Below, one piece after another: positions 1 to 43,145 of a stretch of 43,145 bases of DNA. The translations under genes were made by a program, and so were the position numbers. This DNA comes from Bacteroidota bacterium. GTDB lineage: Bacteria > Bacteroidota > Bacteroidia > Bacteroidales > SZUA-534. The stretch spans positions 1-43,145 of the forward strand of contig QKGS01000013.1 in NCBI GenBank assembly GCA_003250355.1, read 5' to 3'. Numbering within the stretch: the stretch's first letter is position 1; every line of letters starts with the position of its first letter. The notes beneath the pieces are model-generated. The model worked only from the letters and a program-made list of their open reading frames with translations. It did no database searches and was not told where the DNA came from.

Positions 1-1
1 T

Positions 2-115
2 CCGGTAGTACCCAAAGGGCAAGCAAGAATAAGGGTTCAGCTGTCGGCAGAGCATACAATGGCTCATTTACAGAAAGCAGTACAGGCCTTTTGCGAGGTT
101 AGGGAGAATTTGTGA
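2..115 (+). CDS. kbl: Glycine C-acetyltransferase (2-amino-3-ketobutyrate CoA ligase), 3' end only
   Basis: Only the last 37 codons are in the window, ending at TGA 113-115. They begin PVVPKGQARIRVQLSAEHT and continue into a helix with the pattern HLQKAVQAF, which matches the C-terminal end of Kbl, where PVVPKGQARIR is highly conserved. Kbl is a PLP enzyme of the alpha-oxoamine synthase family that cleaves 2-amino-3-ketobutyrate with CoA to glycine and acetyl-CoA in threonine breakdown. The catalytic part lies outside the window, so the call rests on this tail alone. A related alpha-oxoamine synthase is the main alternative. Confidence 0.8.
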   Translation, partial: PVVPKGQARIRVQLSAEHTMAHLQKAVQAFCEVRENL

Positions 116-277
116 ATAATGAATAAATAATTACCTGAAATAATTAGTATTAAGCTTTGCAACAAAAGATATTTGCGAAACAAAATATATAATTTACACC
201 TGATATATAAACAATTAACAGCCTATTTTCGTATAAATAATAAAGTGTTTTTTCATTAATATACCGCTATTATTTTT

Positions 278-1285
278 ATGAAAAACGTATTGTTAACAAT
301 ATTATTTATAAGTCTTTCATTAAATATTAATGCCGCATTAATACGTTCTATTGGCAGCGGTTGGTGGAATTTACCTACAACATGGGATTTGGGAAGGACT
401 CCACAGGATGGAGACCAAATTGTAATAGAATCGGGACACGATGTTAATATAATATCAAATGTAGAAATTGAAGTAAATGGCAATATGCTAATGGGTGATG
501 GTATTTTATCGGGTAGATTATTGTTAGATACTCAATCATCAATAGTTGTAATGCCCGGAGGGAGTATAGCAAGCGATTCGTGGAGAGGAAATTTAAGGAT
601 TGTAATATCGGATAATCCATTTGCAAATCCGCCAAATACCGATTGGGATACTAATCAGGAGTGGGCAGCCGGTGATGCTCCAATTACCGGACCTGCAACA
701 GTTACCGACGATAATATTTCAGGAAGCTTGCCACCGGGGTATTGGCCATTGCCGGTTGAGTTTATTAGCTTTTCGGCAGTTCAGGTTAATGAACAAATAA
801 AACTGGAATGGCAAACTGCAACTGAAGAAAATAATGATTTTTTTACTGTCGAATATTCGCTAAATGGAATTGATTTCAATGAAGTTGCAAATGAAAAAGG
901 TGCAGGTAATTCTCAAGTTGTAAATACATACCATTATTATTACATACCAAAACTATCGGGAATTTATTATTACAGGATAAAACAAACCGATTATAATGGA
1001 GACTTTTCATACAGTGAAATAATATCAGTTAATTACAATGCAGATTATAGCAAAGATTGTGATATAAAGCTTGAAGGCAATGAAATCATAATTGATTACG
1101 GCTATTTTAATGCAATTGTGTATTTAAAAATATACAATAATTCAGGAAATATTTTAGTGGATAAAATATTTAACAAAACCTCGCGTATAAGACACAATAT
1201 TAGCAGCTTGCCAAATGGCGTTATGATTATTGTAACAGGAAATAGTTTAGGCTATAAAAAAACTTCAAAATTTTTTATTGAATAG
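278..1285 (+). CDS. Secreted beta-rich protein with T9SS-like C-terminal domain
   Basis: 335 aa with an N-terminal signal peptide (MKNVLLTILFISLSLNINAA). Residues 25-60 have a W-x-x-x-TWDLGRTPQDGDQIVI pattern like the start of G8-type beta-helix domains in Bacteroidota surface proteins. From about residue 160 a linker with LPVEFISF leads into a fibronectin-like segment (LEWQTATEENNDFFTVE, YYRIKQTDYNGDFSYS) commonly found just before T9SS sorting domains. The last ~75 residues end in LPNGVMIIV and a lysine-containing tail, resembling a diverged type A sorting domain without the usual YPNP motif. It probably crosses the outer membrane by T9SS and stays at the surface. No enzymatic motif is visible. 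The gene at 1463 has the same layout and is likely a paralogue. Confidence 0.75.
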   Translation: MKNVLLTILFISLSLNINAALIRSIGSGWWNLPTTWDLGRTPQDGDQIVIESGHDVNIISNVEIEVNGNMLMGDGILSGRLLLDTQSSIVVMPGGSIASDSWRGNLRIVISDNPFANPPNTDWDTNQEWAAGDAPITGPATVTDDNISGSLPPGYWPLPVEFISFSAVQVNEQIKLEWQTATEENNDFFTVEYSLNGIDFNEVANEKGAGNSQVVNTYHYYYIPKLSGIYYYRIKQTDYNGDFSYSEIISVNYNADYSKDCDIKLEGNEIIIDYGYFNAIVYLKIYNNSGNILVDKIFNKTSRIRHNISSLPNGVMIIVTGNSLGYKKTSKFFIE

Positions 1286-1390
1286 AATTTGTGATTTTAA
1301 ACACAAAACTAATATTTTGACTTAACTATAATCAATTATACTTTTAAAAGTCTTTAATACGTTATATAATTATTTCACGTATAAAAATGA

Positions 1391-1398
1391 TATATTTG
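1391..1398 (+). promoter_or_regulatory. Candidate -7 box (TATATTTG) for the gene at 1463
   Basis: TATATTTG fits the Bacteroidota -7 consensus TAnnTTTG exactly and lies 64 bases before the ATG at 1463. No clear TTTG -33 box is seen at the ideal spacing; TATTTC at 1371-1376 is the nearest candidate. It suggests that the second secreted-protein gene has its own transcript start near 1404. Confidence 0.4.
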
Positions 1399-1462
1399 TC
1401 AAATGATTATAACAAATTGTATCTTCACTCGTATTAAGACATAGAATTTAATATCAATTAAA

Positions 1463-2980
1463 ATGAAAAAGAATATACTTATATTAGTGTTACTGGTTCC
1501 ATTTTTTGCATATAATGCAAATATTTCAACCAGTGGTTTGTCGACCAATTGGTTCGATCCTGCAGCCTGGGCCGGAGGTGTAGTTCCCGGAGTTGGTGAT
1601 AATGCTCGCATATACCATAACATAAACCTAAATATGACTGGCAATGTAACTGTTGGCGGCATTTTGTTTAGTTGGCCTTCATCGCCGGCCACATTAACTG
1701 TTACAACAACAAATCCGGCATACGTATTTACAGTATTAGGAACTACTACAATAAAAGGGACTAACGGAACTTTTGTGATAGATGATAATGTGAATTTAGT
1801 TACCAATGCAATAAATAATAATCAGGGGAATTTTGTTATTAATGATAATGCTTCGGTAACAGTTACAAATGATGTTAGTTTAGCAACCCCTCAAACATTT
1901 ACAGTTGGCGATAATTCAACGGTAACAATAGGAACCGACATAACTTCGTCGGGAGGAACAATTGACATAGGCACTGGTAGTACTATAACTGTTGGCGACG
2001 ATTTTAATTTTGCAGGTTCGGGCACCACAGTAAATATTGGAGCAGGCAGCTTGTTCGATGTAGCCGATGCAATGTCAGTAACCGGAGGTGTAAACATATT
2101 GAATATATCTGGAGCTTTTGAAGCGCAGAGCTTATCGGCAAGTGGAGGAAGTCAGGAGATTAATATTTTGAGTGGAGGCTCGTTTACCATCTATGATAAT
2201 GTTACTTTTTCCGGTAGTGCCGGGTTTGATATTTCAAATGCTGGATTGTTTGATATAGGAGGAGATATGTCTATGGTAGGAGGAACATCGGGTACTGTTG
2301 ATGGAGTGTTAGATGTTACCGGAAACTTAAACTTAAACAATGGAGTAACTATTACAGGTACAGGTAGTGTAACAGCAGGAAGCTATACCGGTGGTGGAAC
2401 TATTTTTGGCCAAACTGCAAGTTCAATATCTGGAGGATCTACATTATTGCCCATAGAGCTAACTTTTTTTAATGTAAATATCAAAGACGGAAAAGTTAAT
2501 ATTGTATGGCAAACAGCTTCGGAAGAGAGCAACGACTATTTTACAATAGAACGATCAGTAAATGGAATTAATTTCGAGCCAATAGCAAAAGTTGTAGGTT
2601 CAGGTAATTCATCGCAGGCGCTTAATTATAAATACATTGATAATAATCCTCTATCGGGTGTTGCATACTACCGTTTACGTCAGACTGATTACAGCGGTGT
2701 TTCAGAGGTGTTTAATATTGTATCGGTAAATAATAATAATGCTAGCACTGAAGCTAAGATGGAAATACAGACTGAAGGTGTTTTAGTTGAACTGGGAGCA
2801 GAGTACGATAATATTTCAGTAGTAGCATATAATATTATTGGGAATGTAGTTTTTTCAAACTTAATTACAGAAAAAGCAACTAGTGTGTTTGTGAATAAAG
2901 GTAGTTTACCATCGGGAATGGTTATTCTGAAAATTCAGAATGGCTCAGGGCTCAAATACACCGGAAAGGTGAGCTTGTAA
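1463..2980 (+). CDS. Secreted beta-solenoid-like repeat protein with T9SS-like C-terminal domain
   Basis: 505 aa with a signal peptide (about residues 1-20) and a W-F-D-P-A-A-W-x-GGVVPGVGDNARI start like its neighbour at 278. Residues ~100-320 are a run of imperfect repeats of about 22-25 residues rich in G, S, T, N and V (for example TVGDNSTVTIGTDI and TVNIGAGSLFDVADAM), the pattern expected of a right-handed beta-solenoid. LPIELTFFNV then opens the same fibronectin-like linker (VWQTASEESNDYFTIERS, YYRLRQTDYSG), followed by a C-terminal beta-sandwich ending in LPSGMVILKI. This fits a T9SS-exported surface protein or adhesin, and no catalytic motif is evident. The function is unknown. A hairpin terminator follows at 3036-3080. 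Confidence 0.78.
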   Translation: MKKNILILVLLVPFFAYNANISTSGLSTNWFDPAAWAGGVVPGVGDNARIYHNINLNMTGNVTVGGILFSWPSSPATLTVTTTNPAYVFTVLGTTTIKGTNGTFVIDDNVNLVTNAINNNQGNFVINDNASVTVTNDVSLATPQTFTVGDNSTVTIGTDITSSGGTIDIGTGSTITVGDDFNFAGSGTTVNIGAGSLFDVADAMSVTGGVNILNISGAFEAQSLSASGGSQEINILSGGSFTIYDNVTFSGSAGFDISNAGLFDIGGDMSMVGGTSGTVDGVLDVTGNLNLNNGVTITGTGSVTAGSYTGGGTIFGQTASSISGGSTLLPIELTFFNVNIKDGKVNIVWQTASEESNDYFTIERSVNGINFEPIAKVVGSGNSSQALNYKYIDNNPLSGVAYYRLRQTDYSGVSEVFNIVSVNNNNASTEAKMEIQTEGVLVELGAEYDNISVVAYNIIGNVVFSNLITEKATSVFVNKGSLPSGMVILKIQNGSGLKYTGKVSL

Positions 2981-3035
2981 TCACTTTTACACAACAACAA
3001 TATTCTTTACGGCATAATTGATAATCGGATAAAGA

Positions 3036-3080
3036 GGGGGGTAGATTGTAGCAAAGTAGCAATCTATCCCCTTTCTATTT
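3036..3080 (+). terminator. Rho-independent terminator after the secreted-protein genes
   Basis: The stem GGGGTAGATTG (3038-3048) pairs with CAATCTATCCCC (3060-3071) with one bulged base, around an 11-base loop, followed by the T-rich run CTTTCTATTTT. It ends transcription from the gene at 1463. Confidence 0.75.
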
Positions 3081-3247
3081 TAAATACATTAACACATTGG
3101 CCATACATAACTTCACAAGGAGTCCAGTATTCACAAACCTAGTCGTTAATAAAAAACAGAAAATGACAATATTAAACAACAATTTATCAAAATTATTACA
3201 TTAAAACTCTATTTTAATTATTTTAGTGCTGTTAAAATTTTATTATT

Positions 3248-3862
3248 ATGCATATTGCTGTTGCCGGAAATATTGGATCGGGAAAAACAACGTTAACTAA
3301 GTTGTTGTCAAAAAATTACAATTGGGAGCCTAACTACGAAGACATTGACGATAATCCGTATTTGAACGATTTTTACAACGATATGCAACGTTGGTCGTTT
3401 AACTTGCAGATGTTTTTCTTAAACAGCCGATACAGTCAGATACTGAAAATACGAAAATCGGGCAAAACAGTTATTCAAGACAGAACCATATATGAAGATG
3501 CTCACATATTTGCCCCTAACTTGCACTCAATGGGTTTAATGAGCAAAAGAGATTTTGACAATTACTTCTCTTTATATGAATTAATGAATTCTTTAATTCA
3601 ACCACCCGACTTATTAATATATCTTCGCGCATCAGTACCTACACTTGTAAGCCAAATACAAAAACGAGGTCGCGATTATGAAAATTCTATCAGGCTCGAC
3701 TATTTAAAGAGGCTAAACGAACGATACGAAGCATGGATATCGGGGTACAAACTTGGCAAATTGCTGATTATTGAAACCGATGACCTTAACTTTCAAGAAA
3801 ATCCGGAAGATTTAAGAAATATAATTAACAAAATTGACGCTAATATTAACGGACTTTTTTAA
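3248..3862 (+). CDS. Deoxynucleoside kinase (deoxyadenosine/deoxyguanosine kinase family)
   Basis: 204 aa, the usual size for bacterial dNK enzymes, which phosphorylate deoxynucleosides with ATP in nucleotide salvage. The P-loop GNIGSGKTT is at residues 7-15. DNPYLNDFYNDMQRWSFNLQ is the conserved substrate-pocket segment, DRTIYED supplies the DR(S/T) catalytic arginine motif, and QKRGRDYE is the lid that closes on ATP. Substrate preference (dA/dG versus pyrimidines) cannot be settled from the sequence; the family's Bacteroidota members are usually annotated as purine deoxynucleoside kinases. The gene ends 3 bases from the stop of the convergent gene at 3866-8755. Confidence 0.9.
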   Translation: MHIAVAGNIGSGKTTLTKLLSKNYNWEPNYEDIDDNPYLNDFYNDMQRWSFNLQMFFLNSRYSQILKIRKSGKTVIQDRTIYEDAHIFAPNLHSMGLMSKRDFDNYFSLYELMNSLIQPPDLLIYLRASVPTLVSQIQKRGRDYENSIRLDYLKRLNERYEAWISGYKLGKLLIIETDDLNFQENPEDLRNIINKIDANINGLF

Positions 3863-3865
3863 TAA

Positions 3866-6800
3866 CTACCGCAATAAATACATTTTTCCAAATCCATTTT
3901 TAAAATATTGCTCTGTTCCTGTATTTCTTATTTTTAGTTGCTTACCGTTGAGTTTTGCATAAAAACGGTAAAAATAGACTCCGTTTGCTATTAAATCACC
4001 AAAATTATCACGCCCATCCCAGGCGTATTGAGTTACATTTTTACCAATATTAATCGGACCCAAATCTTCAAGATAAATTGATTTTATAACCTTTCCTGTT
4101 ACAGTTATTATGTCTATCCGCATTTCGTCGGGTATTTCAGAACCGGTAAGTTCAAAAACAAAACGGGTTGATGTACTGAAAGGATTAGGATAGTTAAATA
4201 CATTTGTAATAGTGCTTTCATTTATTACCTCAAAAGAGATGTGATAATCATTTAATCCCGATTCATTTCCATTATTGTCAACAGCCTGAACTCTAAGCTC
4301 ATATATGCCATCTTCAGGAAACTTCGCCGACAATATAAGTTGCGCCCTGTTCTTAGGCAATTGCGCAGGTATAAATGTTACGCTAGGATTACCATTTAGC
4401 TCAACTTTCTGTTCTATTCCCGTATTATGCGATTTTAAATAAACTGAGAACAAGCTGGTATCATTAAGCGGAATATATTGATTTTCATCTTTTAGTTGAA
4501 TCAATATATCGGGTTCGGCCGATACAATATCGCCGTCCATTATATGTAAGCCGTCAAAAGTTACATCGAGCAAGGGGTTTGTGTTGTCAAGCTCAACAAG
4601 AAAACGGCGATGAATTTGATTATTGTAAGTATTTTGCTCAAGAAATGCACTTTTGGTAATTTCATTTTGTCCCAATGAATTTAGTTGAACCACTATTGTA
4701 TTATTATTGCGCAAAGTACCGGTTTCCCAGTATACCGAATCAAATGAAAATTCTCCGATATTCAATGGTGGCAACATTTTTGTTTTAAGTGACGATGTGT
4801 TATTTTGATTGTCGATAAGCCAGTAATTAATGGAAATAGAGTCTGATGCTTTATAACTTATATTTTCATAAGCAACATAAAAATGCCCTTGGTCGCCTTG
4901 TGTTAAAGTATCGGAATAAAATTCACCCCCTCGCATTGGGTTTATTGCAATATCTGAAGTAGGTGTAAATGTTACCCTCCATTTTTTCAGCTGATTTGGT
5001 ATGGTTGTAACCGGATTATACGTTTCATAGCGAAGCTTTAAATAAGGATACTTGGCAGCTGATAACGAGCTTATATCAACAGGAGCATTGCGTAAGGTGT
5101 CGGCCAATAAGGTTTCATTGCCGCTATTGTCAATTGCATAAATAAGAGCGTGTGAATATTCGCCCGGAACAGTACTTTTATTATCCGATAATGATACTTG
5201 ATTCCATTCGGTTGCCGGTCCTATTTTTGCTGTTGTAATAAACCCGCTTGTAAAATTCGCTTGCAGATATATTTCAAAGCTTAATGGCTCTGTTGCTATT
5301 GCTGTCCGTTCATATATAAAGTTAGAATCACCCTTTTTGAACAGCATAATATATGCATCGCCATTATTTTGCAATCGAACTCTTGAATTAGGATACCAAT
5401 CTTCAAATCCTCTCCAGTTATCTTCGCCCCAACTCTCATAATTACCATTTCCTGCGTTATATATCAACACATAGTTGCCTTCATCTACCTGGTTATTTAC
5501 AAAATTTATTAATGCACTAATACCGGTAGCTGAGTTTGCAAAACAGTAATACAGGTCGGTTCTGCTGCGACTACTGCATTTCGGGTAATTTACATGCCCA
5601 TAATTACCCCTATCCGACTCCCACGGAACTAAGGTTGTAGAATCTATTATAGCCACTATCATTCGGTTAGTATTACATGAACCAAAGTCGCCGGCTTTGT
5701 CTATGTCGTAAGCTACATCGTAATACGATGCCAACGCCCCTGTTCCAAATGTATGTACGGTAAGTTTTTTAGGGCTGGTTTCAAATTCGGTTTTTCCTGT
5801 TGTGTTATTGTACTTAATGTTTTGTAATACATTATCTTTTATTTGTCCTATGCCTGTTTGTTGCCACCCCTCATCTACATTATCTATCGAAAATGAGCTT
5901 TGCGACCATACTGTTTCTGCAGAAACTTTTGATGTACGCCAATAATATGTTTTGTCTGCTTCAAAATTAATTGCCGGATTCCAACTAACAATACCTCCGC
6001 TATGTGTAAACTCATTACTTATTTTTGCCGAACTGCTAAACAAATATGAAGTATCTATCTCAAATACACTTATCTGCTCCTGAGCAAATGGGTCGCCTGT
6101 TGCTATTTTCAATGTTGGGTTCTGAATATTAATAAGACTGTATTTATAAGGAACTACCGGAAATATATTGGTCGAGGTAATATATGTTACTACCGAGACC
6201 GAATTGTTCGACTCGTTAAGCTCATTTACTTCATTGTACGAATCGAGCTGAATGCTAAATGTATTTATTCCTAACCCCTTAAACTTATCAATAGGTAATT
6301 TTATATTTATAGTTGTGGTATAATATAATTCGGGAACGGTAATAATAGTATCGTAAACAGTGCCATCGCCAAATATTCGGTTAATAGTAATAGTAAATGG
6401 CAATAATTGGGCTTTTGCTATATTTACCGGCTTAATTATCAGAGAAAAAGTATCGAGTTCGGTTGTTAATACCGATGGAGAAAAACTTATATTTTTAGGG
6501 TTTATTACAAAATCGGGCTTGGCAAAACTATTGAGTACTACACATGGGTCGCCATGAAGTGTAAACTGCTGTATGGTCGATTTATAATAACCCTCTGTTG
6601 ATATAGAAGCAAGTTCTTGCCTGCTTTTGCTTATTATTTTTCCAATTGGTTCTCCGTAACTGCTATTGCATAAATTTTCAAACAAATCACTAGAGAAGGT
6701 GTTCAAAAAATGAGCTATCCCTTCATAAACCATTGCCAAAAAACCAATAGAACCTCTTTCTGGTATTAACACCCATTTTTCACTCTGACTGCTTTGGTAT

Positions 6801-8755
6801 GGTAAAAATATATCGCCGGAGTAACACGAATTGGCTAGCAACAATGGATATCTCCCAAAATTTTTGTACGCATCGGGCTCGTCTATATTTTGGTCAAAAC
6901 CGTTTGCATTACCATGTCCGAAAAAGGTAATCATCGACACACCGTTATTTATTAAATTATCTATACTATCGGTTTTTGAAATAGTGATAGGATCGGAGCT
7001 TTTCTTTAAAAATGTAGAAACATATCCACCGAAATATGAATTTTCAAAAGTGTTTTCATACCCTTTTAAATACTTTTCAAACAAATATTGCTCCTGTGCA
7101 GTTATTCCTCCTCCAAAATGTATTGCATGCTTCATCCACTCCTGAGCCGGGTTTAGCTCAAAAGCCTGCACTTTTGCCAAATAATCGGCCACCTGCTTAT
7201 TGGAGTTTGCCGAAAGTCGTCCGGTTGGTATCGATGGTGTTATCCCACTACTCTGAATATTCGACGACAATAACACATCGGTAGCCGGATGCCCCATTGG
7301 TGGTACAAGATTATTATTATACGCTGTGCTGTTAAATCTGCATTGGTGAGCTGCAACACCCTTACCTATTATAAAAAGGTACTCAGGCTTGATAATCCAT
7401 TTGTCCTGAATGTAATTCAAAAAATTACGTATTGCAAGCGGATGCTTTGGTATACCATAGCCAAACTGGGTATATAACTCTTCAACATTTACCAACACGG
7501 CATTTCTGTAAAGGGCATAGTTTTGAGCCTGCTCCCAAAGATTTGGATGACTTATAATTACAACCTTACCTGACAAAGCCGCATAATTTGTAATAGTAGC
7601 TTTCTTTATTTCGGGTACTTTCAAAACAGATGTACTGTTTACTGCATACAATTCCGAATTAATCGACGATGCTTTAATAAGAGCTCTGTATGTTCCTCCG
7701 GAATTTTGCATTAGTATCCTTTGCATTCCGGTATTATCGAAAATATAAGCCTCAGAACTTCCGTTAAATGCCGTTATTTCTACAAGACTGGTTGTGGTAT
7801 TAGCCGGTATAGCAAATTTTTGCTCCTCCTTATTGGAAAATGCAAGATACGATGGGTATTTAATACTTATGTACGAAAGTTCTGCATATGATGTTTTTGT
7901 ATCTTTAATAGGGTAACTACTTAACGTAAACTGGTTATTTGCCGACAATGCATTTGCGCTAATTATTTTCTTAAATTTTATACCCCGCTTATCGTTGAAT
8001 ATTGTATCGGCATTTATCTGTGGGCCGCTAATATTTATAAAATAATCGCCACTTGAAATAGATGCAAAAGCAAGCGCCACCTCTGCGCTACCTCCTGCGG
8101 CATAGTAATTTGGTGTTCCTATTGTTTTTATAACTGAACCGTTTATTTCCAAACGCTTTGAATCGAAAAAGCCCTCTCCGGTATTGTATTCGCATTCAAC
8201 AGGTTCCGGGCCTGCACGATATTGTCCCGCATTAGCATTTATATATTGCTGAACAGTATCGATATAACAAAATAAAATAGGGCTATAACCCGAAAAATTC
8301 TGATTATTTATGTTTTGATATCGTAAATTATCGAACCTATTATTCCATGTTAAAAATACAGCAGCTGTATCATTTATCATACTAAAATGGGGGTTCAGCT
8401 GGTTTTCGGGGTTGTCATACATTCCTACATCGAACCAACCATTGTTTTTTTCAGCATAAAATTCAATGTATTCCAGGTTTTCAGCATTTACATAATGTAT
8501 GTAACAGGGTATCTCTTTTCCGTTTCTGAATAATTGTATGTTTTGCGGACTGGTAATATTGGCAAATGATACTCCTGCCTGCTCAAGTTCGCTTTTACTC
8601 ACACGGTATATACCGGTTTTAGGTGTACTTAACCTATAATATGTTTGAGCCTGATTTATCCATTCGTTATGGTATGTTTGGGCTTGCACTGTTGTAAATA
8701 ACAGTGAAGCTAACATACATATAGCAGTAGTGTATTTTAGAAATGTTTTTGTCAT
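3866..8755 (-). CDS. porU2: Large gingipain-fold (C25) cysteine peptidase, probable T9SS sortase-like PorU2
   Basis: 1629 aa with a signal peptide cleaved near TTVQAQ. The N-terminal third carries beta-domains typical of PorU-type proteins (YYRLSTPKTGIYRVSKSEL, YIEFYAEKNNGWFD). The C25 catalytic core spans roughly residues 400-760, with the dyad His614 in FFGHGNANGFD and Cys644 in LLANSCYSGD. Several Ig/CARDB-like beta-domains follow, and the last ~90 residues (FNYPNPFSTSTRFVFEL, WDGRDNFGDLIANGVYFYRF) form a FlgD-like or T9SS-type C-terminal domain. Known PorU is the T9SS sortase that removes cargo C-terminal domains and attaches the protein to A-LPS, and is generally about 1100-1300 aa. The extra length and the partner at 8752 favour the PorU2 variant. 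The ATG overlaps the stop of the upstream porV-like gene (ATGA), so translation is probably coupled. The sortase role is inferred from family and context. Confidence 0.75.
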   Translation of the reverse strand: MTKTFLKYTTAICMLASLLFTTVQAQTYHNEWINQAQTYYRLSTPKTGIYRVSKSELEQAGVSFANITSPQNIQLFRNGKEIPCYIHYVNAENLEYIEFYAEKNNGWFDVGMYDNPENQLNPHFSMINDTAAVFLTWNNRFDNLRYQNINNQNFSGYSPILFCYIDTVQQYINANAGQYRAGPEPVECEYNTGEGFFDSKRLEINGSVIKTIGTPNYYAAGGSAEVALAFASISSGDYFINISGPQINADTIFNDKRGIKFKKIISANALSANNQFTLSSYPIKDTKTSYAELSYISIKYPSYLAFSNKEEQKFAIPANTTTSLVEITAFNGSSEAYIFDNTGMQRILMQNSGGTYRALIKASSINSELYAVNSTSVLKVPEIKKATITNYAALSGKVVIISHPNLWEQAQNYALYRNAVLVNVEELYTQFGYGIPKHPLAIRNFLNYIQDKWIIKPEYLFIIGKGVAAHQCRFNSTAYNNNLVPPMGHPATDVLLSSNIQSSGITPSIPTGRLSANSNKQVADYLAKVQAFELNPAQEWMKHAIHFGGGITAQEQYLFEKYLKGYENTFENSYFGGYVSTFLKKSSDPITISKTDSIDNLINNGVSMITFFGHGNANGFDQNIDEPDAYKNFGRYPLLLANSCYSGDIFLPYQSSQSEKWVLIPERGSIGFLAMVYEGIAHFLNTFSSDLFENLCNSSYGEPIGKIISKSRQELASISTEGYYKSTIQQFTLHGDPCVVLNSFAKPDFVINPKNISFSPSVLTTELDTFSLIIKPVNIAKAQLLPFTITINRIFGDGTVYDTIITVPELYYTTTINIKLPIDKFKGLGINTFSIQLDSYNEVNELNESNNSVSVVTYITSTNIFPVVPYKYSLINIQNPTLKIATGDPFAQEQISVFEIDTSYLFSSSAKISNEFTHSGGIVSWNPAINFEADKTYYWRTSKVSAETVWSQSSFSIDNVDEGWQQTGIGQIKDNVLQNIKYNNTTGKTEFETSPKKLTVHTFGTGALASYYDVAYDIDKAGDFGSCNTNRMIVAIIDSTTLVPWESDRGNYGHVNYPKCSSRSRTDLYYCFANSATGISALINFVNNQVDEGNYVLIYNAGNGNYESWGEDNWRGFEDWYPNSRVRLQNNGDAYIMLFKKGDSNFIYERTAIATEPLSFEIYLQANFTSGFITTAKIGPATEWNQVSLSDNKSTVPGEYSHALIYAIDNSGNETLLADTLRNAPVDISSLSAAKYPYLKLRYETYNPVTTIPNQLKKWRVTFTPTSDIAINPMRGGEFYSDTLTQGDQGHFYVAYENISYKASDSISINYWLIDNQNNTSSLKTKMLPPLNIGEFSFDSVYWETGTLRNNNTIVVQLNSLGQNEITKSAFLEQNTYNNQIHRRFLVELDNTNPLLDVTFDGLHIMDGDIVSAEPDILIQLKDENQYIPLNDTSLFSVYLKSHNTGIEQKVELNGNPSVTFIPAQLPKNRAQLILSAKFPEDGIYELRVQAVDNNGNESGLNDYHISFEVINESTITNVFNYPNPFSTSTRFVFELTGSEIPDEMRIDIITVTGKVIKSIYLEDLGPINIGKNVTQYAWDGRDNFGDLIANGVYFYRFYAKLNGKQLKIRNTGTEQYFKNGFGKMYLLR

Positions 8756-9825
8756 TTTTTAATGTTTTGAACTGCAAAACTTAAACTGAATACGTGCGAA
8801 TATCCGGCTACAGAGACATTACCAATATCGGTAAGGGCATAGTCAATAGTTATTTGCTTTATTTTAAGTCCTAAACCGATATTTGGTTGTACAGTAGTAT
8901 ATTGCTCGCCTCTTTTTACCCCCGGTTCTTTCTGTATATTACCAATGCCGGCACGTAAAAAAACAATTTTCTTGTAATATGCTTCTATTCCCACGTGAGG
9001 GTCAATACTGAACGGATCGCCCTTTAGTAATACATTGCGCTTACCATCGGTAGTTATGTCAAAGTTCAATTCGCCGAGTACGCCAAATTTTTTGCCAATA
9101 GAATAATCATACGATGCCCCAAGTAACAGCCTTGGCAACATTACTTCACTGCCGTTATGCGGTATTGCATTTCCCGTAAGGATGTATATATCTTTTAACT
9201 CAGCAAGATTGTAATTCCATGAATTAAAAGTAGTTGTAGCATCGCGCAATACTGCTGCAAAATTCCACTGTTTGTAGGTGTATAACGCAGAAGCATCAAT
9301 ACCAAACCCCCACGACGATGCAAATTTACCCACTATGCGACGTATTATTTTTACATTACCCCCTATACTTAGCCCTTCAACAGGCATTGTGCGGGCATAA
9401 CTGAGGTAAAATGCATAGTCTGCCGCCGAAAATGAGCGTATCTTATCAAATTGAATATTGCCGTTTTCGTCAATTAATTTGCGGGTATCGGGTATGTCAT
9501 CAACAGCAAACCGTATAAGTGAAGCTCCAAAACTTGCCTTTTTATCTATCTTAAATGCTGTACCTATAAAATCGAATTTCGATAAGCCTGCAAAATATTC
9601 GGCGTGCATTAATCCAATATTCATGGGATTTATTTGTTGTGTCAGAGCCGCCGGATTCCAATATGTTGCCGATTCACCTTTTACTGAAGTTATGGTACTG
9701 TTTGCCATAGCAAACGATCTGGCACCAACACCTATTGACATAAATTCATTGGTATATTTATATGTTTGAGCACATATACTTATGGAAAATAGTAATATTG
9801 TTATTATAATTAAAAAACGATTCAT
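8752..9825 (-). CDS. porV2: PorV/PorQ-family outer-membrane beta-barrel protein, probable PorV2
   Basis: 357 aa with a signal peptide (MNRFLIIITILLFSISICAQ). The N-terminal signature FMSIGVGARSFAMANSTIT...ESATYWNPAALT is diagnostic of the PorV/PorQ (UPF0164, FadL-like) barrel family. The rest is alternating amphipathic strands ending in YSHVFSLSFAVQ, as expected of an outer-membrane barrel. PorV shuttles T9SS cargo from the translocon to the PorU sortase. Here the gene lies directly upstream of the C25-peptidase gene with a 4-base overlap, which argues for a dedicated PorU2-PorV2 complex. The core T9SS PorV would be expected elsewhere in the genome, but that cannot be checked here. Confidence 0.8.
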   Translation of the reverse strand: MNRFLIIITILLFSISICAQTYKYTNEFMSIGVGARSFAMANSTITSVKGESATYWNPAALTQQINPMNIGLMHAEYFAGLSKFDFIGTAFKIDKKASFGASLIRFAVDDIPDTRKLIDENGNIQFDKIRSFSAADYAFYLSYARTMPVEGLSIGGNVKIIRRIVGKFASSWGFGIDASALYTYKQWNFAAVLRDATTTFNSWNYNLAELKDIYILTGNAIPHNGSEVMLPRLLLGASYDYSIGKKFGVLGELNFDITTDGKRNVLLKGDPFSIDPHVGIEAYYKKIVFLRAGIGNIQKEPGVKRGEQYTTVQPNIGLGLKIKQITIDYALTDIGNVSVAGYSHVFSLSFAVQNIKK

Positions 9826-9966
9826 CGGTGCTAAATATCAAGCCTTAAAGATAGTTAAACCGCAAATAATAAATATATTTTTTTGACATATATATGCATA
9901 TGCTTTTTGATTAAAAATGTAATAAAGATTGTGTAGTTCAGATTATTATTTGCAATTTTATAGCAA

Positions 9967-11415
9967 ATGAAAAAGGTAATCCAATATTTTAATGTTTCAC
10001 AAAATAGTTCGTATTTCGATACACTACGAACAGCCTTTTTTGTAAATATATGTCTTGTAGGCACAGTACTAACATTGTTGACAATAGCAACCGATTTTAT
10101 GAACAGAACCGAAAATTTTGAAATGTCGGTTTATTCAAAAATCATTTTAGTTATAGTACTTCTAATGTCGCTGCTTTTACAAAAACACAAAGGGATATCT
10201 GTTGCCGGAAATTTTTTTTCACTTGCGTCTGTAATTATACTATTAACTTCTATTAATATATTATCCCATAAGGTCGATATTACATATAAATATATACAAG
10301 GATTCTATTCTATATTTGCATTTTTAATATTTGGGGTGCTTTACTCTTCAAGAAGAATAATAATACTCAACCTGTTACTTGTTGTAGCAACAACCACTCA
10401 TGTGTTTTTCAGGAGTTTAGAGTATTTTCCCGAAAGGGCTGATATGTATACAGCAGCATATATTAATCATACATTTATAGTAATTGCTGTTACGCTAGTT
10501 GTGTTTTATTCAAAAAAGTTTATTGGTATTTCCATAGCAAAAGCTGAGCAAGAGCTTAAAGAGAAGGAACTAAAGAATCAAGAACTTTTAACAAGCGAAG
10601 AAGAGATACGCGCCTCCAATGAAGAACTGAAAGCTACTACCGACGCCCTTACCGAGTCGTACGAAGAGTTGGAAAAGGCGAAAGAGAGAGCCGAAGAAAG
10701 CGACCACTTAAAAACCGAATTCTTAAATAATATGTCGCACGAAATACGTACACCAATGAATGCTATTATTGGTTTCTCGCAATTACTAAGCGACCCCGAC
10801 ATAAGTAATGATTCAAAATGTTTATATATCAATACTATACAAAATAGTTCACACCAGTTACTATCTATTATTGAAAATATAATTGAAATGTCGCAATTGA
10901 GCACAAAGCAAATTAAAATGTTTGAAGCTCCGGTAGTGCTTAATAAAAGTTTGAAAGAAGTTTATCAGGTGGTAAGCGAAAAACTAAAGGGCAAACCGGT
11001 GTCGCTGACCCTTTCAACCGAAATGAACGACAATGAAAGTACATTTATTTACGACGACAATAAACTACGCAAAATATTGAATAACCTGCTCGACAATGCG
11101 GTAAAATACACCGAAAAAGGTTCTATAACTTTTGGCTATAAAGTAAAAGCCAAATCGGACAATAAAGCATTACTTAGGTTCTTTGTTATTGACACCGGAG
11201 TAGGTATTACCGACGATAAAAAGAAAAAGGTATTTACCCGTTTTTCACAGGCCGAATTTACATTAACGAGGCAGTATGGAGGATTAGGTCTGGGTTTGTC
11301 AATTGCAAAAGAAAATACAGACTTACTAAAGGGTGAAATCAGCTTTGAGTCGAAGATCGATAAGGGCACCGCTTTTTATGTTGACATTCCTGTTTCGAGG
11401 GTATATAATTATTAA
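9967..11415 (+). CDS. Membrane-bound sensor histidine kinase
   Basis: 482 aa. Residues ~15-185 hold six predicted membrane helices, an integral-membrane sensor without a large periplasmic domain. A charged coiled coil (~190-250, rich in E and K) leads to the dimerisation/phosphoacceptor helix with His258 in NNMSHEIRTPMNAIIGFS. The ATPase domain has the N box (ILNNLLDNAVKYTE), G1 (DTGVGI), F box (FTRFSQ) and G2 (GGLGLGLSIA). There is no receiver domain and no response regulator next door, so it is an orphan kinase in this window. It reads away from porV2, sharing a 141-base divergent intergenic region. The stimulus is unknown. Confidence 0.9.
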   Translation: MKKVIQYFNVSQNSSYFDTLRTAFFVNICLVGTVLTLLTIATDFMNRTENFEMSVYSKIILVIVLLMSLLLQKHKGISVAGNFFSLASVIILLTSINILSHKVDITYKYIQGFYSIFAFLIFGVLYSSRRIIILNLLLVVATTTHVFFRSLEYFPERADMYTAAYINHTFIVIAVTLVVFYSKKFIGISIAKAEQELKEKELKNQELLTSEEEIRASNEELKATTDALTESYEELEKAKERAEESDHLKTEFLNNMSHEIRTPMNAIIGFSQLLSDPDISNDSKCLYINTIQNSSHQLLSIIENIIEMSQLSTKQIKMFEAPVVLNKSLKEVYQVVSEKLKGKPVSLTLSTEMNDNESTFIYDDNKLRKILNNLLDNAVKYTEKGSITFGYKVKAKSDNKALLRFFVIDTGVGITDDKKKKVFTRFSQAEFTLTRQYGGLGLGLSIAKENTDLLKGEISFESKIDKGTAFYVDIPVSRVYNY

Positions 11416-11473
11416 CAACACTTTAATTTGACTACAATTCAGCATTTATTAAAATATTGTTTCTATTTTAACT

Positions 11474-12085
11474 CTACTCTATACTCTTAAAAACATAACC
11501 TTCTTTGGAATACTTTGCCAAAATTTCAGGAAGTATTGCATACAAATTTTTTGACGCCTTAATAGAGTCGTGAAATACAATAATTGACCCGGGAGTAGTG
11601 TATTTGGTAACATATCTCAGACATTGCTCCGGCCTCTTATTAGTATTATAGTCTTCCGACAAAACATCCCACATATAAAACCGATACCCCATTTCGTTAA
11701 CCGCTTTTATTTGCTTTCCGCTAATACGACCATATGGTGGACGAAATATATTCGATTTTACAAGCTGTGAAGCCAGTTCAATATCGGCAATATATTCGTC
11801 ACAACTAACACTCCACCCTTTCAAATGGCTGTATGTATGATTGCCTACTGAATGACCTTCAGATAATATTTTATTATAAATATCGATATGACGGTCAACA
11901 TTGCGGCCTATGCAGAAAAATGTGGCTTTTGCATTATAGTTGGCAAGAAGCGAAAGAACCCTTTCTGTAACTTCAGGAGTAGGGCCATCGTCGAAAGTGA
12001 GATATAATGCTTTTTCTTCCGATTCTATTTTCCAGTTCATTGCACCATATAGCTTTCTGAACCAACTTGGAGGATTATGTATCAT
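11474..12085 (-). CDS. Polysaccharide deacetylase (NodB-fold, CE4)
   Basis: 203 aa, essentially one NodB domain. The metal site and catalysis are visible: TFDDGP with Asp32/Asp33, HTYSH with the two zinc-type histidines His83 and His87, RPPYG with Arg115, and VFHDS with His172. The family removes N-acetyl groups from chitin-like oligosaccharides or peptidoglycan. No signal peptide or membrane anchor is seen, so either it is cytoplasmic or it uses an uncleaved N-terminus. It lies 14 bases downstream of the SGNH hydrolase gene at 12100-13338 and is probably in one transcript with it, which suggests a joint role in trimming acyl groups from envelope polysaccharide. The substrate is not deducible. 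Confidence 0.88.
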   Translation of the reverse strand: MIHNPPSWFRKLYGAMNWKIESEEKALYLTFDDGPTPEVTERVLSLLANYNAKATFFCIGRNVDRHIDIYNKILSEGHSVGNHTYSHLKGWSVSCDEYIADIELASQLVKSNIFRPPYGRISGKQIKAVNEMGYRFYMWDVLSEDYNTNKRPEQCLRYVTKYTTPGSIIVFHDSIKASKNLYAILPEILAKYSKEGYVFKSIE

Positions 12086-12099
12086 TTAATATTTATAGT

Positions 12100-13338
12100 T
12101 TACTTATTCAATATTTTCTCTTCTAAAAATGTATCGTAAGAATGTAAAAATGCCTCAAAAAACAACTGCGCTTGAAGCAAGTAACCTTTCTCCGTAAAAT
12201 GAAGATAATCGGTATGGCCAAGTCCTTCTTTATACCAAGCCACCGTTGAACTGTCACCTCCCATTACTGAATATAAATCCCAGTAACTTTGCCCATATTC
12301 CATTGCTTTTTGTTTTATTATCTCATTAATTTCGGGGAGTGCATCGTTCCTATATTTTCGCTTCATTAGATGGTCGCCCGGAGTGGTAAACAAAATTGCA
12401 GCAGTTGGCGAGGCTAGCTGAATATTAATTATTAGTTTATTCAAATTCTCTTCAAACCGTGTAGCATTAAAATTATTTGTATACACATCGTTTGTCCCCA
12501 GCGAAACTATAACCCAATCGGGCTGCAATGAACTCAAATGTGGGACAAAATATTTACATTTCAAATAAGAATCTACTCTGGCACCATTTACCCCTACTGT
12601 ATGATAAAATATTCCGTTATCATCAGAATCGAAATTGAAACCGTACAGGCTAAAATTATTTTGCAAAGTATCGGTCTGTTTTAGTTGCAAGGTTAACCTT
12701 TTTCTGTTTTCATTGAATTTAAAAAGAGTATATCCCTGTTGGGGGAATGCGATTATACTATCGGCACCCGAAACATATGGAGCATACTCTTTATTCCCGA
12801 ATTTATGAAATACCATTAGTCGGTTAAAATCATACCCTTTCATAGTTTTGTCTTCAATATTTACCGATATCTCAGCATTTTGGTCTTTTGTTATTACTGC
12901 CATTCCCGCCAGCCCAAGTTCACATTTAAAATTATGTTCTATATTTTTGCAATGTTCCCATATCCCCTTCGATGTTACAGAGTAAGAAAGGGGGTTGTTT
13001 GTTTTTGCCACTTTGTATGGAAAAACAAATCCGCGCCCCGATTGAGAGCCAAGAAAAAATGTTTGCAAATATTTTCTGAAATTTCCGGAAAAGTAATCGG
13101 CCTGTATGTGCGAATCCCCTATATGAACAATACTAGCTCGCCCTTCGCCCCTTAGCCCTATTGATGTAAGTAACTCAAATAAAGAATCATACAGTGTTAT
13201 ATTGTTGCATACAAAATAATTGTCGCTCTTATTAATAAAAAAGTAGTCAGAATCGTTAAATAAGTTATGCTGAGAGAATGTATTATCCGAAAATAAACAC
13301 AAAAAAAAGAGTGCTATTATATATGTTTTGTTGATCAA
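12100..13338 (-). CDS. Exported SGNH/GDSL-family hydrolase
   Basis: 412 aa starting at TTG 13338; an in-frame stop lies just upstream and no ATG precedes the signal peptide (MINKTYIIALFFLCLFSDNTFS, first residue TTG). The nucleophile is Ser76 in HIGDSHIQADYF (block I). Block III is LGTNDVYTNNF, and the C-terminal GHTDYLHFTEKG carries the Asp-x-x-His pair of block V. The family includes esterases, lipases and carbohydrate O-acetylesterases. A segment between blocks I and III (residues ~140-250) is a beta-rich insertion like the carbohydrate-binding region of peptidoglycan or alginate O-acetyl-modifying relatives. Periplasmic or lipid-free secreted location is inferred. It is followed after 14 bases by a deacetylase gene. 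Confidence 0.85.
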   Translation of the reverse strand: MINKTYIIALFFLCLFSDNTFSQHNLFNDSDYFFINKSDNYFVCNNITLYDSLFELLTSIGLRGEGRASIVHIGDSHIQADYFSGNFRKYLQTFFLGSQSGRGFVFPYKVAKTNNPLSYSVTSKGIWEHCKNIEHNFKCELGLAGMAVITKDQNAEISVNIEDKTMKGYDFNRLMVFHKFGNKEYAPYVSGADSIIAFPQQGYTLFKFNENRKRLTLQLKQTDTLQNNFSLYGFNFDSDDNGIFYHTVGVNGARVDSYLKCKYFVPHLSSLQPDWVIVSLGTNDVYTNNFNATRFEENLNKLIINIQLASPTAAILFTTPGDHLMKRKYRNDALPEINEIIKQKAMEYGQSYWDLYSVMGGDSSTVAWYKEGLGHTDYLHFTEKGYLLQAQLFFEAFLHSYDTFLEEKILNK

Positions 13339-13446
13339 TCTAAACTCTGTATTATTTTTTTAGTTTCCATTTTTCCAACAAAATTATAATTATTAACCAA
13401 CATAATTTGTTTGCTTTCTATTAAAATTTTTAACTTTCTGAATTAA

Positions 13447-13632
13447 ATGACAATTATTATGAGCAAAGCAAAAGTTTCTAAAATAGTATGGATTATTGCA
13501 CTTATTACAGGTGCAGTTGCAGTATTAGGTGAGTATGGCTGGATTACAGTTAAGTGGTTTACCCACATACATTTTGAAATATTACTTGTAGGTTTTTGTG
13601 TACTAATTTTAGGACGCTTATTCAAAATTTAG
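13447..13632 (+). CDS. Small two-helix membrane protein of unknown function
   Basis: 61 aa, or 57 aa if the second ATG at 13459 (MSKAKVSK) is used. Two hydrophobic segments (about residues 13-34, VWIIALITGAVAVLGEYGWI, and 42-59) are separated by a short loop, and the protein ends in GRLFKI. The next ATG downstream, for the YfiR-like gene, is 8 bases after its stop, so the two are probably cotranscribed. It has no recognisable family. Its position and clean two-helix hydropathy favour a real gene. Confidence 0.6.
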   Translation: MTIIMSKAKVSKIVWIIALITGAVAVLGEYGWITVKWFTHIHFEILLVGFCVLILGRLFKI

Positions 13633-13640
13633 TATTTATT

Positions 13641-14174
13641 ATGAGTTTTCGCTTAACTTTAATTCTTGTTTTTATATCAATAGTTTCATTTAGCCAAACG
13701 CCTGCAGAGCAAACAAAAAAAGCACTGTTTATGCTTAATATTACCAAATATGTTCGATGGGAAGACCGTTCGCAATTTGGCAAGGGGTTTACCATTGGAG
13801 TTGTACGCGATTCTGAAATGGCCGGTGAGCTTAGGCAAATGTCTGAAAACAAAACTATTCTGGGGAAGAAAATTGATATTGTTGAATTTTATAGAATTGA
13901 CGATATTGAGCAATGTGACATCCTCTATTTGTCCGATAAAGTATTCGTTACCGATAAAATAATAAACTATCTAAATGGAAAAATCGATGGTCACCCAACA
14001 TTAATTATTACCGATAGAGCCGAACGTGTTGCTATGATTAATTTTTTTGTTCGTAATTACGACAATGGTATTATTTACGAGGTTAATAAGCGTAATATGG
14101 AAAATGCAGGAATATTACCTTTAGGGGGGTTATTGAAAAAGAAAAATAGCAGGATAAAAGAAGATTATCCATAA
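13641..14174 (+). CDS. YfiR/HmsC-like (DUF4154) exported protein
   Basis: 177 aa from ATG 13641, chosen because it opens a clear signal peptide (MSFRLTLILVFISIVSFSQ); a longer frame from 13596 would overlap the preceding gene. The mature part has the DUF4154 pattern: KKALFMLNITKYVRWE near the N-terminus, FTIGVVRDSEMAGEL, the ILGKKIDIVEF strand, CDILYLS, and the final INFFVRNYDNGIIYEVN. In Pseudomonas, YfiR is a periplasmic repressor of the diguanylate cyclase YfiN. No YfiN-like gene is adjacent here, and Bacteroidota relatives often occur next to histidine kinases or TonB receptors instead, so the partner is unknown. Convergent with rodA. Confidence 0.72.
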   Translation: MSFRLTLILVFISIVSFSQTPAEQTKKALFMLNITKYVRWEDRSQFGKGFTIGVVRDSEMAGELRQMSENKTILGKKIDIVEFYRIDDIEQCDILYLSDKVFVTDKIINYLNGKIDGHPTLIITDRAERVAMINFFVRNYDNGIIYEVNKRNMENAGILPLGGLLKKKNSRIKEDYP

Positions 14175-14178
14175 TATA

Positions 14179-15606
14179 TTAGGTTATTAATTGATCTCTG
14201 TTAGCGTCGAGCTTTAGGAATATAAAAAGCAAAAGTGTAAATGCCCATAGCGATGAACCTCCATAACTAAAAAAAGGGAGCGGTATACCAATTACCGGAG
14301 CAAGCCCAATAGTCATGCCTACGTTTATAGCAACATGAAAAAAGAATATGCAGGCTACCCCATAGCCATATATCCTGCTAAACTTCGATTTTTGCCTTTC
14401 TGCCAAAAAAACCAGCCTTATCAACAGTGCTAAAAATAAAAGCAGAACAACAGTTGTGCCTAAAAAGCCCCATTCCTCGCCAACGGTGCAAAAAATAAAA
14501 TCGGTACTTTGCTCAGGAACGAATTTGAACTTTGTTTGTGTCCCCTGCAAATAACCTTTACCTGCCGGCCCACCTGAACCTATCGCTATCATCGACTGAT
14601 TTACATTATATCCTGCCCCATACGGATCTGACTCTAATCCAAGAAGCACTTTAATACGTAATTGTTGATGAGCTCCCAAAACATTGTCAAAAACATAATC
14701 GACAGAGTAAGTAAAAGATATAGAAGCAAAAAGTACTGCAAGTATAAAATAACCATGTTTAATTTTGTGCTTATATATTTTTACAATGTACCAAAATGAT
14801 AATATTACAGGAGCCAATACAACCGAAATAGTTTTCGATGTATCGGGTAATAAGTAGCTAAAACCAATCCAAAGAATAACTGTCAGAACCACTAGCGGAA
14901 TAAAAGCAACCAATAGCTCTCTTCTATTACGTCGGAGTATATACAATGAAATTAGAGCAAACGCTTCTATTAACATTATTATAGTATATGTAGGCAGTAT
15001 TAACGATAATAAAAATAGCACCCCTGCAAGCAACCCTACTATTAAATATATTGAAGGCATTCCTTCTCTGAAATACACTAACAAGAAAATAAAAAACACT
15101 AAAGCAGATCCTGTATCGTTTTGTGCAAGAATTAATACAACCGGGAAAAAAGCAATGAGCGAAAAACCTATAAAAGTTTTAAATTCCGTGGGCTTAAAGT
15201 TATGTCGCCCTAGAAATTTAGCCAAAGCTAAAGCTGTTGCAACTTTAGAAAACTCTGCCGGCTGCAGCCTTATCGGACCTATTACAATCCACGATGTAGC
15301 TCCGTTTATTTCTGTCCCAACCAATAATACTGCTAAAAGCAGAAATATGATGGAAGCGTAAATAATAGCAGCAAATGAGGAATAAAACTTACTGTCAATA
15401 ATCAGAGCTATAATTAATATTACAACCGATGCACCAACCCATATCAGCTGCTTGCCATAGCGTGTAGCCATTGAGAATGTCTCATGCTGATCTTCAATAA
15501 GTACTGCCGAATATATGTTGAACCAGCCCATAATTACAAGTATAAAATATATACCTACTGTTAGCCAGTCAAGGTTATTCAATATGCTATTTGTTCTCCT
15601 TTGCAT
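14179..15606 (-). CDS. rodA: Rod-shape SEDS peptidoglycan glycosyltransferase RodA
   Basis: 475 aa multi-spanning FtsW/RodA/SpoVE (SEDS) protein that polymerises lipid II into glycan strands together with PBP2 in the elongasome. Typical motifs are visible: GPIRLQPAEFSKVATALALAK, AQNDTGSALVF, GYLQGTQTKFKFVPEQSTDFIF, GEEWGF, and the C-terminal GIPLPFFSYGGSSL. It is longer than the usual ~380-420 aa because of a central insertion (~200-290) with extra hydrophobic stretches, which is common in Bacteroidota RodA. Its start overlaps the end of mrdA by 20 bases, indicating coupling. Last gene of the shape cluster. Confidence 0.95.
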   Translation of the reverse strand: MQRRTNSILNNLDWLTVGIYFILVIMGWFNIYSAVLIEDQHETFSMATRYGKQLIWVGASVVILIIALIIDSKFYSSFAAIIYASIIFLLLAVLLVGTEINGATSWIVIGPIRLQPAEFSKVATALALAKFLGRHNFKPTEFKTFIGFSLIAFFPVVLILAQNDTGSALVFFIFLLVYFREGMPSIYLIVGLLAGVLFLLSLILPTYTIIMLIEAFALISLYILRRNRRELLVAFIPLVVLTVILWIGFSYLLPDTSKTISVVLAPVILSFWYIVKIYKHKIKHGYFILAVLFASISFTYSVDYVFDNVLGAHQQLRIKVLLGLESDPYGAGYNVNQSMIAIGSGGPAGKGYLQGTQTKFKFVPEQSTDFIFCTVGEEWGFLGTTVVLLLFLALLIRLVFLAERQKSKFSRIYGYGVACIFFFHVAINVGMTIGLAPVIGIPLPFFSYGGSSLWAFTLLLFIFLKLDANRDQLIT

Positions 15607-17422
15607 TGAGTAAATTTGCGTTTACAATTCGGTCTTCTATCCATTTATACTGAATAGAGTCGTTAAAGTATTTCTCCATCATTAACCGGGCTATTGGAAC
15701 AGCCCACGTAGCACCGTAACCACCATTTTCAACATATACTGAGAGTGCTATTTTCGGATTGTTCTTTGGTGCAAATGCTACAAATATTGAGTGATCTTTT
15801 CCATGCGGATTTTCGGCTGTACCTGTTTTTCCACACACATCAAGTCCCGGTATAAGTGTTCCTGTCGATGTACTGCCCGGGCCACCATGTACTGCCAAGT
15901 ACATCCCCTCAACTACATGATTAAAGTATACCGAATCAATATCGGTATATCGCTTTACTAAATAAGGCAATTGCCTTTCATTATATCTTTCAGGCAGCTC
16001 CTTTATTACATGAGGAGTATAGTAGTAGCCGCGGTTTGCAATAGCAGCCGCCATATTTGCCATTTGAACAGGGGTAATTAAAAGCTCACCCTGACCTATG
16101 GCCAATGAAACAATATTCAACGAGCGCAAACGACCTTCCCCGTATACTCTGTCATAATAATTTAACGTAGGTATATAACCGTTTACTTCATGAGGCAAAT
16201 CAACATCAAGCTTTTTGCCAAAACCAAACGAAGTAACTTTGTCGCGCCATATGTTGTATGAATTATATATACCTCCATATTTCGGATGGTCAAGAAAACT
16301 TCTGAAAGCATTAGCATACCATGCATTACAAGAGTGCTGAATTGATTGTTCCAGATTTAGTTCATCCATATGATAATGACAACCCATATGGAAATTACCA
16401 ACTGTATACCCATAAAAACAATGAAAACGAGTATTCGGCCATATAATATTCTCGCTTTGCCCAACCAAAGCTTGCACTAATTTAAATGTTGATCCGGGCG
16501 GGTAACGTGCCATTAGTGGCCTGTTAAACATTGGCTTAAGAGTGTCGGCTTCAAGTATTTTGTAATTGTCGCCCCTCTCGCGACCAACTAATAATTCAGG
16601 ATTATAACTCGGACTTGATACTAATGCAAGAATCTCACCGGTACTAGGCTCTAATGCAACAATACTACCTATTTTGTTTTGCATTAAAAACTCACCGTAT
16701 TTTTGTAGTTCTGCATCAATAGTAAGTTTTATGTCATCGCCATGAACAGCTGCAGTATCATATCTCCCCTCCTTATATCGCCCTTTTATTCTGTTATGAA
16801 CATCAACCATAAATATTTCAACACCCTTTTTACCTCTCAGAACCTCCTCATACGAATTTTCGACACCGCTAACACCAATGTAGTCGCCCGATTTGTAGTA
16901 ATCATCTTTATTGGTTTTTTGTTCACTTACTTCGCCAACATAGCCAAGCAAATGGGCAGCAATAGGATAATTATATTTACGCAGAGTTCTTGTTTCCACA
17001 AAGAACCCTTTAAATGTATAAAGCCATTCCTGAAAAGGGGCAAATGACTCTATCGATATTTGTTTCTCAAATACAGAAGCCTTAAAACGGGAATATTTTT
17101 TTGCTTTTATTAATCGTTTCTCAACTTGCTCCTTTGATAGTCCTAAAAATTCACAGAATTTTACAGTATCAAAAGCCTCCAACTGGTTAGGTATTACAAG
17201 CAAGTCGTAAGCTATTTCGTTATAAACCAACAACTCCCCATTCCGGTCATATATATGCCCGCGTGAAGGATATTCGGTTACATAGCGTAATACATTATTC
17301 GACGCCGACATTTTATACGATTGATCTACAACCTGAAGAAAGAAAAGACGGGCAATATATATCAGAACCACCAGAATGAATATACCGGCTATAATATATT
17401 TTCTATTCTGAAAAGGGTTCAT
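15587..17422 (-). CDS. mrdA: Penicillin-binding protein 2 (elongation transpeptidase)
   Basis: 611 aa class B PBP. One N-terminal membrane anchor (residues ~8-30) is followed by the pedestal domain starting with YPSRGHIYDRNGELLVYN. In the transpeptidase domain the nucleophile Ser311 and Lys314 are in PPGSTFKL, the SxN motif is in HSCNAW, and the KTG motif is in CGKTGTAENP. PBP2 cross-links sidewall peptidoglycan and is activated by MreC and RodA, whose genes are neighbours. It starts 1 base after the mreD stop and overlaps rodA at its end. Confidence 0.95.
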   Translation of the reverse strand: MNPFQNRKYIIAGIFILVVLIYIARLFFLQVVDQSYKMSASNNVLRYVTEYPSRGHIYDRNGELLVYNEIAYDLLVIPNQLEAFDTVKFCEFLGLSKEQVEKRLIKAKKYSRFKASVFEKQISIESFAPFQEWLYTFKGFFVETRTLRKYNYPIAAHLLGYVGEVSEQKTNKDDYYKSGDYIGVSGVENSYEEVLRGKKGVEIFMVDVHNRIKGRYKEGRYDTAAVHGDDIKLTIDAELQKYGEFLMQNKIGSIVALEPSTGEILALVSSPSYNPELLVGRERGDNYKILEADTLKPMFNRPLMARYPPGSTFKLVQALVGQSENIIWPNTRFHCFYGYTVGNFHMGCHYHMDELNLEQSIQHSCNAWYANAFRSFLDHPKYGGIYNSYNIWRDKVTSFGFGKKLDVDLPHEVNGYIPTLNYYDRVYGEGRLRSLNIVSLAIGQGELLITPVQMANMAAAIANRGYYYTPHVIKELPERYNERQLPYLVKRYTDIDSVYFNHVVEGMYLAVHGGPGSTSTGTLIPGLDVCGKTGTAENPHGKDHSIFVAFAPKNNPKIALSVYVENGGYGATWAVPIARLMMEKYFNDSIQYKWIEDRIVNANLLNAKENK

Positions 17423-17423
17423 T

Positions 17424-17930
17424 TTACTTTCTGAAAATTATAAATTGGCTTATCATTACTGCAATTGAAGTAAACACTGTGCTTAGAATTGTTCTCCATA
17501 TTACCAGATAGTAGTTTATGAAGCTAAATGTTTCAACAGTAAATAAAAACAAGTGGTGTAACAAAATAAGTATTAGTGAATACTTGAAAAACCATATAAA
17601 ACCATAGTAATATGCTCGCGGAAATGTTCCAGGTTCATATCCGTCGCGAGGCGATATGGTGAGCAATATATACGGACGTATAAAAGCCATAAATACCGAT
17701 GCCGAAGCATGCATTCCTAGTGTATCGGTAAACATATCGACCGATAAACCTAAAAGCATTGCCAAAAACAACAATACCACTTTGGGTGTTTCAAAAGGTA
17801 ACAGAAGTATGAATAAAATATAAATATACGGATTTACAAATCCACTGAATTCAATGTTATTAAATACCCAAACCTGCAAAGCTATAAGTACAAAAAAACG
17901 CAATATATTTCTGCCTAATATTTTAATCAT
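17424..17930 (-). CDS. mreD: Rod-shape-determining protein MreD
   Basis: 168 aa, very hydrophobic, with about five membrane helices, matching MreD in size and hydropathy. The segment FVNPYIYILFILLLPFETPK and the following GLSVDMFTDTLGMHASASVFMAFIRPY are characteristic of Bacteroidota MreD. It is an inner-membrane member of the elongasome that works with MreC. The start overlaps the end of mreC by 8 bases and the stop is followed directly by mrdA. Confidence 0.9.
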   Translation of the reverse strand: MIKILGRNILRFFVLIALQVWVFNNIEFSGFVNPYIYILFILLLPFETPKVVLLFLAMLLGLSVDMFTDTLGMHASASVFMAFIRPYILLTISPRDGYEPGTFPRAYYYGFIWFFKYSLILILLHHLFLFTVETFSFINYYLVIWRTILSTVFTSIAVMISQFIIFRK

Positions 17931-18753
17931 TTTCAGCTTTCAATTCAAGTTGTAATTGCTCATCTTTCAATAGGTTCTTTACAACCATTATATTCGATAT
18001 ATTTTTAAAGTTAGTTGTTAGCTTAACTCTGATTTTAAAAAAGTCGCCTCCCTTATAATTATCAATTTCAGAAACAGTTCCTATTAAAATGCCCTTTGGG
18101 AATATTGCCGAATACCCACTGGTTATTATAGTATCGCCTATATTTATATTTATGTGCCCCGGCAAGTCATATAAACTTGCATATTCATAACTGCGACCTT
18201 CCCATTTTAAGGTTCCGTAATATCCATTCTTTTTTACCAAAGCACTAATTCGTAAATTTTGGTTTAGTAAACTTATAACCGACGAAAAGTTATTCGAAAC
18301 ATCTTTAATTACTCCAACAATACCGGCAGGCGATATTACCGCCATTCCTTTATCTACCCCTTGGTTTTTCCCAATATTTAGAGTCATGTAGTTATTCTGC
18401 TTGTTTGCCGAATTGTTTATTACTAAGCCCGGTATCAAAGTATACTGCTGTAACATAACCGAATCAAGTATCATTGAGGTCGACACTTTATGGTTCTTAT
18501 AAAGAATTGTATTTTCAGAATATAGTTCTTTTAGAGCTTTGTTAAGTAAAATATTCTCATTTCGAAGTGCAAAATACTGTCCTACTGAATTGGAGGTTCT
18601 GTAAGCTTTACTACCAATAGTATTTGATGAATTAATAAAAGTCGATTTTTGGTAGTTATTAAATTGTATAAGGAAAAAGAATGAAATAATTTCAAATACG
18701 ATAAAAAGAAGTACAAAGTGATGTTTAAGAATAAAGTTTAATAAGTTTCTCAC
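17923..18753 (-). CDS. mreC: Rod-shape-determining protein MreC
   Basis: 276 aa starting at GTG 18753. A single N-terminal membrane helix (residues ~13-32) is followed by a short coiled-coil stretch (~60-90) and the periplasmic double beta-barrel domain, with typical strings VINNSANKQNNYMTLNIGKNQGVDKGMAVIS, GIVGVIKDVSNNFSSV and GDTIITSGYSAIFPKGILIGTV. MreC links the MreB filament to PBP2 on the periplasmic side. It is separated from mreB by 89 bases that contain a terminator, so it may depend on partial read-through or on its own weak promoter. Confidence 0.93.
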   Translation of the reverse strand: MRNLLNFILKHHFVLLFIVFEIISFFFLIQFNNYQKSTFINSSNTIGSKAYRTSNSVGQYFALRNENILLNKALKELYSENTILYKNHKVSTSMILDSVMLQQYTLIPGLVINNSANKQNNYMTLNIGKNQGVDKGMAVISPAGIVGVIKDVSNNFSSVISLLNQNLRISALVKKNGYYGTLKWEGRSYEYASLYDLPGHININIGDTIITSGYSAIFPKGILIGTVSEIDNYKGGDFFKIRVKLTTNFKNISNIMVVKNLLKDEQLQLELKAEND

Positions 18754-18792
18754 CGTTTATCGCAATTAAAAATAATTCTAAATATAATCTAC

Positions 18793-18827
18793 AAAAAAGA
18801 AACCCCCAAATCAAATTCGGGAGTTTC
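18793..18827 (-). terminator. Intrinsic terminator between mreB and mreC
   Basis: On the minus strand, GAAACTCCCGAAT pairs along all 13 positions (two G-U pairs) with ATTTGGGGGTTTC around a 3-base loop and is followed by TTTTTTGT. It stops minus-strand transcription just after mreB and ahead of mreC. The plus-strand reading would contain two mismatches and no U-tract, so it acts on this strand. Confidence 0.85.
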
Positions 18828-18842
18828 AATATCATTTATTCT

Positions 18843-19868
18843 TTATTTTATAAGGAATGAGAACTTGTCTGAGTTTTTTAAAGCTATTCCGGTTCCTCTT
18901 GCAACTGCATGCAATGGATCTTCTGCCACGTGGAACGGTATCTTTGTTTTTTCTTCAAGCCTTCTGTCTAAACCGCGAAGTAAAGCACCCCCACCTGCTA
19001 AAAATATACCTTTACTGTAAATGTCGGCATACAATTCCGGAGGAGTATGTTCAAGTGTTGCCAAAATAGCAGCCTCAATTTTACTGATCGACCTGTCAAG
19101 ACAATGTGCGATTTCCTGGTATGAAACAGGTATTTCCATTGGCAAAGCAGTCATTTGGTGAGGCCCGCGAACAACATAATCAGCCGGAGGCTCATCAAGG
19201 TCGGGAAGTGCCGACCCAACATTTATTTTTATCTCTTCAGCAGTACGTTCACCTATTTTAATATTGTGCTGATGACGCATATACTCTCTAATATCGGCTG
19301 TAAAATCGTCGCCGGCAATACGAATCGACTGATTAGAAACAATACCGCCAAGTGATATAACTGCAATCTCTGTTGTTCCTCCACCTATATCTACCACCAT
19401 GTGACCTTCCGGTGCTTCTACATCAACGCCCATACCTATTGCTGCTGCCATTGGCTCATAAATCATTAGCACTTCACGGCCACCTGCGTGTTCCGACGAA
19501 TCGCGAACCGCACGTATCTCAACCTCAGTACTACCCGACGGTATGCATATTACAATTTTAAGAGCCGGATTAAATATCTGCGTCTTGTTTTTATTCATCA
19601 TCTTAATCATGCCGCGAATCATCTTCTCGGCAGCATCAAAATCGGCAATTACACCATCACGTAGCGGACGAACAGTCTTAATATTTTCGTGAGTTTTACC
19701 ATGCATTTGGCGGGCTTTCTCACCTATCGCTATTAGCTTTTTTGTAGTGTTGTCAATAGCAACAATTGAAGGTTCATCTACTACAATTTTATCGTTGTGA
19801 ATAATAATTGTATTGGCTGTACCCAAATCAATAGCAATTTCTTGTGTTAAAAAGGAAAATAGTCCCAT
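18843..19868 (-). CDS. mreB: Actin-like cell-shape protein MreB
   Basis: 341 aa from ATG 19868, chosen because it gives the standard start MGLFSFLTQEIAIDLGTANT; a longer frame begins inside the 3' end of purH. The ATPase fold motifs are present: phosphate 1 (IDLGTANTII), phosphate 2 (VVDIGGGTTEIAVIS), and the adenosine motif (GIFLAGGGALLRGLD). MreB forms membrane-bound filaments that direct sidewall synthesis. It lies 16 bases after purH, as is usual in Bacteroidota, and ends 15 bases before a strong terminator hairpin. Confidence 0.97.
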   Translation of the reverse strand: MGLFSFLTQEIAIDLGTANTIIIHNDKIVVDEPSIVAIDNTTKKLIAIGEKARQMHGKTHENIKTVRPLRDGVIADFDAAEKMIRGMIKMMNKNKTQIFNPALKIVICIPSGSTEVEIRAVRDSSEHAGGREVLMIYEPMAAAIGMGVDVEAPEGHMVVDIGGGTTEIAVISLGGIVSNQSIRIAGDDFTADIREYMRHQHNIKIGERTAEEIKINVGSALPDLDEPPADYVVRGPHQMTALPMEIPVSYQEIAHCLDRSISKIEAAILATLEHTPPELYADIYSKGIFLAGGGALLRGLDRRLEEKTKIPFHVAEDPLHAVARGTGIALKNSDKFSFLIK

Positions 19869-19884
19869 AGTTTCTATTGATATA

Positions 19885-21471
19885 TTAATGTTTAAAATGT
19901 CGTTTTCCTGTAAATACCATTGCAATTCCAAAATCGTCGCAAGCACCTATAACCTCTTCATCGCGAATGCTTCCGCCCGGTTCTACAATATACTTAATGC
20001 CATACTCATTGGCTACTTCTATACTATCTTTGAATGGAAAGAAAGCATCAGATATAAGAACAGCCTCTTCTATATTTACACTCTCTTTTAGCTCAAAACG
20101 AGGTATAGTTAACCAGCGTAAGCTATCGAGCCTGTTTGGCTGCCCCATTCCTGCTCCTGTAAGCCAATAAGAGCCATCAGAGTTTTGAGTAACAAGTGCT
20201 ATTGCATTACTTTTTAAATGCTTACATGCCTGTGTTCCGAATTTTGCAAGATCAAGCTGCTTGTCATTAAACTTTTTCTTAGTTACAGGCTTATATTCAG
20301 CGTCCATACCTTCGTCTTCGTCCTGAATAAGTATTGCTCCGCTAACCGAACGGATAAGTTTTTCACCTGTTATTTCAGGTTTTACAGGTGTTTCAAGTAA
20401 GCGTAAATTTTTTTTCTTTGCAAATATCTCTTTGGCTTCGGTGCTAAATTTAGGTGCTATTATTATTTCAACAAATTTATCAGCAAACCATTGCGCAATA
20501 TCTCCTGTTACTTCCGATGTAAAACCGATAATACCGCCAAATGCTGAAATAGGATCACCGGCCCAAGCCAGCTCAAGAGCCTTTTGTGTATTGTCGGCTA
20601 CGGCTAAGCCACATGGGTTTAAATGCTTTATTACCGCAACAGCACTTTTGTTTTGAATGCCCGAAACAGCATGATATGCATCGCTTACTGCTTTCCATGC
20701 AGCATCAGCATCGAGCATATTGTTATATGAAAGTGCTTTCCCTTGTAGTACTGAGGCATTTGCTAAAGTACTATCGGAATTTGAATTGTTGTATTTGTAA
20801 ATAGTAGCACTCTGATGTGGATTTTCGCCATAGCGGAGTACTTCGCCATCGTTTAAGCTAATTCGTTCTGCAACTTTGTTATTGCTTGGCGCAAAATAAG
20901 TTGAAATTGCACTATCGTAGTGCGATGATGTTTGAAAAGCTTCGCCGGCAAAAGCTTTACGTTGCTCTAAAGTTGTTTCGCCATTTTGAGAATTTAGTAT
21001 CTCCAAAAGTGCTCCGTATTGCTTCATTGAGCTTACTATTAAAACATCTTTGAAGTTTTTTGCTCCGGCACGTATCAATGATATACCGCCTATATCTATT
21101 TTCTCAATAATATCTTGTTCACTTGCACCGCTCGCTACTGTCGCTTCAAATGGATAAAGGTCAACTATAACCAAATCTATTTCGGCAATTTCATATTTTT
21201 TAAGTTGTTCAAGGTCGCTCTCATTTTCACGACGGGCTAATATTCCACCAAAAACTTTAGGGTGTAATGTTTTAACTCTTCCCCCTAAAATTGACGGGTA
21301 ACTTGTTAAGTCTTCAACTTGCGATACCGGGCATCCAAGTTTCTCTATAAAATCGTATGTTCCCCCTGTTGATACTAAATTTACTCCTAATTCGTTAAGT
21401 TTTTTAATAATTGGCTCAAGGTTATCTTTGTGATATACAGATACCAAAGCACTTTTGATCTTTTTTGTCAT
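19885..21471 (-). CDS. purH: Bifunctional AICAR transformylase / IMP cyclohydrolase
   Basis: 528 aa from ATG 21471 (MTKKIKSALVSVYHKDN). A longer frame to 21528 would run into the promoter and is rejected. The N-terminal IMP cyclohydrolase part has STGGTYDFIEKLG and GRVKTLHPKVFGGILARR. The C-terminal AICAR transformylase part has RYGENPHQSATIY, KHLNPCGLAV, DPISAFGGIIGF and the terminal EPGGSIRDEEVI. It catalyses the last two steps of IMP synthesis using 10-formyl-THF. First gene of the purH-mreB transcription unit, so nucleotide supply and cell shape share a promoter. Confidence 0.97.
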   Translation of the reverse strand: MTKKIKSALVSVYHKDNLEPIIKKLNELGVNLVSTGGTYDFIEKLGCPVSQVEDLTSYPSILGGRVKTLHPKVFGGILARRENESDLEQLKKYEIAEIDLVIVDLYPFEATVASGASEQDIIEKIDIGGISLIRAGAKNFKDVLIVSSMKQYGALLEILNSQNGETTLEQRKAFAGEAFQTSSHYDSAISTYFAPSNNKVAERISLNDGEVLRYGENPHQSATIYKYNNSNSDSTLANASVLQGKALSYNNMLDADAAWKAVSDAYHAVSGIQNKSAVAVIKHLNPCGLAVADNTQKALELAWAGDPISAFGGIIGFTSEVTGDIAQWFADKFVEIIIAPKFSTEAKEIFAKKKNLRLLETPVKPEITGEKLIRSVSGAILIQDEDEGMDAEYKPVTKKKFNDKQLDLAKFGTQACKHLKSNAIALVTQNSDGSYWLTGAGMGQPNRLDSLRWLTIPRFELKESVNIEEAVLISDAFFPFKDSIEVANEYGIKYIVEPGGSIRDEEVIGACDDFGIAMVFTGKRHFKH

Positions 21472-21527
21472 TGAAATTATCCGATTTCTGTTTTTATAAC
21501 GAAGGCATCCCTTCTGTAAAATTGACA

Positions 21528-21535
21528 CAAATATA
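21528..21535 (-). promoter_or_regulatory. Candidate -7 box (TATATTTG) for purH-mreB
   Basis: The minus strand reads TATATTTG, an exact TAnnTTTG match, placed so that transcription would begin about 50 bases before the purH ATG at 21471. A T-rich stretch lies upstream, but no exact TTTG -33 box. Confidence 0.5.
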
Positions 21536-21689
21536 ACAACTTAATACCTAAAAAAGCACATTATTTTCACACTAAAACACTTAGCTATCAACAAATAATT
21601 GTTAATTATAACAAAATGCTTCTTAGTATTAAGTTGCTGTGTTATGTATTTTTTTTAAAAATGAATCGGATATTATTTGAATATTATGA

Positions 21690-21729
21690 AAAATAAGTAC
21701 TAGGGGGGTTAACCCATAGTGCTTATTTT
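21690..21729 (-). terminator. Terminator overlapping the end of the Crp/Fnr-family gene
   Basis: AAAATAAGTACTA (21690-21702) pairs with TAGTGCTTATTTT (21717-21729) with one wobble. The stem contains the last codons of the minus-strand gene ending at 21709, and on that strand it is followed by a T-rich run. Confidence 0.6.
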
Positions 21730-22410
21730 ATTAAGCTTTTCAGCGTTCTCAATTCTTATTTTTTTGCCGGAAAGTGATATTACACCCTCTTCGGCAAATG
21801 CCGACAATGTTCTTATTGCATTTGAGGTTGTCATATTTGAAAGGTTTGCAATATCTTCTCTCGACAAGTACACATTAAGAGTGCAATTATCCTTTTCGTA
21901 TCCATAAGTGTCTTTAAGAAAAATAATGGATTCGGCCAATCGGCCTCTTATGTGTTTTTGAGTTAGGGTAACAGTTCGTAACTCAGAAAAACCTAGATTA
22001 GCTGCCAGCGAATTAATTATTCCCAAAGCAAACTTACTGTTTTCATGTATTAATTTTAGTAGATCGCCTTTTTTAATAACAATTACTGTCGACTCTTCAA
22101 TAGCTACGGCACTGGTTATGTGAGTTTCATTAGCGAACAAAGCTCTGTAGCCCATAAGGCCATAGGGCTTTATCATACGAACTATCTGGTCGCGATGACC
22201 AACTCCTTCTCTGAATATTTTCACTTTTCCTTCAGCTAAAATAAACAGACCGGTAGGAACATCACCATCTTTGTAAAGCACGTCGTTTTTTTTATAATGC
22301 AAACTCGTATGATTATGTCTTACATAATCATTTTGCTCATTAGTGAGCAATGATAACAGAGAATCTTCCGACGTGAAACACTTTTCATAAATTGCTTCAA
22401 TCACTGACAT
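21709..22410 (-). CDS. Crp/Fnr-family transcriptional regulator
   Basis: 233 aa. Residues ~20-140 form a cyclic-nucleotide-binding-type beta-roll (GDVPTGLFILAEGKVKIFREG, SAVAIEESTVIVIKKGDLLKLI). A long dimerisation helix leads to a C-terminal winged HTH (VYLSREDIANLSNMTTSNAIRTLSAFAEEGVISLSGKKIRI) that fits HTH_Crp. No N-terminal cysteine cluster for an Fnr iron-sulphur centre is present, and the phosphate-binding RxS motif of true cAMP-binding Crp is not clear, so the signal is unknown. A perfect palindrome at 22437-22451, 26 bases upstream of the ATG, may be its own operator. Confidence 0.9.
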   Translation of the reverse strand: MSVIEAIYEKCFTSEDSLLSLLTNEQNDYVRHNHTSLHYKKNDVLYKDGDVPTGLFILAEGKVKIFREGVGHRDQIVRMIKPYGLMGYRALFANETHITSAVAIEESTVIVIKKGDLLKLIHENSKFALGIINSLAANLGFSELRTVTLTQKHIRGRLAESIIFLKDTYGYEKDNCTLNVYLSREDIANLSNMTTSNAIRTLSAFAEEGVISLSGKKIRIENAEKLNKISTMG

Positions 22411-22436
22411 TGGGCTTTTGTTTTTTAGTTTATTGC

Positions 22437-22451
22437 GTCTGTTATACAGAC
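22437..22451. promoter_or_regulatory. Palindromic operator candidate upstream of the Crp/Fnr-family gene
   Basis: GTCTGT-TAT-ACAGAC is a perfect inverted repeat of 6-base arms with a 3-base centre, placed 26-41 bases before the ATG at 22410. The site is in the expected place for autoregulation by the dimeric regulator encoded next to it, but it does not match the classical CRP or FNR consensus. Confidence 0.45.
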
Positions 22452-22721
22452 AATTTGGTTTCTAGTATAAAAATACTTAAAAATCACAATATTAGTTAAT
22501 TATACTGCCGTTTTTTTCTCTTTTTTTAATTCAAGTATGCTCAAGTCTTGAAAATATTAGCCTTACAAAAGTTTATTCTAAGTGATGTATTTTTTACTAT
22601 TTATCAATACTAAAAAGCAATAAATTAGAAGTAACTTATAAATGAATCATTTACGATTATTTTACGTATATAATACTAAAATGTGTTTTTTAACACTATT
22701 TTTAAATTGATTTTACAGTAA

Positions 22722-22748
22722 AATATGTATTTGAATAATATGTATTTG
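22722..22748 (+). repeat. Direct repeat AATATGTATTTG x2 before the PAS-protein gene
   Basis: AATATGTATTTG occurs at 22722-22733 and 22737-22748 (period 15), ending 22 bases before the ATG at 22771. The TATTTG portions resemble the -7 promoter element with altered spacing, so these may be overlapping promoter sequences or a regulator site. Confidence 0.45.
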
Positions 22749-22770
22749 CAAAAGCATAAAAAATGGTTTT

Positions 22771-23604
22771 ATGGAAGAATTTAGAATAAAATTCAAAGAG
22801 AGTATTGGTATTGATAATCAGGCTTATAGATTGTTTGAAGCTGTTTTTCACAGCTCGTCGAATATTATGATGATACTTGATAAAGACAGCACTATTGTGC
22901 ATATAAATAAAAGTGGTGTAAAAGCAATTAGAAAGCCACTTGATCAGATATTGGGTTCACGTGTAGGTGAAGTTTTTAATTGCGTTGAAGTAGAAACAGG
23001 TTGTAATAAATCGGATAATTGCAAAAACTGTAGTGTTAGAAATGCTTTTAACTTTACTCTTTCAACCGGTGATGAGAAAAGAGATTTATATTCGGAGTTG
23101 AATATCTGGGATCTTGATACAACTATTAAGAGTTTGCCTGTTTTAATTACTACAACCGACCTGACATTAAACAACGATAAGTATGTACTACTCATATTAA
23201 ATGATATTACCGAGCTAAAGGAGATAGAAAAGCAATTGCTAAAAAGTAAAAGCAAATTGCGTGATGTAAGAAATAAATACAAGGTGGCATTTGAAACCAG
23301 TCCCGATGCTATAAATATAACTAAATACACCGGCGAATATATTGATGTAAATGAAGGGTTTGAATTAATGACCGGATATTCTAAAGATGATGTGTTGGGA
23401 AAAACCTCTTTTGATATTAAAATATGGGACAACATAAGCCAAAGAGAACAAATGCTTGAAGCTTTTAAAAAAGATGGCAGCGTAACAGATATGCCTGCCG
23501 TATTTAAATGTAAAGATGGCTCTAAGAAAAATGTTTTACTTTCTGCAAAATACGTTGAAATAAAACGCATTCCTCATATATTATCTATAATAAGAGAAGT
23601 GTAA
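22771..23604 (+). CDS. PAS-domain protein with no output domain
   Basis: 277 aa containing two PAS domains and nothing else. PAS-1 (~25-150) begins HSSSNIMMILDKDSTIVHINKSG and carries a cysteine-rich insert, CVEVETGCNKSDNCKNC, a pattern also seen in PAS domains of anaerobe sensor kinases. PAS-2 (~170-277) starts FETSPDAINITKYTGEYIDVNEGFELMTGYS and ends in its last beta-strand at the C-terminus. A short coiled-coil helix joins them. There is no kinase, GGDEF or HTH domain, so signalling must pass through a partner protein. The cysteine cluster could bind a metal or sense redox state; this is inference. A bidirectional terminator overlaps the stop codon. Confidence 0.82.
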   Translation: MEEFRIKFKESIGIDNQAYRLFEAVFHSSSNIMMILDKDSTIVHINKSGVKAIRKPLDQILGSRVGEVFNCVEVETGCNKSDNCKNCSVRNAFNFTLSTGDEKRDLYSELNIWDLDTTIKSLPVLITTTDLTLNNDKYVLLILNDITELKEIEKQLLKSKSKLRDVRNKYKVAFETSPDAINITKYTGEYIDVNEGFELMTGYSKDDVLGKTSFDIKIWDNISQREQMLEAFKKDGSVTDMPAVFKCKDGSKKNVLLSAKYVEIKRIPHILSIIREV

Positions 23605-23646
23605 ATACAAGCCACAGTGTAATTCCTATTGGCTTGTATTTTGTTT
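23603..23646. terminator. Bidirectional terminator between the PAS gene and rlmD
   Basis: AAATACAAGCC (23603-23613) and GGCTTGTATTT (23631-23641) form a perfect 11-base stem, with TGTTTTT after it on the plus strand. On the minus strand the run beyond the stem is weaker. Confidence 0.75.
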
Positions 23647-23653
23647 TTATAAA

Positions 23654-25054
23654 TTATTTCTTTACAAGCAACACTACATTTTCAACATGGTGAGTATGAG
23701 GAAACATATCGACCGGTTGAACTTTTGCCACCTTGTATTTAATATCGAGTAATTCCAAATCGCGAGCCTGAGTGGCCGGATTACAACTTACGTAAACTAT
23801 TTTTTCAGGTTCACAGAATAGTATTGTTTCCACAACGTCGTTATGCATACCTGCTCTTGGCGGATCGGTTATAATTACATCAGGCTTGCCGTGTTTTTCA
23901 ATAAATTCACGATTTAAAACATCTTTCATATCGCCGGCATAGAATTTCGAATTACTTATATTGTTGTTTTTTGCATTAATCTTAGCATCACTTATTGCAT
24001 CTTCTACATATTCTATCCCTATTACTTGCTTTGCATATTTGGCAACAAACAGAGCGATAGTTCCTGTTCCTGTATATAAATCGTACACAAGTTCATTGCC
24101 GCTAAGTGATGCAAAATCGCGAGTTATTTTATATAGCTCATATGCCTGTTCGGAGTTTGTTTGATAAAATGATTTTGGCCCTATTTTAAATTTCAAACCC
24201 TCCATTTCTTCATAAACTTCAGTGGCACCTGAATAACAAAGTATTTCTTGATCTGCTATTGTATCGTTAAGTTTTTTATTTATAACATATAGCAATGAGG
24301 TTATTTTATTGCCAAATTCATTTTTAATATGATTCAGAAGTTTTTCAATTTTTTCTTTGTCGTTGTATCCGAATATTACTATTAACATAACCTGCCCTGT
24401 TGATGTGGTTCTAATAATAATGTTTCGTAAAAATCCTTCATGTATTCGTTGGTTATAGAATGTATATCCATTTTCTTTTGCAAATTTACGAATGCTTAAG
24501 CGAATTTCATTTGAAGGTTCGGGCTGCAAATAGCAATGCTTTATATCTAATATTTTATCAAATAATTTTGGTATATGGAATCCCAAAGCATCGGTATCAA
24601 TGTGTTCTGCATCTATCTCATCTTTAGAGAGCCAGCGATTACATGAGAATGTATATTCAAGTTTATTGCGGTAATATTGAGTTTTTTTACTTCCTACTAT
24701 TGGATCAAACGGAGGAAGTTCAACTTTACCAATTCTCTTAAGAGCATCTTCAACCTGTCTGTGTTTAAAGGCTATTTGTTTTTCGTAAGGTAACATTTGC
24801 CATTTGCATCCGCCGCATACGCCAAAATGTTCACAAAATGGCTCCAGCCTATCGGCTGAGTATTCGTGTATTTTTTCAACACGTGCTTCCATATAGCGTT
24901 TGCGCTTTTTTGTAACCTGAAGGTCAACTACATCGCCCGGTATAACATACGGCGCAAATACTACACAATCGTTGTAATATGCTATTGCTTTCCCCTCTGC
25001 TGCAATATCTTCAATTACTACCCTTTCAATTAATGGCTTATTTCTTCTTCCCAC
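23654..25054 (-). CDS. rlmD: 23S rRNA (uracil-C5)-methyltransferase, RlmD type
   Basis: 466 aa starting at GTG 25054 (MGRRNKPLIERVVIEDIAAEGKAIA). An N-terminal TRAM RNA-binding domain is followed by the iron-sulphur cysteines in CEHFGVCGGCKWQ. The SAM-binding core has VYDLYTGTGTIALFVAK and DVIITDPPRAGMH, and YVSCNPATQARDLELL carries the catalytic cysteine. These define the RumA/TrmA family, which makes m5U in rRNA or tRNA with SAM. Bacteroidota proteins of this kind are annotated as RlmD (U1939), but the exact target cannot be fixed from sequence. Confidence 0.92.
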   Translation of the reverse strand: MGRRNKPLIERVVIEDIAAEGKAIAYYNDCVVFAPYVIPGDVVDLQVTKKRKRYMEARVEKIHEYSADRLEPFCEHFGVCGGCKWQMLPYEKQIAFKHRQVEDALKRIGKVELPPFDPIVGSKKTQYYRNKLEYTFSCNRWLSKDEIDAEHIDTDALGFHIPKLFDKILDIKHCYLQPEPSNEIRLSIRKFAKENGYTFYNQRIHEGFLRNIIIRTTSTGQVMLIVIFGYNDKEKIEKLLNHIKNEFGNKITSLLYVINKKLNDTIADQEILCYSGATEVYEEMEGLKFKIGPKSFYQTNSEQAYELYKITRDFASLSGNELVYDLYTGTGTIALFVAKYAKQVIGIEYVEDAISDAKINAKNNNISNSKFYAGDMKDVLNREFIEKHGKPDVIITDPPRAGMHNDVVETILFCEPEKIVYVSCNPATQARDLELLDIKYKVAKVQPVDMFPHTHHVENVVLLVKK

Positions 25055-25131
25055 AATTCTTGCATTAAAATTTTTTGCAAAGATTGTAAAAAAGAGAAAC
25101 TGATTAAATTTTTTGCAAAAAAATATTTGTT

Positions 25132-26064
25132 TTAGAATTCCAAATTAAGAATTTCAATAGCTGAGGCTTTGTCTCGTTTAAGCTGCTGACGTAAAGCATC
25201 AATGTCATCGAACTTATATTCATCTCTTATTTTGCGCAGTATACTTACTCTGATATGTTTATTGTAAATATCGTCGCAAAAATCGAACAGATGAACTTCT
25301 ATTATTAACTTTTCCGATGTTTCATCAATAGTTGGCCTTGTGCCAATATTCATCATGCCATTGTATATTTTATCGTCAAATGTAACTTTTGCAACATATA
25401 CTCCTTTTGCAGGAATAAATTTATCGTCTTGGGGTTCAATATTTGCAGTAGGAAAGCCTAATTTATTGCCTATATGCTGACCTTTAATTACTGCTCCTGA
25501 AACAAAGTATGGATGCCCGAGTAATTTTGCCGATTCAAACAGTTTTCCTTCGGTAAGTAGCTTTCTGATGAAACTTGAACTAAGCTTTCCTTCTTTAACT
25601 TTCAATTCGGAGTGTATATATAGTAAAAAGTCGTATTTTTTGCTTATCCCTTTAAGTTGTTCAAAGCTCCCTTCTTTGTTTTTGCCTATTGTATTATCGT
25701 GTCCAACAAGCATCCCTTTCATATTAATTTTGTCAATAAGCATTTGTTTTACAAAATCTTCGTATGAAAGTTGCGAAAATTCTTTTGTAAAAGGGATAAT
25801 AACTAAATGATTAATTCCGGCACTTTCTATTAGTGCAATTTTTTCATCGAGAGTTGTAAGTAGTTCAAGCCGTTTCTCAGGTTTTAGTACTTTTATAGGG
25901 TGTGGACTAAAAGTAATTACTACAGTTTCACCTTTCGATAGCCGTGCAATATTATCGAGTTGGCGCATTACCTCAAGGTGTCCGCGATGCACACCGTCAA
26001 ATGAGCCAATTGTAACTATTGGGTTTTTTGCATCAAAATTATCTAAGTTGTCCCAAATTTTCAT
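25132..26064 (-). CDS. ribF: Bifunctional riboflavin kinase / FAD synthetase
   Basis: 310 aa, standard for RibF. The N-terminal FAD synthetase (nucleotidyltransferase) domain has GSFDGVHRGHLEVM with the HxGH-type motif, ITFSPHPIKVL and VGHDNTIGKNKEGSFEQL. The C-terminal riboflavin kinase domain has GHPYFVSGAVIKGQ, KLGFPTANIE and GMMNIGTRPTI. It makes FMN and then FAD from riboflavin and ATP. No FMN riboswitch is visible upstream. It is divergent from the RCK gene, with a 124-base gap. Confidence 0.95.
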   Translation of the reverse strand: MKIWDNLDNFDAKNPIVTIGSFDGVHRGHLEVMRQLDNIARLSKGETVVITFSPHPIKVLKPEKRLELLTTLDEKIALIESAGINHLVIIPFTKEFSQLSYEDFVKQMLIDKINMKGMLVGHDNTIGKNKEGSFEQLKGISKKYDFLLYIHSELKVKEGKLSSSFIRKLLTEGKLFESAKLLGHPYFVSGAVIKGQHIGNKLGFPTANIEPQDDKFIPAKGVYVAKVTFDDKIYNGMMNIGTRPTIDETSEKLIIEVHLFDFCDDIYNKHIRVSILRKIRDEYKFDDIDALRQQLKRDKASAIEILNLEF

Positions 26065-26166
26065 ATTGCTGTAACGATAAATTATTTTAAAACTATGCCG
26101 ATTGGTTATGAAATGTAAATTTACTCATTACTTTTTTAACTCTTTAGAGTAATGTGTAAAAAATTA

Positions 26167-26174
26167 TAAATTTG
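26167..26174 (+). promoter_or_regulatory. Candidate -7 box (TAAATTTG) for the RCK gene
   Basis: TAAATTTG is an exact TAnnTTTG match 14 bases before the ATG at 26189, giving a leader of about 10 bases. An inverted repeat CATTACT...AGTAATG (26126-26132 and 26148-26154) lies just upstream and could be a regulator site. Confidence 0.45.
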
Positions 26175-26188
26175 AGAAAAAAACACCA

Positions 26189-26905
26189 ATGCAAAAGAAT
26201 TATGAAATACTAACCGGGCATACCATAATATGTGGATATGGAAGGAATGGAAAGCAGACAGTTAAAGAGTTAATGAGTCATAATCATAAGGTATTGGTTA
26301 TTGAAAAAAATGAAGCTGCAATTAATGAGATACGTACATTTCCGGAAGTTTATTATTTAATTGGCGATGCTACTGCCGACGACGTTATGAAAGCTGCATA
26401 TGTTTCGCAGGCAAGTGCTATGATTACCACCTTACCTAACGATGCCGACAACTTATTTGTGGTACTAACGGCTCGCATACATAACGAACGTATGCCAATA
26501 GTTTCAAGAGCATCGGAGCGAAAAATATGCAAGAAGTTATCGGCTGCCGGTGCAAATGAAGTAATAATGCCCGATATGCTTGGAGGTCAGCGTATGGCTC
26601 AACTTGTGTTGGAGCCCGATATTGTTGAATTTGTTGATTATATTTTACTGCAAGATGCCGACCAGGTTAACCTTGAAGAGTTGTCGGTAAAATACCTTGA
26701 CCGAAGCTTTATAAACAAAAGTATAAGGGAATTGAATATTCGAAATGTGTCGGGAGCCAATATTATTGGATTAAAAACTTACAACGACAAGTATGTACTT
26801 AATCCTCCATCTGATTTTCAGTTAGAACAAGCAAGTCACATTTTTGCATTGGGCAAGCCTGAACAAATATCGAAGCTTAAAGAGCTAATTACAAAAGGGG
26901 AGTAA
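26189..26905 (+). CDS. Stand-alone RCK (TrkA-N/TrkA-C) NAD-binding regulatory protein
   Basis: 238 aa. Residues 11-135 are a Rossmann RCK_N domain: CGYGRNGKQ (GxGxxG at 16-21) with Glu39 ending the second strand, which favours NAD(H). Residues ~150-236 are an RCK_C domain (LEELSVKYLDRSFINKSIRELN...GANIIGLK). In related Bacteroidota proteins this sequence is the cytoplasmic half of a two-helix potassium channel (MthK-like). Here there is no pore: the stretch before the ATG has an in-frame stop and belongs to the divergent ribF promoter. It may therefore be a separate gating subunit, similar to KtrA/TrkA, for a transporter encoded elsewhere. Confidence 0.85.
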   Translation: MQKNYEILTGHTIICGYGRNGKQTVKELMSHNHKVLVIEKNEAAINEIRTFPEVYYLIGDATADDVMKAAYVSQASAMITTLPNDADNLFVVLTARIHNERMPIVSRASERKICKKLSAAGANEVIMPDMLGGQRMAQLVLEPDIVEFVDYILLQDADQVNLEELSVKYLDRSFINKSIRELNIRNVSGANIIGLKTYNDKYVLNPPSDFQLEQASHIFALGKPEQISKLKELITKGE

Positions 26906-27018
26906 AAACATATTGTCATTTTTTTACTGCGCTATACAAATCATTCAAATAAGACTCAAAATTAATATCTTATCGATTAGCTTAGTTATTACATTTTTTG
27001 ATCGGATTCGATATTAAA

Positions 27019-27047
27019 AAAAAGGAAGCCATTAAGACTTCCTTTTT
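27019..27047 (-). terminator. Terminator after gapA
   Basis: AAAAAGGAAG (27019-27028) pairs with CTTCCTTTTT (27038-27047) as a perfect stem with a 9-base loop. Reading leftward from gapA the stem is followed by Ts; the rightward reading also has Ts, so it can serve the RCK gene too. Confidence 0.8.
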
Positions 27048-27067
27048 ATATATATCATGTCTGATAA

Positions 27068-28416
<1,349 letters not shown>

Positions 28417-29943
28417 ATGGAACAACTATTACTGTCTTTTTTAGAATGGTTCAAGTATAGTGCGCAGAAGCCTTTGCTTTTCACTCGACCCGATTTTTGG
28501 TATTTCTTTGTTGTGATATATGCTGTTTTTTGTGCGATATATAAAAAACACTTTCGCAGAAATACGTGGCTATTTGTAGTTAGTTTGTTCTTTTATTTCA
28601 AATCGAGCGGATTCTTTTTTTCGCTTATTATACTATCTGTAGTTATTAATCATTTTATTGGGAAAGGCATTTACAAAAGTGAAACAAAAAGGGGCAAAAA
28701 CCTTTATGTTACTTTGGCTGTTTTATATAATTTAAGCTGGTTGGTATATTTCAAATACACGTACTTTTTCTGTGGTCTTATTAATGACTGGTTTGGGTTA
28801 GAGATTGCTGTATCGGACTGGATTCTTGAAGGGATGAATTTTACATTTGGTTCGCAATTCGATACTTCAAAAATTATACTTCCTGTTGGAATTTCGTTTT
28901 ATACTTTTCAAATAATCAGCTATATAGTAGACCTTTACAGAAAAGAAGTTGAGCCTGTCAAAAATATTCTCGACTTTGGCTTTTATGTTACATTTTTCCC
29001 GCAGTTGGTAGCAGGGCCAATAGTGCGGGCGGCTAGTTTTATACCGCAAATGTATCAGCCATTCAGGCTTACGCGAGAAGAAGCAGGGCAGGCACTCTTT
29101 TACATTCTAAACGGGCTGATAAAAAAAATGATAATAGCCGATTATATATCGGTAAATTTTGTTGACAGAGTGTACGATAATCCCCTCAACTACACCGGGC
29201 TTGAGAATTTAATGGCTGTTTATGGTTATTCGCTGCAAATATATTGCGACTTTTCGGGTTACACCGATATAGCTATTGGGCTGGCTATGTGGATGGGCTT
29301 CCGACTTCCGTTAAATTTTCACTCCCCATACAAAGCCCCAAATATTACCGATTTTTGGCGTCGCTGGCATATTTCACTCTCAAGCTGGCTGAAAGACTAT
29401 TTATATATACCTCTTGGAGGAAACCGAAAAGGTAAGAACCGCACATATATAAATCTAATGCTTACTATGTTACTGGGCGGCTTATGGCACGGTGCAGCTT
29501 TGCGTTTTATTGTATGGGGTGCTTTACACGGTATTTATTTAGCTGTTCATAAATTTTTCCTGACGCTATTTCCAAAACAGAAAACTACCCCATATAAATG
29601 GAAATGGGTATGGATATTTATAACCTTTCATATAGTAAGTTTCACCTGGATGTCGTTCCGCGGAAATAGTATGACAACAGTTACCTATATGTTCAACCAA
29701 ATATTTAATCATTTCGAGGCTGAACATTTTTTTACCATGGCGAAAGCTTATAATGCAGTATGGTCACTCATACTTATTGGCTTTATATTGCACTGGCTGC
29801 CAACAAAAACAAAAAACTGGTACAAAGGTCGATTTGTTTTACTGCCGATATGGGCAAAGATTGTGGCAACAGTATTAATTGTATTTATTCTTGCTCAATT
29901 TGTGTCGGCCGATATTCAGCCGTTTATATATTTTCAGTTTTAG
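28417..29943 (+). CDS. MBOAT-family membrane-bound O-acyltransferase
   Basis: 508 aa, many membrane helices, AlgI/DltB type. Family signatures include LPVGISFYTFQIISYIVDLYR, FFPQLVAGPIVRA, YCDFSGYTDIAIGLA, FWRRWHISLSSWLKDYLYIPLGG and LLGGLWHGA with the likely active His358. Such proteins move acetyl or other acyl groups across the inner membrane onto envelope polysaccharides. Partner SGNH acetyl-transferring proteins (AlgJ/X type) are not adjacent; an SGNH hydrolase at 12100-13338 is the only one in the window. It may begin an operon with the C-S lyase gene 58 bases downstream. Confidence 0.92.
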   Translation: MEQLLLSFLEWFKYSAQKPLLFTRPDFWYFFVVIYAVFCAIYKKHFRRNTWLFVVSLFFYFKSSGFFFSLIILSVVINHFIGKGIYKSETKRGKNLYVTLAVLYNLSWLVYFKYTYFFCGLINDWFGLEIAVSDWILEGMNFTFGSQFDTSKIILPVGISFYTFQIISYIVDLYRKEVEPVKNILDFGFYVTFFPQLVAGPIVRAASFIPQMYQPFRLTREEAGQALFYILNGLIKKMIIADYISVNFVDRVYDNPLNYTGLENLMAVYGYSLQIYCDFSGYTDIAIGLAMWMGFRLPLNFHSPYKAPNITDFWRRWHISLSSWLKDYLYIPLGGNRKGKNRTYINLMLTMLLGGLWHGAALRFIVWGALHGIYLAVHKFFLTLFPKQKTTPYKWKWVWIFITFHIVSFTWMSFRGNSMTTVTYMFNQIFNHFEAEHFFTMAKAYNAVWSLILIGFILHWLPTKTKNWYKGRFVLLPIWAKIVATVLIVFILAQFVSADIQPFIYFQF

Positions 29944-30001
29944 AACTACAGACTAAACAAAAGCAATAACTATTATGTTACTTTTGTTAAAAATAAATAG
30001 G

Positions 30002-31174
30002 ATGGGAAAATACAATTTCGATGAAATAATAGAACGAAAAAATACCAATTCGGTAAAGTACGACGCTATGGCTAAATATCTGGGTGTAACCGATGCTATA
30101 CCTATGTGGGTTGCCGATATGGACTTTAAGTCGCCGCCATGCGTTATTGAAGCTATTGAAGAGCGAGTGAAGCATGGCGTATACGGATATTCAATACGCC
30201 CCCAAGAGTATTATAGTGCAATAGTAAACTGGGAAAAGCGACGCCATGGCTGGGACATTAACCCCGATTGGATTTCATTCAGCCCCGGAGTAGTTGCAGG
30301 GCTTTCTATTCTGATAGAAGAATTTACCCAACCGGGTGATAAAATAGTTATTCAATCGCCTGTATATTTTCCATTCTTCCAAACTATCGACAGTTTAAAA
30401 AGGAAAACTGTTTACAATAAATTAAAATTAGAAAATGGGCGATACTGTATTGATTTCGACGATTTAGTTTCGCAAATAGACCCCTCAGTAAAAATGCTAG
30501 TACTTAGCAATCCACACAATCCGGGAGGAAGCGTATGGACAAAAGCAGAACTGACAAAACTGAGTGAAATATGCATTAAAAATAATATTCTTGTTGTATC
30601 AGACGAAATACACGGCGATATGGTTTATAAGCCTCATAAATTTGTCCCATATGCAAGTATTTCACCCGAAGCATCAATAAATAGCATTACTCTAACTGCG
30701 GCAAGCAAAACCTTTAATCTTGCAGGTTTTTCAACATCAATAGTAATATCAGAGAATAAGAAGTATTTAAGAGGATTTGAGCGCAGGTTGCATATTCCGC
30801 ATTTGCATATGGGTAATATCTTTGGAACTGTTGCTTTAACTACGGCATTCAACAAAGGCGAGGAATGGCTTAGCGAACTTATGGAATATTTGCAATGCAA
30901 TGTTGATATGGTTAATACATTCTTTAAAACACACCTACCCAAAATAGAGGTAATATATCCCGAATCGACATTTTTGATATGGCTCAATTGCAAAGCCACA
31001 GGCTATTCCGACAAAGAACTGAACGACATATTTAATAATAATGCGAAAGTAGCAATGAGTCCGGGAACAATATTTGGCCCCGGTGGAGAAGGTTATATGC
31101 GAATGAATATAGGTTGTTCGCACTTAGTACTTGAGAAAGCCCTGATTCAAATTAAAAATGCTTTTATCGCATAG
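30002..31174 (+). CDS. MalY/PatB-type PLP-dependent C-S lyase
   Basis: 390 aa from ATG 30002 (MGKYNFDEIIERKNTNSVKYD); a longer frame to 29975 lacks support. It has a fold-type I aminotransferase architecture with MWVADMDFKSPPCV and YGYSIRPQEYYSAIVNW near the start, NPHNPGGSVWT, SDEIHGDMV, and the PLP lysine Lys236 in TAASKTFNLAGF. The family comprises cystathionine beta-lyases that cleave cystathionine or cysteine conjugates to pyruvate, ammonia and a thiol. A plain aminotransferase cannot be excluded, but the MWVADMDF opening is specific to MalY/PatB. Confidence 0.9.
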   Translation: MGKYNFDEIIERKNTNSVKYDAMAKYLGVTDAIPMWVADMDFKSPPCVIEAIEERVKHGVYGYSIRPQEYYSAIVNWEKRRHGWDINPDWISFSPGVVAGLSILIEEFTQPGDKIVIQSPVYFPFFQTIDSLKRKTVYNKLKLENGRYCIDFDDLVSQIDPSVKMLVLSNPHNPGGSVWTKAELTKLSEICIKNNILVVSDEIHGDMVYKPHKFVPYASISPEASINSITLTAASKTFNLAGFSTSIVISENKKYLRGFERRLHIPHLHMGNIFGTVALTTAFNKGEEWLSELMEYLQCNVDMVNTFFKTHLPKIEVIYPESTFLIWLNCKATGYSDKELNDIFNNNAKVAMSPGTIFGPGGEGYMRMNIGCSHLVLEKALIQIKNAFIA

Positions 31175-31196
31175 CATTTCTATAAAATCATAACCT

Positions 31197-31682
31197 ATGA
31201 GAAGTAAGTATCCTTTATTAATATATTTGGCTTTATTAATAATCTCAATTGTAATTCTTGCAAATATGTGCATGAATGCTAAGGAATCGATTGTAAATTC
31301 CGAAGTTCTCAACTACAATTTTATCAGTGCTTTACAGAAAAAAATTACTATTGCAAATATTGTCTGTTTTACTACACTAATTGCATTGGGATTATGGATT
31401 TTCAGCATCACAAAAAGAGTTAATTACCTTATACTCTCCATTATATTATTTGTATGTATAACGTTATACAATCATGTAACCCTTACAAAGCTTATATTAA
31501 CCAGCCAGGGGAAAGTGCCTGCCAATGAAGGAGCATATTGGTTAGTTGTATTTGTAGGTATATTTTATATATTAGGTGCTATTCTTGTTGCAGCTATTGG
31601 TTATATAGCTGTTAAGAATTATACAAAACGATATATTAACAACGAAAAGATAAACCGAATTGCTAAACGGAGGCAAAATTAG
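31197..31682 (+). CDS. Four-helix membrane protein of unknown function
   Basis: 161 aa with four hydrophobic segments (about 6-28, 53-75, 80-105, 115-145) and a basic C-terminus (KNYTKRYINNEKINRIAKRRQN), so both ends are probably cytoplasmic. It begins 22 bases after the C-S lyase gene and may be in its operon. No family is recognised and no conserved functional residue stands out. Confidence 0.65.
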   Translation: MRSKYPLLIYLALLIISIVILANMCMNAKESIVNSEVLNYNFISALQKKITIANIVCFTTLIALGLWIFSITKRVNYLILSIILFVCITLYNHVTLTKLILTSQGKVPANEGAYWLVVFVGIFYILGAILVAAIGYIAVKNYTKRYINNEKINRIAKRRQN

Positions 31683-31767
31683 TTGTACAACATACATTTT
31701 TATAAATAAGTAGCATAAATCGTTACTCTTGATTAATTTAACAGTTTCAATATTTACAAAATTTATA

Positions 31768-31775
31768 TAAATTTG
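31768..31775 (+). promoter_or_regulatory. Candidate -7 box (TAAATTTG) for the SiaC-like gene
   Basis: TAAATTTG is an exact TAnnTTTG match 32 bases before the ATG at 31808. GTTTC at 31744-31748 gives a near -33 box with a 19-base spacer. Confidence 0.5.
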
Positions 31776-31807
31776 TTTTTGTTGACTAAACTAAATAGTT
31801 ACGGACT

Positions 31808-32194
31808 ATGGATAAAATAATGCCCTTGATAATAGATAAAACATCGAAAACCCCCGGTGTGCTTTTTGACCCTTCAAACAAACGATTTGAAATTACCGGT
31901 CGCTCACTGCCTGAGAATGTTGTAAAAACATATGAGCCGGTTCTTTTATGGCTCGACCAAAACATTGGGAGAATAGATGGGGAAATTATTTTTAAGTTTC
32001 AGGTTGATTATCTTAACTCAGCTTCGGCCAAAATGATATCGCTTATACTTACAAAGCTTGAAGAATTTTATAAGTTGGGTTCTAGTATTGAAGCACACTG
32101 GTACTATTACCCCGACGATGACGATATACTTGCCGAAGGCGAGATATATGCCAAACTTAAAAATGTTCCTATTAAGCTTATAGAACTTGAATAA
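31808..32194 (+). CDS. SiaC-like regulatory phosphoprotein (DUF1987)
   Basis: 128 aa spanning one DUF1987 domain: KTSKTPGVLFDPSNKRFEITGRSLPENV, then YEPVLLWL and FKFQVDYLNSASAKMISLILTKLEEF. In Pseudomonas the SiaC protein binds the diguanylate cyclase SiaD and is switched by phosphorylation by SiaB and dephosphorylation by SiaA. The phosphorylated position lies in the NTSS-type segment; here the segment reads NSAS, so a serine would replace the threonine. No SiaA, SiaB or SiaD gene is adjacent. A class III cyclase gene is convergent with it and shares a bidirectional terminator, but a functional link is only a possibility. Confidence 0.82.
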   Translation: MDKIMPLIIDKTSKTPGVLFDPSNKRFEITGRSLPENVVKTYEPVLLWLDQNIGRIDGEIIFKFQVDYLNSASAKMISLILTKLEEFYKLGSSIEAHWYYYPDDDDILAEGEIYAKLKNVPIKLIELE

Positions 32195-32235
32195 AAAAAG
32201 GCTCTTAATTTAAAATAAAGTTAGGAGCCTTTTTA
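32195..32235. terminator. Bidirectional terminator between the SiaC-like gene and the cyclase gene
   Basis: AAAAAGGCTCTTAATTT (32195-32211) pairs over nearly 17 positions with the segment at 32219-32235 (wobbles at two places), flanked by T-runs on both strands. The cyclase stop codon lies inside it. Confidence 0.8.
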
Positions 32236-33330
32236 TTTCTTTGCAGGTGGTTTCGGATTCACTCCCCATATTTCAATAGCTTTCTTTTTGCCGCGCAACT
32301 GCATTTCGCCCATATTTTTGAATCGGAACATACCATCATTTTCCATCATATTGTATAACGTTCCCGATATTAGAAAGCCTTGTTTTAATTCATTGCATTT
32401 CGATTCTATACGGGCAGCTGTGTTAAGTATATCGCCGTTGTACGAAATATCGCGTTTCAATTGCCCTACCTGTAATACCATAACCTTACCCACGTGGGCG
32501 CCGGCTTTAAATTTTGGCTCTATACCATATTTTCGGTTATAATACCGTTTGCGTTTCTCCAACATTTTAGCGCAAGCGTGATATGCACGGGCAAAGTTAT
32601 TGTTTTTTAACCCCCGCTTTAGTGTCCATGAAACTATGGCACCGTCGCCAAGGTATTGGTATATGTCGCCACCGTAGTTGTCAACTATGGCAAGGTCGTT
32701 AAATACATCCTGCACCAAATGACTGAACCGCTTATGTCCCAATTGCTCTGCGTATGTAGTTGAGCTGCGAAGGTCTACAAACATAAATATGCGCTCCTCT
32801 TCGGTAGGTTTATTTAATAAGCCAAAAAACCAATGACGAAAATTACCCTTTCCTATAGCTTTAACCGATTCAATAAAAAAATTATTAATAAAGCATATAA
32901 AATAATAATATATAAGAAAACGTACTTCAACGCTGGTTAATTGGGGCAATTGCTTTATAAACGCATCAACACTGTTAATGGCTGCAAAGCTGAATGGACG
33001 CCTACCTACAATTATTACCAAAGCCATTCCGGTAATAGCGTATATAAGTATTTTAAACGAAAGGGTGAACCGTATCGGAAAAAGACGCATAAGCCTGTAG
33101 CTAAACACAAAGTCGATGGTTGTATATATGAGTGATAAGCAAACCGATATAATGGCAGTAAATATTTCAGGCGATATTGACCATGCATCGGGGTTGTTGT
33201 CGAAAAACAGATTACGCTCGGGGGTTAATAGCAGATACATAATGAATATAACCTCCCAAAACAATAAATGGAAAGCCATATAAAATATAAACTTTCTGAA
33301 TTTTATTGCTATTCGCTCTTTTGAAAACAT
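32233..33330 (-). CDS. Membrane-anchored class III adenylate/guanylate cyclase-like protein
   Basis: 365 aa. Residues ~12-155 hold four or so membrane helices; the catalytic domain spans ~180-350. Metal-binding Asp186 (FVDLRSSTTYAEQLG) and Asp229 (YLGDGAIVSW) are present, as are the transition-state residues Asn303 and Arg307 (NTAARIES). The two purine-specifying positions of adenylate cyclases, normally Lys and Asp, align with Gln225 and Ser296, so the substrate cannot be called as ATP. It probably makes a cyclic nucleotide in response to a membrane signal. The convergent neighbour is a SiaC-like protein. Confidence 0.85.
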   Translation of the reverse strand: MFSKERIAIKFRKFIFYMAFHLLFWEVIFIMYLLLTPERNLFFDNNPDAWSISPEIFTAIISVCLSLIYTTIDFVFSYRLMRLFPIRFTLSFKILIYAITGMALVIIVGRRPFSFAAINSVDAFIKQLPQLTSVEVRFLIYYYFICFINNFFIESVKAIGKGNFRHWFFGLLNKPTEEERIFMFVDLRSSTTYAEQLGHKRFSHLVQDVFNDLAIVDNYGGDIYQYLGDGAIVSWTLKRGLKNNNFARAYHACAKMLEKRKRYYNRKYGIEPKFKAGAHVGKVMVLQVGQLKRDISYNGDILNTAARIESKCNELKQGFLISGTLYNMMENDGMFRFKNMGEMQLRGKKKAIEIWGVNPKPPAKK

Positions 33331-33425
33331 ACCCTTTATTTTTTTAAAACCTGCATGAATTTAATCTATTATTTTAAAATATTGCCATATAAATATTAAC
33401 CATTAATTGCAACATAGAACTTGCT

Positions 33426-34343
33426 TTAAATAAAAAACAGTGCAACCCCTGCAACTGTTATAGTTGCACCTATTACTTCTTTAACGGTTACTTTTTCCTT
33501 GCTTAGCAATATTGCCGGCGGGATAATAATAACCGGAATAGTTGCCATAATAGTACTGGCAATACCAACCGAGGTGTATTTTAACGAAAGTAATGAAAAA
33601 TATACCCCTACAAACGGCCCAAACACAGCTCCCAGGGTCATAAATTTCATTGCCGATCCATTTCGCACAGCATAGTTTACTCTACCCCATCGTTTTACAA
33701 TAGTGATAAGTACCACAAAGCCAATACTGCCGGCTATTACTCTAATATGGGTAGATGCAAATGCATTATACTCCCCCATTCCGTATTTACTAAGAACCAA
33801 ACCTGCAGCCTGACCTATCATACCTAAAAATGCATATATTAAACCCTTTGTGGAAAATGAAAAGCTGAACTTTTTACTTATTCGGGCTTTTGAGTCGTCC
33901 ATTTTCTTTTTCTCTGTTATCACCACCATTATTCCAAATATGGTAACAGCCATAGCCAGTATAGCTTTAGCACTAAGTGTTTCACCAAGGGCGAACCAGC
34001 TGATAATAGCAGCAAATGGAGGGCTTAACGACATAATGAGCATAGAAATACGGACACTCATAAATTCGTATGATTTGAAAAGAAAAAAGTCGCCAAAAAC
34101 AAAACCCACGAGTCCGGAAATTATTAGCCATGTCCAATTAAAAGCCGACGCATCGGAAGGAAAAAAGCGACCACGAAAGAAGTATGAAAAAACTGAGTAC
34201 AAAATCATAGCCATAAACAGCCTGATAATGTTAACAGAAAGCGAGCCTGCTTTCTTTGTTGCTTCCTGAAATGCGAGTGCAGTAACTGTCCAACATATTG
34301 CCGTGGCTAATGCTATAAATTCGCCTAAGTGTGTTTGAAACAT
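33426..34343 (-). CDS. EamA/DMT-family drug/metabolite transporter
   Basis: 305 aa from ATG 34343 (MFQTHLGEFIALATAICWT). A TTG seven codons upstream falls inside the likely -7 box and is rejected. Ten membrane helices form two EamA repeats (first GEFIALATAICWTVTALAFQEATKKAG, second KGLIYAFLGMIGQAAGLVLSKYG). Members export amino acids, nucleosides or other metabolites across the inner membrane. The substrate is unknown. Confidence 0.9.
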   Translation of the reverse strand: MFQTHLGEFIALATAICWTVTALAFQEATKKAGSLSVNIIRLFMAMILYSVFSYFFRGRFFPSDASAFNWTWLIISGLVGFVFGDFFLFKSYEFMSVRISMLIMSLSPPFAAIISWFALGETLSAKAILAMAVTIFGIMVVITEKKKMDDSKARISKKFSFSFSTKGLIYAFLGMIGQAAGLVLSKYGMGEYNAFASTHIRVIAGSIGFVVLITIVKRWGRVNYAVRNGSAMKFMTLGAVFGPFVGVYFSLLSLKYTSVGIASTIMATIPVIIIPPAILLSKEKVTVKEVIGATITVAGVALFFI

Positions 34344-34361
34344 TACATTTATTTTTAAATG

Positions 34362-34369
34362 CAAATATA
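34362..34369 (-). promoter_or_regulatory. Candidate -7 box (TATATTTG) for the DMT transporter
   Basis: TATATTTG on the minus strand fits TAnnTTTG exactly and lies 18 bases before the ATG at 34343, which supports that start over the upstream TTG. Confidence 0.5.
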
Positions 34370-34448
34370 TATTTATAGCATTTGTCTGCCAACAGGAAAG
34401 TATATGTCTATATCAAATAGATATTCAAGATATTAACAGAAGCTAATT

Positions 34449-34471
34449 AGTACCCCACCAGTAGTCGAACC
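34449..34471. other. Left attachment site: diverged copy of the tRNA-Arg 3' end
   Basis: AGTACCCCACCAGTAGTC followed by GAACC matches 40746-40769 at 21 of 24 aligned positions (two substitutions and one single-base gap). The matching part is the T-arm and acceptor 3' strand of the tRNA, the usual crossover target of tyrosine integrases. No anticodon arm is present, so it is not a tRNA. Confidence 0.72.
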
Positions 34472-34602
34472 CCTCAATTTTACCACTTTTGCAAAACACT
34501 GCAAATACTAGCCTAAAGTCAATAAATACAACAATCACAAGGGTTTCGGTATGAAAAACACTATTTAATATAATTGAATGAAATAGTATATAATTGTAAA
34601 AC

Positions 34603-34623
34603 GGTTGACAAATGGTTGACAAA
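34603..34623 (+). repeat. Doubled GGTTGACAAA repeat near the left end (integrase arm-site candidate)
   Basis: GGTTGACAAAT is followed directly by GGTTGACAAA, just upstream of the integrase promoter. A 19-of-21 match in the same orientation is at 40670-40690 near the other end. The second half overlaps the region where the -33 promoter element of the integrase gene would be. Confidence 0.65.
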
Positions 34624-34630
34624 CTTTTAA

Positions 34631-34638
34631 TACCTTTG
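34631..34638 (+). promoter_or_regulatory. Integrase promoter -7 box (TACCTTTG)
   Basis: TACCTTTG is an exact TAnnTTTG match 21 bases before the integrase ATG. TTTAATACCTTTGT around it is repeated exactly in front of the toxin gene (36028-36040 region), so the two element promoters share a 14-base core. Confidence 0.6.
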
Positions 34639-34659
34639 TTATAATTCAAATGTGTAATT

Positions 34660-35976
34660 ATGGCAACTTTTACTTTTTTACCTATCGGCAAAACCGATAA
34701 AGCAAATATCTATTTGCGACTTTCAATTGACCGCAATAATGTTTTTAAGAAAAACACAGGTTTTACAGTTAATCCAAATCACTGGAGCAAGAAAACACAC
34801 CTACCTAAAACATCGTCAGAAGATTTAAAACGATTAAAAACCGATTTAGAGAGTTTACGCAACAAAGTTGAAAAGCAGTATAATGCTGCAATTGCCGATA
34901 AGGTTTCTATCAGTGGCGAATGGTTGCAAAATGAAATTGATTCAGCACTAGGAAAGAAAAAGAAAACCGATATAGACCGTTTTGTTAATTACCTTGACAT
35001 ATACACCGCCAACTTAAATAATACCATAAGGAGCAACAATAAAAAAGGGGTAAGTAAAAATACTATTCAAAAGTTCGGCACTCTTAAAAGTAAGATATTA
35101 GATTTTGAAAAGCACACAAAGAAAAAACTATACATAAAAGATATTAACCTCGCATTTCGCAATAAGTTAATAAAGTATCTTGAAGAAGTAGAGCAATATT
35201 CAGGAAACTACATTGGCACAATACTAAAGAATATTAAAACAGTATGTAACGATGCTAAATTAAACGGCATAGAAACACATACTCAACTAAGTTATATTAA
35301 AGGTTATACAGTTGACACCGAAATAGTATTTTTATCGTTTCAGGAACTTGAATTAATAGAGAATACAGAATATAGCAGAGATGCTTTAGCAAATGCGAAA
35401 GATTGGTTAATTATTGGCTGTTACATAGGGCAACGTGTTTCTGATTTACTTACCCTAACAAGTTCTAACGTAACCGTAAAAAATGGGTGTAAACTTATTG
35501 AACTAGCACAAGATAAAACAGACAAACGTGTTGCAATACCTTTACACCCTAAAGTTAAAACTATATTAGATAAGCGAAATGGAGAGTTTCCACGAAAAAT
35601 ATCAGACCAAAGGTTTAATACATACCTAAAAGAAGTTGCAAAACTGGCAGGATTAACCCAACCAACTAAAGGAGGGGTTGAAAAAACAATTTCGCTAAAT
35701 GGTAAAAAAGTAAAAAGAAAGAAGTTTGGCACTTATCCAAAATGGGAACTAGTATCTAGCCACATATGCAGACGTTCTTTTGCTTCAAACTTTTACGGAG
35801 ATATACCAACCGCATTACTTATCCAAATAACAAGGCATTCTACCGAAAAAGAGTTTTTAAAATATATCGGCAAATCAGAAACAGACCACGCCCAACAACT
35901 AGCGGAATACTGGACTAAACAAGCAGTTGAGGCAAAGCAAAAACCACACCTCAACGTTGTTAAAAAAGCAAATTAA
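34660..35976 (+). CDS. Tyrosine-type site-specific integrase
   Basis: 438 aa. Residues ~1-95 are an arm-binding-type N-terminal domain (FLPIGKTDKANIYLRLSIDRN, ITVNPNHWSKK-like), ~110-215 a SAM-like core-binding domain (SKNTIQKFGTLKSKILDFEKHTKK), and ~220-430 the catalytic domain. The active-site set is present: Arg259 (YIGQRVSDLLTL), a Lys in the AQDKTDKRVAIPL hairpin, His368 and Arg371 (SSHICRRSFASNF), His393 (RHSTEKEF) and nucleophile Tyr402 (LKYIG). This is the family used by Bacteroidota integrative elements. It sits at the end of the element distant from the tRNA. Confidence 0.94.
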   Translation: MATFTFLPIGKTDKANIYLRLSIDRNNVFKKNTGFTVNPNHWSKKTHLPKTSSEDLKRLKTDLESLRNKVEKQYNAAIADKVSISGEWLQNEIDSALGKKKKTDIDRFVNYLDIYTANLNNTIRSNNKKGVSKNTIQKFGTLKSKILDFEKHTKKKLYIKDINLAFRNKLIKYLEEVEQYSGNYIGTILKNIKTVCNDAKLNGIETHTQLSYIKGYTVDTEIVFLSFQELELIENTEYSRDALANAKDWLIIGCYIGQRVSDLLTLTSSNVTVKNGCKLIELAQDKTDKRVAIPLHPKVKTILDKRNGEFPRKISDQRFNTYLKEVAKLAGLTQPTKGGVEKTISLNGKKVKRKKFGTYPKWELVSSHICRRSFASNFYGDIPTALLIQITRHSTEKEFLKYIGKSETDHAQQLAEYWTKQAVEAKQKPHLNVVKKAN

Positions 35977-36031
35977 TATTTAATACCGTTGAATAATACA
36001 GAATAAAGTTGAAATATATTACAACATTTAA

Positions 36032-36039
36032 TACCTTTG
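36032..36039 (+). promoter_or_regulatory. Toxin-antitoxin promoter -7 box (TACCTTTG)
   Basis: TACCTTTG lies only 4 bases before the GTG at 36044, so the message would be nearly or fully leaderless. TTG at 36010-36012 may be the -33 element. Confidence 0.5.
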
Positions 36040-36043
36040 TAAA

Positions 36044-36370
36044 GTGATAAGATTTGAAGTTGAGTATTTAGAACAGGTTAGAGAGTTTTTTCGGGAGATA
36101 CCAATTGAAGCAACTCAAAAACTAATTTACAATATCAATAAAGCACAACAAGTAAATGACGTTTCAGTATTCAAAAAATTAAAGAATACCGATATATGGG
36201 AGTTTAGAGCAAAAGTAAAAGGCAACCAATATCGAGTATTTGCATTTTGGGATATAAACAAAAATAAGGTAGTAGTGTGTACTCATGGACTAATTAAGAA
36301 AACACAAAAGACACCTAAAAAGGATATTGATAAAGCAGAGCAACTAAGAAAGAAATATTTAGGACTATGA
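36044..36370 (+). CDS. HigB-like toxin (RelE/ParE superfamily, Gp49-like)
   Basis: 108 aa starting at GTG 36044. The family pattern is clear: a two-helix N-terminus (EVREFFREIP-like), FKKLKNTDIWEFRAKVKGNQYRVFAFWD, VVVCTHGLIKKTQKTPKKDIDKAEQLRKKY. HigB toxins are ribosome-dependent mRNA endonucleases. The basic KKTQKTP segment after the last strands is diagnostic. The gene overlaps the antitoxin gene by 4 bases (ATGA), and the toxin comes first, as is usual for HigBA. Likely a maintenance or abortive-defence module of the element. Confidence 0.9.
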   Translation: MIRFEVEYLEQVREFFREIPIEATQKLIYNINKAQQVNDVSVFKKLKNTDIWEFRAKVKGNQYRVFAFWDINKNKVVVCTHGLIKKTQKTPKKDIDKAEQLRKKYLGL

Positions 36371-36657
36371 AAACTATATCGAACAACGAAATATTAAACG
36401 AATTTATAGGCAAACCCAATTCAATAGAACGCATTAGTTTTGAAAATGAACTAAAAGCAGATGTGTTGGCATTCAAATTAAAGGAGTTGCGCAAAAAGCA
36501 GAAACTAACTCAAAGCCAACTGGCAGAACGTTTAGGAATGGAAAAGGGGCAAATATCAAAGATTGAAAACGGAAAGTTTAATCTTACCCTTTCAACTATT
36601 AACCGTATTGCATCGGCATTAGGGGCAAAGATTAACTTTGATATTCAAATAGCGTAG
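36367..36657 (+). CDS. HigA-like antitoxin (Xre-family HTH)
   Basis: 96 aa with a Cro/C1 helix-turn-helix at residues ~35-88: LKELRKKQKLTQSQLAERLGMEKGQISKIENGKFNLTLSTINRIASALG. It is expected to bind and neutralise the HigB-like toxin and to repress their shared promoter at 36032. Its start overlaps the toxin stop, which couples their translation. Confidence 0.9.
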   Translation: MKTISNNEILNEFIGKPNSIERISFENELKADVLAFKLKELRKKQKLTQSQLAERLGMEKGQISKIENGKFNLTLSTINRIASALGAKINFDIQIA

Positions 36658-36687
36658 CCCTACACTTAAAAAAAACACTGGCAACTA

Positions 36688-38175
36688 ATGAGTGATATTA
36701 CAAACTGGCTAAATAACTACTCAAAACTATGGGTAAATGATATTTATACAAATGAAGATGGTTTTTTAGATGAAATACTTTCTACATTTAAAGAGTTCCC
36801 TCGCAAAGAATCTATTAAAGGAATTAAAGAAAAATTTAATATTGGTTTTAACCTTGATACCTTACTTATTCCATTTCATGAAAATATAAACTTGCAGCCT
36901 GTTTGGTATTTTGAAGCAATTGAAAAATACCCTGACGATACGGAAAAACAATATCATGATATAAATAGTCGTATAAAGTCTACAATTAATATTATTAAAA
37001 GAACTGACAGAGCAAGTAATATTCTCTTTACTCTTCAACACCAACTAAACACGAATAAAGAAGCAATACTAACAGCAAAAAATCTCATAAATTACTTAGA
37101 TAACAATATACTCCTACAACAGCAATTATTGCCAATGAACTTTAAAGAATCGCCATTGTATATTGAGTTTGTTTCGTTTTTCACTCCTATAATTGACAAA
37201 TATTTATTTGAATATCCTGAAATAAAACTACCTCAACAACTTAGAGAGTACATAGAAAACATAGATAATTATAAAAGTTATTTTGAGTTGCAGCAGAGTA
37301 ATGAAAACAACAATTCAATTGAAGTATCTGCCGAAAATATATTGAGTTTATTAAATGCGAATACTAATGCGGTTGATTATATGAATTTACCTGTTTTTGA
37401 TTTTTTAGATATAATAACTGGTGTAGGTAGTTGTAATTTGCAAATTGGAGAGATTGAAGTTTATAACTATTTCGAAAAGTCAACAAGCAACTTTAATAAA
37501 AGTAAGGTAGAAATTGTTTTAGATAATGTTGAGAATTATTACACAACTGAATTTAAAGAAAGATTAATTGAAGAAAGCAAAGAAGAACACAAAAAAAACA
37601 ATTGGGAAATACCAACGTTACCAATGGATAAAGCATTCTCAGAATTTTTTGAAGAACATTTAGGAGTTAATAAAACTCACGTTCCCGATTATAACAAGAT
37701 GCTTGAAAAGACACATAAATACGATTGTTCAGGATTCTTCATAGGCTACGCCTTAAAGTTATTGCGTAGCAAAATAGATATTGAGAAAGAAACAGGACAA
37801 AAGAAGATTAATAATAAAAAAGTTGAAGTTGCAGAACAGAGAAACAACTCTAAATCTGACAATAAAACTAACCAAGATGAACATCTTGATATTTTTACAC
37901 AAAATAAAGGCGGTTATAAATTATACCTAAAACTAAAAGGAGAACTAGGTAACGTAATAAACGATTTTGCCTACATATTCCGAAAACTACAAGAAACAGG
38001 ATATATCATAGGTCACATAGAATATTATTACTTTCAAGAATGGTTAAAAAAAGAATTTGGCATTGACCATATAGGTAAAAAATACCACACATTAAGTGGA
38101 TTACACACAATAGCAAAAGATAAAATCTGCAATCCTATAATTGAAGAACACACCAAAATAAACTCTATACAATAA
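36688..38175 (+). CDS. Unrecognised 495-aa element protein
   Basis: No known family is recognised. It is soluble, rich in Asn, Lys and Glu, mainly helical, and without signal peptide or membrane segment. A low-complexity, hydrophilic linker (residues ~370-400, KINNKKVEVAEQRNNSKSDNKTNQ) separates a long N-terminal part from a compact C-terminal domain (~405-490) that includes VINDFAYIFRKLQETGYIIGHIEYYYFQEWLKKEFGIDHIG. It lies between the toxin-antitoxin pair and the HTH gene and is probably element-specific. A role in replication, regulation or mobilisation is possible, but nothing in the sequence decides it. Confidence 0.75.
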   Translation: MSDITNWLNNYSKLWVNDIYTNEDGFLDEILSTFKEFPRKESIKGIKEKFNIGFNLDTLLIPFHENINLQPVWYFEAIEKYPDDTEKQYHDINSRIKSTINIIKRTDRASNILFTLQHQLNTNKEAILTAKNLINYLDNNILLQQQLLPMNFKESPLYIEFVSFFTPIIDKYLFEYPEIKLPQQLREYIENIDNYKSYFELQQSNENNNSIEVSAENILSLLNANTNAVDYMNLPVFDFLDIITGVGSCNLQIGEIEVYNYFEKSTSNFNKSKVEIVLDNVENYYTTEFKERLIEESKEEHKKNNWEIPTLPMDKAFSEFFEEHLGVNKTHVPDYNKMLEKTHKYDCSGFFIGYALKLLRSKIDIEKETGQKKINNKKVEVAEQRNNSKSDNKTNQDEHLDIFTQNKGGYKLYLKLKGELGNVINDFAYIFRKLQETGYIIGHIEYYYFQEWLKKEFGIDHIGKKYHTLSGLHTIAKDKICNPIIEEHTKINSIQ

Positions 38176-38177
38176 AG

Positions 38178-38215
38178 CGTACCGCTAAAGTACTGTTGCC
38201 GTACCGCTCAGGTAC
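38178..38215 (+). repeat. Two copies of CGTACCGCT-N3-GTAC before the HTH gene
   Basis: CGTACCGCTAAAGTAC (38178-38193) and CGTACCGCTCAGGTAC (38200-38215) are identical except for the central three bases and are spaced 22 bases apart, about two helical turns. They lie in the 110-base gap before the HTH gene at 38286 and are markedly GC-richer than their surroundings. Confidence 0.75.
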
Positions 38216-38285
38216 ATAAAACACTGCAATGCAATGGAATAGAATTTGAAAATTTGCCATATAGAAATTATTTAAAATTAGATAT

Positions 38286-38558
38286 ATGGCAGAAATTAAA
38301 TTTCAATTCCCAACAGATGAGTTAGAAGAAAGAATCACTAACCGACTTGAAAAAAAGTTTGACGAACTTAAAAAAGAGTTCCAACCTCGCACACCTACCG
38401 AGTACCTAACCCGAAACGAAACAGCCGAACTGCTAAAGGTGGATTTGTCGACCCTGCATAATTGGGTTAAGAAACAAAAAATCCGTGCTTATGGTATTTC
38501 ACACAGAGTTTATTTTAAACGTTCTGAAATAGAACAAGTATTAACTCCTATAAACTAA
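38286..38558 (+). CDS. Excisionase-like helix-turn-helix protein
   Basis: 90 aa. A charged helix (~10-35, possible dimerisation) precedes an HTH_17/MerR-like winged helix: YLTRNETAELLKVDLSTLHNWVKKQKIRAYGISHRVYFKRSEIEQVL. This is the domain of Xis-type recombination directionality factors and of small regulators in Bacteroidota elements. Possible binding sites are the paired CGTACCGCT repeats just upstream. It lies 6 bases before the next gene, so the two are cotranscribed. Confidence 0.88.
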   Translation: MAEIKFQFPTDELEERITNRLEKKFDELKKEFQPRTPTEYLTRNETAELLKVDLSTLHNWVKKQKIRAYGISHRVYFKRSEIEQVLTPIN

Positions 38559-38564
38559 CCTACA

Positions 38565-38990
38565 ATGACTGGCAGCGCAAACATAGTTCGCCATGTTTAC
38601 AAGGTAAGCAAGGAGAAAAAACAATATTTCGTTTACGAATTAGTTGAGGTTAAGAACCTAACAAAACCTCATATTCAGGAACAACCAAAGTTAACGGAAC
38701 TAATACGGATAGAAAAGTTTCGTCATTGCTCAAAGGGTTACGGTTTTGACCATTATTTACGATTGAGAGATACAAGCAACTGGAAAACGTGCGAACAGGT
38801 TACAGGACTATTTAAAACAGATAAAAGCAATGTGTTTTATGGCGACCGCAGACACATAGGGCGCAACCTGCTTATATTTCAATATAGTTCAAATAATACG
38901 TTAACAATAGACTACTACAACGGCTATTGCCCTTACTCTAAAGGTGGAATTATCACACCCGATTTATTACAGATACTTTCTAAGTACTAA
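38565..38990 (+). CDS. Unrecognised 141-aa element protein
   Basis: No family is recognised. The sequence is mixed alpha/beta and basic, with the core LIRIEKFRHCSKGYGFDHYLRLRDTSNWKTCEQVTGLFKTDKSNVFYGDRRHIGRNLLIF. The phrase KGYGFDHY recalls SYGFDQ and SYGIDH in the Rep at 39085 because the same DNA motif lies under each of them. It follows the HTH gene by 6 bases and is closed by a terminator at 39009-39034. A DNA-associated role in element maintenance is a guess. Confidence 0.7.
   Translation: MTGSANIVRHVYKVSKEKKQYFVYELVEVKNLTKPHIQEQPKLTELIRIEKFRHCSKGYGFDHYLRLRDTSNWKTCEQVTGLFKTDKSNVFYGDRRHIGRNLLIFQYSSNNTLTIDYYNGYCPYSKGGIITPDLLQILSKY
38737..38754 (+). repeat. Iteron-like motif copy 1 (GTTACGGTTTTGACCATT)
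   Basis: GTTACGGTTTTGACC recurs at 39983 (same) and, with small changes, at 40100 and inverted at 40127. This copy lies inside the 141-aa gene. Confidence 0.6.
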
Positions 38991-39008
38991 CTGTTATTAC
39001 ACCACTAA

Positions 39009-39034
39009 AAAAGGGAGCGTAAAAACTCCCTTTT
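39009..39034 (+). terminator. Terminator before the rep gene
   Basis: AAAAGGGAG (39009-39017) pairs with CTCCCTTTT (39026-39034) with an 8-base loop and a following T-rich tail. It ends the transcript of the HTH and 141-aa genes, so rep must have its own promoter. Confidence 0.8.
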
Positions 39035-39084
39035 ATTTATTCAAATGTGCTGATACTGGCAACGCATCAACAATACAAATATAA

Positions 39085-40428
39085 TTGATTGACTTCATTA
39101 AAATACACGTTTTAGGAATTAATATTTCAGAGTTACAGAATAACTCTGAACTTAATTTTTGTGGCGAAGTCAACCCCAATACTGGCGAAATGAGAGCAAA
39201 GAAAAAAAACGGTAAAAACGCAATTCCGTTCTTAAACGCATTTTACAGAGATTTAGAATTTACCATTTACGAAAGTGGTTCGGCGTATATTTCAGGCAGT
39301 TTACACAAGTACTGGAACAATGGCAGGAACAATGGCAGGCACAATTACAATAACTTTGATTTAAACGCCTTATATGATGTTTTAAACGATATTCAGCAAC
39401 GTTTTAATATATCGCCCGAGCAAATGAAAATAAATCAATTAGAAATAGGCGTTAACTTCATACCACCATACCCAACACAAGAAATTCTAAAATACTGTTA
39501 TCTACATAGTACAACCCCTTTTGTATGGAAACACAACAGCGATGAGGGTAAATACATTCAGGCTGAACACTCACAATACATAGTTAAGATATACGACAAA
39601 GCACGACATTACAGAGGCAAAGGATTTAAAGTGCCCGAACCCGAAATAATGCGGTTTGAGATAAAGTACAAAAAACTTGAAAAGATAGGCAGAGGCATAA
39701 AAACAATATACGACCTATTGCAACATGGTATTGAAAACTTTATTCCTGAATTAGTATCGGAGTGGCGCAAAGTTCTGCTTTATGACTTTACCATAAATCG
39801 CAACAGTAAATCACTACTTAACTATTCCAATCCTGTTTACTGGCAAAACTTAATTGACAATAGAAGTAACATAAGAGTACCACGAAGCAAACTACAACAA
39901 TTTATAAATGAATATTCCGAGAATATACCGCTACAAATTGAAAACTGCATAAAAGAAAAAGGTATTGAACTAACTAAAAACAGTTACGGTTTTGACCAAA
40001 GTAACACCAATGAATGTGAAGAGTATTTCTGCACTATAAAAGATAACAAAATAGATGTTGACAATGTAAATAATGGAATAGAACAAAACACACCCAATAG
40101 TTACGGTATTGACCATTTATCTATACGGTCAAAACCGTTACTAAACGATACTACAAAAGAACGTTATTGCATAGTAACAGGATTAAATATTTCAATGCAG
40201 AAAAAAGGCAGTAATATGTTATCAATTACAGGACTAAGATATTACCGAAGTACAGATAAAAACATTTACAACGGATTAAAAAGAAAGTTCCTATCTGATT
40301 ATTGGAAAAATACCGATACAGAAAAAGAGATATCCGAGATATACCACAATATCAGAAACAAGGTAAATAATAACAAGTATAAGCAGCAAAAGAAATATCC
40401 TAAAGAGCATTTAAGATTAGAGTTGTAA
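39085..40428 (+). CDS. Probable phage/plasmid replication initiator (gpII/rolling-circle Rep-like)
   Basis: 447 aa read from TTG 39085 (an in-frame stop lies immediately upstream and the next ATG would remove the conserved start). The opening MIDFIKIHVLG, the NQLEIGVNF strand, and YIVKIYDKARHYRGKG...EIMRFEIKYKKLEKI resemble filamentous-phage gpII and related plasmid Rep proteins, which nick an origin and start rolling-circle replication. The C-terminal third is Asn/Lys-rich and contains two SYG(F/I)D peptides that coincide with DNA repeats. A catalytic tyrosine cannot be picked out securely. No gene follows before the tRNA. Confidence 0.7.
   Translation: MIDFIKIHVLGINISELQNNSELNFCGEVNPNTGEMRAKKKNGKNAIPFLNAFYRDLEFTIYESGSAYISGSLHKYWNNGRNNGRHNYNNFDLNALYDVLNDIQQRFNISPEQMKINQLEIGVNFIPPYPTQEILKYCYLHSTTPFVWKHNSDEGKYIQAEHSQYIVKIYDKARHYRGKGFKVPEPEIMRFEIKYKKLEKIGRGIKTIYDLLQHGIENFIPELVSEWRKVLLYDFTINRNSKSLLNYSNPVYWQNLIDNRSNIRVPRSKLQQFINEYSENIPLQIENCIKEKGIELTKNSYGFDQSNTNECEEYFCTIKDNKIDVDNVNNGIEQNTPNSYGIDHLSIRSKPLLNDTTKERYCIVTGLNISMQKKGSNMLSITGLRYYRSTDKNIYNGLKRKFLSDYWKNTDTEKEISEIYHNIRNKVNNNKYKQQKKYPKEHLRLEL
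39983..39998 (+). repeat. Iteron-like motif copy 2 (GTTACGGTTTTGACCA)
   Basis: Identical to copy 1 over 16 bases. It lies in the 3' third of the rep gene and is read in the same frame (SYGFDQ). Confidence 0.6.
40100..40141. repeat. Iteron-like copies 3 and 4 forming an imperfect hairpin inside rep
   Basis: GTTACGGTATTGACC (40100-40114) and GGTCAAAACCGTTAC (40127-40141) are opposite in orientation and pair at 13 of 15 positions around a 12-base loop. Inverted copies of a motif within a rep gene resemble rolling-circle double-strand origins. Confidence 0.6.
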
Positions 40429-40747
40429 CTCTATTTAGTATAACTAAAACCCACGAAAACCCCATATCCAACAAATTACTTAACTTGTATGTAAAGAAGA
40501 TTTATTAAAAGATACTGTAATAGACATTATAGATTGCACACGCACTATAAAAATAATTTACCTCGTTTTTCAAACAATAAAAACCTTACAAATCGAACAC
40601 CATAAAAAAGAGTTTTTTTAGTCCATAAAAAGAATAGGTATAAAATAAAGGAATAAGAAAAATAAAGATGGTTGACAAATAGTTGGCAAACATTAAAATA
40701 AAAACACTATAATATACTGATAATAAGGAAAGAAGAAAAATCAAAAG
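40429..40747. other. 319-bp non-coding end of the mobile element
   Basis: No gene. A-rich sequence with a doubled GTTGACAAA-type repeat at 40670-40690 and the attachment site at its right edge. A short A-run/T-run pair at 40604-40620 may act as a weak terminator for rep, but the stem is all A-T. Confidence 0.55.
40670..40690 (+). repeat. Doubled GTTGACAAA repeat near the right end (integrase arm-site candidate)
   Basis: GGTTGACAAAT then AGTTGGCAAA matches 34603-34623 at 19 of 21 positions in the same orientation. It is 56 bases inside the right attachment site and has no gene downstream that would need a promoter here, which favours a recombination role. Confidence 0.65.
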
Positions 40748-40769
40748 TACCCCCACCAGGACTCGAACC
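40746..40769. other. Right attachment site overlapping the tRNA-Arg 3' end
   Basis: AGTACCCCCACCAGGACTC followed by GAACC covers the acceptor 3' strand and T-arm of tRNA-Arg and pairs with the diverged left copy at 34449-34471. Confidence 0.72.
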
Positions 40770-40819
40770 TGGATCAACAGTTTAGGAAACTGCTATTCTA
40801 TCCCTTGAACTATGAGGGC
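40748..40819 (-). tRNA. tRNA-Arg (anticodon CCT)
   Basis: The minus strand folds into a full cloverleaf: acceptor GCCCTCA with TGGGGGT (two G-T pairs), D-arm GTTC/GAAT, anticodon stem GCAGT/ACTGT around TTCCTAA with anticodon CCT, short variable loop, and T-arm CCAGG-TTCGAGT-CCTGG. The discriminator is A and CCA is not encoded. It decodes AGG. The adjacent mobile element is integrated at its 3' end without breaking it. Confidence 0.93.
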
Positions 40820-41005
40820 ATATTGCGCAAAAGTAACTATTTCAACACAAGATGCAAGTTATTTCTTAAATAGTTAAACTATTTCAAATCCAGTAGCAAT
40901 ATCCACACACATATTTATTATTCATAATTATAGCAAAAAATCTAATTTGGTATATCAATACAAAAATTCATAACTTGCTTTTTTACCATTTAATTAAAAA
41001 TATTT

Positions 41006-42016
41006 ATGAAAATACTGAAAAAAATTATTATTGCCCTACTTGCAATAGTTGGGTTGGTTGTAGTAATAGGCTTCATTCTGCCTAAAGAAGTAAATGTTGA
41101 AAAAAGCCTAACCATTGATGCTCCGGTTGAAATGGCATTTAGCCAGATAGTAAATTTACGAAACTGGAAAAACTGGTCGCCATGGTATAAAATGGATACA
41201 ACTGTTGTTATGTCCTATAAAAACTACGGAATGGGTAAGGGAGCATCGTATGCTTGGGAGAGTTGCTCTGCCAATGTTGGCAAAGGCAGTATGACAATAA
41301 CCGATTGCAAACCTTTGGAATATGTATACACAGAGCTTGAATTTAAAGGACAAGGTAATGCTACTGCAAACTTTATATTTGAACCCGATGGCAACAAAAC
41401 CAAAGTAACATGGACTATGCATTCCAATATGGGCAAGGGACCGATAATAGGCTGGCTTGCATTGGCCATGAAACAAATGATTGGCGCATCGTATGTACAG
41501 GGTTTAACCGACCTGAATACTTTCTGTCAAGAGCTAAAACAGAGCGACTGGCATTTTGTAGCACTACAAAATCAGAATGAGATTGAGTTTTTTGGCATTC
41601 CTGCAAAAGGAGTAACTATGGAAACAATGCCTCAAATAATGGGTGAAAATTTCGGAAAACTAATGGAGACAATAGGCAAAGAACAACTTGAACCTGCAGG
41701 ATACCCATTTGCTGTTTACTATTCATGGGGCGAAACATTCGACATGGATTGCGGAATACAACTTAATAATGCACCCGATGAAATTAAAGGACTTGTTAAA
41801 AAAAATATTCAGGGAGCAGTATTTGCATCTTACAAACATACAGGCAGCTACGATGGTTTACATGGCGCACATATATATTTGATGAAATGGCTTGAACAAA
41901 ATGAACTTGAAATAGCCGGCCCCGTATTTGAAATATATGAAACCGACCCTATGAAAGAACCTGATCCGTCAAAATGGATAACAGAAATAAAATATCCTAT
42001 TAAGGAGATTGAATAA
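41006..42016 (+). CDS. SRPBCC-domain protein with C-terminal GyrI-like effector-binding domain
   Basis: 336 aa. One N-terminal membrane helix (residues ~5-25, IIIALLAIVGLVVVIGFIL) is followed by an SRPBCC/polyketide-cyclase-like domain (~30-170, SLTIDAPVEMAFSQIVNLRNWKNWSPW...) and a GyrI/AraC-effector-binding-like domain (~185-335, GIPAKGVTMETMPQIMG, YYSWGETFDMDCGIQL, YKHTGSYDGLHGAHIYLMKWL). The fusion is common in Bacteroidota. Both domains bind small hydrophobic ligands, so a ligand-sensing or sequestration role at the membrane is likely. The ligand is unknown. Confidence 0.87.
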   Translation: MKILKKIIIALLAIVGLVVVIGFILPKEVNVEKSLTIDAPVEMAFSQIVNLRNWKNWSPWYKMDTTVVMSYKNYGMGKGASYAWESCSANVGKGSMTITDCKPLEYVYTELEFKGQGNATANFIFEPDGNKTKVTWTMHSNMGKGPIIGWLALAMKQMIGASYVQGLTDLNTFCQELKQSDWHFVALQNQNEIEFFGIPAKGVTMETMPQIMGENFGKLMETIGKEQLEPAGYPFAVYYSWGETFDMDCGIQLNNAPDEIKGLVKKNIQGAVFASYKHTGSYDGLHGAHIYLMKWLEQNELEIAGPVFEIYETDPMKEPDPSKWITEIKYPIKEIE

Positions 42017-42023
42017 CTAAAAA

Positions 42024-42064
42024 GGAGGGTGTCCGATACTTTTCAGACAGCCTCCCTCATTTTA
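42024..42064 (+). terminator. Terminator after the SRPBCC/GyrI-like gene
   Basis: GGAGG-G-TGTC (42024-42033) pairs with GACA-G-CCTCC (42046-42055), with one G-G mismatch and a 12-base loop, followed by TCATTTTAT. Confidence 0.6.
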
Positions 42065-42192
42065 TACTCATTGGAAAATAAAAAATCCACTGATTCGCAA
42101 ATGTAAGAATGACGAATTAGATATAATGCCGCTAATTCGCAAATTATAACAAATTAAGGAAAACGGATACCGGAGACCGGAAATAGTACAAA

Positions 42193-42390
42193 GTATCAAG
42201 TGTCAAGTATCAAGACTTGTGTAGTTGATTTACTTGATACCTGTGCTTATTTAACTATAATTCACTCTGTAGCTATTATGAAACCTTACGTAGCAGTCTA
42301 CAGTCCACAGTCTCCAGTCTCCAGTCTCCCTTCCACCTTGCAACCCTTCCACCTTGCAACCCTATAACCTATAACCTGCAACCTGCAACC
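42193..42390. repeat. Short tandem and inverted repeats before the nuclease-domain gene
   Basis: GTATCAAG occurs at 42193 and 42207 and is met by the inverted ACTTGATAC at 42232-42240. From about 42294 a run of CAGTCT(A/C)-type units follows, then TTCCACCTTGCAACCC twice exactly (42331-42346, 42347-42362), TATAACC twice (42363-42376) and TGCAACC twice (42377-42390). This fills most of the 377-base gap between the SRPBCC gene and the next one; no gene is visible in it. Confidence 0.8.
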
Positions 42391-42393
42391 TAT

Positions 42394-43145
42394 CTAATCC
42401 TCAAACCTCTCACACACCATACTCACCACATTCTTTTCGTCGCTGCTAAAGTGCATACCTACAAAATATATTTGCTTGCCTGCGTTAAGGTATTTTTCGT
42501 AGTACCGTTTGGTTTTAATCTGGTGTAGTGCCTCTTCGGCGGGCATATCTACTTTAAATTCGAGTATTACAATTTCGTTCGGGCCTGTTAAAGTCATATC
42601 GGCTCGCCCCTTGTTGGTGGTATCTTCGGCATAGACCAAAAAGCCGAGGCTTGCCATAAAAGTGTACATAACGCTGGCGTAGTACCCTTCGTAAGTACCC
42701 ATGTTGTTGTTTACATAGTTTTGGTACGGAATGGCAGCGAATAGTGATTTTATTTCGGTTTCCAATAATTTAAAATCATTAGCCACAATAGCGTCGTATA
42801 CATTATTTTGCTTTGTAACTGTTTCGGTTCTTAGGGCTGTCAAATAATCTAAGAATAAGTAGTTTAGCGAGGTTTGAATTTCGATATTGGGTATTTTCAT
42901 TTTATACGAAATACGTCCACCGCGGTCAACACTTTTATCAAAAGTCAGATACCCTGTTTGCCAAAGCAGTGCAACTATGTCAATTTGCTCTACATCGAAA
43001 GCACTTAGTGTTTCCTTTGTTACTACAATATTTTCAAGGTCGGGGAGGTAATATTTATTCTTCTTCAATATGTCGATAAGGAATTTCGGATTGCCTGTTT
43101 CCCACCAGTAATTGCTGAATTGTGCCCCTTTTGACAAGAAAAGCA
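42394..43145 (-). CDS. AAA-ATPase-like/PD-(D/E)XK nuclease-domain protein, C-terminal part
   Basis: The frame is open to the right edge, so the gene's 5' part lies outside. An internal TTG at 43137 is not a real start: codons beyond it continue the family sequence. The visible 250 residues open with FSNYWWETGNPKFLIDILKK, the end of the AAA-ATPase_like (DUF1703-linked) region, and then the PD-(D/E)XK_9 nuclease domain with RADMTLTGPNEIVILEFKVD (Asp and Glu-x-Lys of the active site) and the downstream Gln-containing helix ALHQIKTKRYYEKY. Such proteins are abundant in Bacteroidota and have no settled function. Confidence 0.88.
   Translation of the reverse strand, partial: LFLSKGAQFSNYWWETGNPKFLIDILKKNKYYLPDLENIVVTKETLSAFDVEQIDIVALLWQTGYLTFDKSVDRGGRISYKMKIPNIEIQTSLNYLFLDYLTALRTETVTKQNNVYDAIVANDFKLLETEIKSLFAAIPYQNYVNNNMGTYEGYYASVMYTFMASLGFLVYAEDTTNKGRADMTLTGPNEIVILEFKVDMPAEEALHQIKTKRYYEKYLNAGKQIYFVGMHFSSDEKNVVSMVCERFED

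Follow-up and report, generated by a model that had tools for sequence, protein, structure and literature searches.

Introduction

The question raised by this locus is whether a sortase-like protein and the barrel encoded beside it form a complex of their own, and how such a complex would relate to the type IX secretion system (T9SS). A T9SS sortase is defined by its function: it removes the C-terminal domains of cargo proteins and joins the cargo to A-LPS. In the literature found, T9SS sorting has been studied through PorU and PorV. A further sortase paired with a barrel of its own would provide natural test strains for the separate roles of sortase, barrel and C-terminal domain. The window analysed here is the whole stretch of 43,145 nucleotides from a Bacteroidales bacterium, and an earlier note made from its letters proposed that two overlapping genes encode a dedicated complex, possibly a second route for sorting in addition to the core one.

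The gene pair and its relation to core PorU and PorV

The gene porV2 occupies positions 8752..9825 of the minus strand and encodes a PorV/PorQ-family outer-membrane barrel of 357 aa, assigned by NF052325, PF19572 (33.1 bits) and tree position. It is followed on the same strand by porU2 (3866..8755), which encodes a C25 sortase-like protein of 1629 aa, assigned by NF052324, PF01364 and the tree. The end of porV2 and the start of porU2 share 4 bases (8752..8755, minus strand). Reading frames, strands, lengths and overlap agree with the earlier description, and the same 4-base overlap is present in 24 of 64 adjacent named porV2-porU2 pairs.

PorU2 scores 690.8 bits against NF052324 (curated cut-off 450, residues 11-851) and PorV2 scores 457.4 bits against NF052325 (curated cut-off 325). 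Because both proteins exceed the NCBIfam cut-offs, the pairing in the window is not a chance one; it is the family pair already named in NCBIfam as PorU2 (NF052324) and PorV2 (NF052325), the names being marked 'putative'. Literature searches by those names found no paper on the two families. The FAM3-type domain and the loss patterns described below are absent from the NCBIfam names and description lines of both entries.

The core families give much lower scores, none of which reaches its cut-off: 176.8 bits for PorU2 against the core sortase PorU (NF033707, cut-off 420), and 36.3 and 76.3 bits for PorV2 against PorV (NF033710, cut-off 250) and PorQ (NF033711, cut-off 220), respectively. The same genome has a core porU-porV operon on contig C36, and PorQ on contig C94. 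The window pair is additional to these genes. The earlier note had named the lack of any other PorU or PorV in the genome as grounds for refuting its proposal, and this is not the case. A third C25 protein of the genome, L008, is of cargo type and matches Propeptide_C25. In a tree of C25 domains, from which 5 unrelated ORFs and 3 core PorU whose domain matches were short had been left out, PorU and PorU2 fall into distinct groups, and the same genomes contain both. PorV2 likewise stands apart from the PorV clade, again within the same genomes. Core PorU accompanies PorU2 in 29 of 33 genomes.

At 64 of 80 named loci PorV2 lies directly upstream of PorU2, and of the remaining 16 loci 7 have no upstream DNA; this linkage is kept across several families. 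Each gene also occurs alone: of the 68 genomes over the PorV2 cut-off 43 have no PorU2, and of the 33 genomes with PorU2 over its cut-off 8 have no PorV2, two of these 8 (G079 and G237) containing PorV2-like matches below the cut-off. No third gene recurs beside PorU2 in all families at the 41 loci examined. In families f11, f12 and f13 the locus has two further neighbours, a divergent gene for a PspC-domain protein (11/41 loci, in 11 genomes) and one for a PadR-type regulator (10/41 loci), so PorV2 is not the sole conserved linkage of PorU2. The PspC-domain and PadR genes adjoin PorU2 in these families even where PorV2 is missing. A tyrosine-tRNA ligase gene lies beside the locus in 10 genomes of family f5.

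Domain structure of PorU2

A signal peptide at about residues 1-25, recognized by eye, precedes N-terminal domains at residues 27-390 (7586..8677, minus strand) that were identified by comparing the model with PorU (PDB code 6za2). The superposition covers residues 25-780 of model m54fe19d9d7af, with Z 18.9 and an rmsd of 6.8 over 579 residues. The C25 catalytic domain follows at residues 396-745 (6521..7570, minus strand). It matches PF01364 over residues 399-740 (E 4.4e-55) and has the fold of gingipain RgpB (4ief), with Z 38.7 and an rmsd of 2.5 over 318 residues. The catalytic dyad singled out in the earlier note, His614 (codon 6914..6916) and Cys644 (codon 6824..6826, both on the minus strand), is identical in 43 of 43 aligned PorU2 sequences. 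Together with the PF01364 match it places PorU2 in peptidase family C25.

Further along the chain are the FAM3/ILEI-type domain discussed below, a CARDB-type Ig domain at residues 1262-1390 (4586..4972, minus strand; 3idu, Z 13.3, rmsd 2.6 over 110 residues) and a FlgD-like C-terminal domain at residues 1516-1629 (3869..4210, minus strand), proposed to dock to PorV2. The match of the window protein to the FlgD-like family PF13860 is below the cut-off; FlgD_ig is found in 49 of 49 relatives at E 0.1 or better. The last 240 residues of the model align with the C-terminal part of PorU 6za2 with Z 10.1 and 22% identity, in an alignment that spans more than one domain (rmsd 12.8 over 198 residues). 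The type A cargo C-terminal domain TIGR04183 has no match in the window protein at E 0.001 or better.

Two features that had been taken as marks of this protein prove to be ordinary. PorU2 is indeed several hundred residues longer than PorU (387 aa more than the 1242 aa of core PorU in this genome), but it is not unusually long, since PorU2 open frames are mostly about 1600-1900 aa, with a shorter family f13 at 1091-1348. Its own C-terminal domain is also present as described, but is not special to PorU2, because core PorU carries and keeps one too.

The FAM3/ILEI-type domain

PorU2 is distinguished from core PorU, in which no such domain was found, by a FAM3/ILEI-type domain at residues 994-1168 (5252..5776, minus strand). 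FAM3-type domains are known from animal cytokine-like proteins and from the stem of a glycosyltransferase. Residues 145-319 of model mbd2b15c22098 superimpose on the POMGNT1 stem (5ggj) with Z 16.8 and an rmsd of 2.1 over 142 residues, which assigns the domain to the FAM3/ILEI fold. The Foldseek ranking for the C-terminal model had alpha-2-macroglobulin-like and complement chains on top with TM-scores of 0.1-0.2. POMGNT1 was not among the best 50 matches listed there and surfaced afterwards by VIA-align. PF15711 matches 32 of 49 PorU2 relatives at E 0.1 or better, the window protein itself having no match, and a profile search of the PDB with the PorU2 FAM3 region returned only FAM3A/B/C and POMGNT1. 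A profile of this region matches 115 of 131 PorU2 entries and misses 16; the 49 proteins of its training set are among those matched, and some genes are counted twice through overlapping loci.

An excerpt of PMC9802357 gives Arg129, Asp179 and Arg207 as the residues of POMGNT1 that contact the sugar. In HMMER alignments to FAM3A and FAM3C, through which alone the sugar site was compared and in which Arg129 falls outside the aligned part, the Asp and Arg presumed equivalent by spacing face Asn in the PorU2 consensus. Conservation of the sugar-contacting residues of POMGNT1/FAM3 thus seems to be absent from the PorU2 domain, and the residues lend no support to binding of GlcNAc as in POMGNT1. 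The presence of a FAM3-type domain in a bacterial sortase offers a concrete lead on the choice of glycan acceptor.

The C-terminal domain and PorV2

The C-terminal domain and PorV2 tend to share their fate. In 57 PorV2-linked pairs of the same family, C-terminal identity exceeds catalytic identity by a mean of 0.30, while in 27 pairs from genomes without PorV2 it is 0.09 lower; the pairs compared had a catalytic identity of 0.3-0.75 and no fewer than 50 C-terminal positions aligned. Where the genome has PorV2, all 30 PorU2 keep one sequence type of this domain, with scores of at least 116 against its profile; the 8 PorU2 from six genomes lacking PorV2 have all lost that type and score at most 58. 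Scores of 151-197 are still reached at eight named loci where no PorV2 lies within 300 bases; at two of them PorV2 is present within 500 bases, in a search confined to the loci. Unlinked second copies of PorU2 in two genomes (G126 and G533) bear a type A sorting domain instead (TIGR04183 over the cut-off), the PorU2 of G146 is also over that cut-off, and a tandem second copy in G166 retains the C-terminal domain. In a phylogeny-aware test, from which named loci and rows of distant phyla were excluded, supported branches yielded 3 independent pairs, of which 2 agree in direction and 1 shows no difference (p 0.5). The joint fate of PorV2 and the C-terminal domain, with few independent events, suggests from sequence comparison that the domain docks to the barrel. 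Together with the linkage across families, it fits the dedicated complex proposed earlier.

Proposed function and alternatives

We propose that PorV2-PorU2 is probably a dedicated second outer-membrane sortase complex, able to replace PorU and having some role independent of SprA. PorV2 would hold PorU2 at the cell surface by its C-terminal domain, as PorV anchors PorU according to an excerpt of PMC8545088. The C25 domain with Cys644 and His614 may cleave, and perhaps transfer, surface proteins as its cargo. The FAM3-type domain would be positioned to present a glycan acceptor or to bind substrate, a task performed for PorU by the separate protein PorZ, which presents A-LPS to it (PMC8545088, same excerpt).

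In most cases the pair coexists with core PorU-PorV, but it can also persist as the sole candidate for a C25 sortase. Three genera each have one genome (G007, G091 and G126) in which porU is missing from the porU-porV locus while SprA, PorV and cargo domains are retained and PorU2 is the only C25 protein. PorU2 seems to have taken the place of PorU there. It is important to note that a genome without PorU is not necessarily a genome without a sortase.

These genomes bear on the possibility, which we regard as unlikely, that PorU2 is a T9SS cargo protease, a gingipain-like surface peptidase that degrades outside proteins and sorts nothing, with PorV2 as its private carrier. Gingipains are the best match of the C25 fold, L008 is an example of a cargo-type C25 protein in the same genome, and type B cargo is known to have private barrel carriers (PMC12618676). 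Against this, PorU2 is the sole C25 protein in the three genomes where porU is missing; moreover, PorU2 shares the N-terminal domains of PorU in the model and, unlike L008, has no Propeptide_C25 (pro-domain) match at E 1.

The role as a sortase complex may extend beyond the T9SS. In genus g42, where one SprA profile detected no SprA, three of four genomes, each 99% complete, keep a full-length PorU2 with PorV2 directly upstream. Amino-acid identity stays at 56-64% while synonymous sites are near saturation, a pattern of purifying selection at the sequence level, and the C-terminal domain is the best conserved part of PorU2. One of these genomes (G269) also lacks PorU and PorV. Since the pair persists here without detected SprA, a purely T9SS-bound role fits poorly. 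The three PorU2 proteins have ordinary signal peptides and no lipobox by eye, and conversion to a lipoprotein was rejected.

The g42 genomes could also mean that the pair is independent of the T9SS altogether, acting by another export route or at the periplasmic face, its T9SS appearance being a matter of ancestry. This is rather improbable: the absence of SprA rests on a single profile, with motor genes outside the search, and in G269 a single protein with a type B domain remains next to a PorP-type barrel. In addition, two other SprA-less genomes of 99-100% completeness (G571 and G500) have no PorU2, and ten other genomes of the family with PorU2 over the cut-off have SprA. That PorU2 is a redundant paralogue kept by drift, lost without effect, is very improbable in spite of the frequent presence of core PorU and one PorU2 interrupted by stops (G115), given the unvaried dyad, the retention over several families and the identity kept in g42.

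The earlier suggestion of a second route is thus only partly borne out. The pair is an extra one in the present genome, but some genomes have PorU2 as their sole C25 protein and g42 has the pair with no SprA detected, so that it cannot be described as a mere addition to the core T9SS, or as bound to it in every case. A bolder form of the proposed complex, which we offer only tentatively, is a self-contained surface-protein sortase in which two genes supply the enzyme, a FAM3-type glycan-handling domain and a barrel dock. It would replace PorU inside the T9SS and also work without SprA, and docking of a C-terminal domain to a barrel would then be separable from type IX export.

Comparison with known systems

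PorU-PorV of Porphyromonas gingivalis resembles the proposed complex in the C25 fold, the N-terminal domains, the FlgD-like C-terminal domain and the adjacent gene for a PorV-family barrel. The gene order, however, is reversed (porU-porV versus porV2-porU2), PorU2 is some 300-500 aa longer and contains the FAM3-type domain, and its C-terminal domain is more conserved where PorV2 is present. The two pairs also differ in tree group and in the NF033707 and NF033710 cut-offs, which PorU2 and PorV2 do not reach.

In comparison with PorQ-PorZ, PorV2 is nearer by score to PorQ than to PorV, though below the PorQ cut-off. By analogy, the FAM3-type domain might fill the A-LPS-presenting role of PorZ within the PorU2 chain, a likening by role that involves no fold comparison with PorZ. 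PorP/SprF barrels are similarly dedicated to particular C-terminal domains, those of type B cargo (PMC12618676), whereas PorV2 is a PorV-family barrel partnered by a C25 enzyme. The FAM3/ILEI proteins and the POMGNT1 stem share the fold of the PorU2 domain and a sequence similarity detectable in PorU2 relatives. In contrast to them, the PorU2 domain is bacterial and fused to a C25 sortase, and the Asp and Arg of the sugar site are apparently replaced.

Results

The PorV2-PorU2 pair

Two open reading frames on the minus strand of the window encode a PorV-family barrel of 357 amino acids (8752-9825) and a C25 protein of 1629 amino acids (3866-8755). The 3' end of the barrel gene overlaps the start of the C25 gene by 4 bases, and the coupled pair described in the earlier note is thus borne out. 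Against NCBIfam, the model set behind NCBI genome annotation, the C25 protein scores 690.8 bits (cut-off 450) with the model "putative type IX secretion system sortase PorU2", and the barrel scores 457.4 bits (cut-off 325) with "putative type IX sorting system protein PorV2". Both names already exist and are not new; a literature search on "PorU2" and "PorV2" found no paper applying either to these proteins. The pair is a real, widespread and already named second sortase-barrel pair, apparently uncharacterised as far as the literature search went. The length and the separate C-terminal domain, which the earlier note took as marks of oddity, were judged not to be so for a PorU2.

In the window's own genome (106 contigs, 99.98% complete), C25 proteins and PorV-family barrels number three each. 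A search for a second porU and porV found the core porU-porV operon on contig C36 and PorQ on C94, and the pair is, as suggested, additional rather than the sole one. The third C25 protein (locus L008, 7377-11714, contig C89) is of a gingipain-like cargo type and combines a pro-domain with CUB and carboxypeptidase-regulatory-like domains. A tree built from 84 C25 domains unites core PorU (18 rows) in a single group (SH-aLRT 99), separated from PorU2 (65 rows) by a weakly supported branch (74). PorV and PorV2 are likewise separate in the tree of barrels.

Two proteins near the pair, encoded at 278-1285 and 1463-2980, look secreted by eye; the first has a type A sorting-domain match below the cut-off (19.5 bits against 23), and the second had no match in NCBIfam or Pfam. 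The window also encodes a YfiR/HmsC-like protein (PF13689; 13596-14174, TTG start listed). A phage-type integrase (34660-35976) occupies the same half as a tRNA-Arg gene (40747-40819), and a mobile element may lie between them.

Domain architecture of PorU2

AlphaFold models were obtained for residues 1-865 (mean pLDDT 90.9, pTM 0.89) and 850-1629 (90.1 and 0.65). Residues 25-780 of the first model align with PorU (6za2, Z 18.9) over its N-terminal and catalytic domains, and gingipain RgpB matches the C25 portion at Z 38.7. In the second model, residues 994-1168 have a FAM3/ILEI-type fold that matches the POMGNT1 stem (5ggj) at Z 16.8, and sequence comparisons point the same way. The Pfam family ILEI (PF15711) is found in 32 of 49 relatives (best E 3.5e-12); the window PorU2 itself had no PF15711 match in the Pfam scan. 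When a profile of the FAM3-type region was searched against the whole PDB, all six matches at E<=10 were to FAM3A, FAM3B, FAM3C and POMGNT1 (E 0.0019 to 0.076). Pfam scans of five core PorU sequences showed no such domain at E 1, and our own profile, which misses 16 of 131 PorU2 entries, matched no fetched core PorU. The POMGNT1 stem and FAM3C are described as sugar-binding (PMC9802357), and P. gingivalis PorZ is described as presenting A-LPS to PorU (PMC8545088). By analogy with PorZ, a glycan role might be imagined for the FAM3-type domain; this is a guess, because the presumed equivalents of the sugar-site Asp and Arg are Asn in the PorU2 consensus.

Distribution and gene linkage

Among 395 genomes of the phylum, matches over curated cut-offs were counted for PorU2 in 33, PorV2 in 68 and core PorU in 257. 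The association is a strong one without being obligatory: 25 of the 33 PorU2 genomes have PorV2 (29 have core PorU), yet 43 genomes, families f6 and f7 among these, have PorV2 without PorU2. Three such PorU2-less PorV2 proteins scanned exceed the PorV2 cut-off and not those of PorV or PorQ; a fourth PorV2-like protein, from another class, falls just below the PorV2 cut-off.

PorV2 lies within 300 bases upstream of PorU2 on the same strand in 64 of 80 named loci found by a PorU2 profile search, with the exact 4-base overlap of the window in 24 of the 64. The other 16 comprise seven with too little upstream DNA, two (L127, L133) with PorV2 within 500 bases, one (L099) with PorV2 before a split PorU2, and six in which PorV2 is absent from the flank. 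In 41 further loci, including the window, PorV2 adjoins PorU2 in 20. The closest named relatives are Salinivirgaceae metagenome-assembled genomes.

PorV2 recurs in families f1, f5, f11 and f12, and the other linked genes vary by family. A tyrosine-tRNA ligase gene stands beside the locus in f5 (10 loci). In f11, f12 and f13 the neighbours are a divergent pair, one gene coding for a PspC-domain protein (11 loci) and the other for a PadR-type regulator (10 loci). The PspC/PadR pair (for example L062, 4077-6449, and L063, 4054-6839, with nine further loci) also adjoins PorU2 in three genomes without PorV2. PspC is an envelope-stress protein, and these neighbours hint at envelope-stress control.

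Individual loci show further variation. PorU2 is split over several frames at L052 (6704-11767, genome G115), where the upstream PorV2 and the core PorU (L175) are intact. In Saprospiraceae, two consecutive PorV2-like barrels are encoded near PorU2 (L127, 4950-7603; L145, 45 onward). At L181 (5878-8206) a PorU2-less PorV2 is followed by a gene resembling the lipoprotein N-acyltransferase Lnb (187.6 bits, under the cut-off of 550); genes of similar size are neighbours at L180, L182 and L192.

The C-terminal domain of PorU2 and PorV2

In same-family pairs of PorV2-linked PorU2 (n=57), mean identity is 74% in the C-terminal domain (residues 1516-1629 in the window) versus 44% in the catalytic domain; within f11 (9 pairs) the values are 80% and 50%. 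For PorU2 of PorV2-less genomes in f11 and f13 (27 pairs), they are 32% and 41%. Core PorU shows no regularly better conservation of its C-terminal domain than of its catalytic domain (0.36, 0.52 and 0.57 for f5 pairs and 0.41 for an f11 pair, but 0.89 for an f8 pair).

Trained on the named loci and the window, a C-terminal-domain profile gives scores of 116 to 183 for all 30 PorU2 of PorV2-bearing genomes, of which only the window was in training, and 58 or less, or no match, for all eight PorU2 from six PorV2-less genomes. The range is 52-75 for distant PorU2 from other classes and 18-77 for core PorU. Scores of 151-197 are also seen at eight named loci that lack PorV2 within 300 bases; it lies within 500 bases at two of them, and for the others PorV2 may be elsewhere in the genome. 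The C-terminal domain is lost in three of four second PorU2 copies and kept in the tandem copy of G166. Our reading of this conservation is that the domain may dock on PorV2 and be freed from constraint once PorV2 is gone; a phylogeny-aware check of the link gave p 0.5 from three pairs on supported branches, independent events being few.

Genomes without core porU or SprA

PorU2 is the sole C25 sortase candidate in three f5 genomes of three genera (G007, G091, G126), because porU is missing in place, no remnant was found and other C25 proteins are absent. Their C25 proteins are PorU2 alone (1, 2 and 2 copies). SprA and PorV are still present, as are matches to type A domains, which number 8, 52 and 96. 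At the porV loci of these genomes the customary neighbours are in place, with 367, 535 and 451 bases where porU is expected, and tblastn at E 0.01 found no PorU remnant. As an indirect sign, five genomes of the same genera (G497, G566, G510, G575, G533) have no core-PorU-like second match beside PorU2. The second PorU2 copies of G126 and G533 (L044, 7943-12847; L223, 7152-12050), from a genus lacking core porU, have a type A sorting domain at the C-terminus instead of the PorV2-type domain; it scores 53.7 and 52.4 bits against a cut-off of 23.

SprA, the translocon, is over cut-off in 186 of 195 genomes of family f5, which includes genus g42. The remaining nine comprise every sampled member of g42 (four genomes, each 99% complete: G269, G412 and G571 in one contig and G503 in about 20), together with the complete G500 and four genomes of 60-79% completeness. 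Of the nine, five have PorU2 over cut-off (G269, G412, G503 and, among the incomplete genomes, G496 and G538) and four do not (G571, G500, G528, G432). In the three g42 genomes with PorU2 it is full-length (853-900 bits) with PorV2 directly upstream, the catalytic dyad (His614/Cys644 in the window protein) is kept and the C-terminal domain is 79-88% identical. Sequence comparison indicates that PorU2 is under purifying selection there, since 56-64% mutual identity is kept while synonymous sites are near saturation (pS 0.78-0.80, pN 0.24-0.29).

G269 also lacks PorU and PorV. A single type A match (E 2.2e-4) was found there, along with one type B protein adjoining a PorP-type barrel. The latter protein, with a lipobox seen by eye, lies next to the PorP/SprF-family barrel (156.4 bits) at L215 (7303-9693), with SusC/SusD genes as neighbours; this is another C-terminal-domain/barrel pair, apparently without the translocon.

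Discussion

The persistence of the pair in g42 without a detected SprA is the strongest reason against calling it simply a T9SS component. Either PorV2-PorU2 has a role there independent of SprA, or its proteins use another exit, or a translocon went undetected.

Judged from genes, predicted folds and conservation, the most likely mechanism is that PorV2 would anchor PorU2 through the C-terminal domain of PorU2, while the C25 domain would cleave, and perhaps transfer, surface proteins, and a possible task of the FAM3-type domain is to handle the acceptor. Three observations go beyond the earlier note: the presence of this domain, what looks like a replacement of PorU, and persistence without SprA. 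The known complex of P. gingivalis is described as consisting of PorU, PorV, PorQ and PorZ (PMC8545088, PMC11285876), and in F. johnsoniae the extracellular loops of PorV are described as binding cargo C-terminal domains inside SprA (PMC10994853).
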